Assembly (NCBI GenBank): GCA_027030485.1
Contig: JALVEY010000018.1
Location: 1 to 41,923, forward strand
DNA: 41,923 bases
Direction of reading: 5' to 3'
DNA from: Persephonella sp.
GTDB taxonomy: Bacteria > Aquificota > Aquificia > Aquificales > Hydrogenothermaceae
Position numbers and translations under genes: made by a program. The notes beneath the pieces are model-generated. The model was not told the origin of the DNA. It was given only the letters and a program-made list of their open reading frames with translations, and ran no database searches. Below, piece after piece: positions 1 to 41,923 of this stretch. The number at the start of each line of letters is the position of its first letter. The first letter of the stretch is position 1.

Positions 1-621
1 GTGGAGACCCTATCTAACATCCCGATCATTGTAACATATGAGGCATACTTTATGAACATAGGACCATCAGGGTTTTACGGTCCTAAACTGTTTCCTGTCA
101 GCGGGAAAGTTAAGAAACCGGGAGTATATGAAGCAACAATGGACATAACCCTAACAGAACTTATAGATATGGCAGGAGGGGTTAAAAATGGTAAAAAGGT
201 AAAGGCTGTGTTCGCTGGAGCTCTTGGGATTTACAGAGCTGACGAATTAGATATGCCTATGGATTATTCACCTAAAGGTTTCGGTGGGACAGGAACAACG
301 ATTGTCCTTGATGAAGACGACTGTATTGTTGATGCACTTGTTGTGATTACTAACTTTTTCCATCACGAAAGCTGTGGAAAATGTACGCCGTGCCGTATAG
401 GAACATACGAACAGCACATTATCCTGAAAAAACTGAAGGAAGGCAAAGCAACACAAAAAGATCTCCAGTATCTAAAACATCTGTCCCAGAACATACCTGC
501 AAACTCAATATGCGGTCTTGGTTTCTCTGCTCCAAATGCTGTTGCAGATGCTCTCAGAAAGTTTCCAGAGGAGATACAGGCACATTTAGACAGAACATGT
601 AAGGTATGTTTTAAGGATTGA
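1..621 (+). CDS. nuoF: NADH-quinone oxidoreductase subunit F, C-terminal part
   Basis: This is the last 206 codons of the NADH- and FMN-binding subunit of respiratory complex I; the 5' end lies outside the window, so the GTG at base 1 is only an internal codon. The visible part starts in the conserved VETLSNIP segment that closes the FMN domain. It continues through an SLBB-type region and ends in the iron-sulfur domain with ESCGKCTPCR, whose cysteines are residues 125, 128 and 131 of the visible part, plus Cys171 in NSICGLG. These four ligate cluster N3 in the family. The stop overlaps the convergent downstream gene by 11 bases. Identity is firm; only the extent is incomplete. Confidence 0.96.
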   Translation: METLSNIPIIVTYEAYFMNIGPSGFYGPKLFPVSGKVKKPGVYEATMDITLTELIDMAGGVKNGKKVKAVFAGALGIYRADELDMPMDYSPKGFGGTGTTIVLDEDDCIVDALVVITNFFHHESCGKCTPCRIGTYEQHIILKKLKEGKATQKDLQYLKHLSQNIPANSICGLGFSAPNAVADALRKFPEEIQAHLDRTCKVCFKD

Positions 622-2125
622 TATCTGATATAGAAACAGGATCAGCCCATAATGAACTTTGTAATTCCATATTAACAAAATCATTTGGAGTTATAATTCC
701 ATCAGCCGCATATTTCTTTAACCTGCCATCATTTCTAATGAATTTTTGCCAAAGTATATACACTGAAGAACTCTTAGTGAAAAACTTTCCATCATAATTT
801 CCATTAATTTTAAGTCCTGACTCTATAATGTTAGTTAGTCTCGAAGCTATTACCATTGAAGATAGATCACGGTTTTTATTCATAGATTTGATAAGTTTTC
901 CATTTCTTCCTAAGTACTCATCTAACTTTTTCTGAACCTGCTCTACATGAGAACCTTCAGAGCCTATTCTTATTCTTTTTAAACTGTTAACTGCTTTTAG
1001 TTTGTCTTCCAGAGATAAGGATTTAGAGAGTATTGTACTCAGGATGTAGGCTTCCATTCCTGTCAAAAGCATATATTCTGTTGTAGAATCATTCAAAACT
1101 TTCTTAGCCAGTACATGCTTAAATATTGCCCAGTCTTTTTTATGAACAACAGTATTTTCAGTTCTTTTTGCACTTCCCAGTATAACATTACAGCCTGCTG
1201 ACGAAAAGGAAGTTGTTATGTCTTTTCTTGAAGCATGGATGTTATCTGCAGGATTTGTGTACAGATCCCAGATGTCAAGATCCGTAAAAACAGCATTTCC
1301 TATAGTTCTGAGAACATTTACCCTGCCATTTTCCCTAAGTGCATTCGGTATTATTGTATCGCCTGAAGAATGATGCCCTTTCCTGTATTTGTATAAACCT
1401 GTTGGAAGGAGATTAACCTTCATCTGTTTTTGACAGGCTTTTTTCACGAAGTTTTCTGTTGGAACAGTTGAGGCTCTCAGTAATAAAATTTTATTTTGTT
1501 GTAAATCACAAATACCTATAATACAGTTTAGGTTTTTGTGATCTGGAAGGGTGTGTGCTACCTCTATTTTTGAAACAAATAACTGTTCAATGGCTGAGTC
1601 ATCTGCATGAAAAATGTCTTTCCATCTTTCTGAGGTTAATTTTGAAACTACTTTATTATTTTTTAGATCTGAAAGTTTACTTATGTAATTCTCATCTTTT
1701 ATGATACACCCTCTTAATCCAAAGAGGAGGTATCTGCCATTTGCACTAAAACTATTCAATTTGGCAAGTAATGTTATTATTTTTGGAGTAAGGTCAAATT
1801 TTTCCGTTAAGATGTATTTTTGCTTTACTATTTCAGCGTATTGTGAATCCATTTCCAAAAGATGCTGGTAATCTATAGAGTCTTCCAGATGGCACCATTT
1901 TACTTCAGAGCAGTTATTTTCATATATATGGGTATCAGAAGTTGGATCGGCAGAATTTTCACACACACGAACAGACTGCCGTGATGTAGGTTGTGTACCA
2001 GGAATGTTTGTTGTTTCTTCCTGAGATAATTTCTTTGTATATCTATCTATCAGATCAAAAACTTTGTTGTAGTCTCTTTTACTTTCTGGCGAAAGCTTAT
2101 TTTCTTCTTCCCATTGTATTTTCAT
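611..2125 (-). CDS. unknown protein with L,D-transpeptidase-like His/Cys signature and peptidoglycan-binding-like tail
   Basis: I do not recognise a named family. The region around residues 213-245 (ILLLRASTVPTENFV, then LLPTGLYKYRKGHH) leads to NIHASR near residue 297 and SSAGCNVI near Cys312. This resembles the HxG...S-x-GC arrangement of YkuD-type L,D-transpeptidases, so His297 and Cys312 are candidate catalytic residues. Residues 387-485 (GSEGSHVEQVQKKL, later ADGIITP) look like a peptidoglycan-binding-1 type helical domain. There is no signal peptide. I chose the ATG at 2125 over an in-frame TTG at 2140 because a GAGGT ribosome site lies at the proper distance from the ATG and overlaps the stop of the upstream gene. 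It is translationally linked to the 869-residue protein upstream (gap 11 bases). The function assignment is inference. Confidence 0.6.
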   Translation of the reverse strand: MKIQWEEENKLSPESKRDYNKVFDLIDRYTKKLSQEETTNIPGTQPTSRQSVRVCENSADPTSDTHIYENNCSEVKWCHLEDSIDYQHLLEMDSQYAEIVKQKYILTEKFDLTPKIITLLAKLNSFSANGRYLLFGLRGCIIKDENYISKLSDLKNNKVVSKLTSERWKDIFHADDSAIEQLFVSKIEVAHTLPDHKNLNCIIGICDLQQNKILLLRASTVPTENFVKKACQKQMKVNLLPTGLYKYRKGHHSSGDTIIPNALRENGRVNVLRTIGNAVFTDLDIWDLYTNPADNIHASRKDITTSFSSAGCNVILGSAKRTENTVVHKKDWAIFKHVLAKKVLNDSTTEYMLLTGMEAYILSTILSKSLSLEDKLKAVNSLKRIRIGSEGSHVEQVQKKLDEYLGRNGKLIKSMNKNRDLSSMVIASRLTNIIESGLKINGNYDGKFFTKSSSVYILWQKFIRNDGRLKKYAADGIITPNDFVNMELQSSLWADPVSISDINP

Positions 2126-2136
2126 CTTAATGTACC

Positions 2137-4746
2137 TCAATCTTCAGCAATACCGGATATATCTTCAATGTTCTCATCTATAAGAACATCTATTTTTCTT
2201 TTTCCTAAGGGTGTATTTTTTAAGGCACTGAGCTTTTTAACAGCCTCTTCTCTGTTTATTTTCCCTTTTCTAAACTCGGACATAATCAGGTTAACTTCCT
2301 TATGGATTTCTTCAGGGGTAAGAGCATCCCTTTCTTCAACAGATATATCTGTACATCTGTTTGAGACCAATATTGTCTCAACTTCTCCTTCATCATCTTT
2401 TTTATCGCTGTCTGTCTTATCATCATTTTTATCTTTATCTTTTTTTTCCTCCTTATTGGTAGAATCAGCTTTTTTACTTTTTGCTATCTCCTTAGCTGTA
2501 TTGATCAGATTATTGACTATCTCACTTACCTCTTTTTTTCCTGACATATCCCTGAAAATGTCAGATTTGGAAAGAATCTTTAGTGCCTCTGCTATTCCTG
2601 TAGGTTCTGGTGCCTGGGGAGGATTAACAATATTCAGTATAGATTTAGGAAACTCAGAGTTAGAGAGGTCTAATCCTTTTGCTCTTGAACCTAGTTTGAT
2701 ACCGGTTATTTCTGGAGCTTTTTCTGGGCAGGGAGATTCTTTCCAATCCCAAAATCTTGTAATATCTTTTTCTTCGCATGAATTACAGTGAGCAAGTCTT
2801 GTTTCTCCGAACACACCTCTTACAGGAAGAGCTATATATCTTTCCTCCTTGAAATCAGGTTTTTTTCCTTTTTTATCTGTTTCAACAAAACCTACATAAT
2901 CTGATAGCATGGCTACTGGAAAATAATTTATTTTTCCAAGTAGGTTAGGAAATTTATCAAAGTAATATCCAGGATCTTTGCTCATATAAACGACTTTTGC
3001 ATAGTAATACTTGTTTTCTCTAAAATGCTCTAATAATCTTTTTTTACATTCCTTTTTGTCTTGTATATTTTCTTTCAATGGGTTTTTAAAGGAATGAAAC
3101 CAGTAAGTACCATTGCTGATAAACCACTCATCCTCCCCAAAATCTTTCCTGTAAGAAAAGAACTCCTTTCCTGTGGAAGAGAAGGTTATTTTAATATATT
3201 CTGGTTTCCATCCCGGTTTTTCGCCTTTTCTTTCAAATTTAAGTCCTATAGATTTTATTTCTTCGGGATAAATATTATCTTGTGTAGTATCTATAACATA
3301 ACTATCAAGGCTGTTTCGTTCCCTATCATTTGCACCTTCTGTATCAAGACTGTACTCTTTAATTTCTCCTGAATCTTTCTGTAAAATGAGATAAACATCA
3401 GCATCTGTACCAGCATTTTTTATATCTGCTGTTTTGAGGGTAACATAGATGTTTGTCAATTTTTCATTATCGCTACTTTCGCCTGTCAAAACATCAAAAC
3501 ATTTTCCAAGATCAGGATCTAACAGATAATTCCTTAGCAGCCCCCAGTTTGACAATATCCATTTAAACAAAAGATCATCGTTATTACCGAATGCTTCACT
3601 TATCTCATTGATCTTTAAAAATAACACCTGCTTAATATCTTTTATACTCGTTTCAACCCTGTACTGTCTCAGGATTTCGTAATACAAAACAGTAATTGAA
3701 TGACAGTGATTATGATTTGTTATTGTTCTTGTTACTACTTTATCTTTTTCTCTTTGAAAAATCTGTGTAACAACACTACTTCTTAATGCTCTAACAGAAG
3801 AAGCTGCTTGAGTTATACTGTCTGCAAGTCTTTGAACAGATTCAGCATTTACACTTCTACTACCTGAAGAAGTAAAATATCCTCCTCCCAGTCCTATAGC
3901 ACCGGTAATTTCTTTTATTGTTCCAGCTAATGATAAACCTCCTGTAAATGAACCTCCCCGCTGCCATTCCTTAATAGTTCCTGCTATGACTTCCTCAATT
4001 GTCCTATCCCTTTTCAGTGTGTGATAAAGCTCTTCTTCAACTGTTGTTTCCTCTATTCTTTCTCCCGTATCTGACCTTGACCAATCTATCACCGCTATAT
4101 TGACTGATTCGCACGGAGCTAAGGATGTGCTATATACGATTTCTCCTAAGGCATGACCTAATGGAAACCATTTTGATTCGTACTCAACAAGTTCTGCATT
4201 TATGTTCCCATGTGATTTGTTTTTTAAAAGTATCTCTCCAAATATGAACTTTCTTTCTGGTAATGCATTTTTATAGAATATCTCACACCCTAATTCTCCA
4301 ATTCTTAGCTCAGGTTTAGTCCCTTTTAGTGAAGCAGACCAGATTCTATCTATAATGTCTGGGTCCGGATAATAAGATGGAAATGTTTCAGGTTTTATAG
4401 ATAATATACTGTCAGGAATTTTTACAATATTTATCTTTCCTTCATTATAAAAATCTATCTGTTTTATTTCTGAACTTATCTCTTCATTGCCTAAAAGAGT
4501 AAGATTTACCTTTTCAAGATGTTCAGGATAAAATTCTGATTCGATAGATATGTATCCATACTGGTCTGATTGGAAAACACCTATATCTTGAATAAACCTG
4601 CCGTTTTTTTCATTGGATACCAAATGTGTTATTGGTCTATTTCCTTTTTTTGAATACTGGGCTACTATCTTGACAGGGATGTTTGATCTTGGGTTTCCTG
4701 TATCTTTATCAAGTATATAAATGCGTATTCTTCCCCTTTTTAACAC
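2137..4746 (-). CDS. large protein with PLAT/LH2-like domain and NHNHCH motif, function unknown
   Basis: An 869-residue protein of an unnamed family, to my recollection seen in scattered bacteria. Residues 1-115 look like a beta-sandwich with a carboxypeptidase-regulatory-like start. Residues 195-365 form a conserved core: LAPCESVNIAVIDWSRSD, a glycine-rich stretch (264-298) that could insert into a membrane, and NHNHCH at 344-349. Residues 430-523 match the PLAT/LH2 pattern (IYVTLKTADIKNAGTDADVY, W513-centred strand). Residues 640-675 contain RGVFGETRLAHCNSCEEKD and FWDW, a possible metal-binding Cys/His set. Residues 755-788 are a charged Lys/Asp linker. It starts with GTG behind a very strong GGAGGGAGGAGG ribosome site. 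No signal peptide is seen. It is the first gene of a two-gene unit with the transpeptidase-like protein. Confidence 0.6.
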   Translation of the reverse strand: MLKRGRIRIYILDKDTGNPRSNIPVKIVAQYSKKGNRPITHLVSNEKNGRFIQDIGVFQSDQYGYISIESEFYPEHLEKVNLTLLGNEEISSEIKQIDFYNEGKINIVKIPDSILSIKPETFPSYYPDPDIIDRIWSASLKGTKPELRIGELGCEIFYKNALPERKFIFGEILLKNKSHGNINAELVEYESKWFPLGHALGEIVYSTSLAPCESVNIAVIDWSRSDTGERIEETTVEEELYHTLKRDRTIEEVIAGTIKEWQRGGSFTGGLSLAGTIKEITGAIGLGGGYFTSSGSRSVNAESVQRLADSITQAASSVRALRSSVVTQIFQREKDKVVTRTITNHNHCHSITVLYYEILRQYRVETSIKDIKQVLFLKINEISEAFGNNDDLLFKWILSNWGLLRNYLLDPDLGKCFDVLTGESSDNEKLTNIYVTLKTADIKNAGTDADVYLILQKDSGEIKEYSLDTEGANDRERNSLDSYVIDTTQDNIYPEEIKSIGLKFERKGEKPGWKPEYIKITFSSTGKEFFSYRKDFGEDEWFISNGTYWFHSFKNPLKENIQDKKECKKRLLEHFRENKYYYAKVVYMSKDPGYYFDKFPNLLGKINYFPVAMLSDYVGFVETDKKGKKPDFKEERYIALPVRGVFGETRLAHCNSCEEKDITRFWDWKESPCPEKAPEITGIKLGSRAKGLDLSNSEFPKSILNIVNPPQAPEPTGIAEALKILSKSDIFRDMSGKKEVSEIVNNLINTAKEIAKSKKADSTNKEEKKDKDKNDDKTDSDKKDDEGEVETILVSNRCTDISVEERDALTPEEIHKEVNLIMSEFRKGKINREEAVKKLSALKNTPLGKRKIDVLIDENIEDISGIAED

Positions 4747-4777
4747 CCTCCTCCCTCCTATTTTAAGAGATAAAATA

Positions 4778-4806
4778 AATCTAAGTATTTAAATACGAAT
4801 GGTCAA
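4778..4806 (-). promoter_or_regulatory. sigma-70-type promoter with palindrome in the spacer
   Basis: On the minus strand TTGACC (4806-4801) is followed after 17 bases by TAGATT (4783-4778), upstream of the 869-residue protein gene. The spacer contains the perfect 12-base palindrome GTATTTAAATAC (4785-4796), a possible operator. The predicted start of transcription near 4771 leaves a leader of about 25 bases. This is read from sequence only. Confidence 0.45.
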
Positions 4807-5918
4807 TATAAATATTTTTTTAGTCTTTTAATCCCCTCTTCCATATGTTTTATATCTTTTGTATATGCGAATCTTATATATTTGTCTGTATTGTTTTTTC
4901 CAAAATCCACTCCCGGTGTCACAGCCACATGGATTTCTTCAAGGAGTTTTTTTGAAAACTCGTAGGAATTGTCAGAATATTTTTCAATATTTACCCAAAT
5001 ATAAAAAGCACCTTCAGGCTTTGCATCTATGTCAAATATCTGTTTAAGATGATTGTATAGAAAATCCCTTCTTTCTTTAAATATTTTTCTGTTTTCTTCA
5101 AGATGCCTGTAGTCAAAAGCTCCAAGGGCTGCGTATTGGCTGATTGTTGGAGGTGATATAAAAATATTCTGCATAACTATCTCAGCTTTTCTGACAAGGT
5201 TTTCAGGAAGAATTATCCAGCCAAGCCTGAATCCCGGCATGCAGAAATATTTTGAAAAGCCGTTGATCACTATCGCTTTGTCTGAAAACTCTAAAGCTGT
5301 GTGTTCTTTTCCTTCATAAACAAGACCGTGGTATATTTCATCGGAGATAAAGTATATATCCCTCTCTTCGCAAAACTCAATAATCTGTTTCAGGTTGTCG
5401 TAGGAGTAGATATTTCCAACTGGGTTTGAAGGTGATGTGATGTGAACAGCCTTTATGTCTGGGTATTGTTTAAGATGTTCAGTTTTTAGCTGGTAATCAG
5501 TTTCTTTTCCTGCTGGAATAAAAACAGGGTTGATACCAAGGAGATACGCAAAATTTTTGTAGCATGGATAAGATGGATCAGGAAGGGCGATCTTATCACC
5601 GCTGTTCAAAAGTATAGAATAAGCTACAAGAAAACCTCCAGAAGTTCCAATGGTAAGGGCTATTCGTGATGGTGATATGTCCACTCCATACTTTTTGTGA
5701 TAAAACTCTGCAATTTTTTCCCTTAATGATATAAGTCCTAAACTTTGTGTGTAATGGTTAATTCTGTCCTTTACAGCTTTTTCGGAAAATTCCCAAACTG
5801 ATGGTGGTGGTTGGAGATCAGGTTCTCCTATCTCAAAATGGATAGCATCTTCTATTACAGAAGCTTTTTTTACAATGTCCATTACTATAAATGGCTTTAT
5901 GTATAACAGTCTATCCAT
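4803..5918 (-). CDS. class I/II PLP-dependent aminotransferase
   Basis: A fold-type I aminotransferase of the aspartate/alanine aminotransferase superfamily, 371 residues. Visible family residues are the PLP-binding TSPSNPVG segment (Asn165), SDEIY (Asp193, Tyr196), the Schiff-base lysine Lys223 in NGFSKYF, Arg231 in GFRLGW, and a C-terminal IRFAY arginine that binds the substrate carboxylate. The open frame extends to 5984, but the ATG at 5918 fits better: it has an upstream AGGT site and overlaps the thiO stop by only 8 bases. The substrate cannot be told from sequence. Sitting directly behind thiO, it may be co-transcribed with it, but no thiamine role is implied. Confidence 0.88.
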   Translation of the reverse strand: MDRLLYIKPFIVMDIVKKASVIEDAIHFEIGEPDLQPPPSVWEFSEKAVKDRINHYTQSLGLISLREKIAEFYHKKYGVDISPSRIALTIGTSGGFLVAYSILLNSGDKIALPDPSYPCYKNFAYLLGINPVFIPAGKETDYQLKTEHLKQYPDIKAVHITSPSNPVGNIYSYDNLKQIIEFCEERDIYFISDEIYHGLVYEGKEHTALEFSDKAIVINGFSKYFCMPGFRLGWIILPENLVRKAEIVMQNIFISPPTISQYAALGAFDYRHLEENRKIFKERRDFLYNHLKQIFDIDAKPEGAFYIWVNIEKYSDNSYEFSKKLLEEIHVAVTPGVDFGKNNTDKYIRFAYTKDIKHMEEGIKRLKKYLY

Positions 5919-7011
5919 TCTTATCTGACCTAAACCTGTTAATTGAAAATTCTTTAAGGTAGTGGCTTTCGTATTTTCTATCAATTAGATCTGAGATTAG
6001 TTTTGCTGTTATAGGAGCAAGCAGAATACCGTTTCTGTAATGACCTGTAGCTATGTAAAGGTTTTTTATCCATGTTTTACCTATAACAGGATGAAGGTCT
6101 GGGGTTGCTGGTCTATATCCGAACCATGTTTCCTGTATTGTATTATTTACAAGATAAGGAAGTGTTTCTTCCAGGCCATTAAACAACTGTAGTAAACCTT
6201 TCACAGTGTTGCCATCTAAAAATCCTACCATTTCTTCTGTTGCTCCAATAACGAGCCTTTTGTAATCTTTTCTTGGTATTAGATAAGCCTTTGAGCCGAA
6301 TATTATTCTGTCTATATCTTTTTTTGTTATATTAATAGCTGCCATTTCACCTTTTATTGGAAATATATGGCATTTTATAAAATATTCAGACCAGGCACCT
6401 GCTGCGATAATGCAGTAATCACTTTCTAAAATCTGGTTTTTTGTTCTAACAGCGGAGTATTCCCCATTTTCTATTATGATTTCAGAGGCTTCTGTAAACT
6501 CCATAAGATGTATCCCTCTGGATCTTGCATATTTTTCAAGGGCTGTTATCAGAAGTCTATTATCAACTTGTGCATCGTCAGGAAAAAGAGCTGCTCCTTT
6601 TATATCTTTTCCAATTATGCTGTAGCGACCTTCAAGACTATCCCTATCTATCCATTTTCCAGTTAGACCCATTTCAGTATGTACCTGTATTCTTTTCTTC
6701 AGTATTTTTTCTTCCTCTTCGGAGAAGGCAGGACACAAAATACCACACTTCCAGTATCCAACTTCCATATCTGTTTCCCTTTCCAGTGTCTTTACAAACG
6801 TTTCATACATATCCCTGCTTTCAAGACAAAAATCAAAGAAAACTCCAGGTTCAATACCCTCCGATTGGGGAGCTAACATTCCACCTGCAGACCAAGAAGC
6901 TGCTCTTCCAACTCTGTAAAGTTCTATTACTGTAACATCATGACCTAACCTGTTCAGTTCTCTTGCTATAGATAATCCAATAATACCGCCACCTATAATT
7001 ATTCCTTTCAT
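5911..7011 (-). CDS. thiO: glycine oxidase ThiO (FAD-dependent amino acid oxidase)
   Basis: A DAO-family flavoprotein of 366 residues, the expected length. It opens with the dinucleotide-binding motif GIIIGGGIIGLSIARELNRLG, and RAASWSAGGMLAPQ at about residues 37-50 is the typical ThiO sequence that follows it. The C-terminal IATGHYRNGILLAP is also characteristic. The family oxidises glycine to the imine used to build the thiazole of thiamine. The ATG has a GGAG site six bases upstream. It lies 11 bases after a metallo-hydrolase gene and overlaps the aminotransferase gene, so one transcript is likely. I see no TPP riboswitch nearby. Confidence 0.88.
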   Translation of the reverse strand: MKGIIIGGGIIGLSIARELNRLGHDVTVIELYRVGRAASWSAGGMLAPQSEGIEPGVFFDFCLESRDMYETFVKTLERETDMEVGYWKCGILCPAFSEEEEKILKKRIQVHTEMGLTGKWIDRDSLEGRYSIIGKDIKGAALFPDDAQVDNRLLITALEKYARSRGIHLMEFTEASEIIIENGEYSAVRTKNQILESDYCIIAAGAWSEYFIKCHIFPIKGEMAAINITKKDIDRIIFGSKAYLIPRKDYKRLVIGATEEMVGFLDGNTVKGLLQLFNGLEETLPYLVNNTIQETWFGYRPATPDLHPVIGKTWIKNLYIATGHYRNGILLAPITAKLISDLIDRKYESHYLKEFSINRFRSDKNG

Positions 7012-7022
7012 AATCCACTCCT

Positions 7023-7790
7023 CTAAAATTGAAGCCTCATACCGTCATATGCTGATATTACATTAATTCCTGTTTTTCTTGATATTTTTGCGGCAACTTT
7101 TTCAGGATCTGCTCTTAGCATTGATATACTAAAGTGGGATAATACGGCAAGTTTAGGTCTGTATTTTTCAATCATACGCTCAACATCGTCTACTGAAAGA
7201 TGGTAGTAGCCTTCAACTTTTCTGGGAAAGGTTGTGTTGAATATCATTATGTCTGCACCTTTTGAATAACCCTTAAGCATGTCTTCATAGAACTTTCCGC
7301 AAGGAACATAAACGATTTTTTTATTTTTTGAGAGAAATTCTAAACCATAAGTTTGAGCCCCTTCGTGTATATGTTTCATTCTACTTAATATCTTTATATC
7401 TTTATAATGTATCTCTTTGTTTTCTTCTACAGGAATGTATTCCTTAATAGCCTTTTTCAGATATTTCAGTAAAATAGGGTCTTCCCCCTCAACAACATCT
7501 TCAGGAGCTACAAGAAGATCTTTTGGATTTCTCGTGCTTTCTGACGCCGACTCTATAACAGAGTTAAGGTCTGCACAATGATCAAGATGTCTGTGGGAAA
7601 CAACTATTATATCTATATCTTTTGTGTCAAATCCCCTTTCAAAAATTCTTATCAGACTTCCGGGACCGGGATCAATAAGTATATTTACTCCGTCCAGGTT
7701 AAGCCACATGCCGCCGGAATGTCTTATCTGTCTGAAAACAACAACCCTTCCACCACCGGTTCCAAGAAAAGTTAAGCTGTTTTTCAGCAA
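7023..7790 (-). CDS. MBL-fold metallo-hydrolase (RNase Z-like)
   Basis: A metallo-beta-lactamase-fold protein of 255 residues. The metal-binding motif HRHLDH is at residues 66-71 in SHRHLDHCAD, preceded by the strand NILIDPGPGS. More His residues follow (for example HIHEG and LSHFS). The N-terminal LTFLGTGGGRVV recalls the RNase Z/phosphorylcholine-esterase branch, but substrate and pathway cannot be assigned. Translation starts at a TTG (7790) behind GGAGGAAGG. This start overlaps the end of the SDR gene by 7 bases, consistent with translational coupling. Confidence 0.82.
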   Translation of the reverse strand: MLKNSLTFLGTGGGRVVVFRQIRHSGGMWLNLDGVNILIDPGPGSLIRIFERGFDTKDIDIIVVSHRHLDHCADLNSVIESASESTRNPKDLLVAPEDVVEGEDPILLKYLKKAIKEYIPVEENKEIHYKDIKILSRMKHIHEGAQTYGLEFLSKNKKIVYVPCGKFYEDMLKGYSKGADIMIFNTTFPRKVEGYYHLSVDDVERMIEKYRPKLAVLSHFSISMLRADPEKVAAKISRKTGINVISAYDGMRLQF

Positions 7791-8506
7791 ATTAACCTTC
7801 CTCCTTCCACAGGTAAAAACGCACCTGTTGTAAAATCTGTCTGTATCAAATATTTTACAGCTTTATAAACTTCAACTTCTCCTCCCCATTTTTTCAAGGC
7901 GGTTTTTTCAAGGGGTGTTTTTAAATCTTCAATACCTTCAGCAGGGATTATAGGACCTGGAAGAACAGCATTAACAAGAACATAGGGGGCAAACTCCTTT
8001 GCAAAAGCTCTCGTCATAGTAAGCATAGCTCCTTTAGATATTGAGTAAGGGCTGAAGTTTTTGTAAGGTCTAAGTGCACTGTAATCAGCAATATTAATTA
8101 TCCTCCCCCATTTGTTTCTGTACATAATCTGGCCAAGCTCTTTAGAGAGTATAAATGGAGCTTTTACATGTATATTATAAAACCTGTCAATGTCGTCTTC
8201 AGTCACTTTAGATAATGGGGTTGGGTAGTATATAGAAGCATTGTTTATCAATATGTCTACTCTGCCTAAGCTTTTTATGCTTTCTTCAATAAGCCTTTTA
8301 ACCTCATCTGTTTTTTCAAGATCAGCTTTTATTTTTATTGCTCTAACCCCCTTCTTCAGGATACTATCAAAAGATTCTTTTATCTCCTTTTCAGAACTTT
8401 TATAATGAAGGATTATATTGCCTCCCTCTTCAGCTAAAGATAATGCTAAAAATCTTCCTATTCTTCTTCCTGCACCTGTTATCAAAATGTTCTTACCTTT
8501 TACCAA
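7784..8506 (-). CDS. short-chain reductase of the pteridine reductase / FolM type
   Basis: A 240-residue SDR enzyme. The cofactor motif TGAGRRIG (10-17) fits the TGxxxRxG signature of pteridine reductases rather than the usual TGxxxGxG. The catalytic set Asp141, Tyr154 and Lys158 (NIADYS ... YSISK) has the same 13- and 4-residue spacing as in PTR1-type enzymes. NNAS at 88-91 is the usual SDR structural motif. A role in reducing dihydropterin or dihydrofolate is therefore plausible; 3-oxoacyl-ACP reductase is the main alternative. It starts with TTG behind a GAGAGGT site. Confidence 0.78.
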   Translation of the reverse strand: MVKGKNILITGAGRRIGRFLALSLAEEGGNIILHYKSSEKEIKESFDSILKKGVRAIKIKADLEKTDEVKRLIEESIKSLGRVDILINNASIYYPTPLSKVTEDDIDRFYNIHVKAPFILSKELGQIMYRNKWGRIINIADYSALRPYKNFSPYSISKGAMLTMTRAFAKEFAPYVLVNAVLPGPIIPAEGIEDLKTPLEKTALKKWGGEVEVYKAVKYLIQTDFTTGAFLPVEGGRLIC

Positions 8507-8536
8507 CCTTCAAACCTCTCTTGAGTAATTTTACTA

Positions 8537-8542
8537 TATAAT
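8537..8542 (+). promoter_or_regulatory. consensus -10 box upstream of the AAA pair
   Basis: A perfect TATAAT lies 31 bases before the ATG of the first ExeA-like gene in the 66-base divergent gap with the SDR gene. No convincing -35 is at the right spacing (a TTGAGT is only 10 bases away), so this is a tentative call. Confidence 0.3.
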
Positions 8543-8572
8543 TTAATTTTCAGTATTTTTTGGGGAGTTTCT

Positions 8573-9745
8573 ATGCTTTCTGACATTTATGGTCTGGATA
8601 AAAAAGAAAAATATATTATAATTTTCAACCTTTTAAAAAGCGGTAATATTTTTGGTATAGTTTATGGGAAAGAGGGGGTAGGTAAGAAGTACATTGTAGA
8701 AAAGGCTGTAGATAAAGTTTTAAATAAAAATGATAAAAAAGTTTTTTTAGAGGCTAATCCTGACTGGTATAAAAATCTTCTGAGAGAAATAGGAACAAGC
8801 CCATTAAGGGAGTTATCAAAGGAGGAGTTTTTTTTAAATTTTGTAGACTTTATTGATAATTTTTCAGGAAGAATTTTCATTGTTATAAATAATGTTCAGA
8901 AATTATCTGAAACACAAATAATAGAGATTTACCACTTAATTGGGATTAAAGAGAAAGTTTCAACGATACTAATCGGAGACGAAAGTTTAAAACCGAAGCT
9001 TAATCCATTTAAAATTGGAAAGATTGAAGCATCTGTAAACTTTATTTTTGAGGTAAAACCACCAGAATTCTCTGAATTTGAGAGGTACTTTCTCCAAAAG
9101 TACGGTGGTAAAATTGAGAAAAAAGCGATAAAAAAATTGTATATCCTATCAGAAGGATCAATAGGAAGATCAGAAGGAATTTTATCCCAGCTAAGTAAAT
9201 TTCCCATCAAAGGTTCTGATTTAAAGATTGCAAAAAATGGTAAAAAACATTTAAGACTTTTTGCCACTCTTTTGATTGTTCTGTTGATATTTTTTGGATA
9301 CCTTTTATTTTTTAAAAGGGAAGAAAAGAAAAATGTATTAAACCCTGAAAAAGTAATAAAAATGGACAAAAAATTGCCTGTAGAGGGATCTGTAATACAA
9401 AATCTACCTGTCAAAACAAAAAAGAAAAAAAAGACAGATATTTTATATTTCCTAAGTAGCATAAAAGAGGGCATAAAAAACGTAAAACTTGAGAGTATTC
9501 CCAAAATTTCTTTTTATAAAAAACCGATAAGGTATGTTATTCAGATAGGTTCTTTCAGAAATGAAAATAATGCATTAAAACTGAAAGAAAAAATTTCAAA
9601 AGATTTTTTTGGTGTAAAAATTATAAACAGAAAAAATGGAATAAAATCTGTTGTTGTTTATGCATCCAACAAAGAAGAAGCTGGTAAAATTATCAGTAAG
9701 TTAAAAAAATATGGAATTAATCCAATTTTGAAGAAGGTTAAATAA
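8573..9745 (+). CDS. ExeA-like AAA protein, apparent pseudo-ATPase, with C-terminal SPOR domain
   Basis: A 390-residue inner-membrane protein. Residues 25-220 resemble the GspA/ExeA AAA fold, but both nucleotide motifs are degenerate: the Walker A position reads GKEGVGKK (32-39, Lys instead of Ser/Thr) and Walker B reads IFIVINN (101-107, Asn where the catalytic Asp should be). A transmembrane helix is at about 227-247. After a basic linker a SPOR-type domain fills 319-390 (RYVIQIGSFRNENNA), which in known proteins binds denuded peptidoglycan. Its stop overlaps the next ATG (TAATG). It probably partners the canonical ATPase downstream in envelope or secretion-machine assembly; that is inference. 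Confidence 0.72.
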   Translation: MLSDIYGLDKKEKYIIIFNLLKSGNIFGIVYGKEGVGKKYIVEKAVDKVLNKNDKKVFLEANPDWYKNLLREIGTSPLRELSKEEFFLNFVDFIDNFSGRIFIVINNVQKLSETQIIEIYHLIGIKEKVSTILIGDESLKPKLNPFKIGKIEASVNFIFEVKPPEFSEFERYFLQKYGGKIEKKAIKKLYILSEGSIGRSEGILSQLSKFPIKGSDLKIAKNGKKHLRLFATLLIVLLIFFGYLLFFKREEKKNVLNPEKVIKMDKKLPVEGSVIQNLPVKTKKKKKTDILYFLSSIKEGIKNVKLESIPKISFYKKPIRYVIQIGSFRNENNALKLKEKISKDFFGVKIINRKNGIKSVVVYASNKEEAGKIISKLKKYGINPILKKVK

Positions 9746-10881
9746 TGGAAAGCTACATACAGTTTTTTGCACTTAAGGATAATCCCTTTAGAATAACACC
9801 TGATCTTGATTTCTTTTTTATGTCCTCAGTTCATCAGGAGGCGTTAGGATCTCTTGAGTTTTTAATGGAAAGTGAGGAAGGTTTTGCTGTTATAATCGGG
9901 GAACCGGGAACAGGTAAGACTATAACAATAAGAAAATTTATCAGTCAGTTGCCTGAAAATGTTGAGTATGCTTATATACTTTTTCCAAATCTATCCCCTG
10001 AAGAGATGTTCAGGGCTATCCTTGAAGATTTTGGAATTGATATAGATGATTCAGCAACAAAGAATAAACTTTTTTCGACCTTAAAAGAATTTTTAATTAA
10101 AAAAAGAAAAGAAGGAAAAAAGATTCTTATAATAATTGACGAAGCACAGAACCTTCCTATTGAAACTCTTGAAGAGCTTAGAATACTATCAAACCTTGAA
10201 ACAGATAAAGAAAAACTACTCCAGATAATATTACTTGGTCAACCTGAGCTTGAAAAGAAACTGAATTCAGATGCTTTAAGACAGTTAAAACAAAGAATTA
10301 CCGTTATAGCCAGATTAAGTAATCTTACAAAAGATGAGATGGTAAATTACATTAATTATAGGCTGGCAAAGGCTGGAAACTCCACTATTAAAATATCAAA
10401 CTCAGCTTACAAGGAGATTTTCAAGTATACACAGGGAAATCTTAGACAGATTAATCAAATAATGGAAAGGGCTTTAATGTCAGCTTTTGTAAAAAATAGT
10501 CATCAAATAGATAGAGAGGATATCAAAGAAGCAGCCGAAAGCTTGGGAATAAGTAAAATGAAAAGGAAAAAATCTTTTTACCTAATTTTACCGGCTATTC
10601 TATTTTTCTTACTGGTAGCATTCAGTTTATCCGGTTATTACTTCTTCAGTAAAGATATTCAACAGGAAAAAAAACCAGAGAAAAATTTAAAAGAGGTTTA
10701 TGTTATTCCTAACAGGCTTAATGTCAGGGCTTTTCCTGATAAAAGTTCTGAGATTGTATATGTACTTAAAAAAGGTGATAAGGTTGAAGTTGTCAACGAT
10801 AAGGAAGGATGGTATAAAATTAGATATAAAAATATAACTGGCTGGGTTAAAAAGGAGTACACAGGCTATCGAAATGAATAA
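9745..10881 (+). CDS. ExeA/GspA-family ATPase with SH3-like C-terminal domain
   Basis: A 378-residue protein with the ExeA family start FFALKDNPFRITPD, Walker A GEPGTGKT (52-59) and Walker B ILIIIDEAQ (127-135), all intact. A transmembrane helix lies at about 278-300, and a bacterial SH3 domain at 318-371 (RLNVRAFPDKSSEIV ... GWVKKEY) is presumably periplasmic and wall-binding. In Aeromonas, ExeA with ExeB remodels peptidoglycan to let the type II secretin assemble; no secretion genes are visible here, so the client machine is unknown. It is translationally coupled both to the degenerate paralogue upstream and to the small gene downstream (8-base overlap). Confidence 0.82.
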   Translation: MESYIQFFALKDNPFRITPDLDFFFMSSVHQEALGSLEFLMESEEGFAVIIGEPGTGKTITIRKFISQLPENVEYAYILFPNLSPEEMFRAILEDFGIDIDDSATKNKLFSTLKEFLIKKRKEGKKILIIIDEAQNLPIETLEELRILSNLETDKEKLLQIILLGQPELEKKLNSDALRQLKQRITVIARLSNLTKDEMVNYINYRLAKAGNSTIKISNSAYKEIFKYTQGNLRQINQIMERALMSAFVKNSHQIDREDIKEAAESLGISKMKRKKSFYLILPAILFFLLVAFSLSGYYFFSKDIQQEKKPEKNLKEVYVIPNRLNVRAFPDKSSEIVYVLKKGDKVEVVNDKEGWYKIRYKNITGWVKKEYTGYRNE

Positions 10882-11245
10882 AAATACAAACCTACTTCAA
10901 AAAATTTTTAACCATCAACTTAAGCATATTGATGCTATATTCCTTTATAAGAAAGGAATTCCTATAGGGTATGTGTTCGCTCCTTATATTCCAGACAACC
11001 CTGAAAGTTTCTTTAATTACAACTCAAAAATTGAAAAGATATACAAATACCTTAAGGATATTTCTACAGATAAACTTTACCACTATAGTGTTAACGTGAA
11101 CAACAAAAAAATCTATCTTTTTGTTTATAAAGTTGATGATGACACATATATTTTTGTTTTTTCAGATTCACTTGATCTTGAGCTTGGTGAGATAATATAT
11201 AGACAGGTTGTAAAACCTATAAAGGATTATGTAAGTCCCTCGTAA
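10874..11245 (+). CDS. small protein of unknown function coupled to the ExeA-like pair
   Basis: A 123-residue soluble protein without signal peptide or membrane segment. Its alternating strand/helix pattern (DAIFLYKKGIPIGYVFAP, YLFVYKVDDDTYIFVFS, then a C-terminal helix) is suggestive of a roadblock/profilin-like fold, but I cannot assign it. Its ATG overlaps the end of the ATPase gene by 8 bases, so it very probably belongs to the same unit. Its last 19 bases overlap the end of lipA on the other strand. Confidence 0.65.
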   Translation: MNKNTNLLQKIFNHQLKHIDAIFLYKKGIPIGYVFAPYIPDNPESFFNYNSKIEKIYKYLKDISTDKLYHYSVNVNNKKIYLFVYKVDDDTYIFVFSDSLDLELGEIIYRQVVKPIKDYVSPS

Positions 11246-12066
11246 ACCTCTTTTGCGTGGAATGAACTCCTTACAAGCTTTCCGCTAAACACCTGTCTAA
11301 ATCCTATTCTGTACCCTAACTCCTCAAACATCTTAAACTCTTCATCTGAGTAATATTTGACGACAGGGTGGTGTTTTTTTGAGGGTCTCAAGTACTGCCC
11401 GACAGTCAGTATCTCACAGCCAGCATTAAACAGATCCTCCATCACACGGATCACCTCATCTGTCCCCTCTCCCAGACCAACCATAATGCCGGATTTAGTC
11501 AGGATATTTTTGTCCAGCTGTTTTACCCATCTGATCACAGAAAGGGATCTTGAGTAGTCTCCCCTGTGTCTTACTACAGGAAAAAGTCTTGGAACAGTCT
11601 CTATGTTGTGGTTTATGACATCAGGTTTTGCCTCTACAACGATTTTTAATGCATCTATACTTCCCAGAAAATCAGGTATAAGAACCTCAACTGAGCAGTC
11701 AGGTTTTTTTTGTTTTACAGCTTTAACAGTTTTTGCAAAATGGGAAGCTCCACCATCAGGAAGATCGTCTCTGTTGACAGATGTTATCACAACATAATCA
11801 AGGCTGAGCATATTAACGGCTTTTGCTATGTTGTAAGGTTCAGATGGATCAAGTGGAAGGGGTCTATCATGGGAAACATCACAGTAAGCACACTTTCTGG
11901 TACATCTGTCCCCCATTATCATAAATGTGGCTGTTTTTCTGCCGAAACAATCACCGATATTAGGGCATGAGGCCTCCTCACAAACAGTATGGAGGTTCAG
12001 CATCCTGAGCATAGCTTTCATTTTTGTAACATCTTCAGTTAAAAAACTTTTGACCTTAGGTTTCAA
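11227..12066 (-). CDS. lipA: lipoyl synthase
   Basis: A radical SAM enzyme that inserts two sulfurs into octanoyl groups to make lipoate. Both cluster sites are visible: the auxiliary-cluster motif CEEASCPNIGDC (Cys29, Cys34, Cys40) and the radical SAM CTRKCAYC (Cys55, Cys59, Cys62), plus the C-terminal RSSFHA that supplies the unusual serine ligand. The length of 279 is normal. The start is a TTG at 12066, supported by AAGGAG six bases upstream. It stands alone on the minus strand, divergent from yjbQ, and its end overlaps the preceding plus-strand gene. Confidence 0.95.
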   Translation of the reverse strand: MKPKVKSFLTEDVTKMKAMLRMLNLHTVCEEASCPNIGDCFGRKTATFMIMGDRCTRKCAYCDVSHDRPLPLDPSEPYNIAKAVNMLSLDYVVITSVNRDDLPDGGASHFAKTVKAVKQKKPDCSVEVLIPDFLGSIDALKIVVEAKPDVINHNIETVPRLFPVVRHRGDYSRSLSVIRWVKQLDKNILTKSGIMVGLGEGTDEVIRVMEDLFNAGCEILTVGQYLRPSKKHHPVVKYYSDEEFKMFEELGYRIGFRQVFSGKLVRSSFHAKEVYEGLT

Positions 12067-12132
12067 GTTTTTCTCCTTTGTGTTTTGAGATTAATCCTAT
12101 GTTAAACTATCAAAAAAAACAAGGGGTGAAAA

Positions 12133-12549
12133 ATGACAAAGGCATACACAGAATACCTCTGGTTTAACACAAAAAACAGAAGAGAGCTTATAAAAATAAC
12201 AGACAAAGTTCAAGAAGCCGTAAAAAAATCAGAGATAAAAGAAGGGCTATGCCTTGTTTCTGCGATGCATCTGACAGCATCAGTTTTTGTTCAGGACGAT
12301 GAGGAGGGACTGCATCAGGACATATGGCAGTGGCTTGAAGGATTAGCACCTTTTAAGCCTGATTACAAGCACCATTTAACCGGTGAAGACAACGGGGACG
12401 CCCACCTGAAAAACCTGCTTACCCATCTTCAGGTTGTTCTTCCTGTTACAGAAGGAAAGCTTGACCTTGGTCCCTGGCAGGAGGTTTTTTATGCAGAGTA
12501 TGACGGGCAGAGACCAAAAAGGGTGGTTATAAAAATTCTGGGTATTTAG
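12133..12549 (+). CDS. yjbQ: YjbQ family protein (UPF0047)
   Basis: A 138-residue member of the YjbQ/UPF0047 family, full length. Conserved histidine-rich segments are visible: [28 protein letters not shown], and the closing [14 protein letters not shown]. Members show weak thiamine-phosphate synthase activity, but the physiological role is unsettled. The ATG is preceded by AAGGGG. Its TAG stop shares bases with the TAA of the convergent gene (12546-12549). Confidence 0.88.
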
Positions 12550-12959
12550 TTGCATTTTTCTATCAGATCAACTCTCGGGTAGTAGAGCCTGTATATAAAC
12601 TGTATAACGTTTTTAAACGGGGTATGTATTATTTTGATTACCGTATCATTTTTTTCATAGGTTAATATATCGATAGCTGAAAATCTCTCTTTCCCTGTTA
12701 TCTTTTTCTGATCCTGAACAAATCTGTAAAAAGATTTATATTTCAGACTAATTTTGTATAGCCTATCAAGATAAAAATAGTAATATATAGTATCAGGGCT
12801 GAAGCCGTTAAAACTGTCCTTTTTTTCGTACACCTTCAGATCACCACACTGGAGTTTAAGTTTTATTCCCTGATACTGATCAGGAGTTGATCTCCATTTT
12901 ATCTCAAAGCCATAAGAAAAATATGCAATCAAAAATAAAACAACAAAAATAAACCTCAA
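12546..12959 (-). CDS. small secreted protein, unknown
   Basis: A 137-residue protein with a clear N-terminal signal sequence ([16 protein letters not shown]) and no other membrane segment, so it is probably periplasmic. The mature part is rich in Tyr, Lys and aromatic residues with alternating strands. Two cysteines (in LQCGDLKVY and at the C-terminal EKCN) could form a disulfide. The start is TTG, supported by AGGAGG five bases upstream. No family is recognised. Confidence 0.62.
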
Positions 12960-12977
12960 TTTTTCCTCCTAAAAATA

Positions 12978-12986
12978 TGCTATATT
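12978..12986 (+). promoter_or_regulatory. extended -10 promoter element
   Basis: TGCTATATT has the TGn extension followed by a near-consensus -10, 35 bases before the ATG at 13021. There is no clear -35. It lies beside the ribosome site of the divergent secreted-protein gene, so the two transcription units are packed within about 60 bases. Confidence 0.35.
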
Positions 12987-13020
12987 ATGAATATAATCAT
13001 TTTTGAAAAAAGGTAAAATA

Positions 13021-13242
13021 ATGGATCAGACAACCCAACAGCAGATACTAAATAAAACCCTTGAAAAGTGTGATCCCTATTCGGCTTTTGGTGTGTTCTG
13101 CAATGCTAACGGGTTAATTGAGGGACTGTTTATAATTGCAGGAGTTGTATTCCTTGTTGTATTGAGCCTCTGGTTTGTTAAGAAAAATCAGGAAGTAAAT
13201 GCAGATAAACACAGGGAAAAATACAGAAAGTATTCTCAGTGA
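13021..13242 (+). CDS. small single-span membrane protein
   Basis: A 73-residue protein with one transmembrane helix (about residues 34-54, LFIIAGVVFLVVLSLWFV) followed by a basic, cytoplasmic-looking tail. Two cysteines (CDPYSAFGVFC) precede the helix. The frame is open from a TTG at 13003, but the ATG at 13021 has an AAAGGT site at the right distance. Its size and position next to cytochrome c genes suggest an accessory subunit of a respiratory complex, but this is only a guess from context. The stop overlaps the convergent cytochrome gene by 7 bases. Confidence 0.6.
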   Translation: MDQTTQQQILNKTLEKCDPYSAFGVFCNANGLIEGLFIIAGVVFLVVLSLWFVKKNQEVNADKHREKYRKYSQ

Positions 13243-13618
13243 AATTGGGCATCATCATCAAGAATGTCCTCTATACTATCTTCAGTTTTATTCTGGCTGG
13301 ACAAGTTTTTTATAGACTCTATCAGAACATACCTCGCTAAAGCTTTTGCCTCATCATAAGGGATGTCGTATGGCGGCATATAAGCCATTCCTGGCCAGTT
13401 TTCAGGTTTTGGTTTTATAATCAGTTTTGCAACTGTTTCAACAGCTCTTTCGCTCTGACCGTATCTTTTTGAGATTTCTTTAAAAGAAGGACCCACAACC
13501 CTTCTGTCAATTGCATGACATGATGAACAGTTATACTTGTGAAAAAGATCTTCACCGTTTGCTGAGAAGGCATTATAAGAAGTTAAAAAAAAACGATAAA
13601 TATAAAAAGTAAACCCAT
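13236..13618 (-). CDS. c-type cytochrome with apparent frameshift in its signal peptide
   Basis: Reading the minus strand, ATG at 13618 opens a signal peptide (MGLLFIFIVFF), which runs to a tract of nine T. The rest (LTSYNAFSANGEDLFHKYN, then CSSCH, then VVGPSFKEI, then MAYMPPY) continues in another frame. One extra T would restore a full-length 126-residue monohaem cytochrome with haem motif CSSCH and a likely Met ligand. As given, no usable start exists in the downstream frame upstream of the CSSCH; the only in-frame GTG is at 13496, after it. The cause may be a sequencing error at the homopolymer, slippage expression, or a true mutation. A ribosome site AGGGGG lies before the ATG, inside a hairpin. 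Confidence 0.7.
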
Positions 13619-13626
13619 TTTATAAA

Positions 13627-13643
13627 GCCCCCTAAGGGGGGGC
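13627..13643 (-). terminator. GC-rich hairpin between the two cytochrome c genes
   Basis: GCCCCC (13627-13632) can pair with GGGGGC (13638-13643) around a five-base loop. On the minus strand it follows the stop of the upstream cytochrome gene by 6 bases and is followed by a short T-rich stretch. It also contains the AGGGGG ribosome site of the downstream cytochrome. It may therefore act as a weak terminator, a transcript end-stabiliser or a translation brake. Confidence 0.45.
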
Positions 13644-13649
13644 AAAGTG

Positions 13650-13973
13650 TTAGTGTTTTAACATAAATTCTACAAGCGCTTTAAGCTCCTCTTCAGACAT
13701 ATTCTTTGTTTTGTTCAATTGAGGCTTCATAATTCCAAACTTCGCTGGATCAACTATAGGTTTTGCTTCTCCTTTAAGGAACTTAATCATATCTCCTTCC
13801 TTTCCTTTGTAAGCCTGAGCTATCTCTTTAAGAGAAGGTCCTACAGTCTTAACGTTTGCCTGATGACATGCAGCACATCCGTTAGATTTGAAAAGAGCCT
13901 CTCCGTCTGCAGCCATAGCACCTGAAACAGTCACTGCAAAACCTAAAACTGCAGTTGCGATAACTTTCTTCAT
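13650..13973 (-). CDS. class I monohaem cytochrome c (c-552-like)
   Basis: A 107-residue periplasmic electron carrier. A signal peptide (MKKVIATAVLGFAVTVSGAMA) is followed by GEALFKSNGCAACH, the haem-binding CxxCH, then TVGPSLKEIA, and GIMKPQL with the distal methionine ligand. The length of about 86 mature residues fits the bacterial c-551/c-552 family, which passes electrons to terminal oxidases. It has a strong GGAGGT ribosome site and its own upstream promoter-like sequence. The following gene is a second cytochrome of the same family that carries a frameshift. Confidence 0.9.
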   Translation of the reverse strand: MKKVIATAVLGFAVTVSGAMAADGEALFKSNGCAACHQANVKTVGPSLKEIAQAYKGKEGDMIKFLKGEAKPIVDPAKFGIMKPQLNKTKNMSEEELKALVEFMLKH

Positions 13974-14019
13974 CTGTCTAACCTCCGTATGTTAGTTAAT
14001 GTATTCTTTAGTTTAATAT

Positions 14020-14030
14020 ACTATACCATC
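14020..14030 (-). promoter_or_regulatory. extended -10 promoter for the cytochrome c genes
   Basis: On the minus strand GATGGTATAGT contains TGnTATAGT, with a TTGTTA 15 bases further upstream. It lies about 50 bases before the cytochrome ATG. The 212-base gap between this gene and hemE (13974-14185) is the longest intergenic space in the window; it holds two divergent promoters and nothing else I can recognise. Confidence 0.4.
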
Positions 14031-14157
14031 ATTGTATTTTTAACAACTTTAGATCAATGGTTTTATGTTCTAAATCATATTTTTGTAATTTTTCGTATAT
14101 TTGAATTTGAGACTTAAGCTCAATTAGATATTTATTATAAAATTGTTTTTCCCAAAC

Positions 14158-14166
14158 TGGTATAAT
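14158..14166 (+). promoter_or_regulatory. extended -10 promoter for hemE
   Basis: TGGTATAAT is a perfect extended -10 (TGn plus TATAAT). Transcription would begin near 14173, giving a very short leader that still includes the AAAGGGAGG ribosome site at about 14176-14184. Confidence 0.5.
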
Positions 14167-14185
14167 TTTTCAAAAAAAGGGAGGA

Positions 14186-15229
14186 ATGATGAAAGATTTA
14201 AAAAATGATCTTTTTCTCAGGGCATGCCACAGACAGCCTGTGGAGAGAACCCCAATATGGCTTATGAGGCAGGCAGGTAGGTATATGCCTGAATACAGGG
14301 CTTTAAGGGAAAAAGCAGGAGGATTTGTTGCTTTTTACAAGAATGTTGAGCTTTCTGTTGAGGCTACAATTCTTCCGAGAAAAATTCTTGGTGTTGATGC
14401 CTCAATAATATTTTCTGATATTCTTACCCCCCTTGAGTCTATAGGAATGAAGTTTGAGTTCAGAGAAGGGGAAGGTCCTGTTTTTTTCAATCCTATTAAA
14501 CAGCCTGATGATATTTTAAGATTAAAAAAGTTTGATAGAAATGATGTTCATTATGTAGGTGAGATAATAAAAGGGGTAAACAGGGCATTAGATAGGGAGA
14601 TACCTACAATAGGCTTTTGCGGTGCTCCTTTTACTCTTGCTGCCTATATGATAGAGGGAAGAACATCAAGAGATTTTAAAAAGGCAAAAACTTTTATGTA
14701 CAACCACCCTGATGCATTTAAGGATCTATTAGACAGGCTTGCTGATATGCTTATAGATTATCTTAACTTTCAGATTGAGTCAGGGGCAGATGCTGTTCAG
14801 ATATTTGACAGCTGGGGAGGATATCTTTCTCCCGAAGATTACACAGAGTTTGCACTTCCACCGATCAAAAAGATCATCAAAGGATTAAATAGGGATTACC
14901 AGCCTGTTATACATTTTACAAAAGGTGTGGCAGGATTTTTTGATGATATGATCAGTTCAGGGGCTGATGTTTATGGTGTTGACTGGATGATAGATATATC
15001 GGTTGTAAAGGAAAAGCTAAAAGGAAAGGCTGCTGCACAGGGAAATCTTGACCCGATAGTTCTTTATGCAGATAAGGAAGTAATCAGGGAGAAAGCTGTC
15101 AGCATACTGAAAAAATGGGGAAAGGATACAGGTCACATATTTAACCTGGGACACGGGCTTATGCCTGATATGGAAGTGGAAAAGGTTAAATATCTTGTTG
15201 ATGTTGTGAAGGAAGAAAGTAAAAGGTAA
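14186..15229 (+). CDS. hemE: uroporphyrinogen decarboxylase
   Basis: The enzyme that removes four carboxyl groups from uroporphyrinogen III to give coproporphyrinogen III in haem synthesis. Diagnostic motifs are PIWLMRQAGRYMPEYR near the N-terminus, IFSDILTPLE with the catalytic aspartate, GFCGAPFTLAAYMIEG, and the closing NLGHGLMPD. The length of 347 is standard. Two tandem ATGs occur; the second (14189) is better spaced from GGGAGG. It is monocistronic and next to cytochrome c genes, which need its product. Confidence 0.96.
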   Translation: MMKDLKNDLFLRACHRQPVERTPIWLMRQAGRYMPEYRALREKAGGFVAFYKNVELSVEATILPRKILGVDASIIFSDILTPLESIGMKFEFREGEGPVFFNPIKQPDDILRLKKFDRNDVHYVGEIIKGVNRALDREIPTIGFCGAPFTLAAYMIEGRTSRDFKKAKTFMYNHPDAFKDLLDRLADMLIDYLNFQIESGADAVQIFDSWGGYLSPEDYTEFALPPIKKIIKGLNRDYQPVIHFTKGVAGFFDDMISSGADVYGVDWMIDISVVKEKLKGKAAAQGNLDPIVLYADKEVIREKAVSILKKWGKDTGHIFNLGHGLMPDMEVEKVKYLVDVVKEESKR

Positions 15230-15252
15230 GAGCTTTTAAACAGGCTCCTGCC

Positions 15253-15933
15253 TTATATAAGTTTTTTTCTGTATTTCTGGAGGTTCAGATGTGCAAGCCT
15301 TGTTGGTTCTGGAAGTTTGTAATCTTTTACTGACCGGATAACAACCTTTAGAGAGCTTTCTACGCTGATGTTGTTTCCGGGGGAAACAAAAACAGGGTTT
15401 GAGTTTTTTCTTGTTCTTAAGATGTATCCCCTCAGCTCACCGTCCACATAAACAGGTCTGTATGCAAATTTTTTGTTTTCTGGCTGTTCAAACTCCCCCG
15501 TTAGCTTTGATTTACCACAGCCTATGGAAATGGTGTCGGTAATAACCCCAAAGTGGGAGGCGATACCCATCTTTCTCGGGTGGATTATCCCCATTCCGTC
15601 AATTATAAATGCGTCCGGTTTTGTTTTTAGTTTTTTGTAAGCTTTTAAAATAACAGGAAGTTCCCTGTATGCTAAAAATGTAGGTATGTAAGGAAAATCA
15701 ACCGTTTCCTCTGCAAAAACTGTTTCTATTGTATTAAAACTCCTGATATCAATAACGGTTATACATGCTATACCGGTGGTTGGGTTTTTCCATATATCTG
15801 TAAATGTCACATCTATTCCTGCAACTATCTTTATCTTATCAACAGGGATTTTGTCTTTTATTTTTAGTTTTTTTGATAGTTTTATCTGTTCTTTTATTAG
15901 CCTATGGATTTTCTCCTGATCAAACCTTTTCAT
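15253..15933 (-). CDS. nfi: endonuclease V (deoxyinosine-specific)
   Basis: A DNA repair nuclease that cuts near deoxyinosine, 226 residues. Catalytic residues are visible: Asp41 in VAGIDVTF, Glu91 in LAYREL and Asp112 in IIDGMG, with the DNA wedge motif PYIP at 81-84 and IIHPRKMG following. The ATG at 15933 overlaps the proB stop in the arrangement TGATG; an in-frame TTG one codon earlier is less likely. Deamination repair suits a hot habitat, though the gene is widespread. It is the last gene of the 12-gene minus-strand run. Confidence 0.93.
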   Translation of the reverse strand: MKRFDQEKIHRLIKEQIKLSKKLKIKDKIPVDKIKIVAGIDVTFTDIWKNPTTGIACITVIDIRSFNTIETVFAEETVDFPYIPTFLAYRELPVILKAYKKLKTKPDAFIIDGMGIIHPRKMGIASHFGVITDTISIGCGKSKLTGEFEQPENKKFAYRPVYVDGELRGYILRTRKNSNPVFVSPGNNISVESSLKVVIRSVKDYKLPEPTRLAHLNLQKYRKKLI

Positions 15934-17030
15934 CAAAACACCACCAGATTATCCCTGTGGACAACCTCTTTAAATTTTATGCCGAGAGTTTTCTCAACAT
16001 CTGATGATCTTCTTCCCTTTATTTTTTTTAGATCTCTGTAGTTAAAGTTTACAATTCCTTTGCCTATTATATTACCTTCCTCGTTTACTATTGCAACAAC
16101 ATCATTTTTGTAGAATATACCCTCAACATCTTTAATACCTGCAGGAAGAAGGCTTTTTCCTGATCTTAAGGCTTTCTCTGCACCTTTGTCTATAATTATC
16201 CTGCCTTTTGGTGCAGAGAGGAGTTTTAACCAGCTTTTTTTCCTTGAAAGTTTTTCTCCTTTTTCCGGGTAAATAAAGCTTCCTTCTAAATTTCCCCTGA
16301 TTATTTTAAGCAGAATGTCCTCTTTTTTTGGGGCTATAACTACAGGTATTCTGTGTGAAACGGCAATCTTTGCAGCCTCAAGTTTGCTCCTCATACCTCC
16401 TGTTCCAAATTTTGATGTTGAAGCTCTTGCATATCTTAAAACATCATCAATACTTTTTATCTCTTTCAGCAGTTTTGAGTTTTCCTGTTTTGGATCTCCT
16501 GTGTAAACGCCCCCTGCAGTAGAGAGTATTATTAGAAGATCGGCATTGGTCAAAACAGAAACATGGGCTGCAAGAAAGTCGTTGTCTCCAAAAACTATCT
16601 CCTCCACAGCTATCGTATCATTCTCATTTATTACCGGTATGACTCCCATATCAACAAGTTTGTTCAGGGTGTTTTGTGCAAGAATGTACCTTTTTCTTTC
16701 CCTCAATCCCTCAACTGTAAGAAGAACCTGTCCAACTATAAGCCCCTTTTCAGAAAAAATTCTGTCGTATATCTGCATCAGATAAGCCTGACCTACTGAT
16801 GCAACAGCCTGCTTTTCTGTTATGGATTTAGGCTTTTGCCTTAGTCCTAATTTTTTTGATCCTGCAAGAACCGCACCTGATGATACTATCAGTATGTCTT
16901 TATTTTCTAGAACCTTTATATTTTCTGACAGATTTTTTAAAAAATCTGTGTCTATAGACCCCTCTTTTTCAAGTATCTGAGATCCTATTTTGACAACTAC
17001 TCTTTTGGCTTTTTTCAGGTATTCTTCCAT
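15933..17030 (-). CDS. proB: glutamate 5-kinase with PUA domain
   Basis: The first step of proline synthesis, phosphorylating glutamate. The 365-residue protein has the amino acid kinase domain (VVVKIGSQIL, IVSSGAVLAGSKKLG, VIPVINENDTIAVEE, GTGGMRSKLEAAKIA) and a C-terminal PUA domain from about residue 275 (GRIIIDKGAEKALRSGKSLLPAGI). This length and domain order are typical. No proA is in the window, so the partner reductase lies elsewhere. The gene sits between trmI and nfi with very short spacing. Confidence 0.95.
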   Translation of the reverse strand: MEEYLKKAKRVVVKIGSQILEKEGSIDTDFLKNLSENIKVLENKDILIVSSGAVLAGSKKLGLRQKPKSITEKQAVASVGQAYLMQIYDRIFSEKGLIVGQVLLTVEGLRERKRYILAQNTLNKLVDMGVIPVINENDTIAVEEIVFGDNDFLAAHVSVLTNADLLIILSTAGGVYTGDPKQENSKLLKEIKSIDDVLRYARASTSKFGTGGMRSKLEAAKIAVSHRIPVVIAPKKEDILLKIIRGNLEGSFIYPEKGEKLSRKKSWLKLLSAPKGRIIIDKGAEKALRSGKSLLPAGIKDVEGIFYKNDVVAIVNEEGNIIGKGIVNFNYRDLKKIKGRRSSDVEKTLGIKFKEVVHRDNLVVF

Positions 17031-17039
17031 ACAGATATT

Positions 17040-17801
17040 CTACCAGCCTTTTCTTCCAAATATAAGGTATCCTGTGTGGGCGACCATTCTGTCTTCAGGT
17101 CTGAGCCTGTCTGGAACAGGCTTGTAATGTCTTTCAAGAAGTTCAACAATCTGAATGTCTATAAAATTACTTTCTTTTAGAGCCTGAATGGTTTTACTTA
17201 CCTGATTGGTTGTCGGGAGTATAAACCCGATAGGAGATCCTTTTTTTAATGATTTTTTAATGTTTTCCATAAACAGCCATGGTTCCCTAACATCTATAAA
17301 ACCTGCATCAAAAAAGTTTTCAGGAAGAGGCATCTCAAGGCTCTGATGATTTATCTCAACATACCTTTCAAGCCCTGCAAGTTTGATATTCTCATAGGCG
17401 TTTTTTATGTATTTTTCTTCCTTTTCGTAGCAGTAAATCTTTCCTGTTGGTTTCACAGCATTTGCCATAACTATAGTAAGCCCCCCGCTTCCTACACCGG
17501 ACTCAAGAACTTTCATTCCATCTGTTATACCGAGATTCAGCGTTATATAACCGCTGTCTTTAGGGTAAACTATCTGTGTTTTTCTTTTTATTCCGTACAT
17601 TATGATCTCATGAATTGTCGGACGCAGAACAATAAATGTGTGTCCTTTATGTGTTTTTACCTCTCCTCCGTATCCAGCTTTTATAATATCATCATGGTTT
17701 ATGTTTCCCTTGTGGGTTCCAAAAATTTCCCCTTTTTTAACCTTCAGAAAAAATCTGTTTTTTCCGTCAGAAAGCTGTACCGTTTCCCCTTCTTTTATCA
17801 T
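17040..17801 (-). CDS. trmI: tRNA (adenine-58-N1)-methyltransferase
   Basis: A class I SAM-dependent methyltransferase of 253 residues. The N-terminal small beta domain (VQLSDGKNRFFLKVKKGEIFGTHKG in two parts) and the conserved TIHEIIMYGIKRKTQIVYPKD are followed by the SAM motif VLESGVGSGGLT. The end PVPDRLRPEDRMVAHTGYL is typical of TrmI. The enzyme makes m1A58, which stabilises tRNA at high temperature. Its ATG overlaps the preceding stop (ATGA). Confidence 0.92.
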   Translation of the reverse strand: MIKEGETVQLSDGKNRFFLKVKKGEIFGTHKGNINHDDIIKAGYGGEVKTHKGHTFIVLRPTIHEIIMYGIKRKTQIVYPKDSGYITLNLGITDGMKVLESGVGSGGLTIVMANAVKPTGKIYCYEKEEKYIKNAYENIKLAGLERYVEINHQSLEMPLPENFFDAGFIDVREPWLFMENIKKSLKKGSPIGFILPTTNQVSKTIQALKESNFIDIQIVELLERHYKPVPDRLRPEDRMVAHTGYLIFGRKGW

Positions 17802-18442
17802 CTTGAGAGAATGTAAAGGCTCAGGTTTTTGTTGTTATAAAGATCAATTGAGTAGTTGTCCCAGAAAACACATGTTCCTCCTGCTATAAATCTTCCTCCT
17901 GAAGGATCAATGTATTCAGCAAAAAGGATCGTTTCTTTACCAAGTTTTGATTCTGCTGTATTCTCACCGTGCAGGAGGGGTCTTACCTCAGGTTTTGTTG
18001 TTGTAAGGCTGTCTGTACATGCAAGAATAACTTTTTTTATGTTTTCCGGAAGGTTGTATGTATCTCCTGTAAGCACTAAAAGGTTATCCCCTTCATGGTT
18101 GTTTATGTTGTCAATAATAGTGTCTCCGTTAAAATGGATACCAAATCTCTTAGAAAGGGTGTTGCAGGTGTCTGCTATCCTGTCTTCATTTTTGTAGTAT
18201 CCGAATATTCCCACAGTTTTTCCGCTTTTTACAAGATCCTGTATAAAATCCACCTCGTCTGCCTCAAACGGTATTTCAGGGTAGTTGAATATAACTGTGT
18301 CGTATTTTGGAAATTTTTCCAGATCGTCCACTTCATCAATATGTATTTCAGACTGTTTCGCATATTTCTGCAGTTTCGAAAAGTAGTAGTGGTCGGATAT
18401 TATAAACTCCTGATGAGCCACACTCCACGCAACCTTCCTCAT
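17798..18442 (-). CDS. conserved protein of unknown function, possibly a GATase-like fold
   Basis: A 214-residue soluble protein without signal or membrane segments. The start KVAWSVAHQEFIISDHYYFSKLQ, strands such as DTVIFNYPEIPF and KTVGIFGYY, and the end FIAGGTCVFWDNYSIDLYNN suggest a Rossmann-like or class I glutamine amidotransferase-like fold, as in the DUF4350/GldG-like group. No catalytic Cys nucleophile elbow is evident. It overlaps both neighbours by ATGA, which argues for coupled translation with trmI. Function is not assigned. Confidence 0.6.
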   Translation of the reverse strand: MRKVAWSVAHQEFIISDHYYFSKLQKYAKQSEIHIDEVDDLEKFPKYDTVIFNYPEIPFEADEVDFIQDLVKSGKTVGIFGYYKNEDRIADTCNTLSKRFGIHFNGDTIIDNINNHEGDNLLVLTGDTYNLPENIKKVILACTDSLTTTKPEVRPLLHGENTAESKLGKETILFAEYIDPSGGRFIAGGTCVFWDNYSIDLYNNKNLSLYILSR

Positions 18443-19311
18443 GACTCCTCCTTCAGATTAGAAAGTTTTTTGTATATCTCAATTATTGAGGAGAAATCCT
18501 TTTCTCCAAGATTATTTGCTTTAGCCGAGTTTAGAAGATTAAATGCCTGCGTTGTCATAACAGCAGGATAATTTATGCTTTTTGCTATATCAAGGGCATA
18601 ACATATGTCTTTGTGGAGGAGAGATACTGAAAAATGGGTTGTGTAGTCAGATTTGAGGAGATTTTCCTTTTTTGCTTCCAAAATTCCTGATTTACCTGCC
18701 CCCTTTGATAAAATTTCAACAACAGTTTCAGGATCAAGACCTGCCTTTTTTCCAAAGACAAGGGCTTCAGAAATAACAGACATAAAAGAGCCTAAAACAG
18801 TATTATTTATAAGCTTTATAGTTGATGCTTTACCGTAGTCTCCAAGATAGAATATATTTTCTCCCAGCGTCTCAAATATTTTTTTACATTTTTCAAAGGT
18901 TTCTTTATCCCCGCTTACTACGATTGTCAGTTTTCCTTCCTGTGCTGGTTTTACGCTTCCCAAAACAGGAGCCTCAAGAAAGTCTGCTCCGTTTTTTATC
19001 ACCTTTTCAGCTGTTTTTTTAGCTGTTTCTGGGTGAACTGTTGTCATATCTATGAATATCTTACCTTTAAGTGGAATTTTTGAGTCTATAATTGCCGAGT
19101 AGATCTCTTCTACCGAGTCTGATCCAAAAAGCATAGTTATTATGATCTCCCTGTCTGAAAGAAGATCCTCTAATTTTTCCACATAAGGAAGTCCTGACTG
19201 CTTTGCTTTTGATAATGTTCTGTTCCAGACTTTAAGATCAAAGCCTGCTTTGTAAAGATTATTAGCCATGGGAATCCCCATGTGTCCAAGACCTATCCAG
19301 CCTATCCTCAT
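18439..19311 (-). CDS. beta-hydroxyacid dehydrogenase family NAD(P)-dependent oxidoreductase
   Basis: A 290-residue protein of the 3-hydroxyisobutyrate dehydrogenase / glyoxylate-succinic semialdehyde reductase family. It shows the dinucleotide motif GWIGLGHMGIPMANNL, FIDMTTVHPETA, the substrate-binding APVLGSVKPAQEGKL and the catalytic Lys166 in IKLINN. The substrate cannot be decided between hydroxyisobutyrate, glyoxylate and succinic semialdehyde. It starts one base after the cimA stop. Confidence 0.85.
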   Translation of the reverse strand: MRIGWIGLGHMGIPMANNLYKAGFDLKVWNRTLSKAKQSGLPYVEKLEDLLSDREIIITMLFGSDSVEEIYSAIIDSKIPLKGKIFIDMTTVHPETAKKTAEKVIKNGADFLEAPVLGSVKPAQEGKLTIVVSGDKETFEKCKKIFETLGENIFYLGDYGKASTIKLINNTVLGSFMSVISEALVFGKKAGLDPETVVEILSKGAGKSGILEAKKENLLKSDYTTHFSVSLLHKDICYALDIAKSINYPAVMTTQAFNLLNSAKANNLGEKDFSSIIEIYKKLSNLKEES

Positions 19312-19312
19312 T

Positions 19313-20884
19313 TTAGACCCCGTCCTTTACAAGCTTGTATATGAAACTGTCAACAACAGCCTGCCATGAAGCCTCTATAACGTTGTCAGATACCCCGACT
19401 GTTCCCCATTTTTTGTCTTTATCTCTGCTTTCTATTAGAACCCTTATTTTTGCTGCAGTTCCTGCACTTTCATTTATTATTCTGACCTTGTAATCTATCA
19501 GTTCAACCTCTGCCAGAGATGGATATATCCCAACGAGAGCTTTTTTTAAAGCCCTGTCAAGGGCGTTCACAGGTCCATAGCCGAGAGAGGCTGTATGCTG
19601 GTAATGGTTGTCAATCTTTATTCTGACTGTTGCCTCAGACACAGGTTCTTTGTCTGTGTACCTTCTTGCTATCAAAACCCTGTAAGCATCAAGATCAAAA
19701 TATTTTTTTAGCATTCCAAGATGTTTTCTTATGAGAAGCTCCAGTGATGCTTCTGCAGCTTCAAAATGGTATCCGTAATTTTCAAGCCTTTTTATCTCGT
19801 TAACAAGCTCTGCTATCCTTGGGTCTTTTTCGTCTATATCAAAGCCCAGTTCCCTTGCCTTGTAAATTATGTTAGATTTTCCTGCAAGGTCTGAAACAAG
19901 TATCTTTCTCTTGTTGCCTACCTTTTCAGGATCTATATGTTCGTAGAGCTTAGGATTTTTCAGCACGGCAGATGCGTGAACACCTCCTTTGTGGGCAAAA
20001 GCGCTGTCCCCAACATACGGTATATTCTTGGGAACAGGAAGGTTTACTATGTCTGCCACAAAGTTTGAGATTTCTTTTAGTTTTCTAATTTTTTCTTCCG
20101 GTATAGTGGGGTATCCAAGTTTTAAGGTAAGGTTTGGTATTATTGAGCACAGGTTTGCATTTCCACATCTTTCGCCAAAGCCGTTTATCGTTCCATGAAC
20201 CTGAACAGCCCCGTTCAACACAGCAACAATAGAATTCCATACAGCTGTATCGCTGTCGTTATGTGCATGAATGCCTATCTTTCCATCAAGCCCTTTTTGT
20301 TTAACCTGCTTTATGGTGTTTTCAATCTCATTGGGAAGTGTTCCCCCGTTTGTGTCTGCAAGCACGAGAAAGTCTGCACCTGCCTCCTGAGCTGTTTTCA
20401 TTACGGCATAAGCGTAATCTGGATTTGATCTGTACCCGTCAAAAAAATGTTCTCCTATAAACACAACCTCCTGTGTGTTCTCCTTAAGGTATCTTACAGT
20501 GTCAAAAACCATCTCAAGGTTGTTTTCAAGTGTGGTTTTGAGGGCTTCTGTAACATGGAGATCCCATGCTTTTCCGAATATTGTTATAACAGGTGTTTCT
20601 GCTTTTATAAGATTTTGAATAAGGGGGTCGTCCTCAACCCTTAAGTAAGCTCTTCTTGTTGACCCAAAGGCGGCTATTTTTGAGTTTTTCAGCTTCAGAT
20701 TTTTAACCTGCTTAAAGTACTCATCATCTTTCGGGTTTGAACCGGGCCAGCCTCCTTCAATGTAATGAACTCCAAACTCATCAAGCTTTTCTGTTATTCT
20801 CAATTTATCTTCAACAGAAACGCTAACCCCTTCTGCCTGAGTTCCGTCTCTTAAGGTTGTGTCGTATATGAATATCTGTTTCAT
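19313..20884 (-). CDS. cimA: (R)-citramalate synthase
   Basis: A 523-residue DRE-TIM metallolyase of the CimA branch, which condenses pyruvate and acetyl-CoA to citramalate, the first step of a threonine-independent isoleucine route. Motifs are [17 protein letters not shown] at the start, [39 protein letters not shown] and [16 protein letters not shown]. The C-terminal 150 residues form the LeuA-type allosteric domain that normally mediates isoleucine feedback. It begins behind GGGG and has an extended -10 (TGCTAAAAT at 20918-20926) upstream, so it may have its own promoter within the minus-strand run. Confidence 0.92.
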
Positions 20885-20965
20885 CTTTTAATCCCCAAAA
20901 TTTAAGGTTAGGATAAAATTTTAGCACACAATGTATGACAGTTTTTAAATGGATTTTATGAGATT

Positions 20966-21724
20966 TTACAGTCTGACAGGTATCCCTTTTTCTTTCAGGA
21001 ACTCTTTTACTTCTGCTATTGTCAGCTGTTTGAAATGGAAAAGTGAGGCAGCGAGTGCTGCGTCAGCCTTTCCTTCTGCAAAAGCCTGATAAAAGTGGTG
21101 CTTGTTTCCTGCACCTCCTGATGCGATAACCGGAATAGAAACAGCCTCACTAACAGCTTTTGTTAAAGGAATGTCGTATCCATTTTTGGTTCCGTCTCTG
21201 TCCATTGATGTTAAGAGGATCTCACCTGCTCCAAGATCTTCAACAGCTTTAGCCCATTCTACAGCATCGATCCCTGTTGGAGTTCTTCCCCCGTGTATAT
21301 AAACCTCCCATTTGCTCTCGCCTATCCGCTTAGCATCAATTGCAACAACAATCGTTGATGAGCCAAACCTGACTGCAGCAGACTCAACAAGAGACGGATC
21401 TTTTACGGCAGCTGTATTTATTGATACCTTGTCTGCACCGCTCTCAAGGAGTTTTCTGATGTCCTCAAGGGTTCTTACTCCCCCGCCAACTGTAAGGGGC
21501 ATAAAAACAGTTTCTGCAGTCTCTTTAACAACATCAAGGATTATCTCCCTGTCTTCTGCTGATGCTGTGATATCTAAAAAAACAAGCTCATCTGCCCCTG
21601 CTTCGTCATAGGCTTTTGCAGCCTCAACAGGATCCCCTGCATCAACAAGGTTTACAAAGTTTACCCCTTTTACTACCCTACCCTTGTTTACATCAAGACA
21701 GGGTATTATCCGTTTTGCTAACAT
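20966..21724 (-). CDS. hisF: imidazole glycerol phosphate synthase, cyclase subunit
   Basis: The cyclase half of the HisHF enzyme in histidine synthesis, 252 residues, a complete TIM barrel. The acid-base pair Asp11 ([14 protein letters not shown]) and Asp130 (VVAIDAKR) is intact, with phosphate-binding loops VGGGVRT and ASGGAG. No other his gene is present, so the pathway is scattered as is usual in Aquificota. The ATG follows AGGAG by five bases and lies inside the last 32 bases of the upstream Toprim gene. Confidence 0.96.
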
Positions 21725-22067
21725 CTCCTCTCCTGATAGGTATATCTTCTATATGTTTTATACCAAATTTTTTTAACTCCTGTCTGAAAAACCGATCCAC
21801 AGGAATACCTTCCCTTTCAAGTATAAATTTCAGTCTGGAAAAAATTTTTTCTCCCTGTTTGTCAAGATCAGTCAGCATCACAACATAAGAAGAGTTCTCT
21901 AAATCTTCAAGTATGTCGTAAAACCTCTTTCCTTTGATCTGATAAATGTTTCTGATACCTAATTTTTCTAATTTGTGCTTATCCTTTTTTCCTTCAACCA
22001 CAACAACTGTCCCTTTTTTTTGGGAGACAGCTTTCAACCTTTCAATCCATTCATCAAGACTTTCCAT
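21693..22067 (-). CDS. small stand-alone Toprim-domain protein
   Basis: A 124-residue protein consisting of little more than a Toprim fold, as in RNase M5 and primase-like nucleases. The acidic residues are present: Glu25 in [10 protein letters not shown] and Asp67/Asp69 in MLTDLDKQG. It lacks the longer C-terminal domain of RNase M5, and its real substrate is unknown. It starts directly after the preceding stop (TAAATG) and its end overlaps hisF by 32 bases, an unusually long same-strand overlap. Confidence 0.72.
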
Positions 22068-22550
22068 TTATTTCCTTGTAAAAAGGGATTTAAAGAAGTT
22101 TATCAGCTTTTGTATTATTGCCTTAAGGGCGTTTTTGTCAACTTCCTCTTCCTCAAGCCTTGATTTTACGTATTCTTCCCCTTTTGTTTTCTTAAGATAC
22201 TCAACAATAGCTGTAAACACCTCAAGGGGGTTAAACGGCTTTTCAAGAATGGCTGTGACACCCATATAATGGTAAAAATCCTTTTCATCTTTTGTTAGTG
22301 ATGAAGTTAGAATAATAAACGGTATTTCCCTTACCCCTTTCTCATTTTTCATGTACTGTATTATTTCCCATGTTGGCTTTCCGTTTACCTTCTGTTCTGC
22401 AACTATTCCGTCTATATCAGGGTTTTCTTTTAGAAACCTTTTTGCTTCTTCCATATCTGTAATCTGTATTATCTCTGAACTGCTGAGCTGGGCTACCTCG
22501 CTTAAAACCTGATATGTTGCCCTGTCTTCATCAAGAAGTAGTATCCTCAT
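22068..22550 (-). CDS. receiver-like protein lacking the phospho-accepting aspartate
   Basis: A 160-residue protein. Residues 1-120 follow the response-regulator fold: the acidic pocket LLLDEDR (Asp7, Asp9), Thr82 in ILTSS and Lys104 in EKPF are kept. The beta-3 position normally holding Asp reads IVAEQ with Glu52. A glutamate there may mimic phosphorylation or make the domain inert. The tail (140-160, LKAIIQKLINFFKSLFTRK) is an amphipathic helix that could touch the membrane. There is no DNA-binding domain and no kinase nearby. It lies between mqnD and the Toprim gene with minimal gaps. Confidence 0.75.
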   Translation of the reverse strand: MRILLLDEDRATYQVLSEVAQLSSSEIIQITDMEEAKRFLKENPDIDGIVAEQKVNGKPTWEIIQYMKNEKGVREIPFIILTSSLTKDEKDFYHYMGVTAILEKPFNPLEVFTAIVEYLKKTKGEEYVKSRLEEEEVDKNALKAIIQKLINFFKSLFTRK

Positions 22551-22559
22551 CTTGTCCCT

Positions 22560-23414
22560 TTACACAAATTTTATTTCTGGAAGTCTGTTTATAAATCCTT
22601 TCTCGTAGGCTTCTTTTAGGAATAATTCAATAGCTTTTTTTCCCCTTTCTCCGTAATCTACAGTCAGTTCATTTACGTACATTCCTATAAATCTGTCAGC
22701 TTTCTCTTTTGACATATCCCTCGCATATTTAAGGGCGTAATCCACAGCCTCCTCTCTATGCTCAAGGGAATACTTTATGCTCTCTCTCAGGATATCTGAT
22801 ATCTCTTTCATCACATCTTCGCCTAAATCTTTTCTTATCACATTTCCACCAAGTGGGAGAGGAAGGCCTCCTGTTTTTTCATACCACCATTTTCCAAGAT
22901 CAACTATACACACAAGCCCTTCGTCCTGATATGTAAGCTGTCCTTCGTGTATTATCAGTCCTGCATCTACTTTTCCCTGTTTTACAGCCTGTATAATCTG
23001 GTCAAAAGGGATAACCTCATAGTTAAAATCTTTAGTTCCAAGGTAAAGCTCAAGTGCGAGAAATGCTGAGGTAAGTGTTCCTGGAACGGCTATTTTTTTA
23101 TTTTTCAGCTGATCAGGATCAAAACTTTCTCTGGCAACAATCATAGGTCCGTAGTTGTCTCCCATACTGGCCCCACTTGAAAGAAGGGCATACTTATCGG
23201 CAACATACGGAAAGGCATGTATTGATATAGCCGAAACCTCATATTCACCTTCAAGGGCTTTTCTGTTTAGGGTTTCAATGTCTGAAAGAACATCAATAAA
23301 TCTGTACCCTTTTGTGTCAATCTTATTGTGGTTAATAGCATAAAACATAAATGCGTCGTCTGAATCAGGGCTGTGGGCGACCCTTATTACTTTTTTTTCT
23401 TCCTTTAGCTCCAA
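22560..23414 (-). CDS. mqnD: 1,4-dihydroxy-6-naphthoate synthase (menaquinone, futalosine pathway)
   Basis: A periplasmic-binding-protein-like fold enzyme that converts cyclic de-hypoxanthine futalosine to dihydroxy-naphthoate. Recognisable segments are AHSPDSDDAFMFYAI, VSAISIHAFPYVADKYALLSSGASMGDNYGP (in parts), IIHEGQLTY and LPLPLGGNVIRKDLG. The frame is open from a GTG at 23423, but a TTG at 23414 has the better ribosome site (GAGGTG six bases upstream). No signal peptide is present, as expected for a cytoplasmic enzyme. The mqnE gene lies 1.7 kb away on the opposite strand. Confidence 0.9.
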   Translation of the reverse strand: MELKEEKKVIRVAHSPDSDDAFMFYAINHNKIDTKGYRFIDVLSDIETLNRKALEGEYEVSAISIHAFPYVADKYALLSSGASMGDNYGPMIVARESFDPDQLKNKKIAVPGTLTSAFLALELYLGTKDFNYEVIPFDQIIQAVKQGKVDAGLIIHEGQLTYQDEGLVCIVDLGKWWYEKTGGLPLPLGGNVIRKDLGEDVMKEISDILRESIKYSLEHREEAVDYALKYARDMSKEKADRFIGMYVNELTVDYGERGKKAIELFLKEAYEKGFINRLPEIKFV

Positions 23415-23445
23415 CTTTTCCACCTCTTTATGAATTTATAAAATT

Positions 23446-24267
23446 TTATAATAACCTTATCCTTTTTCCAAAATTTTTGAAATCAGGAAAAATTTCTGCT
23501 TTTATGGTTATCCTTTCTTTTGTGTAGGGATGAATGAAGGATATACTGTAAGAATGAAGCATCTGCCTTTTTACATTTTTCAGAAGGGAAGAGTTGATGT
23601 CCTTCAGACCGTATAACTTATCCCCAACAATCGGATATCTTATTTTTGAAAGATGTATCCTTATCTGATGTTTTCTTCCGGTTGGTATTTCCACTCTGAA
23701 AAGGGTAAAGTCTGAGCTTGTTTTGACGGTGTATATAAAACTTTTTGCGTATTTTCCATCTACAGGCAGATTAACGACCTTTTTTTTAAATTCAGCCTTA
23801 CCATGCGATATTGCAAAGTACTCTTTTTTTATTTTCTTATCTCTCCATGCCTTTTTGAACCTTTCAAAAACATTGCTGTTTTTTGCAAAAAGAAGAATAC
23901 CTGATGTCTCCCTGTCAAGCCTGTGGACAGCTTTTATCTTTTTGTCTTTTTTGAAAGAGCGTAGTATGTCCTCAACGCTTCCTTTTTTGCTTTCAGACTC
24001 AAGGAATGGGGGTTTGTTTATTCCTATTATGTATTTATCCTCGTAGATTATATTCTTTTCAATACTCCATTTTTCCGTTTTTTCTTGATCAGGTATCTCA
24101 ACAATATCTCCGGCATTTAAAACATAGGAAGATATCCATACCCTTCTGTTATTTACAAAAACAGTTCTGCTGTCAATAAGTTCTTTTGCCTTGTTTTTTG
24201 AGATATTCAGATAATCGGCAATAAAATCCTTCAGGTTTGCCCTTTTTTCAACCTTGATTTTTTTCAT
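23446..24267 (-). CDS. RluA-family pseudouridine synthase
   Basis: A 273-residue protein with an N-terminal S4 RNA-binding domain (about 10-60) and the RluA catalytic domain. The catalytic Asp118 is in HRLDRETSG; GRKHQIRIHL and PIVGDKLYG are also conserved. It modifies uridine in rRNA or tRNA, but the exact site cannot be told from sequence. Its ATG overlaps the stop of the hydrolase gene (ATGA). Confidence 0.88.
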   Translation of the reverse strand: MKKIKVEKRANLKDFIADYLNISKNKAKELIDSRTVFVNNRRVWISSYVLNAGDIVEIPDQEKTEKWSIEKNIIYEDKYIIGINKPPFLESESKKGSVEDILRSFKKDKKIKAVHRLDRETSGILLFAKNSNVFERFKKAWRDKKIKKEYFAISHGKAEFKKKVVNLPVDGKYAKSFIYTVKTSSDFTLFRVEIPTGRKHQIRIHLSKIRYPIVGDKLYGLKDINSSLLKNVKRQMLHSYSISFIHPYTKERITIKAEIFPDFKNFGKRIRLL

Positions 24268-24995
24268 TCCACCTGTTTTTCAGTATATTGTAAAAACTGT
24301 AAGATATACCCTTTTACCTTTTTTAGCAATACCACCCCGTGTCCTTTTCCTGATACTACCAACAGCGTTCCATTGTTAGTCATGCCCATGTAAAGTCTTG
24401 AATATTTTTCGCTTCCGAGAGGATCATTCAGGGAGGATACAAACATTGAAAATCCCGTAAATGAAGAAAGGGATAGTTTAACATTTTCTTCCCCCATTAC
24501 TGCCGGAGATCCGGGTGATATACACACGACAGCCGATATATCATGCATAGACACAACAGGTATTATTGATGTTGCCCCTAAAGATGCACCAATAAGTATT
24601 ATTCGCTCAGGATCAACCTTTTCGTTTTCAATTATGTAATCTATCCAGAGGGCTATATCTTCAGGGATTTTAGAGAAATTTACCTTCTGACCGCTTTTTT
24701 TAAAAAAAGAGATCAGATCAACAAGGGAGGAAAAATTTTCATTAAAGATTATTCGGTTCTCTTTTCCGTTCTGCACCACAGAAAGCCCGTGTCCCCTAAG
24801 ATCTATCAAAAGGGTTGCATAACCTTTTTTTCTCAGTTCTTTTGCAAATTCTGACCATATCATATGGGTTGTTCCAAACTGGTGGGCAAAAATAACGACA
24901 GGGTATTTATCCCTCTTTTCAGAAGGATAATCAAAAAAACCTTTGAGAATAAAGCCGTCTTGTGATCTTACTGTAAGTTCTTTTGAATAAGCCAT
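24264..24995 (-). CDS. alpha/beta hydrolase
   Basis: A 243-residue serine hydrolase of the dienelactone-hydrolase/prolyl-oligopeptidase-like group. The nucleophile elbow GASLGA holds Ser138; Asp191 (LNDPLG) and His219 (GKGHG) complete a plausible triad. FAHQFGTTHMIW near residue 40 forms the oxyanion region. The substrate is unknown. No good ribosome site precedes the ATG. It is the first gene of the 12-gene minus-strand run and has a near-consensus promoter upstream. Confidence 0.8.
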   Translation of the reverse strand: MAYSKELTVRSQDGFILKGFFDYPSEKRDKYPVVIFAHQFGTTHMIWSEFAKELRKKGYATLLIDLRGHGLSVVQNGKENRIIFNENFSSLVDLISFFKKSGQKVNFSKIPEDIALWIDYIIENEKVDPERIILIGASLGATSIIPVVSMHDISAVVCISPGSPAVMGEENVKLSLSSFTGFSMFVSSLNDPLGSEKYSRLYMGMTNNGTLLVVSGKGHGVVLLKKVKGYILQFLQYTEKQVE

Positions 24996-25032
24996 ATAAA
25001 AACAGCAGGCATAAGATTAATCATATTTGATA

Positions 25033-25061
25033 ATCATATATATCTTCCAGCCCTTTTTCAA
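25033..25061 (-). promoter_or_regulatory. sigma-70-type promoter for the minus-strand housekeeping run
   Basis: TTGAAA (25061-25056), a 17-base spacer and TATGAT (25038-25033) precede the alpha/beta hydrolase gene, giving a leader of about 30 bases. It lies in the 127-base divergent gap before mqnE. Confidence 0.55.
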
Positions 25062-25122
25062 CAACTTGCTTTTTTTTATTATTTATTTACCATATTAAAG
25101 TATCAATAAAAGGGGCTGAAGA

Positions 25123-26250
25123 ATGAAGGTTGCAGATTTTGACAGGCTTTTATCACTTGCTTCAGATAAAGAGCTTTTTTCAATCATTGATAAGGTTTTG
25201 AAAGGAGAAAGGCTTTCTTTTGAAGATGGGGTTAAACTTTTCAAAACTCAAGATCTTCTTACTTTAGGACTTCTTGCGAACTATGTAACAGAAAAGAAGA
25301 ACGGAAAATATGCGTACTTTGTTATAAACAGGCAGATCAACCCCACAAATGTTTGTGCCCTTGATTGTAATTTCTGTGCGTTTGCAACGATGGACAGAAA
25401 TGATCCGAAAGCCTATGAGATGTCCTATCAGGAAGTTGTGGAAAAAGCAAGATATGCTGTATCTCAGGGTGCATCTGAGGTTCACATTGTAGGTGGGCTT
25501 CACCCTGAGTGGGGATTTGATGTTTATCTTGAAATGGTCTACCAGATAAAAAGGAACTTTCCTGATCTTCATATAAAAGCCTTTACAGCTGTGGAAATAG
25601 ATTATTTTTCAAAAATATCAGGTCTTTCCTATGAAGAGGTTTTGCTGAAACTTAAAGAAGCAGGGCTTGGAAGCCTTCCGGGAGGAGGAGCTGAGATATT
25701 CTCCCCAAGGGTAAGAAGGATAATAGCCCCTTCAAAAATAGGCTGGAAAAAGTACCTCCAGATACATAAAACAGCCCACAGCTTAGGCCTCCACTCTACC
25801 GTCACAATGCTTTACGGACATGTGGAAACATACGAGGAAAGGGTTGACCACATGATCAAAATAAGAGATGCTCAGGACGAAACAGGAGGTTTTACATGTT
25901 TTATTCCTCTGGCATATCAGCCTGAGAACAACGAGCTTAACATAACAGAACATACCCACGGGGTTGATGATCTCAGGACCATAGCTGTCTCAAGACTCAT
26001 ACTGGACAACATTCCCCACATAAAAGCCTACTGGGTAATGATAGGCGAGAAGATAGCACAGACAGCCCTTAATTTTGGGGCTGACGATATGGACGGAACT
26101 GTTATGGAAGAAAAGATAGCCCATTTTGCAGGTGCAAAATCACCTACACAACAGCAGAAGGAAAAGCTTATAAGGCTTATAAAAGAGGCAGGTAAAATCC
26201 CTGTAGAAAGGGATACCCTTTACAACCACATTAAGGTTTATGAAGAATAA
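25123..26250 (+). CDS. mqnE: aminofutalosine synthase (radical SAM)
   Basis: A 375-residue radical SAM enzyme that joins adenosyl radical and enolpyruvoyl-oxybenzoate in the futalosine route to menaquinone. The cluster motif CALDCNFC supplies Cys78, Cys82 and Cys85. EVHIVGGLHPEWGFDVYL and GLGSLPGGGAEIFSPRVRR are typical of MqnE rather than MqnC. Together with mqnD on the other side of a short divergent gap it shows that this organism makes menaquinone by the futalosine route. Translation starts after GGGGCTGAAGA. Confidence 0.92.
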   Translation: MKVADFDRLLSLASDKELFSIIDKVLKGERLSFEDGVKLFKTQDLLTLGLLANYVTEKKNGKYAYFVINRQINPTNVCALDCNFCAFATMDRNDPKAYEMSYQEVVEKARYAVSQGASEVHIVGGLHPEWGFDVYLEMVYQIKRNFPDLHIKAFTAVEIDYFSKISGLSYEEVLLKLKEAGLGSLPGGGAEIFSPRVRRIIAPSKIGWKKYLQIHKTAHSLGLHSTVTMLYGHVETYEERVDHMIKIRDAQDETGGFTCFIPLAYQPENNELNITEHTHGVDDLRTIAVSRLILDNIPHIKAYWVMIGEKIAQTALNFGADDMDGTVMEEKIAHFAGAKSPTQQQKEKLIRLIKEAGKIPVERDTLYNHIKVYEE

Positions 26251-26470
26251 AACCCCAACGCAGATTTTTCTGGCTTTTATAGTTTTATTTCTGCTTGCTG
26301 TTTCATTTGTTGTTGTTCTTATTGCCGTTCCGTATCTTTTTTATCTTCTACTGGTAATATTTTTCAAAACGGTTCAGTTTGGGGTTGTTTTTATTCTACT
26401 TTTCTGGTTTTTGATTGTTATATTTTTGTGGGTTCTAAAAATCGCACAGATAATATCAAAAGGAATGTGA
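26240..26470 (+). CDS. small two-helix membrane protein
   Basis: A 76-residue, almost entirely hydrophobic protein with two or three predicted transmembrane helices (about 9-42 and 46-70) and short basic ends. Its ATG lies inside the end of mqnE (11-base overlap) and the next gene starts one base after its stop, so it is probably translated as part of the mqnE unit. No family is recognised; a tie to quinone metabolism is only contextual. Confidence 0.55.
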   Translation: MKNKTPTQIFLAFIVLFLLAVSFVVVLIAVPYLFYLLLVIFFKTVQFGVVFILLFWFLIVIFLWVLKIAQIISKGM

Positions 26471-26471
26471 G

Positions 26472-27209
26472 ATGGATAACTTTTTAAGTATAAAAACAGA
26501 CAAAGATCTGGTTGTAATTGGCGACATACACGGCTGTTTTTTGGAATTCCTTGAGATGATCCAGAAGATAAAAGACAGATACGGTGAGGACACTCTGATA
26601 ATATCTGTCGGTGATACTGTTGATAGGGGCGACTACAACCTTGAGGTTATTGAGCTGTGTTTTGAGCTGAAAGAAAAGGGTAATTTTATTGAAGTCCAGA
26701 GCAACCACAACCTTAAGCTTTACAGATGGTTCAGAGGAAAAAATGTGAACATAAGCTACGGAATGAAAAAGACTGTTGATCAGATCCTATCCCTTCCGGA
26801 AGAAAAAAGGGAGATATTAAGAGAAAGATACATCAGGTATTATGAAACCCTTCCTTTATACCTGATAATAAACGACAGGGTTGTTGTTGCACATGCAGGA
26901 ATAAAAGATGAGATGATAGGAAAAACAGGAAAAAAGGTAAAGGACTTTGTTATTTATGGAGAAACTACAGGAAGGTTTACAGAAGAAGGTTTTCCTGAAA
27001 GGATAGACTGGACAAAGGAAAGAAAGATAACTGACAGCTCACCAAAAATAATCTACGGTCATGTTGTTTTTAAAAAGCCTTACATAAACAACCTCTGCTA
27101 CGGTATTGATACCGGCTGCGTTCTGGGGAACATGCTTACAGGATACAACCCCTTTAAAGATGAGTTTATACAGGTGAAGGCAAAAAGGAAATATTTCTCC
27201 TTTGATTAA
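26472..27209 (+). CDS. PPP-type metallophosphoesterase (ApaH/protein phosphatase-like)
   Basis: A 245-residue calcineurin-like phosphoesterase. It has GDIHG (17-21) and GDTVDRG (47-53), the two main metal motifs of the PPP family, but the third, normally GNHE/D, reads SNHN (77-80), keeping the metal-binding Asn and His. VVVAHAGI and IYGHVVF supply further histidines. Substrates in this family range from diadenosine tetraphosphate to phosphoproteins. Its TAA stop shares TTAA with the trpC stop. Confidence 0.8.
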   Translation: MDNFLSIKTDKDLVVIGDIHGCFLEFLEMIQKIKDRYGEDTLIISVGDTVDRGDYNLEVIELCFELKEKGNFIEVQSNHNLKLYRWFRGKNVNISYGMKKTVDQILSLPEEKREILRERYIRYYETLPLYLIINDRVVVAHAGIKDEMIGKTGKKVKDFVIYGETTGRFTEEGFPERIDWTKERKITDSSPKIIYGHVVFKKPYINNLCYGIDTGCVLGNMLTGYNPFKDEFIQVKAKRKYFSFD

Positions 27210-27985
27210 GGATCAATCAGGCTTTTCAGTTTTTTCCCTATATCCTTTTCTCTCATAAGAGACTCACCTATCAAAAATGCATCAACAGAGTAATTTTTTA
27301 GATCAAGAAGCTGATCCTTACTGGAAAGCCCGCTTTCAGAAACAACAACTTCTGCTCCCAATCTTTTCATCTCAGGGGCAAGCTCTTTTGTTATGTTTAT
27401 ATCCACTGTAAAACTCTCAAGATCCCTGTTGTTTATTCCTATGATTTTGGCACCTGCATTTATTGATTTAGCCCCTTCCTCGTAGGAGTGTATCTCAACA
27501 AGGGGCTCCATTCCAAACTCCCTGCCGTAATTGATCAGATCTTCAAGCTCTTTTTCTGACAGGATCTTTGCTATTAGCAAAAAAGTATCAGCCCCGTATG
27601 CATAAGCCTCAAGTATCTGTCTTTTGTCTATAATAAAATCCTTCCTGAGAATAGGTATGCTGGTAACTGCTCTTACCATTTTTAGAAAAACAACATCTCC
27701 CTTGAAATAGCTTTTATCTGTCAGAACAGATATGGCTGATGCACCGCTACTTTCATATATTCTGGCTATATCAACAGGATCAAAATCCTCCCTTATTATC
27801 CCTTTTGATGGGGAAGCCCTTTTTATCTCGGCTATTATGTTAATACCTTCTTTTTTTAAGACAGTTTTAAAATCCCTTACAGGATCTCTGCTGACTACTT
27901 TTCCTTCAAGATATTTAATGTAATCAGGGGTGTAATCTAAAAGCTCCTCTTTTTTTGTTTTTACTATTTTATCAAGTATATTCAA
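27206..27985 (-). CDS. trpC: indole-3-glycerol phosphate synthase
   Basis: A TIM-barrel enzyme of tryptophan synthesis, 259 residues, not fused to TrpF. Motifs are IIAEIKRASPSKGIIREDFDP, ISVLTDKSYFKGD, LRKDFIIDKRQILEAYAYGAD (in parts), IIGINNRDLESF and VVSESGL. The start is a TTG with GGGGCT upstream, the only plausible start for a full-length protein. No other trp gene is present. Confidence 0.94.
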   Translation of the reverse strand: MNILDKIVKTKKEELLDYTPDYIKYLEGKVVSRDPVRDFKTVLKKEGINIIAEIKRASPSKGIIREDFDPVDIARIYESSGASAISVLTDKSYFKGDVVFLKMVRAVTSIPILRKDFIIDKRQILEAYAYGADTFLLIAKILSEKELEDLINYGREFGMEPLVEIHSYEEGAKSINAGAKIIGINNRDLESFTVDINITKELAPEMKRLGAEVVVSESGLSSKDQLLDLKNYSVDAFLIGESLMREKDIGKKLKSLIDP

Positions 27986-28071
27986 TGCAAAGCCCCGATT
28001 TTTTTGTGATATTTTATCATATTTAAAATGGAGTCATTTTGGCATAAATTAAAATTAAACGGAGGTAGTAA

Positions 28072-29307
28072 ATGAAAAAACCTGAGATACTTGCTCCTGT
28101 AGGGCATTATGAAGGCTTACACTCGGTAATAAAAGCAGGGGCAGATGCTGTTTATATGGGCGTTGGAAAGATAAACCAGAGAGCGTTAAAATCAAACTTT
28201 ACAATCGAGGACATAAAAGAGATAAGAAAGATAACTCAAGATGGAGGGGTAAGACAGTATGTTGTCTTAAACTCAATAGTTTTTGAGGAAGACCTGCCGT
28301 ACGTAAATGAGATTCTTCATCAGCTAAAAGAGATAGGAGTTGATGCTGTAGTAGGCTGGGATATGGCTGTTCTTTCTAAGTCTATTGAGCTTGGAATTGA
28401 AACCCACCTTTCAACTATGGCATCTGTCTCAAACTCACAGGCTGCAAAATTTTATGAAAAGATGGGGATAAAAAGGGTTGTTCCTGCAAGAGAAGTTAAA
28501 CTGGAAGGTCTTCTTGACATCAAAAATAAAACAAATTTAGAGATAGAGATCTTTATACACGGTGCTATGTGTATGGCTGTATCAGGAAGGTGTTTTCTTT
28601 CTCACGATGTTTTTGAAAAATCAGGGAACAGGGGGGAATGTTATCAGGTATGCAGACATGAGTTTGATGTAAAGATAGTTTCCAAAAACACAGGAACAGA
28701 GTTTTTACTCGGTTCAGATTATGTTCTTTCAGCAAGGGATCTTGTAACCATAAATTTTGTTGACAGGCTTATCTGGGCAGACAGCTGGAAGATAGAGGGC
28801 AGAAACAAAAATGCAGATTACGCATATATGGTAACTTACGCTTATAGAGAGGCAAGGGACAGGATACTGAATGGGGAATGGGATAAAAAAGGCTGGAAAG
28901 ATCTGTGGGACATGCTTGAGAGGGTTTACCACAGGGAATGGGATTCTGGGTTTTATTTTGGAGAAGGTCGTTTTGGACTAAACAGATCTATAGCAAAAGA
29001 GAAAAAATTGTATGTTGGGGAGATTATCAAATACTACCCAAAAATAAGTGTTGCCGAGCTGAAAGTGGTTGATAATCCTGTTAGCATCGGGGATACAATC
29101 CATATTATAGGTAAAAAAACAGGTCTGATAAGACAGACCGTCAGATCAATGCAGGTTGAGAAAAAAGATATACAACAGGCAGACAGAGGAATGGTGGTTG
29201 GACTAAAAACAGATGACAAAGTTAGAAAAGGAGATAAAGTTTATTTAATAAAAAATACAGAAATATCCGATAATATTAATACTAACCCTCAATTAATAAC
29301 TAAATGA
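28072..29307 (+). CDS. U32 family peptidase-like protein (TrhP/RlhA type)
   Basis: A 411-residue member of peptidase family U32, full length, starting behind GGAGGTAGTAA. Typical segments are ILAPVGHYEGLHSVIKAGADAVYMG and FIHGAMCMAVSGRCFLS with Cys167 and Cys174, then NRGECYQVCRHEF with Cys190 and Cys194. A C-terminal beta-barrel domain begins near residue 320. Best-studied relatives (TrhP, RlhA) take part in tRNA or rRNA hydroxylation using prephenate-derived chemistry rather than proteolysis, so an RNA-modification role is more likely. It leads a four-gene plus-strand unit. Confidence 0.85.
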   Translation: MKKPEILAPVGHYEGLHSVIKAGADAVYMGVGKINQRALKSNFTIEDIKEIRKITQDGGVRQYVVLNSIVFEEDLPYVNEILHQLKEIGVDAVVGWDMAVLSKSIELGIETHLSTMASVSNSQAAKFYEKMGIKRVVPAREVKLEGLLDIKNKTNLEIEIFIHGAMCMAVSGRCFLSHDVFEKSGNRGECYQVCRHEFDVKIVSKNTGTEFLLGSDYVLSARDLVTINFVDRLIWADSWKIEGRNKNADYAYMVTYAYREARDRILNGEWDKKGWKDLWDMLERVYHREWDSGFYFGEGRFGLNRSIAKEKKLYVGEIIKYYPKISVAELKVVDNPVSIGDTIHIIGKKTGLIRQTVRSMQVEKKDIQQADRGMVVGLKTDDKVRKGDKVYLIKNTEISDNINTNPQLITK

Positions 29308-29319
29308 AAGGAAACTTAT

Positions 29320-30402
29320 ATGGCAGATAATAAGATTAAGTGCGAATTTTACAATAAACTAAAAGGATCAAAAAAGTTAAGCCATGACGACATTAAATTA
29401 CTTATGAATATTGTTAGAAAGGAACTTAGTTTTCTTATTAAACATAATATACCTCCTGTTCCAAAGAATTATGAAAAATGGTTTTATATTTTCTGTTCCC
29501 TCGCGGAGCAGAAAAAAGAGCTGGATGATCTTGAACTAATAGGATTGTATAAAGACATATACGAAGAAGACTACCAGTCTGTAGATATAACGGCAGAAAA
29601 AGAATCAATTTCAGAGGAACTGGCATCTAAATTCAAGAATATAGCAAACAAGCTTGATGAAACATTAAAGGAGCTTATTTACAATATTGATGATTATCAA
29701 GATAGGATTGATACCCACACAGACAAACTTGAAAAAGTAAAAAAAGAAGCAACAATAGAAACTGTAAATGATGCTGTTATGGAAATTCTGAGTGAACTGA
29801 AAAAACTAAGGGATGAAAACAATAAACTTAAGAATGAACTAAAATCATACCATTCAGAGGTTATATCCCTGAAAGAGGAATTAGCTTCAGCAAAAAGAGA
29901 GGCAACTATTGATTTTCTTACAGGACTTACAAATAGAAGAAGATTTGAGAGGGCTCTTGAGGACGCTATAAAAGATAAAAAACTAAGAAATTATCCCTCA
30001 TCCCTCATATTTGTTGATGTGGATGATTTTAAAAAAGTTAATGACGAATATGGACATGTTGTAGGTGATCTTGTTCTAAAGGAACTTGCCTCGATTTTTA
30101 AATTTTACCTGAGGGCAAATACTGTAGTAGGCAGGTTAGGCGGTGAAGAATTTGCCATATTACTTCCAGGGGTTGAGCTAAACAATGCGGTCAATGTTGC
30201 AGAAAGACTAAAAAAAATAATAGAAAATAGGGAGATAAAGGTAAATATTGACGGGAAAGAAAAAAAAGTTCGTGTAACAGCAAGTTTTGGCGTAACAGAA
30301 ATTGGTCAGGACGATACCGTTGAAAACCTCCTTATGAGAGCAGATGAAGCTATGTACAAGGCGAAGAAAAAAGGGAAAAACAGGGTAGAAGTTGAGGTAT
30401 GA
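29320..30402 (+). CDS. cytoplasmic diguanylate cyclase (GGDEF)
   Basis: A 360-residue protein without membrane segments. An N-terminal helical domain (about 1-90, with PPVPKNYEKWFYIFCS) is of the kind found in other cyclases. A coiled coil at about 100-195 precedes the GGDEF domain. The active-site loop is GGEEF (274-278), so it should make c-di-GMP. The inhibitory site, normally RxxD, reads RANT (265-268), which predicts weak product inhibition. It may supply the PilZ-containing sigma-54 activator 6 kb downstream. It overlaps the next gene by 4 bases. Confidence 0.9.
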   Translation: MADNKIKCEFYNKLKGSKKLSHDDIKLLMNIVRKELSFLIKHNIPPVPKNYEKWFYIFCSLAEQKKELDDLELIGLYKDIYEEDYQSVDITAEKESISEELASKFKNIANKLDETLKELIYNIDDYQDRIDTHTDKLEKVKKEATIETVNDAVMEILSELKKLRDENNKLKNELKSYHSEVISLKEELASAKREATIDFLTGLTNRRRFERALEDAIKDKKLRNYPSSLIFVDVDDFKKVNDEYGHVVGDLVLKELASIFKFYLRANTVVGRLGGEEFAILLPGVELNNAVNVAERLKKIIENREIKVNIDGKEKKVRVTASFGVTEIGQDDTVENLLMRADEAMYKAKKKGKNRVEVEV

Positions 30403-31253
30403 AATTATTCATAACAGGCGGAACAGGTTTTATAGGAAGTTATGTAGTTGACGATCTGGAAAGAGACAATCAGATAATCCTCCTTGTTAGAAACCCTTCA
30501 AAAGTCGGGAAAAAAACAGAAAATGTAAAGATTATACCTTTTGAAGAAAATTTATCTGTCCTTATTGAAAAACACCAACCCCAGATAGTAATAAATCTGC
30601 TTGGCATACTGAATGAGGACAGGAAAAGAGGGATAACTTTTCGAAAAGTCCATGTTGAGTACGTTAAACAGATTGTTGACGGATCTGTTAAATCAAATGT
30701 TGAAAAAATAATCCATGTTTCGGCTCTTGGTGCAGACATAAACTCAAAAAGCATGTATGCAAAAACAAAAGCAGAAGGGGAAAAACTGATAATAGATTCA
30801 GGTATTGATTATCTGATACTTAGACCTTCAATCGTTTTAGGAAGAGGACAGAAGCTGTTTGAGGATCTGAAAAAATTTTCAAAAATGACGCCGGTTATAT
30901 TTGCCCCTGAAGGAAAAGTTCAGCCTGTTCATGTGGAAGACCTTGTTGATACGATAAGGAAAGGTGTTGAGGATAGGGATCTGAAAAATATAATAGTAGA
31001 GCTGTGCGGAAACAGAATAGTCAGCTATAAAGAGCTTTTTGAGTTTGCACTTTCTTACATAGGGAAAAAGAGGGTTGTGATCCAGATGCCCTCATCTTTT
31101 TTCTGGTTTATGCTTCCGGTATTCAAATTATTTCCTGAACCTCCTGTTACACAGGATCAGCTTTACCTGCTGGAAAAAGACAATGTATGCACAGGAAGAT
31201 ATCCGACACATAAAGATATAATAGGAAAGGTTAGAAATCCTTTTAAAATATAG
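30399..31253 (+). CDS. NAD(P)-binding atypical SDR, NDUFA9-like
   Basis: A 284-residue extended/atypical SDR. It has the cofactor motif ITGGTGFIGSYV, and HVSALGA with Tyr120 and Lys124 (MYAKTKAEGEKL). LILRPSIVLGRG is typical of the complex I NDUFA9-like group of bacterial proteins. Enzymatic activity of this group is poorly defined. The ATG overlaps the cyclase stop. Confidence 0.8.
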   Translation: MKLFITGGTGFIGSYVVDDLERDNQIILLVRNPSKVGKKTENVKIIPFEENLSVLIEKHQPQIVINLLGILNEDRKRGITFRKVHVEYVKQIVDGSVKSNVEKIIHVSALGADINSKSMYAKTKAEGEKLIIDSGIDYLILRPSIVLGRGQKLFEDLKKFSKMTPVIFAPEGKVQPVHVEDLVDTIRKGVEDRDLKNIIVELCGNRIVSYKELFEFALSYIGKKRVVIQMPSSFFWFMLPVFKLFPEPPVTQDQLYLLEKDNVCTGRYPTHKDIIGKVRNPFKI

Positions 31254-31262
31254 GGGATAGCT

Positions 31263-31616
31263 TTGGAAAATGTTTACAATTTTGTGAAAGACTGGATAAG
31301 GGTATGGAACAGCAGAGATATATCTGCAATACTCAGCCACTACGCTGATGATGTTGAGGTGACATCTCCAATGATCCGGATCTCAGGATACTCAGGTAGT
31401 TCAACAATTAAAGGAAAAGATGAGGTGGGCAGATACTGGAAAGAAGCCTTAAAAAAATTCCCTGATCTAAATTTTGAGCTTATAGATTACACCTCAGGGG
31501 AAAACTGTGTGACTATTTTTTACATATCCGTTTCTGATCTTCTTGCAATGGAAACACTATGGTTAGATGAAAACAGAAAGATAAAAAAAGTGAATGTATG
31601 CTACAGACCTATATAG
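31263..31616 (+). CDS. NTF2/SnoaL-like small protein
   Basis: A 117-residue protein with the cone-shaped NTF2-like pattern: FVKDWIRVWNSRDISAILSHYADDVEVTSP, then IKGKDEVGRYWKEAL, then four strands. Such proteins are small-molecule isomerases, hydrolases or pure binding proteins; the ligand is unknown. It starts at a TTG after TAGGGGATAGC, 10 bases after the SDR stop. Its end overlaps mtnP by 8 bases on the other strand. Confidence 0.75.
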   Translation: MENVYNFVKDWIRVWNSRDISAILSHYADDVEVTSPMIRISGYSGSSTIKGKDEVGRYWKEALKKFPDLNFELIDYTSGENCVTIFYISVSDLLAMETLWLDENRKIKKVNVCYRPI

Positions 31617-32451
31617 CAGCCCCTTTAAGAACATCTTCACAGCTACAGTCAAATTTTTCAGGCAGATCTTCAATAAACCTGAGAACTATTTCCCTGATAA
31701 TGTTGTTTTTTTCTTTCATCATCTGTATTACCTCGTCAGATGTAAGCCTTTCACCTGATATACCGGCTGCAAGATTTGTAATAACATTTAAAGAAGCAAA
31801 ATGCATAGAAAGTTCTCTTGCAAGAACAATCTCAGGAACAAGAGTCATACCAACAATGTCTGCCCCTAATCTGGACAGGGCTTGTATCTCAGCTGAGGTT
31901 TCTAATCTTGGACCCTCCGTAGCTGCGTATGTTCCTTTTCCGTGAAATCTTTCCCCTGTTTCTGATAATACCTTTTTTAGCAAGTCTCTCATCACCGGAC
32001 AGAAAGGCTCAGTAACATCTATATGAACAACCCTGTCGTTGCTCAGATACTCCTTAACAAGATCGTCATTAGGATCATCTTCATCAACTATAGTATAAGC
32101 ACCCTCATAAAAAGTAACTGGTCTTACCTTGGTAAAATCAATAAACTGATCTGCTATAACAAAATCACCAGCTCTAAGCAAAGGGTTAATCCCCCCTACA
32201 GCACTTACAGATAAAATCTTTTTAACACCTAACTTCCTGAAACCCCATAGATTTGCCCTGTAGTTGATAAGATGAGGAGGAAATTTATGACCTTTTCCAT
32301 GCCTTGGAAGGAAAACAGCTTTTTTTCCTTTATAATCAGCAATCACAAATCTATCTGAAGGCTCTCCGTAAGGTGTACGAACCTCCCTTTCTTCTATTAT
32401 CTGTACACCATCAATATCATAAAGTCCACTTCCTCCTAATATGCCTACCAT
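31609..32451 (-). CDS. mtnP: S-methyl-5'-thioadenosine phosphorylase
   Basis: A purine nucleoside phosphorylase-family enzyme of the MTAP branch, 280 residues, recycling methylthioadenosine from polyamine synthesis and radical SAM reactions. Motifs are GILGGSGLY at the start, LPRHGKGHKFPPHLINYRAN, SVSAVGGINP, TEGPRLETSAEI and VGMTLVPEIVLARE. Two ATGs are available; the second (32451) is seven bases from GGAG and better placed than 32457. It is transcribed alone. Confidence 0.9.
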   Translation of the reverse strand: MVGILGGSGLYDIDGVQIIEEREVRTPYGEPSDRFVIADYKGKKAVFLPRHGKGHKFPPHLINYRANLWGFRKLGVKKILSVSAVGGINPLLRAGDFVIADQFIDFTKVRPVTFYEGAYTIVDEDDPNDDLVKEYLSNDRVVHIDVTEPFCPVMRDLLKKVLSETGERFHGKGTYAATEGPRLETSAEIQALSRLGADIVGMTLVPEIVLARELSMHFASLNVITNLAAGISGERLTSDEVIQMMKEKNNIIREIVLRFIEDLPEKFDCSCEDVLKGAAI

Positions 32452-32551
32452 AAACATTCTCCTTGATTTTTATTTAAAATTATAAACCGAATAATCTCCT
32501 TCCATTTGTTTTTTGTTTAGCCTAAATTAAAATGAAAAAAGGATATAGCCA

Positions 32552-32959
32552 TTGAAAAAGATATTGATTATTATAGGGCTTTTATTAATAATAGTAATAG
32601 ATGTTTTTCTTGCGGTTAATCTTTTTTTTCCACAAAAAAAGGAATTATTTACTTTTCCATTTGAACAGAAAAAAGAAGAGAAGAAAAAAAATACTAATCC
32701 TAAAGAAGAGATCTTAATTCAAACTGATCATAAAGAAAATAAACCAAAAGAGGAAAAAAAAGAGATAAAGTCAGATACCAAGAGTAATAAGAACAGTGTA
32801 AAAAAGCTCAACAGTAAAAAAATTAAAAATATGAGCAAAAAAGAGATTGAACAACTTATTGACAAAATCATAGAAGAAGCCCGTATTGAATACCATTATT
32901 CCAAGAAAAAGAAAAAAAAGAAATCATTGTTTGAAAATTTATTCCACTTTGGAGATTGA
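32552..32959 (+). CDS. membrane-anchored lysine-rich protein, unknown
   Basis: A 135-residue protein with one N-terminal hydrophobic helix (residues 4-26) and a highly charged remainder made largely of Lys and Glu (for example KKEEKKKNTNPKEE), ending in a possible amphipathic helix. No catalytic domain is seen. It starts at a TTG with AAGGAT upstream. A TTGTTT-N16-TAAAAT sequence at 32506-32533 may be its promoter. The composition is low in complexity, so homology searches will be weak. Confidence 0.55.
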   Translation: MKKILIIIGLLLIIVIDVFLAVNLFFPQKKELFTFPFEQKKEEKKKNTNPKEEILIQTDHKENKPKEEKKEIKSDTKSNKNSVKKLNSKKIKNMSKKEIEQLIDKIIEEARIEYHYSKKKKKKKSLFENLFHFGD

Positions 32960-33036
32960 TTTATATCATAGTTTAAAAGCCCATTTTATAATTTTATATT
33001 TAAGACCAATAAATCTTAATTTGGGGGTTTTTAAAA

Positions 33037-33447
33037 ATGCTACTTGATGTTTCCCAAATACCAAAAGTTGCCCTTGAAAGAATGAACAAAGTCCATGAAG
33101 AAGAGATAAAACTGCTCAACCAGCTGTTTGAATCGATAGATAAAGGAAAGGAGATTGAAGAGATAGATGATCTGTTTAAAGCATTTGTGGAAGATGTTAA
33201 AAAACATTTTTCCTCAGAACAGGAGATGATGGAGCAGTACAACTTCTTTGCCTACCCAATGCACAGGGGAGAGCATGATATGGTACTGGGACAGCTTGTA
33301 AATCTTGAAAAAAGATGGGAAAAGGAGAAAAATCCTGAACTGATAAAAGCATACATTGAGAATGAATTTCTTCCATGGCTTATGAACCACATACAGACAA
33401 TGGACACTGTTACTGCACATTTTCTGTCGCACTTTGTCAGGGATTAA
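33037..33447 (+). CDS. bacteriohemerythrin
   Basis: A 136-residue single-domain hemerythrin. All seven di-iron ligands are visible: His20, His57, Glu61, His76, His80, His118 and Asp123, in the patterns HFSSE, HRGEH and HIQTMD. The family binds oxygen, either to deliver it to membrane oxidases or to protect oxygen-sensitive enzymes, which suits a microaerophile. The ATG follows GGGGG. The TAA stop shares TTAA with the uvrC stop on the other strand. Confidence 0.93.
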   Translation: MLLDVSQIPKVALERMNKVHEEEIKLLNQLFESIDKGKEIEEIDDLFKAFVEDVKKHFSSEQEMMEQYNFFAYPMHRGEHDMVLGQLVNLEKRWEKEKNPELIKAYIENEFLPWLMNHIQTMDTVTAHFLSHFVRD

Positions 33448-35159
33448 CTGAGATACTCCTTTATGTTCTGGGCAACCCTTCTGGGTATGCCTAATTTTAC
33501 TAACTCTTCTTCAGAAGCCTGTGATATTCTCTCAACAGTTTTGTATGTTCTGTAGAGTATCTCCTTTCTTTTTTTTCCAATACCTTTAATCTGATCTAAA
33601 ACTTCCTTTAATCCTTCTTTTTCCCTCAGTTTTCTATTGTATGATACGGCAAACCTGTGTGCCTCATCTCTTATTTTTGTGAAAAGTTTTAAAAGCTCCT
33701 GAGATTCATATAAATTGATCTGTCTGCCGTCGTCTGTGTAAAGAATTTCTTCTTTTTTTGCTATAGCAAATATTCTTAAATTTTTAAGCCCTAATGCATC
33801 TTTTACTATTAACCCCTGTGTTAGCTGACCTTTTCCCCCGTCTATAAGCACAAGAGGAAGTTGATCCAGCTCTTTGTATTTTTTGAACCTTCTGTAGAGA
33901 ACCTCCCTTAAAGATCCGTAATCATCAACACATTTAACCGTTTTAACCCTGTATCTTCTGTACTCTTTTTTGTTCATACTTCCATCTTCCCACACAACAC
34001 AAGATCCAACGGTGTATTCACCTTGAAGGGTTGATATATCAAAACCTTCTATCCTGTGTGGCATATCAAATTCAAATGTATCCTTGAATATCCTCTTTAA
34101 TTCTGACATTTCAGTAAAGTTGTAATTTCTATCAATAAAGTTTCTTATCTCTTGTATTATTTCAAAGCTAATTCTTATATCTTTTCCTTTTTTTCCAGAT
34201 AGCCACTTTATCAGATTGTCTGTATCTCCAATTTTTTTATTAACAATAATTATGTCCGGAATGTAATTTCCTTTCCCGTAATACTCTGTAAGAACATCAT
34301 CCACAAAACTGTCAGACAGCCCATACTCTTTAAAATCAAGAAAATTCTTTCCTACTATCCTGAAACCCCTAACAACTATAAGTAATACCTTTTTTCCCGA
34401 AAAATAAAAAATATCTGCCTCCTCATAGGGAAGCCCTAAAACCTCCTGCTTCTGCACAAGATTTTCCATAGCTGTTATCTGATCCCTCAAGATAGCTGCT
34501 TTTTCAAACATCATTTTAGTTGTATAATCCTGTATTCTGTCGTAAAGCTCATATATTACTTTCTTGACATTGCCTGATAGAAAAGATTTAGCAGATTTTA
34601 CATCAAGGGAGTATTCCTTTTTTGATATTTTCCCTACACAGGGAGCTGAACAAAGCCCCAGATGGTAATCAAAACAGACTATATCTCTTTTAGGCAGAGG
34701 ATCGCAGGTTCTCAGCTTAAATAATTTGTGGATCAGATCTTTCATAGCTCTAACTGTTCTTGCTGGAAGAAATGGACCAAAGTACTCACCTTTTATTTCC
34801 CCGTATTTTCTGCTTATCAAAACCGTAGGGTACTCTTCATCTGTAATTACAAGCATTGGATATCCTGAACCGGACTTAAGACGGACATTGTATTTTGGTT
34901 TGTACTGCTTTATAAGCTCATTTTCAAGAACAAAGGCTTCATAATCTGATTTGGTTATTATCCATTCAATTTTTGAACTTTCCTCAAAGATTTTCCTCTC
35001 CTTAGGATCTAATTTTAATTGTTGCAGGTGTCCCTTCAATCTGTTTTTTATATTCTTTGCTTTGCCAATATATATATACTTTCCTTTTTTATTTTTAAAA
35101 AGATAAACTCCAGGGTTGTCTGGTGCTTGATCTACTTGTCTTTTTATACTATCCATCAT
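33444..35159 (-). CDS. uvrC: excinuclease ABC subunit C
   Basis: The dual-incision nuclease of nucleotide excision repair, 571 residues. It shows the N-terminal GIY-YIG domain (PGVYLFKNKKGKYIYIGKAK), a Cys-rich segment (DIVCFDYHLGLCSAPCVGK), a UVR helix pair (FEKAAILRDQI), the RNase H-like C-terminal domain (IEGFDIST, LVLIDGGKGQL) and terminal helix-hairpin-helix repeats. It starts directly at the stop of the upstream thioredoxin-fold gene with no clear ribosome site, suggesting translational coupling. Confidence 0.95.
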   Translation of the reverse strand: MMDSIKRQVDQAPDNPGVYLFKNKKGKYIYIGKAKNIKNRLKGHLQQLKLDPKERKIFEESSKIEWIITKSDYEAFVLENELIKQYKPKYNVRLKSGSGYPMLVITDEEYPTVLISRKYGEIKGEYFGPFLPARTVRAMKDLIHKLFKLRTCDPLPKRDIVCFDYHLGLCSAPCVGKISKKEYSLDVKSAKSFLSGNVKKVIYELYDRIQDYTTKMMFEKAAILRDQITAMENLVQKQEVLGLPYEEADIFYFSGKKVLLIVVRGFRIVGKNFLDFKEYGLSDSFVDDVLTEYYGKGNYIPDIIIVNKKIGDTDNLIKWLSGKKGKDIRISFEIIQEIRNFIDRNYNFTEMSELKRIFKDTFEFDMPHRIEGFDISTLQGEYTVGSCVVWEDGSMNKKEYRRYRVKTVKCVDDYGSLREVLYRRFKKYKELDQLPLVLIDGGKGQLTQGLIVKDALGLKNLRIFAIAKKEEILYTDDGRQINLYESQELLKLFTKIRDEAHRFAVSYNRKLREKEGLKEVLDQIKGIGKKRKEILYRTYKTVERISQASEEELVKLGIPRRVAQNIKEYLS

Positions 35160-35513
35160 CTATAGGGCACAGCAACCTTCATCTTCTGCAAAAGATATAA
35201 GGTTCATAATCTCATTAAATGTAGGAACTTTATTACTGACGTACTGGACTGTTCCATATTGGTCAATCAAAATAATAAAGTCCTCTTCCTCATCAAGTCC
35301 AAACTGCTGAAGGAAATTTTTTGTTGTTATCTGGATATAGTCAATAAGTTTTACATTTGCCCTTTCGAATTCCTCCTCAAACTTTTCAAGCTGATCATTT
35401 TCAGCTTTGTATATAACAATATGATATTTTTGTTTTAGATCATAAAGATTTTTCCCTTTTATTCCGTCTAAAAACTCAAAGTAAGGTGCTTGACTGCCTA
35501 CTTTTGTTATCAT
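35160..35513 (-). CDS. thioredoxin-fold protein lacking the usual active-site cysteine
   Basis: A 117-residue protein whose start (KVGSQAPYFEFLDGIKGKNLYDL) and strand order match the AhpC/TSA or redoxin family. The position of the peroxidatic Cys reads IVIYKAENDQLEKFEEEF with no cysteine. The only cysteines are an adjacent pair near the C-terminus (GCCAL). The ATG at 35513 has a GGAGGT site, better than the longer frame from 35543. It is coupled to uvrC. Confidence 0.65.
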   Translation of the reverse strand: MITKVGSQAPYFEFLDGIKGKNLYDLKQKYHIVIYKAENDQLEKFEEEFERANVKLIDYIQITTKNFLQQFGLDEEEDFIILIDQYGTVQYVSNKVPTFNEIMNLISFAEDEGCCAL

Positions 35514-35611
35514 AATACCTCCAAACTTTGCATAATTTGCCAAAAATTATAATATATATTGGTTCTTGATTAATATCAAATAACAAAATAATAAGGAATG
35601 AAATAATTATT

Positions 35612-36298
35612 ATGGAGAACATTACTCATTACTTAATTCCTCCTCTGTTGGGAGCTTTTATTGGGTATATTACAAACTATCTTGCAATTAAAATGCTGTT
35701 TAGACCGTTTAATGAAAAAAATATTTTCGGCTTTAAGGTTCCTTTTACTCCAGGACTAATACCAAAAAGAAGAGAAGAAATAGCTACAGCAATAGCAGAC
35801 ACTATTGAGCAGCACTTATTGACAAAAGAAAAATTGCACAAACTGTTTGAGGAGAGTGGCTATAAAGAAAGATTAAAGTCCCGAATAGAAATAATACTTG
35901 ATCAGATCATAGAAGAGATGTTTAAAGATATGCAGGAAACGTTGAGGGAAGGTATCTCACTTGGTAAGATAAATGTAAAAGCCACAGTTATTGCGGTTGC
36001 TTTTGAAAAATTTATAGAAAAAGCAGGAGATAAAATAAAAGAAAAGCTAAAAAGACAGATGCTTGAGAGGGCATCCCATAACATAGAGAAGAATATAGAG
36101 GAAGAACTTCCGTTGGTTTTAGCACAACTTAACATAAAAAAGATGGTGATCGAAACATTTATGGAGATGGATATCCAAACCCTTGAAAAAATAGTTATAG
36201 GTTTTTCTGAAAAACAGCTCAAACACATAACATATACCGGTGCTATCTTAGGGTTTTTAATAGGGTTGATTCAAACGATCTATATCTTCATTTTTTGA
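35612..36298 (+). CDS. DUF445 family membrane protein
   Basis: A 228-residue protein with the DUF445 start (LLGAFIGYITNYLAIKMLFRPF ... PFTPGLIPKRREEIA). A hydrophobic helix lies at each end (about 5-28 and 209-228), flanking a long, charged helical middle part. The family (for example YheB of Bacillus) sits in the membrane and its role is unclear. The ATG has only a distant AAGGA upstream. Confidence 0.8.
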   Translation: MENITHYLIPPLLGAFIGYITNYLAIKMLFRPFNEKNIFGFKVPFTPGLIPKRREEIATAIADTIEQHLLTKEKLHKLFEESGYKERLKSRIEIILDQIIEEMFKDMQETLREGISLGKINVKATVIAVAFEKFIEKAGDKIKEKLKRQMLERASHNIEKNIEEELPLVLAQLNIKKMVIETFMEMDIQTLEKIVIGFSEKQLKHITYTGAILGFLIGLIQTIYIFIF

Positions 36299-36354
36299 TA
36301 TAATTTTATATAAAGAAAGTTATTATTTGGTTAATAATTTTTTGAGGGGAGGTA

Positions 36355-37782
36355 ATGAGACTATCCGCAAGAATTTCCTATAATAAACAGGTTTTTATTG
36401 ATTGTAATAAAAATATAACTCCTGCTTATGCGGTAAATCTTTCCCTTCTCGGATTAAAAATAAAAGATAGTTTGCCTGATTGTTTAAGCTCAGAGATCAT
36501 TGTGATGATGGAGCTTGATCAGGATGTTTCTCTCAGGGGAAGAATTTTAAGAAATGAAAAAAGTGAGCAAGTTATATTATTTAAAGAGGATCCGGAAGTA
36601 ATATCTTCAACTGTAGGTAAATACCTAACTTCTAAAATATATAAAAGTGGAAAATGTCCTTTTTGTTCAAGACCTATAGAAAATCATGAAAAATACTGTA
36701 GAAAATGTGGAGTCTTATTTGATTATACCAGACCTGAGATTGTCCGTTTTATACAAGATTTTAAAATAGGGAAGTTTTTCTACGATGTTCTTACTGAGTA
36801 CCCAGATGAGGTTAAGGAAAACCTTCAAGACAATACAGAATTTGTAGGAGTAAGTAAAGAAATAAAACAGGTCTTTAACTTGATCAGAAAATATGCCACA
36901 AATGAATACCCTGTTCTAATAACAGGTGAAACAGGAACAGGTAAAGAACTTACTGCAAGAGCCATACATGAAAGAAGCAGCAGACGGGATAAACCATTTG
37001 TAGCTGTCAATTGTGCTGCTATTCCTGAAAATCTTCTTGAGTCTGAACTGTTTGGCTACGAGAAGGGTGCTTTTACAGGTGCTCATAAAAGAAAAATAGG
37101 AAAGATAGAGTATGCAAACGGCGGAACTCTTTTCCTTGATGAAATTGGAGATATGCCTCTTAACATGCAGGTAAAACTTTTAAGATTTCTTGAAGATCTT
37201 TCTTTTACAAGAGTTGGTGGTAATGAAGCAATATATGCAGATGTAAGGATAATAGCTGCCACAAATATTGATCTTGAAAAGGCTGTTGAAGAAGGGAAGT
37301 TCAGGGAGGATCTTTATTACAGATTAAATGTTTTAACCATAAACCTTCCACCATTAAGGGAAAGGCGTGATGATATTCTTGTTTTAGCAAAATACTTTTT
37401 AAACAAATATTCAAGAGAGGTTGGCAAAAAAATAAAAGGTTTTTCTAAAGATGCTGAAGAGGCATTATTAAGCTATCAATGGCCAGGGAATGTTAGAGAA
37501 CTTATTAATGTTATCAGAAAAGCTATCGTTCTTACGGAAAATAGTGTAATAAGGGAAAAAGATCTTGATCTTAAAAGAAATGGTTTAGGTGATGTTTACT
37601 GTGTTAAAACAGATTCATTAAATCTTAAAGAAAACGTTGAAAGGCTTGAAAAAGACCTCCTACAAAAGGCTTTTATAAGAACAGGAGGAAATATTTCTAA
37701 AATGGCTAAGCTTTTAGGGATCAGCAGACCCAAAGTTTACTCCCTTATTAAGAAACATAAAATAGGGGAGATTACAGATTAA
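36355..37782 (+). CDS. sigma-54-dependent activator with PilZ and zinc-ribbon sensor region
   Basis: A 475-residue enhancer-binding protein. Residues 1-90 look like a PilZ domain: RxxxR is Arg2-Arg6 and the [D/N]xSxxG motif is NLSLLG (28-33), together the c-di-GMP site. A zinc ribbon follows (CPFC at 101-104, CRKC at 115-118). The AAA domain has Walker A GETGTGKE (191-198), the sigma-54 contact loop GAFTGA (238-243) and Walker B LFLDEIGD (259-266). A Fis-type helix-turn-helix ends the protein (GNISKMAKLLGISRPKVYSLI). It faces the Fap-like cluster, sharing TTAA at the stops, and is the obvious candidate regulator; that link is inference. Confidence 0.92.
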   Translation: MRLSARISYNKQVFIDCNKNITPAYAVNLSLLGLKIKDSLPDCLSSEIIVMMELDQDVSLRGRILRNEKSEQVILFKEDPEVISSTVGKYLTSKIYKSGKCPFCSRPIENHEKYCRKCGVLFDYTRPEIVRFIQDFKIGKFFYDVLTEYPDEVKENLQDNTEFVGVSKEIKQVFNLIRKYATNEYPVLITGETGTGKELTARAIHERSSRRDKPFVAVNCAAIPENLLESELFGYEKGAFTGAHKRKIGKIEYANGGTLFLDEIGDMPLNMQVKLLRFLEDLSFTRVGGNEAIYADVRIIAATNIDLEKAVEEGKFREDLYYRLNVLTINLPPLRERRDDILVLAKYFLNKYSREVGKKIKGFSKDAEEALLSYQWPGNVRELINVIRKAIVLTENSVIREKDLDLKRNGLGDVYCVKTDSLNLKENVERLEKDLLQKAFIRTGGNISKMAKLLGISRPKVYSLIKKHKIGEITD

Positions 37783-38801
37783 AATCTGTAAGGAACTCTT
37801 ATTTCTACAACATAATCTGGGGCATCTGTTGTTAAACCGAGAGATACACCCATATTAAGTGAACTTTTAGAAGAGAGTGCCCATCCTACACCTACTTTAA
37901 GTAAAGCAGAATTTAATGTGGAGTTTATGACCTGATTTTTAATTCCGTTAGCCAGAACTTTTGTGTGAAAGGTATAATCTTGTGCAAACTGAAAGCTCAT
38001 AGAAAAATTATATGAAAGTGCGTAAGCAAAACCAAAATTTATGCTTAATGTATCCCCAGGATACACTTTTTCCAAATATGCACAACCTGAAGTCTCAGTT
38101 CCTCCACATATAAATCTATTAACGGTTGTTGGTATGTTGTACGAATATGACATACCACCGAAAACAACTACAGGATCCAAGCTTTTTACAAGAGATACTC
38201 CAAACTTTACTGATTCATAACCACTTCCGGTAGGCAGATCTTTTTTTGGATCATCAAGTTTAAAAGGACTTTTACCTGTTTTTGATTTATACGTCAAATT
38301 GGTAATAACAGCTGGCATCCTGGCAGTTTCTCTAATAGGCTGGAAAGATACGGCAAAGGATATGTCTCCTATACCAATCTTCTCTTTTCTCGTTTCCACA
38401 CCAGTTTCTGCAACTGTTAGTAATTCATATCTGTAAATAAATGGAAAAGTGGTTTCTATTTGAAGGTTATTTAACAATCCATATCTTAAGGATATGTTAT
38501 CAATAAAGATATGTCTTCTTGCCCTTTCTATCCCAAACCTTCCAAGTGTAAGGAAAACCGGATTAAGAATGGCAAAACTGTTTAGATAAATCTGATTTGC
38601 AGAGTAATAGGTATAATTGAATGTATTTTCAATCTCTATCTGTTTTTTCTTTAGCAAAACATAATCTCTCTCAAACTGAGTAAGAACTTCTTCAGGTTGA
38701 CTTTCTTTTTTTATAGCCTCTTTGGCTTCTTCTTCACTACTTGCCAAAACCGTAGAAGCAAAAACAGAAAGTAAAAAGAGAAAAATTAATGATTTTTTCA
38801 T
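37779..38801 (-). CDS. outer-membrane beta-barrel, FapF-like exporter candidate
   Basis: A 340-residue protein: signal peptide (MKKSLIFLFLLSVFASTVLA), a charged helical segment (about 21-55, SEEEAKEAIKKESQPEEV) that may form a coiled coil, then repeated amphipathic strands ending in the terminal aromatic IRVPYRF typical of outer-membrane barrels. This order, helical plug plus barrel, is that of FapF, the amyloid exporter of Pseudomonas; related barrels include phenol-degradation meta-pathway proteins. CGGTETSGC may be a disulfide-closed loop. The ATG at 38801 (GGAAGGGAT site) is preferred over the frame from 38834. It is the last gene of the cluster. Confidence 0.72.
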   Translation of the reverse strand: MKKSLIFLFLLSVFASTVLASSEEEAKEAIKKESQPEEVLTQFERDYVLLKKKQIEIENTFNYTYYSANQIYLNSFAILNPVFLTLGRFGIERARRHIFIDNISLRYGLLNNLQIETTFPFIYRYELLTVAETGVETRKEKIGIGDISFAVSFQPIRETARMPAVITNLTYKSKTGKSPFKLDDPKKDLPTGSGYESVKFGVSLVKSLDPVVVFGGMSYSYNIPTTVNRFICGGTETSGCAYLEKVYPGDTLSINFGFAYALSYNFSMSFQFAQDYTFHTKVLANGIKNQVINSTLNSALLKVGVGWALSSKSSLNMGVSLGLTTDAPDYVVEIRVPYRF

Positions 38802-38855
38802 ATAGATCCCTTCCAACCTCCTATATGTGTTCAAGTATTATTTACAACACCGCTC

Positions 38856-39590
38856 TTAGAACTCACTCGGGGATTTAAAAATAGGTAATGTACTATAAAA
38901 AACTGCCTCCCTTATTTTTGATGAATTAACCCATAACATCTCATCTTTTCTTATTTTTAGCCTATCCCCAATGTTTTTATTTGGCTCAACAACCAGTGCA
39001 ATATTTTTGTACCACATTTTTTCAAATTCTTCAATTGGTAATATCATACTTCCTAAAGCAGGATCTGCTAAGAATACTCTTCCTTTATATACTCCTTTAA
39101 AAATAACAAAATGTTTGTACTTTCCTATTACAATAGTAACAATAGCTGGTTTTTTAAAAGAAACTAAGCCTTTTACGTCTGTTTTATAACCAACGGCTTT
39201 ATAACCTAAATAACCAAAATACCTCTTTATATCAAGTAAAGAGAAACCTTTTCTTTCTATAATCTTTTTAACATTTCCAACCTTAAACAAATCATTAACC
39301 ACTTTTTCTTCAGAAATTGGGTAATTTAAGAAGTAGTTGAGAAGGGTCGCTACAGATGCAGAACCACAGCTAAAGTCAAGTTTTTGTTTAACTATATTCT
39401 TGAATTTAAAGGAATAAAAAGGTTTTACTTTTGTTCTTAGAACTATATTTATTCCATTAATACTTCCTATTTTTACATTCACAACAGCTTTTTTTTCGGT
39501 TGAATATGCAAAAAATGGTAAAAGAAGGAGGAGGAGAAAGCTTGCTATGATCTTATTGTTTGTGATTATTTTTAAATATGCAGGTTTCAC
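38856..39590 (-). CDS. exported C39-family cysteine peptidase, FapD-like
   Basis: A 244-residue protein with an N-terminal signal/anchor helix (residues 14-29) and a papain-like C39 domain. Catalytic residues are visible: Gln69 and Cys75 in QKLDFSCGSAS, His160 in KYKHFVIF and Asp176 in LADPALG. Unlike bacteriocin exporters it carries no ABC transporter. A free C39 protein between a repeat protein and an outer-membrane barrel is the hallmark of FapD, which processes the exporter system. The start is GTG at 39590 with GGGGGCAAGG upstream, the only start that keeps the signal peptide. Confidence 0.8.
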   Translation of the reverse strand: MKPAYLKIITNNKIIASFLLLLLLPFFAYSTEKKAVVNVKIGSINGINIVLRTKVKPFYSFKFKNIVKQKLDFSCGSASVATLLNYFLNYPISEEKVVNDLFKVGNVKKIIERKGFSLLDIKRYFGYLGYKAVGYKTDVKGLVSFKKPAIVTIVIGKYKHFVIFKGVYKGRVFLADPALGSMILPIEEFEKMWYKNIALVVEPNKNIGDRLKIRKDEMLWVNSSKIREAVFYSTLPIFKSPSEF

Positions 39591-39609
39591 AGCCTTGCCC
39601 CCATATATA

Positions 39610-40014
39610 CTAATGCCTTATAGCCTCTAAAATATTACTGATATTAATGTTTCCGTAATTGTCCCCAAATATAACTACCAGATTTACAGGTACATTAACT
39701 TCAGAATTTACTGCGTTAACCGGAATGAACGCACCCTGTTGGGCATTTCCATTAAGGAACAGGGAATCTTGTAAGTTGATAGGTGAGGAGGTGATGTTTG
39801 ACTCAATTTTTATTCTGTTTGTAAAATCTCCTGCTATGTTAAACGTATTACCAGAAAAGTTGCCTATTATTTGCCAATTAGTGAACAGCCCTTGAGCATA
39901 AACATCATCCAACATTTCGTCGGAGACTTTTTGTATCTTTACTCCCTCACCACCAAAACTGCTTGCCATTGTAAGAACAACAAACATCAAAACTGATAAT
40001 ACTCTCCACCTCAT
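39610..40014 (-). CDS. small exported protein of the Fap-like cluster, unknown
   Basis: A 134-residue protein with a signal peptide (WRVLSVLMFVVLTMASSFG). SDEMLDDVYAQG follows (about 32-43), then an Asn-rich, strand-forming body (NWQIIGNFSGNTFNIAGD). This composition resembles amyloid or minor fibre components. Its ribosome site GGAGGAGA is embedded in the last codons of the upstream gene. It may correspond in role to FapA, FapB or FapE, but I cannot match it to one. Confidence 0.6.
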   Translation of the reverse strand: MRWRVLSVLMFVVLTMASSFGGEGVKIQKVSDEMLDDVYAQGLFTNWQIIGNFSGNTFNIAGDFTNRIKIESNITSSPINLQDSLFLNGNAQQGAFIPVNAVNSEVNVPVNLVVIFGDNYGNINISNILEAIRH

Positions 40015-40016
40015 GG

Positions 40017-40352
40017 CTATCTCCTCCTTATTACATCACCACAAACTTGGTAAATAATCTTTTCTTTTCCTATGAACTTCAGGTGGGTTTTTATGTTAAT
40101 AAATCCATCGTTATCCTTAGAGAACTGTTTTTTTGCTCTGAGTAGACTGGTCATTAAAGCTCTGTTGATAATGTCAGAGATTTTTTTCTCGTTCTTTGGA
40201 TAGTTAAAAACGTAAACATAACAAGAATTATCTTGTACTTTATAACTTGTAAGACCCCCGTTTCCGAAAGAAAAGATAAAATCATTACCTTTGGCAAAGG
40301 CTGATACACTTATAATTCCTGCTATCAGTAAAGAAATTCCGAATTTTCTCAT
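40017..40352 (-). CDS. small exported protein of the Fap-like cluster, unknown
   Basis: A 111-residue protein with a signal peptide (RKFGISLLIAGIISVSAFA) and a mature part of about 90 residues with two cysteines (NSCYVY and YQVCGDV) that may form a disulfide. The pattern of a helix (LMTSLLRAKKQF) followed by strands recalls YbjQ- or dodecin-like small folds. It follows the repeat protein after a hairpin and precedes the 134-residue gene by two bases. A periplasmic chaperone or adaptor role is possible; nothing proves it. Confidence 0.58.
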   Translation of the reverse strand: MRKFGISLLIAGIISVSAFAKGNDFIFSFGNGGLTSYKVQDNSCYVYVFNYPKNEKKISDIINRALMTSLLRAKKQFSKDNDGFINIKTHLKFIGKEKIIYQVCGDVIRRR

Positions 40353-40376
40353 CTTTTTCTCCCTTATTCAGTTATT

Positions 40377-40395
40377 GGGGGGAGTATCTCCCCCC
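40377..40395 (-). terminator. perfect GC hairpin after the repeat-protein gene
   Basis: GGGGGGAG (40377-40384) and CTCCCCCC (40388-40395) form an 8-bp perfect stem with a three-base loop, 6 bases after the stop of the repeat-protein gene. No run of U follows on the minus strand, and the next gene starts 24 bases on. It is better read as a partial terminator or a 3' stabiliser that keeps the subunit message more abundant than the downstream messages. Confidence 0.55.
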
Positions 40396-40401
40396 TCTGT
40401 A

Positions 40402-41923
40402 TTAGTAGTTTATAGCTGACTGAATAGTTGTTTGGTTAATTGTCCATCCAGAAGCACCGGTTATGTTAGCGATGTTCAGTCCAACGTTTGTAGCACTATT
40501 AGCGGTATTCAGTATTACCATTCCTGTTGTTCCAACCTGTGAGTTGTTCAGCTGTACAGAGCCATTATTGTTGTCCTGACCAAGAATTACAACGTTGTTG
40601 TTAACAGTTTGAGATGTATCTACTCCACCAAGATCGTTTTCAGCTGTTTGGATGTTAGATTGAGATACTATAGTTCCAAATGGAACACTTCCATTTACAT
40701 CAGCTATATTCATTCCAACATTTACAGCAGATACAGCTGAATTCAATGTCATCAATGAAGATACTCCGTTCTGTGCATCATTTAGCTGAATAGAACCGTT
40801 GTTATTATCCTGAGCAATTGCGAAATCGTTAGTTATTGTATGATCATCAAGATAGAACTCATTAGAAGCTTCTTGTATGTTTTCCTGTGTTACCTGACTA
40901 AATCCTTCAGGATTAATTAAGCTGACTATATTCTGTCCCACATTAGTTGCTGATACTGCTGAGTTCTGGAGGAGCGTTGTTGAAACGTTGTTTTGAGATC
41001 CATTTAACTGGACAGAAGCATTATTGTTGTCCTGTGCAATGCTAACACTAACTATGAAAGTACCAGAGTTTGTTACAGTCTGACCACCTTCTGTGTAGTT
41101 ATATGCATACTGCTCATTCATTTGCTCAACTAAATCAACACCTACAGAATCATCGATGTTAGCAACATTCTGTGCAATATTGCTTGCTGAAGAAGCAATG
41201 TTAGAGAAAGACATTGCGTTTATATCATTTTGACCACCATTTATCTGGACAGATGCATTGTTGTTGTCCTGTGCCAGATCAGCTTCTATTGCTAAAGATT
41301 CATTGCTTATACCCTGGTATGATGATGTAGCGTTATCAGATTCCTGGTAGTTGTACTGTCCTATAGCTGAAACATGAGCTAAAGAAGTAAATGAACCTAC
41401 GTTTTGTGCAAGATTAAATGAAGATGTTGTTGTGTTTGCTGCTGCCATACCACTGAAGTTGTTCTGACCGTCCCATACCTGAACAGAACCGTTATTGTTA
41501 AACTGGGCTATTGGATGAGAGAAGACAAGTCCGTTATTGTTAATCAATTGAGTTGATTCAGCGAAACTTGAAGCATACTGTTCGTTACTTTGGAATCCTA
41601 CGTTAAGTCCTAATATAGAATTTCCTGTAAGTATATTTTGGGCTGCGTTTGATGCTGAGTTTGATGTATTCAACATCGCCATTGAACTAACATTGTTCTG
41701 TCCTGACAAGACCTGTACAGAAGCGTTGTTGTTATCCTGAGCAACATTAACATTTATAACTCCATAATTTCCAATTTCTTGAGCTGCCCATGTGTCATTG
41801 TAAGCTTCTTGATAGTTTATCTGTCCTATAGCATTTCCTGCTACAGCGTTTGAAGCAATAGCAGCATTTTGTGCTATGTTAGAAGCTGAGTGAGCTGTGT
41901 TTGAAAGGATCATAGTGTTAACA
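40402..41923 (-). CDS. Gln/Asn-rich repeat protein, candidate functional-amyloid subunit (FapC-like), 5' end missing
   Basis: The last 507 codons of a gene that runs off the right edge; the ATG at 41913 is internal because the repeat pattern continues upstream of it. The protein is built of repeats of about 78 residues: AQDNNNASVQ-type segments begin at residues 58, 136, 214, 293, 367 and 445 (counted from 41913), each followed by QN and then by a second motif, NTxxSAxNxAQN, present seven times. It is rich in Asn, Gln, Ser, Ala and Val, and poor in Lys, Arg and Cys. The alternation of such repeats with variable linkers is typical of FapC and curlin-like amyloid subunits. It is first in a run with the C39 peptidase and barrel. 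Confidence 0.7.
   Translation of the reverse strand, partial: VNTMILSNTAHSASNIAQNAAIASNAVAGNAIGQINYQEAYNDTWAAQEIGNYGVINVNVAQDNNNASVQVLSGQNNVSSMAMLNTSNSASNAAQNILTGNSILGLNVGFQSNEQYASSFAESTQLINNNGLVFSHPIAQFNNNGSVQVWDGQNNFSGMAAANTTTSSFNLAQNVGSFTSLAHVSAIGQYNYQESDNATSSYQGISNESLAIEADLAQDNNNASVQINGGQNDINAMSFSNIASSASNIAQNVANIDDSVGVDLVEQMNEQYAYNYTEGGQTVTNSGTFIVSVSIAQDNNNASVQLNGSQNNVSTTLLQNSAVSATNVGQNIVSLINPEGFSQVTQENIQEASNEFYLDDHTITNDFAIAQDNNNGSIQLNDAQNGVSSLMTLNSAVSAVNVGMNIADVNGSVPFGTIVSQSNIQTAENDLGGVDTSQTVNNNVVILGQDNNNGSVQLNNSQVGTTGMVILNTANSATNVGLNIANITGASGWTINQTTIQSAINY
40408..41923 (-). repeat. array of about 78-residue coding repeats
   Basis: Six full and one partial repeat, period 78, 78, 79, 74 and 78 residues. 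Core 1 is [AG]Q[DF]NNN[AG]S[VI]Q and core 2, about 24 residues later, is N[TIS]xxS[AS]xN[ILVA][AG]xN. The second core 1 copy is AQFNNNGSVQ and the last is GQDNNNGSVQ. The DNA copies are diverged, so the array is old rather than freshly duplicated. Confidence 0.85.

What the first reader, a model, noticed from the sequence alone, without database searches (positions are those of the whole stretch)
611..4746. Two-gene module: PLAT-domain giant protein plus transpeptidase-like partner
The first protein joins a beta-sandwich, a core with a glycine-rich possibly membrane-active stretch, NHNHCH, a PLAT-like domain and a Cys/His segment (LAHCNSCEEKD). The second has a His297/Cys312 L,D-transpeptidase-like signature and a wall-binding-like tail. 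Neither has a signal peptide. The pair has its own promoter and sits next to nuoF, so it looks like acquired cargo. A lipid- plus wall-targeting system (toxin, effector or envelope repair) is conceivable.
Basis: inference. Interest (0 to 1): 0.6.

Follow-up and report, generated by a model that had tools for sequence, protein, structure and literature searches.

The report
Swappable-effector protein with wall-enzyme partner
A gene pair inserted between two housekeeping genes of a hot-spring-type bacterium belongs to an apparently undescribed family, spread across bacteria and salt-loving archaea, in which a constant carrier protein is combined with interchangeable attack-type enzymes, often of the kind phages use to break cell walls; it looks like a weapon against other microbes, but that has not been tested.

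Summary
Both ORFs are real and form one unit: A (2137-4746, 869 aa) and B (611-2140). It is a ~4.1-kb insertion: in close relatives nuoF and the aminotransferase abut directly. A carries a true PLAT domain (Pfam 3e-10) in a large core unknown to Pfam, NCBIfam and PADLOC. The core occurs sporadically (2/136 Aquificota, 16/395 Streptomycetaceae, also Bacteroidota, Proteobacteria, Cyanobacteria, haloarchaea), often on plasmids. Cores are alike in 296/300 pairs, C-terminal tails in about 13. Tails or next genes carry lytic transglycosylase, endolysin-like, CHAP-like, DUF2272, OmpA, AvrRpt2-type peptidase, PETase-like hydrolase, zincin-like or pre-toxin modules; the middle slot holds PLAT or Tectonin. 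B is the window's version: a remote relative of a phage endolysin-associated His/Cys domain (phrog_3000) with a possible wall-binding tail. The L,D-transpeptidase fold, a membrane-active stretch and a private promoter were not supported. Best reading: a polymorphic-toxin-like effector against other microbes' envelopes, export route unknown. Delivery, target and toxicity are inference; no adjacent immunity gene, eCIS sheath or PVC peptidase was found.

The parts
2137..4746 (-). ORF A, 869 aa, GTG start with AGGAGG upstream; constant-core carrier protein
4417..4746 (-). A residues 1-110, probable beta-sandwich (transthyretin / CarboxypepD_reg-like)
   Evidence: weak: A E=0.08 to hydroxyisourate hydrolase; relatives CarboxypepD_reg 0.0019 and 0.014
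3490..4197 (-). A core segment 1 (res 184-419): LAP motif, charged segment, Gly/Ser loop, charged segment, NHNHCH, YYEVLR-like
   Evidence: profile A1
3847..3963 (-). Gly/Ser-rich loop of core 1 (about res 262-300)
   Evidence: not hydrophobic enough for a TM segment
3700..3717 (-). NHNHCH motif (res 344-349)
   Evidence: N344 and N346 invariant in A1
3163..3444 (-). PLAT/LH2 domain (res 435-528), swappable middle slot
   Evidence: Pfam PF01477 3e-10; Tectonin in the same slot in L014 and L015
2527..3051 (-). A core segment 2 (res 566-740)
   Evidence: profile A3
2773..2787 (-). CNSCE motif (res 654-658); the Glu is invariant in the family
2140..2526 (-). short charged tail of A (res 741-869) where relatives carry an effector domain
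611..2140 (-). ORF B (509 aa from TTG; likely start ATG at 2125, 504 aa), 11-bp overlap with the end of nuoF
1046..1693 (-). B residues 150-365: remote relative of phage phrog_3000 / endolysin-associated SAGC domain
1235..1237 (-). invariant His of B (H302; H297 from the ATG)
1190..1192 (-). invariant Cys of SAGC (C317; C312 from the ATG)
650..988 (-). B tail resembling a PG_binding_1 repeat
   Evidence: suggestive only: 6/2000 shuffles reach the score; no Pfam hit
611..4802 (.). approximate extent of the insertion between nuoF and the aminotransferase
   Evidence: empty site in G010, G011, G009

Best explanation
A and B are one horizontally acquired effector unit of a polymorphic-toxin-like family. 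Shown: A has a constant core, split around a swappable middle domain (PLAT here, Tectonin in others), and the C-terminal slot or the next gene carries unrelated enzymes in different genomes. Shown: B, encoded directly after A, contains a remote relative of a phage endolysin-associated His/Cys domain. Inferred: B is the window's version of the exchangeable part. Inferred: the PLAT domain docks the complex on a target membrane or lipid, and B binds and cuts or modifies peptidoglycan with its His/Cys pair. Inferred: the proteins have no export signal, so they leave by cell lysis or by a non-Sec machine, and act on other microbes. Envelope repair or housekeeping is less likely because the unit is rare, mobile and functionally variable.
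For: Constant core versus variable tail: 296/300 core pairs similar, tails in about 13, mostly near-identical cores or short stretches. Inside the well-supported 7-row clade holding A (98/97) the tails are CHAP-like (L004, weak), endolysin-like (L006, 1e-4), nuclease-like by motif only (L005), unknown (L009/L016), absent (L003), or B as a next gene. Other tails: lytic transglycosylase (L010, PDB 9udh 1.8e-40), DUF2272 (L008, L011), OmpA (L007, L035, L038), Peptidase_C70 1e-21 and PETase-like 4e-7 in two tandem copies of one genome (L167), PT-TG pre-toxin in the gene after L018's core (1.6e-13). A haloarchaeon carries a DUF2272 tail (L011): archaea have no murein (general knowledge), so a wall target would lie outside the producer. 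B: phrog_3000 E=0.0042; own profile 15.4 bits, 0/5000 shuffles reach it (max 10.3), best unrelated ORF 4.9; candidate catalytic residues kept. Acquisition: empty site and phyletic pattern.
Against: No adjacent immunity ORF fits between B and nuoF (11-bp overlap), and no consistent one was seen in the neighbourhoods inspected. No secretion signal and no PVC-metallopeptidase motif in any member, no eCIS sheath in the host assembly (83% complete). Short core-only relatives (~450 aa, L039-L043) show that the core can exist without an effector. B's catalytic activity is inferred from motif and remote homology only, and no full-length homologue of B was found in the collections searched. The core's fold and function are unknown.
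Confidence: 0.5

Rival explanations
1. Cargo of a contractile injection system (eCIS/PVC or T6SS-like): the core is a loading or spike adaptor and the tails are injected effectors.
For: No Sec signal; the tail repertoire (OmpA, peptidases, lysins, nucleases) and the phyletic breadth including haloarchaea and Streptomyces resemble PVC-SS toxins, which also often lack immunity genes (PMC3482391). Sheath genes are present in G062, G721 and two Streptomyces replicons.
Against: No sheath hit in the window's assembly nor in G061, G255, G263, G327, G070; 2 of 10 plasmid records, with the sheath gene 0.4 Mb or more from the core gene; no HExxHxxQ PVC-metallopeptidase in any member. T6SS was not tested.
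Confidence: 0.17
2. Anti-phage or abortive-infection module: the core senses infection and activates a self-killing effector, so no immunity gene is needed.
For: Sporadic and plasmid-borne; in Polaromonas it lies near a type I restriction subunit, TIR and PIN genes; no signal peptides; exchangeable effectors are typical of defence.
Against: No PADLOC match; wall enzymes are odd effectors for a protein kept in the cytoplasm; DUF2272 in an archaeon has no murein target of its own; other neighbourhoods are not obvious defence islands.
Confidence: 0.13
3. Domestic envelope-associated protein: remodelling, adhesion or repair of the producer's own wall.
For: PLAT, OmpA and wall-binding modules are envelope-associated; the producer has no immunity gene yet tolerates it; core-only short forms exist.
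Against: Absent from all 60 nearest genomes; AvrRpt2-type peptidase, PETase-like and pre-toxin modules occupy the same slot; no Sec signal.
Confidence: 0.12

Closest known systems
Polymorphic toxin systems (Zhang et al. 2012, PMC3482391)
   Same: Constant N-terminal part, adhesion-like middle domains, exchangeable C-terminal effectors including LD-peptidase, papain-like, zincin, OmpA and nuclease types
   Different: Core matches no known trafficking domain in the libraries searched; no Sec signal or consistent adjacent immunity gene; the effector may sit in a separate gene, as in the window
PVC/eCIS-delivered toxins
   Same: Effector repertoire, phyletic breadth including haloarchaea, frequent lack of immunity genes, no Sec signal
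   Different: No PVC-metallopeptidase motif; no eCIS genes next to the module; several host genomes without a sheath hit
Phage phrog_3000 domain / C-terminal domain of phage endolysin phrog_33083
   Same: B shares His, Arg, SAGC and the C-terminal Tyr-x-Leu pattern in the same order
   Different: Only 14-21% identity; B is bacterial, lies in an operon with A, and has extra N-terminal and C-terminal regions
L,D-transpeptidase (YkuD)
   Same: His 15 residues before the Cys of a Ser-x-Gly-Cys motif
   Different: SAGC instead of SHGC; no profile hit and no fold match
PLAT/LH2-domain proteins (lipoxygenase, clostridial phospholipase C)
   Same: True PLAT domain
   Different: No lipoxygenase or phospholipase domain was matched in A; only the PLAT module is shared

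Membership tests
PLAT/LH2 domain | Pfam PF01477 above gathering score | tested here: met
   41.3 bits against cut-off 23, E=3e-10
Phage phrog_3000-like SAGC domain | profile similarity along the domain and the invariant H, R, H, SAGC, Y residues | tested here: met
   E=0.0042; 15.4 bits, 0/5000 shuffles; residues kept; BFVD fold match 1.2e-7 (not independent because the phage rows were in the alignment)
L,D-transpeptidase (YkuD) | PF03734 profile match | tested here: not met
   no Pfam hit up to E=10
L,D-transpeptidase (YkuD) | YkuD fold | tested here: inconclusive
   no PDB match at E<=0.001, but the model has moderate confidence (pLDDT 67.6, pTM 0.62)
PG_binding_1 | Pfam match in B tail | tested here: inconclusive
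   no Pfam hit; pairwise score reached by 6 of 2000 shuffles
Polymorphic toxin system | conserved core with unrelated C-terminal effectors in related proteins | tested here: met
Polymorphic toxin system | adjacent immunity gene | tested here: not met
   B overlaps the nuoF end by 11 bp; no consistent candidate in relatives
Polymorphic toxin system | recognised trafficking leader | tested here: not met
   no signal peptide by hydropathy; no trafficking domain in Pfam or NCBIfam
PVC/eCIS effector | PVC-metallopeptidase HExxHxxQ | tested here: not met
PVC/eCIS effector | eCIS sheath in the same genome | tested here: not met
   0 hits in the window's assembly (83% complete); 2 of 8 genomes in all
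Known anti-phage defence system | PADLOC profile match | tested here: not met
Toxin activity | growth inhibition by the effector | not testable with these tools
   needs an expression assay

The most novel reading that the evidence does not exclude
The core is a self-contained delivery or assembly protein of a new type, working in bacteria and archaea without a Sec signal or a phage-tail machine, that carries exchangeable lysins and toxins into other cells.
Probability: 0.2. Interest if true: 0.85.

Novelty: new variant of a known kind. Interest (0 to 1): 0.6.

Why it matters
If right, this adds an apparently undescribed core family to the polymorphic effectors, shared by bacteria and haloarchaea, in which lysin-type wall enzymes and targeting domains are exchanged around a constant core. 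It would give a handle for finding new antibacterial enzymes, would extend such conflict systems to Aquificota, and would raise a testable question: how a protein with no known export signal reaches its target. A conserved core without assigned structure or function across several phyla is itself a clear experimental target.

Tried and rejected
(1) Virus or phage origin of A: viral-contig scans with A and with alignment A1 found no relative; the one 'Bacteriophage sp.' record (L008) looks like a bacterial contig by its genes. (2) eCIS linkage by PF04984: mostly negative. (3) Single-sequence AlphaFold of B: useless, pLDDT 32. (4) PDB fold search of the B domain: no significant match. (5) Core profile against PDB sequences: none. 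(6) Direct homologues of B in plasmids, phages, viral contigs and 60 relatives: none significant. (7) Known defence families: no PADLOC hit. (8) Promoter and terminator scans: at background.

Full report
WHAT IS THERE. The window (a 41.9-kb contig of a 1.45-Mb, 83%-complete assembly) carries two minus-strand ORFs between nuoF and a class I/II aminotransferase: A, 2137-4746, 869 aa, and B, 611-2140, 509 aa from a TTG or 504 aa from the more likely ATG at 2125. A has AGGAGG upstream of its GTG; the A stop lies 11 nt before the ATG of B, with GAGG in between, so A and B are probably one operon. A lies 56 bp downstream of the co-oriented aminotransferase; the only well-placed promoter-like site (TTGACC-17-TAGATT) is no better than chance in this region (18 found, 17.7 expected). 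A private promoter is therefore unproven.

IT IS AN INSERTION. A and B have no homologue in the 60 nearest genomes. In the same genus, nuoF and this aminotransferase are direct convergent neighbours: the protein matches end within 5-9 bp of each other in G010, G011 and G009, and the junction sequences show the two genes abutting; a degraded form of the arrangement is seen in G008. In the window A+B occupies exactly that junction, B overlapping the nuoF end by 11 bp, and nuoF ends two residues later than in G010/G011. GC content of the module (0.33-0.35) is close to that of the neighbouring genes. The core occurs in 2 of 136 Aquificota genomes, and the other copy (G070, L020, a partial gene in an assembly with 6% contamination) falls outside the well-supported clade of A (98/97), which otherwise holds Polaromonas, Nostoc, Streptomyces and a Saprospiraceae MAG. 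This is lateral acquisition; no transposase or integrase lies at the junction.

PROTEIN A AND ITS FAMILY. Pfam finds one significant domain, PLAT, at 435-528 (3e-10). Around it is a core in two segments (184-419 and 566-740) that no library explained. Relatives (about 24-47% identity in core 1) were found in Bacteroidota, Actinomycetota, Alpha-, Beta- and Gammaproteobacteria, Cyanobacteria and the haloarchaeon Haladaptatus, many on plasmids. Core 1 has an invariant LAP motif, a charged segment, a Gly/Ser-rich loop, a second charged segment, and the signature that is NHNHCH in A; core 2 has the CNSCE-FW-W signature, whose Glu is invariant. The second Cys is often replaced, so a Cys/His metal site is not a family-wide feature. 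The Gly-rich loop of A is not hydrophobic enough to be a membrane segment (0.87; relatives up to 1.86).

THE SWAPPABLE SLOTS. Among 25 members tested, 296 of 300 core pairs are similar by BLAST at 1e-3, but tails in only about 13 pairs, mostly near-identical cores or short stretches. Tail or next-gene content by profile: lytic transglycosylase (L010; PDB 9udh 1.8e-40; phage baseplate hub 1.4e-38), DUF2272 (L011 1e-15, L008 8e-13), OmpA (L007, L035, L038), Peptidase_C70 AvrRpt2-type (L167, 1e-21) and PETase-like hydrolase (L167, 4e-7) in two tandem copies of one Streptomycetaceae genome, endolysin (L006, 1e-4, a short match), CHAP (L004, weak 0.0075), and PT-TG pre-toxin in the gene after L018's core (1.6e-13). 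By motif only: zincin HExxH (L037, L168) and a nuclease-like EIKP motif (L005). The middle slot is PLAT in A and Tectonin in L014 and L015. Some Bacteroidota carry short ~450-aa core-only relatives.

PROTEIN B. B has no Pfam match but matches phrog_3000 over 151-328 (0.0042). The phage proteins of that family also match phrog_33083, annotated endolysin. A profile built from 28 phage relatives, collected by a motif search of viral contigs, hits B 203-324 with 15.4 bits; none of 5000 shuffles reaches it (max 10.3) and the best unrelated ORF scores 4.9. A caveat: those phage proteins were chosen because they carry a YSAGCQV motif resembling that of B, so the motif itself is not independent evidence; the colinear match outside the motif and the phrog_3000 hit are. 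In the 26-row alignment B keeps every invariant residue: H, R, H302, SAGC with C317, V and Y. An alignment-based model (pLDDT 67.6, pTM 0.62) matches four phage proteins in BFVD (best 1.2e-7), which is not independent of the alignment, and nothing in PDB at E<=0.001. So 'endolysin-associated His/Cys domain' is supported, 'L,D-transpeptidase' is not. The tail resembles a peptidoglycan-binding repeat (6 of 2000 shuffles as good); one phage relative (L090) has such a repeat before its SAGC domain.

MECHANISM. Shown: modular core, exchangeable effectors, lateral spread, lysin-type relatives. Inferred: PLAT-mediated docking on lipid, wall cleavage or modification by B, release by lysis or a non-Sec route, action on other microbes. 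The haloarchaeal member with a DUF2272 tail argues for a target outside the producer, as archaea lack murein (general knowledge; the DUF2272 substrate was not tested here). Against a classical toxin-immunity pair: no immunity gene. PVC-type effectors also often lack immunity genes (PMC3482391), but neither the PVC peptidase motif nor, in most genomes checked, a sheath gene was found.

NOVELTY. Polymorphic effectors are known; literature searches found no description of this core or of its combination with PLAT, within an open-access library only. I file it as a new variant of a known kind, with a 0.2 chance that the core is a new delivery principle.

Noticed in passing
L167:5651-11140 and 11453-15457: One Streptomycetaceae genome has two tandem core proteins with different tails, PETase-like hydrolase and AvrRpt2-type peptidase.
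   Followed up: partly
L039:6473-8609, L041:6409-8106: Core-only relatives of ~450 aa in Bacteroidota, ending in a conserved EYRCCP motif, lie near a small DUF1360-like membrane protein gene (DUF1360 matched in L039; similar small ORF in L041).
   Followed up: partly
L014:4960-5451: S. clavuligerus has a separate PLAT/LH2 gene about 2.3 kb upstream of a core protein that carries Tectonin in the middle slot.
   Followed up: no
L011:7239-11312: A haloarchaeal plasmid gene carries a DUF2272 domain as effector tail although archaea lack murein.
   Followed up: partly
L008 (MT835996.1): GenBank record labelled 'Bacteriophage sp.' looks like a bacterial contig by its genes (glucanotransferase, symporter, etc.).
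   Followed up: partly
L020 (G070): A second Aquificota assembly holds a partial core gene of a different subtype; the assembly has 6% contamination.
   Followed up: partly
L090:6998-7780: Phage protein joins a peptidoglycan-binding-like repeat to the SAGC domain; the phrog_3000 family has no assigned function.
   Followed up: no
L148 and L149: CRISPR-like repeats (GTTTCAATTCCTTATAGGCACTCTAAAAAC in L149) lie beside the aminotransferase, and similar repeats near nuoF, in G003, where the two genes are apart.
   Followed up: no

Follow-up and report, generated by a model that had tools for sequence, protein, structure and literature searches.

The window, as we call the whole 41,923-nt stretch of DNA analyzed here, consists of one contig from a Persephonella genome (phylum Aquificota). 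A gene encoding a repeat protein lies on the minus strand at the end of the window, and its frame runs open into the contig end, where the 5′ end of the gene is lost; the ATG at position 41913 is an internal codon. Downstream of this gene on the same strand are, in order, genes for a 111-amino-acid (aa) exported protein, a 134-aa protein, a C39 peptidase, and an outer-membrane channel (Table 1).

TABLE 1 Features of the repeat-protein operon and its neighbor (positions in the window; a slash marks the end of the leader)
Feature	Position	Strand	Remarks
Sigma-54 activator	36355..37782	+	AAA+, HTH_8, weak PilZ; convergent to the FapF-like gene
Outer-membrane channel, FapF-like	37779..38834	-	PTG motif; FapF 2.4e-45; PDB 5o65 5.4e-33
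Exported C39 peptidase, FapD/FilB-like	38856..39590	-	Catalytic Q69, C75, H160, D176 present
Predicted minor subunit, 134 aa	39610..40014	-	Sec signal, double-glycine-type leader, one repeat copy
Putative C39 (double-glycine-type) leader of minor subunit	39892..39927	-	VSDEMLDDVYAQ/G; invariant D32, L35, A40, Q41, G42
Exported protein, 111 aa	40017..40352	-	Two invariant Cys (C44, C104); predicted YbjQ/DUF74- and RcsF-like alpha/beta fold
Predicted major repeat subunit (FapC-like), 3′ part, 506 aa	40402..41922	-	Open to contig end
Conserved repeat block 6	40471..40578	-	QDNNNGSVQLNNSQVG...
Conserved repeat block 5	40705..40812	-	QDNNNGSIQLNDAQNG...
Conserved repeat block 4	40927..41034	-	QDNNNASVQLNGSQNN...
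Conserved repeat block 3	41164..41271	-	QDNNNASVQINGGQND...
Conserved repeat block 2	41398..41505	-	QFNNNGSVQVWDGQNN...
Conserved 36-aa repeat block 1	41632..41739	-	QDNNNASVQVLSGQNN...
Second half of preceding repeat block	41863..41922	-	Residues 1-20, NTAHSASN; N...SA.N at residue 8

The motif [AG]Q[DF]NNN occurs six times in the 506-aa open frame, at residues 61, 139, 217, 296, 370, and 448 (window positions 41742 down to 40564). The spacings of 78, 78, 79, 74, and 78 residues are exactly those given in the preliminary description of this DNA; shuffles of the repeat protein yielded a mean of 0.002 matches and a maximum of 1. A second motif, N...SA.N, also recurs as described, with five copies plus a degenerate one (NTTTSSFN) versus a mean of 0.20 and a maximum of 3 in shuffles; one of the five, at residue 8, is part of the preceding repeat. 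When the protein was compared with itself at a lag of 78 residues, the identity was 23.4%, versus a mean of 10.4% and a maximum of 14.2% for shuffles. The two motifs had been described as conserved strands separated by a variable linker, but that arrangement did not hold. The motifs lie about 20 aa apart and together make up one contiguous block of ∼36 aa with a mean identity of 53% between copies; the variable linker, with an identity of 17% and a loose QxNxQxAxN element, sits between the blocks. The consensus over 130 repeats from the window and its relatives is QDNNNnSVQLNdnAQ..A.....N.A.SA.N.G.N[IVL].

The nearest full-length relative, from Persephonella sp. S012 (loci L025 and L015; L025:626-3733), is a protein of 1,035 aa; it has a Sec signal peptide, and its 13 repeats recur with periods of 74 to 82. 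Because the window fragment aligns to residues 529 to 1035 of this relative (62% identity), about half of the window gene is missing. Recovery of the full gene had been suggested earlier as a way to count its repeats, and the counts for full-length proteins come from relatives; the missing 5′ half was not found elsewhere in the gene's own assembly, which has only the window copy. The other complete genes counted have 6 to 10 repeats with periods of 91 to 132, and therefore linker length differs between lineages. The fragment has no Lys, Arg, or Cys residues, 17.6% Asn and 8.7% Gln (26% together), and a net charge of −35. The scarcity of Lys and Arg remarked upon earlier is thus complete in the window fragment, but it is not a general trait: the sum of the two residues is 10 in the 1,035-aa relative and 14 to 74 in other complete Persephonella and Aquificaceae homologues, so that the extreme absence is limited to the window species and its nearest relative. 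The full-length relatives have a signal peptide, 6 to 13 repeats, and no other domain. Neither an autotransporter domain (C-terminal beta-barrel), nor an RTX domain (Ca-binding nonapeptide repeats), nor a curlin domain was found in them, Pfam giving only leader-type and chance matches; the first two had been named as the results that would move the protein to another secretion class.

Between the window fragment and the 1,035-aa relative, dN is 0.29 and dS is 1.57; the repeat gene is under purifying selection. The biased composition, together with a broken gene in one relative of low completeness (G008), might be taken to mean that the gene is a low-complexity artefact or a pseudogene. That reading, to which we give next to no credence, is refuted by a fixed period far above that of shuffles, by a dN well below dS, by the intact relative, and by the conservation of the operon.

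The channel is homologous to the FapF-type outer-membrane channel; its match to the FapF model (NF058560, 2.4e-45) amounts to 155 of 700 bits, below the curated equivalog cut-off, and it also matches the NCBIfam model FilC. The peptidase is an exported protein with the catalytic residues of FapD and matches Pfam Peptidase_C39 (1.3e-20), FilB (3.4e-47), and FapD (1.2e-33), the last two below the curated cut-offs (116 of 330 bits for FapD). No match to the FapE model (NF058559) was found among the five operon proteins of the window, although one of them may be a functional analogue. The 134-aa protein aligned with the repeat profile with an hhalign E value of 2.7e-6, a score that 0 of 150 column shuffles equaled, and its own profile also detects major subunits in two Aquificaceae genomes. 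It is thus homologous to the major subunit, as FapB is to FapC, and with its single repeat it may be a FapB-like nucleator or cap. The predicted model of the 111-aa protein has 3qkb (Z 8.8) and RcsF (2l8y, Z 6.4) as structural neighbors. Of the 136 Aquificota genomes, 20 encode this protein, 19 together with the FapF-like channel, and it may be a periplasmic helper.

The same gene order is found in other genomes of Persephonella, Hydrogenothermaceae, and Aquificaceae. The FapF-like channel has a patchy distribution, with 23 of 136 Aquificota genomes and 7 of 14 genomes of the window's genus encoding it. Two metagenome-assembled genomes (MAGs) labeled Campylobacterota (L029 and L031, on contigs labeled Campylobacterales and Nitratiruptor) have a partial set of the operon genes, which may reflect transfer between vent phyla or a binning error. 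In the FapF tree, the Aquificota and the Campylobacterota-labeled sequences cluster together (support, 97/96); with long branches on the proteobacterial side and an arbitrary root, the tree gives neither the origin nor the direction of any transfer. The major-subunit gene also varies in arrangement. In one genome (G015, L016:2778-14499) it is present in three tandem copies interleaved with copies of the minor-subunit gene, and in a 55%-complete MAG (G008, L021:9423-11986) it is split into several frames, probably by sequencing error.

The preliminary description had proposed that the repeats stack as rungs of a beta-solenoid. An AlphaFold2 model of the repeats, built from 12 sequences, is all-beta (pTM, 0.65; mean pLDDT, 58, rising to 70 to 78 in the cores and later repeats). 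Its best structural neighbors are beta-solenoids and beta-helices, among them a SufD-like protein (Z 12.0), CsgA (8c50; Z 11.4, rmsd 8.6), and an antifreeze beta-helix (Z 9.1); a Foldseek search with the model returned no match below an E value of 0.001. The FapC fibril structures (9U4U and 9NQD, a Greek key) were absent from the structural matches, which proves nothing with a model of such low confidence. The all-beta character and the solenoid neighbors thus agree with the proposal, and the weak Foldseek E values and modest confidence leave the fold plausible only; as it stands, the model would fit a solenoid or a FapC-like Greek key alike.

A solenoid could also be the whole story. Each chain, secreted by way of the FapF-like channel, might fold stably by itself and serve, with no polymerization, as a non-amyloid adhesin or surface-layer-like filament. 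Long chains with many repeats (13 in the nearest relative), the predicted solenoid, and structural neighbors that include beta-helix adhesins and SufB/SufD all favor such a protein. On the other hand, a separate one-repeat minor subunit carrying the same block suggests self-assembly, the composition is rich in Asn and Gln, and the channel is related to an amyloid exporter. We regard the non-amyloid alternative as unlikely.

In relatives, both subunits, major and minor, have a leader directly after the Sec signal, as does a small peptide with an invariant KIILWDE motif (e.g., VSDDALEEVSGQ/G, VSDEELDDVYAQ/G, and VTLDELDEITGG/G). In spacing, this leader matches the double-glycine leaders that C39 peptidases cleave, which have a hydrophobic residue at −12, S/T at −11, L at −7, a hydrophobic residue at −4, G/A at −2, and G at −1. 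The window contains the minor-subunit leader only; the signal peptide, leader, and promoter of the major subunit are known just from relatives. Position −1 is G in the KIILWDE peptide and in the subunits of some relatives, the major-subunit leader ending in GG in one Aquificales clade, and it is Q in the Persephonella subunits. Glutamine at −1 is unusual for C39 cleavage. The regular expression for the leader matched 47 of the 442 open reading frames of the loci, and 46 of the 47 are genes of FapD/FapF loci; two of these 46 encode proteobacterial FapE-position proteins, of Vibrio and Photobacterium. Pfam leader models also gave weak matches in relatives, below the cut-offs (lactococcin, 2.9e-4; type-A lantibiotic, 0.012). 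The KIILWDE gene heads the operon in relatives (L018:9835-10047, L034:3242-3496, L041:3742-3996, L023:9017-9295, and others) and would be off the window contig. Its product has a signal peptide and a double-glycine leader, with a weak lantibiotic-leader match as its only Pfam hit; perhaps it acts as an anchor or as an analogue of FapE.

Leaders of this kind raised the question of a bacteriocin-like or contact-dependent effector system in which the C39 peptidase would export the KIILWDE peptide and a large carrier. The canonical double-glycine leaders and the lantibiotic and lactococcin matches are what such a system would have, but no ABC transporter or immunity gene was recognized in the operon, the peptidase is a free exported protein, the leaders come after Sec signals, and a long repeat protein dominates the operon. 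We rejected this very improbable reading for the lack of a recognized transporter or immunity gene.

What FapD cuts has been left open: Fap proteins lack canonical C39 sequences, FapE was the suspected target, and fapD-fapF pairs occur in five further phyla (Rouse et al. 2017, 2018; PMC5557850, PMC6173800); a December 2025 review considers that FapD processes FapE and FapF (PMC12822426). In Persephonella, the FapD/FapF pair adjoins its likely substrates; in relatives, three of these bear a leader known to be cut by C39 peptidases. The subunit leaders therefore suggest what the C39 peptidase cuts, and FapD-like peptidases would here cut the fibre subunits themselves. Four proteobacterial FapE-position proteins (L066:12077-12643, L068:4417-4926, L069:4882-5598, and L067:6976-7623), one of which matches the FapE model, have a segment with C39-leader spacing whose last residues are RGG or RGR, which would fit the processing of FapE.

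The sigma-54 activator is kept beside the operon in relatives L015 and L017 to L020 (other Persephonella) and is likely to regulate it. A −24/−12 sigma-54 site precedes the first gene in all eight Persephonella and Aquificaceae operons examined, with scores of 21 to 22 of a possible 22.5, and lies 13 to 30 bases before the start in seven of them; exact sites number just 4 to 12 per genome searched. These are the sites of relatives, the promoter of the window operon falling beyond the contig end. The site was absent in two Aquificales relatives of another clade and was weaker in one Campylobacterota-labeled relative. The activator also has a weak N-terminal PilZ match and a zinc-ribbon-like segment; a PilZ domain would suggest c-di-GMP input.

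The earlier proposal that this is a secreted repeat protein similar in kind to FapC and curlin gains support from the operon, which the repeat gene shares with a FapF homologue (5o65, E 5e-33) and a FapD-like C39 peptidase. By sequence, the protein could not be assigned to FapC or to curlin. The FapB and FapC models (NF058557 and NF058558) matched no repeats of the window or its relatives, Pfam gave no match to the repeat protein, and a PDB sequence search gave nothing credible and no FapC. When the repeat profile was aligned by hhalign with canonical FapC/FapB repeats, 36 of 150 shuffles scored as well; this canonical profile consisted of five repeats only, the plasmid collection having yielded no further FapC sequences. 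Because the repeats fail both the FapB/FapC models and the profile comparison, its subunits do not place the system within Fap, which it resembles in the way it appears to work.

The same evidence bears on descent. The operon might be a true orthologue of the complete Fap system that has diverged strongly, its repeats descended from those of FapC with an enlarged loop; this would be compatible with the reading we prefer. The exporter and protease are the same, the one-repeat partner is FapB-like, the hhalign alignment has an N-x6-N-x3-N spacing common to the window repeat and the FapC core, and the ∼36-aa block is close to the published 37 to 39 aa of FapC repeats (PMC6173800, PMC12392863). 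Set against these are a profile score not above that of column shuffles, though with just those five canonical repeats, and the failure of the FapB, FapC, and FapE models to match. Common descent of the repeats is therefore a tentative proposal, with the odds somewhat against it.

We conclude, with a probability of about 0.78, that Persephonella has a Fap-like functional-amyloid system and that the repeats are the units from which its major subunit forms fibres; the best explanation of the operon product is a Fap-like functional amyloid or beta-solenoid surface fibre. Sigma-54 and the neighboring activator would turn the operon on. Sec would export the repeat protein, the one-repeat minor subunit, and the small KIILWDE peptide, all retaining a second leader (hydrophobic-S/T-x3-L-x2-V-x-G/A-G/Q) that the C39 peptidase would remove in the periplasm. 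The FapF-like channel would then pass the unfolded chains, and outside the cell the repeats would fold into stacked beta rungs to give an Asn/Gln-laddered fibre, nucleated or capped by the one-repeat protein and possibly having a role in biofilms.

To judge from the sequences, this vent member of the Aquificota appears to have a Fap-like fibre operon whose repeat is either diverged or unrelated and which includes extra components. We think it slightly more probable than an even chance that the functional amyloids of thermophilic Aquificota that depend on FapF form a lineage of their own, in which subunits with a Sec signal and a double-glycine-type leader are processed by a periplasmic C39 peptidase. 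If so, it would provide substrates for the FapD/FapF pairs that, in other phyla, occur with no recognized Fap fibre gene, and would suggest a target of FapD that can be put to the test. It would also mean that a vent thermophile has an amyloid-like fibre built of many repeats, which is useful for stability studies, and would be of use in asking how different repeat numbers and unrelated repeat sequences can share one exporter.

Among known systems, Fap of Pseudomonas (fapABCDEF; FapC fibre, PDB 9U4U; FapF, PDB 5O65) shares with the Persephonella operon a FapF-like channel, an exported FapD-type C39 peptidase, a major repeat subunit with a related minor subunit, Asn/Gln-rich blocks of ∼36 aa with variable linkers, and a link to sigma-54, RpoN being a positive regulator of fap in P. 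fluorescens (PMC8202526). The differences lie mainly in the subunits. The window repeats do not follow the FapC/FapB pattern (GN-x-G-x-N...NQQ-x-N, 37 to 39 aa) and are not recognizable as FapB or FapC; the fragment has 6 of them, the nearest relative 13, and other complete genes 6 to 10, whereas FapC almost always has 3. The Persephonella minor subunit has one repeat, no FapE is recognized by model, and the operon adds the YbjQ/RcsF-like 111-aa protein and, in relatives, the KIILWDE peptide. The Aquificota subunits bear a double-glycine-type leader, whereas Fap proteins are without canonical C39 sequences (PMC5557850). The host phylum is outside those named in Fap surveys: the accessible text of a December 2025 survey names Fap in four phyla, Aquificota not among them, and our literature search found no paper joining Aquificota, functional amyloid, and Fap.

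The window peptidase and channel score about as well against Fil, or better, (FilB and FilC; the NCBIfam "putative pilus system," pilus_FilB and pilus_FilC) as against FapD and FapF, and by these scores Fil proteins appear to be equally near relatives of the exporter and protease. This likeness concerns the peptidase and channel alone, under curated cut-offs; a search found no literature on Fil proteins. Curli (CsgA/CsgB/CsgG) likewise has an Asn/Gln-laddered repeat subunit, and the predicted window model resembles the CsgA beta-solenoid among others; in contrast, the window operon has no curlin repeat recognized by Pfam, its pore is FapF-like instead of CsgG-type, and the repeat, in the window and its relatives, is 74 to 132 aa versus ∼22 in curli. 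Finally, EbfG and PteB of Synechococcus elongatus (PMC9981879) also combine amyloid-like matrix proteins, a double-glycine motif, and a C39-family protein. There, the proteins described are small and are secreted together with the C39-family peptidase transporter PteB (PMC9981879), whereas in Persephonella the proposed route is Sec followed by the FapF-like channel.
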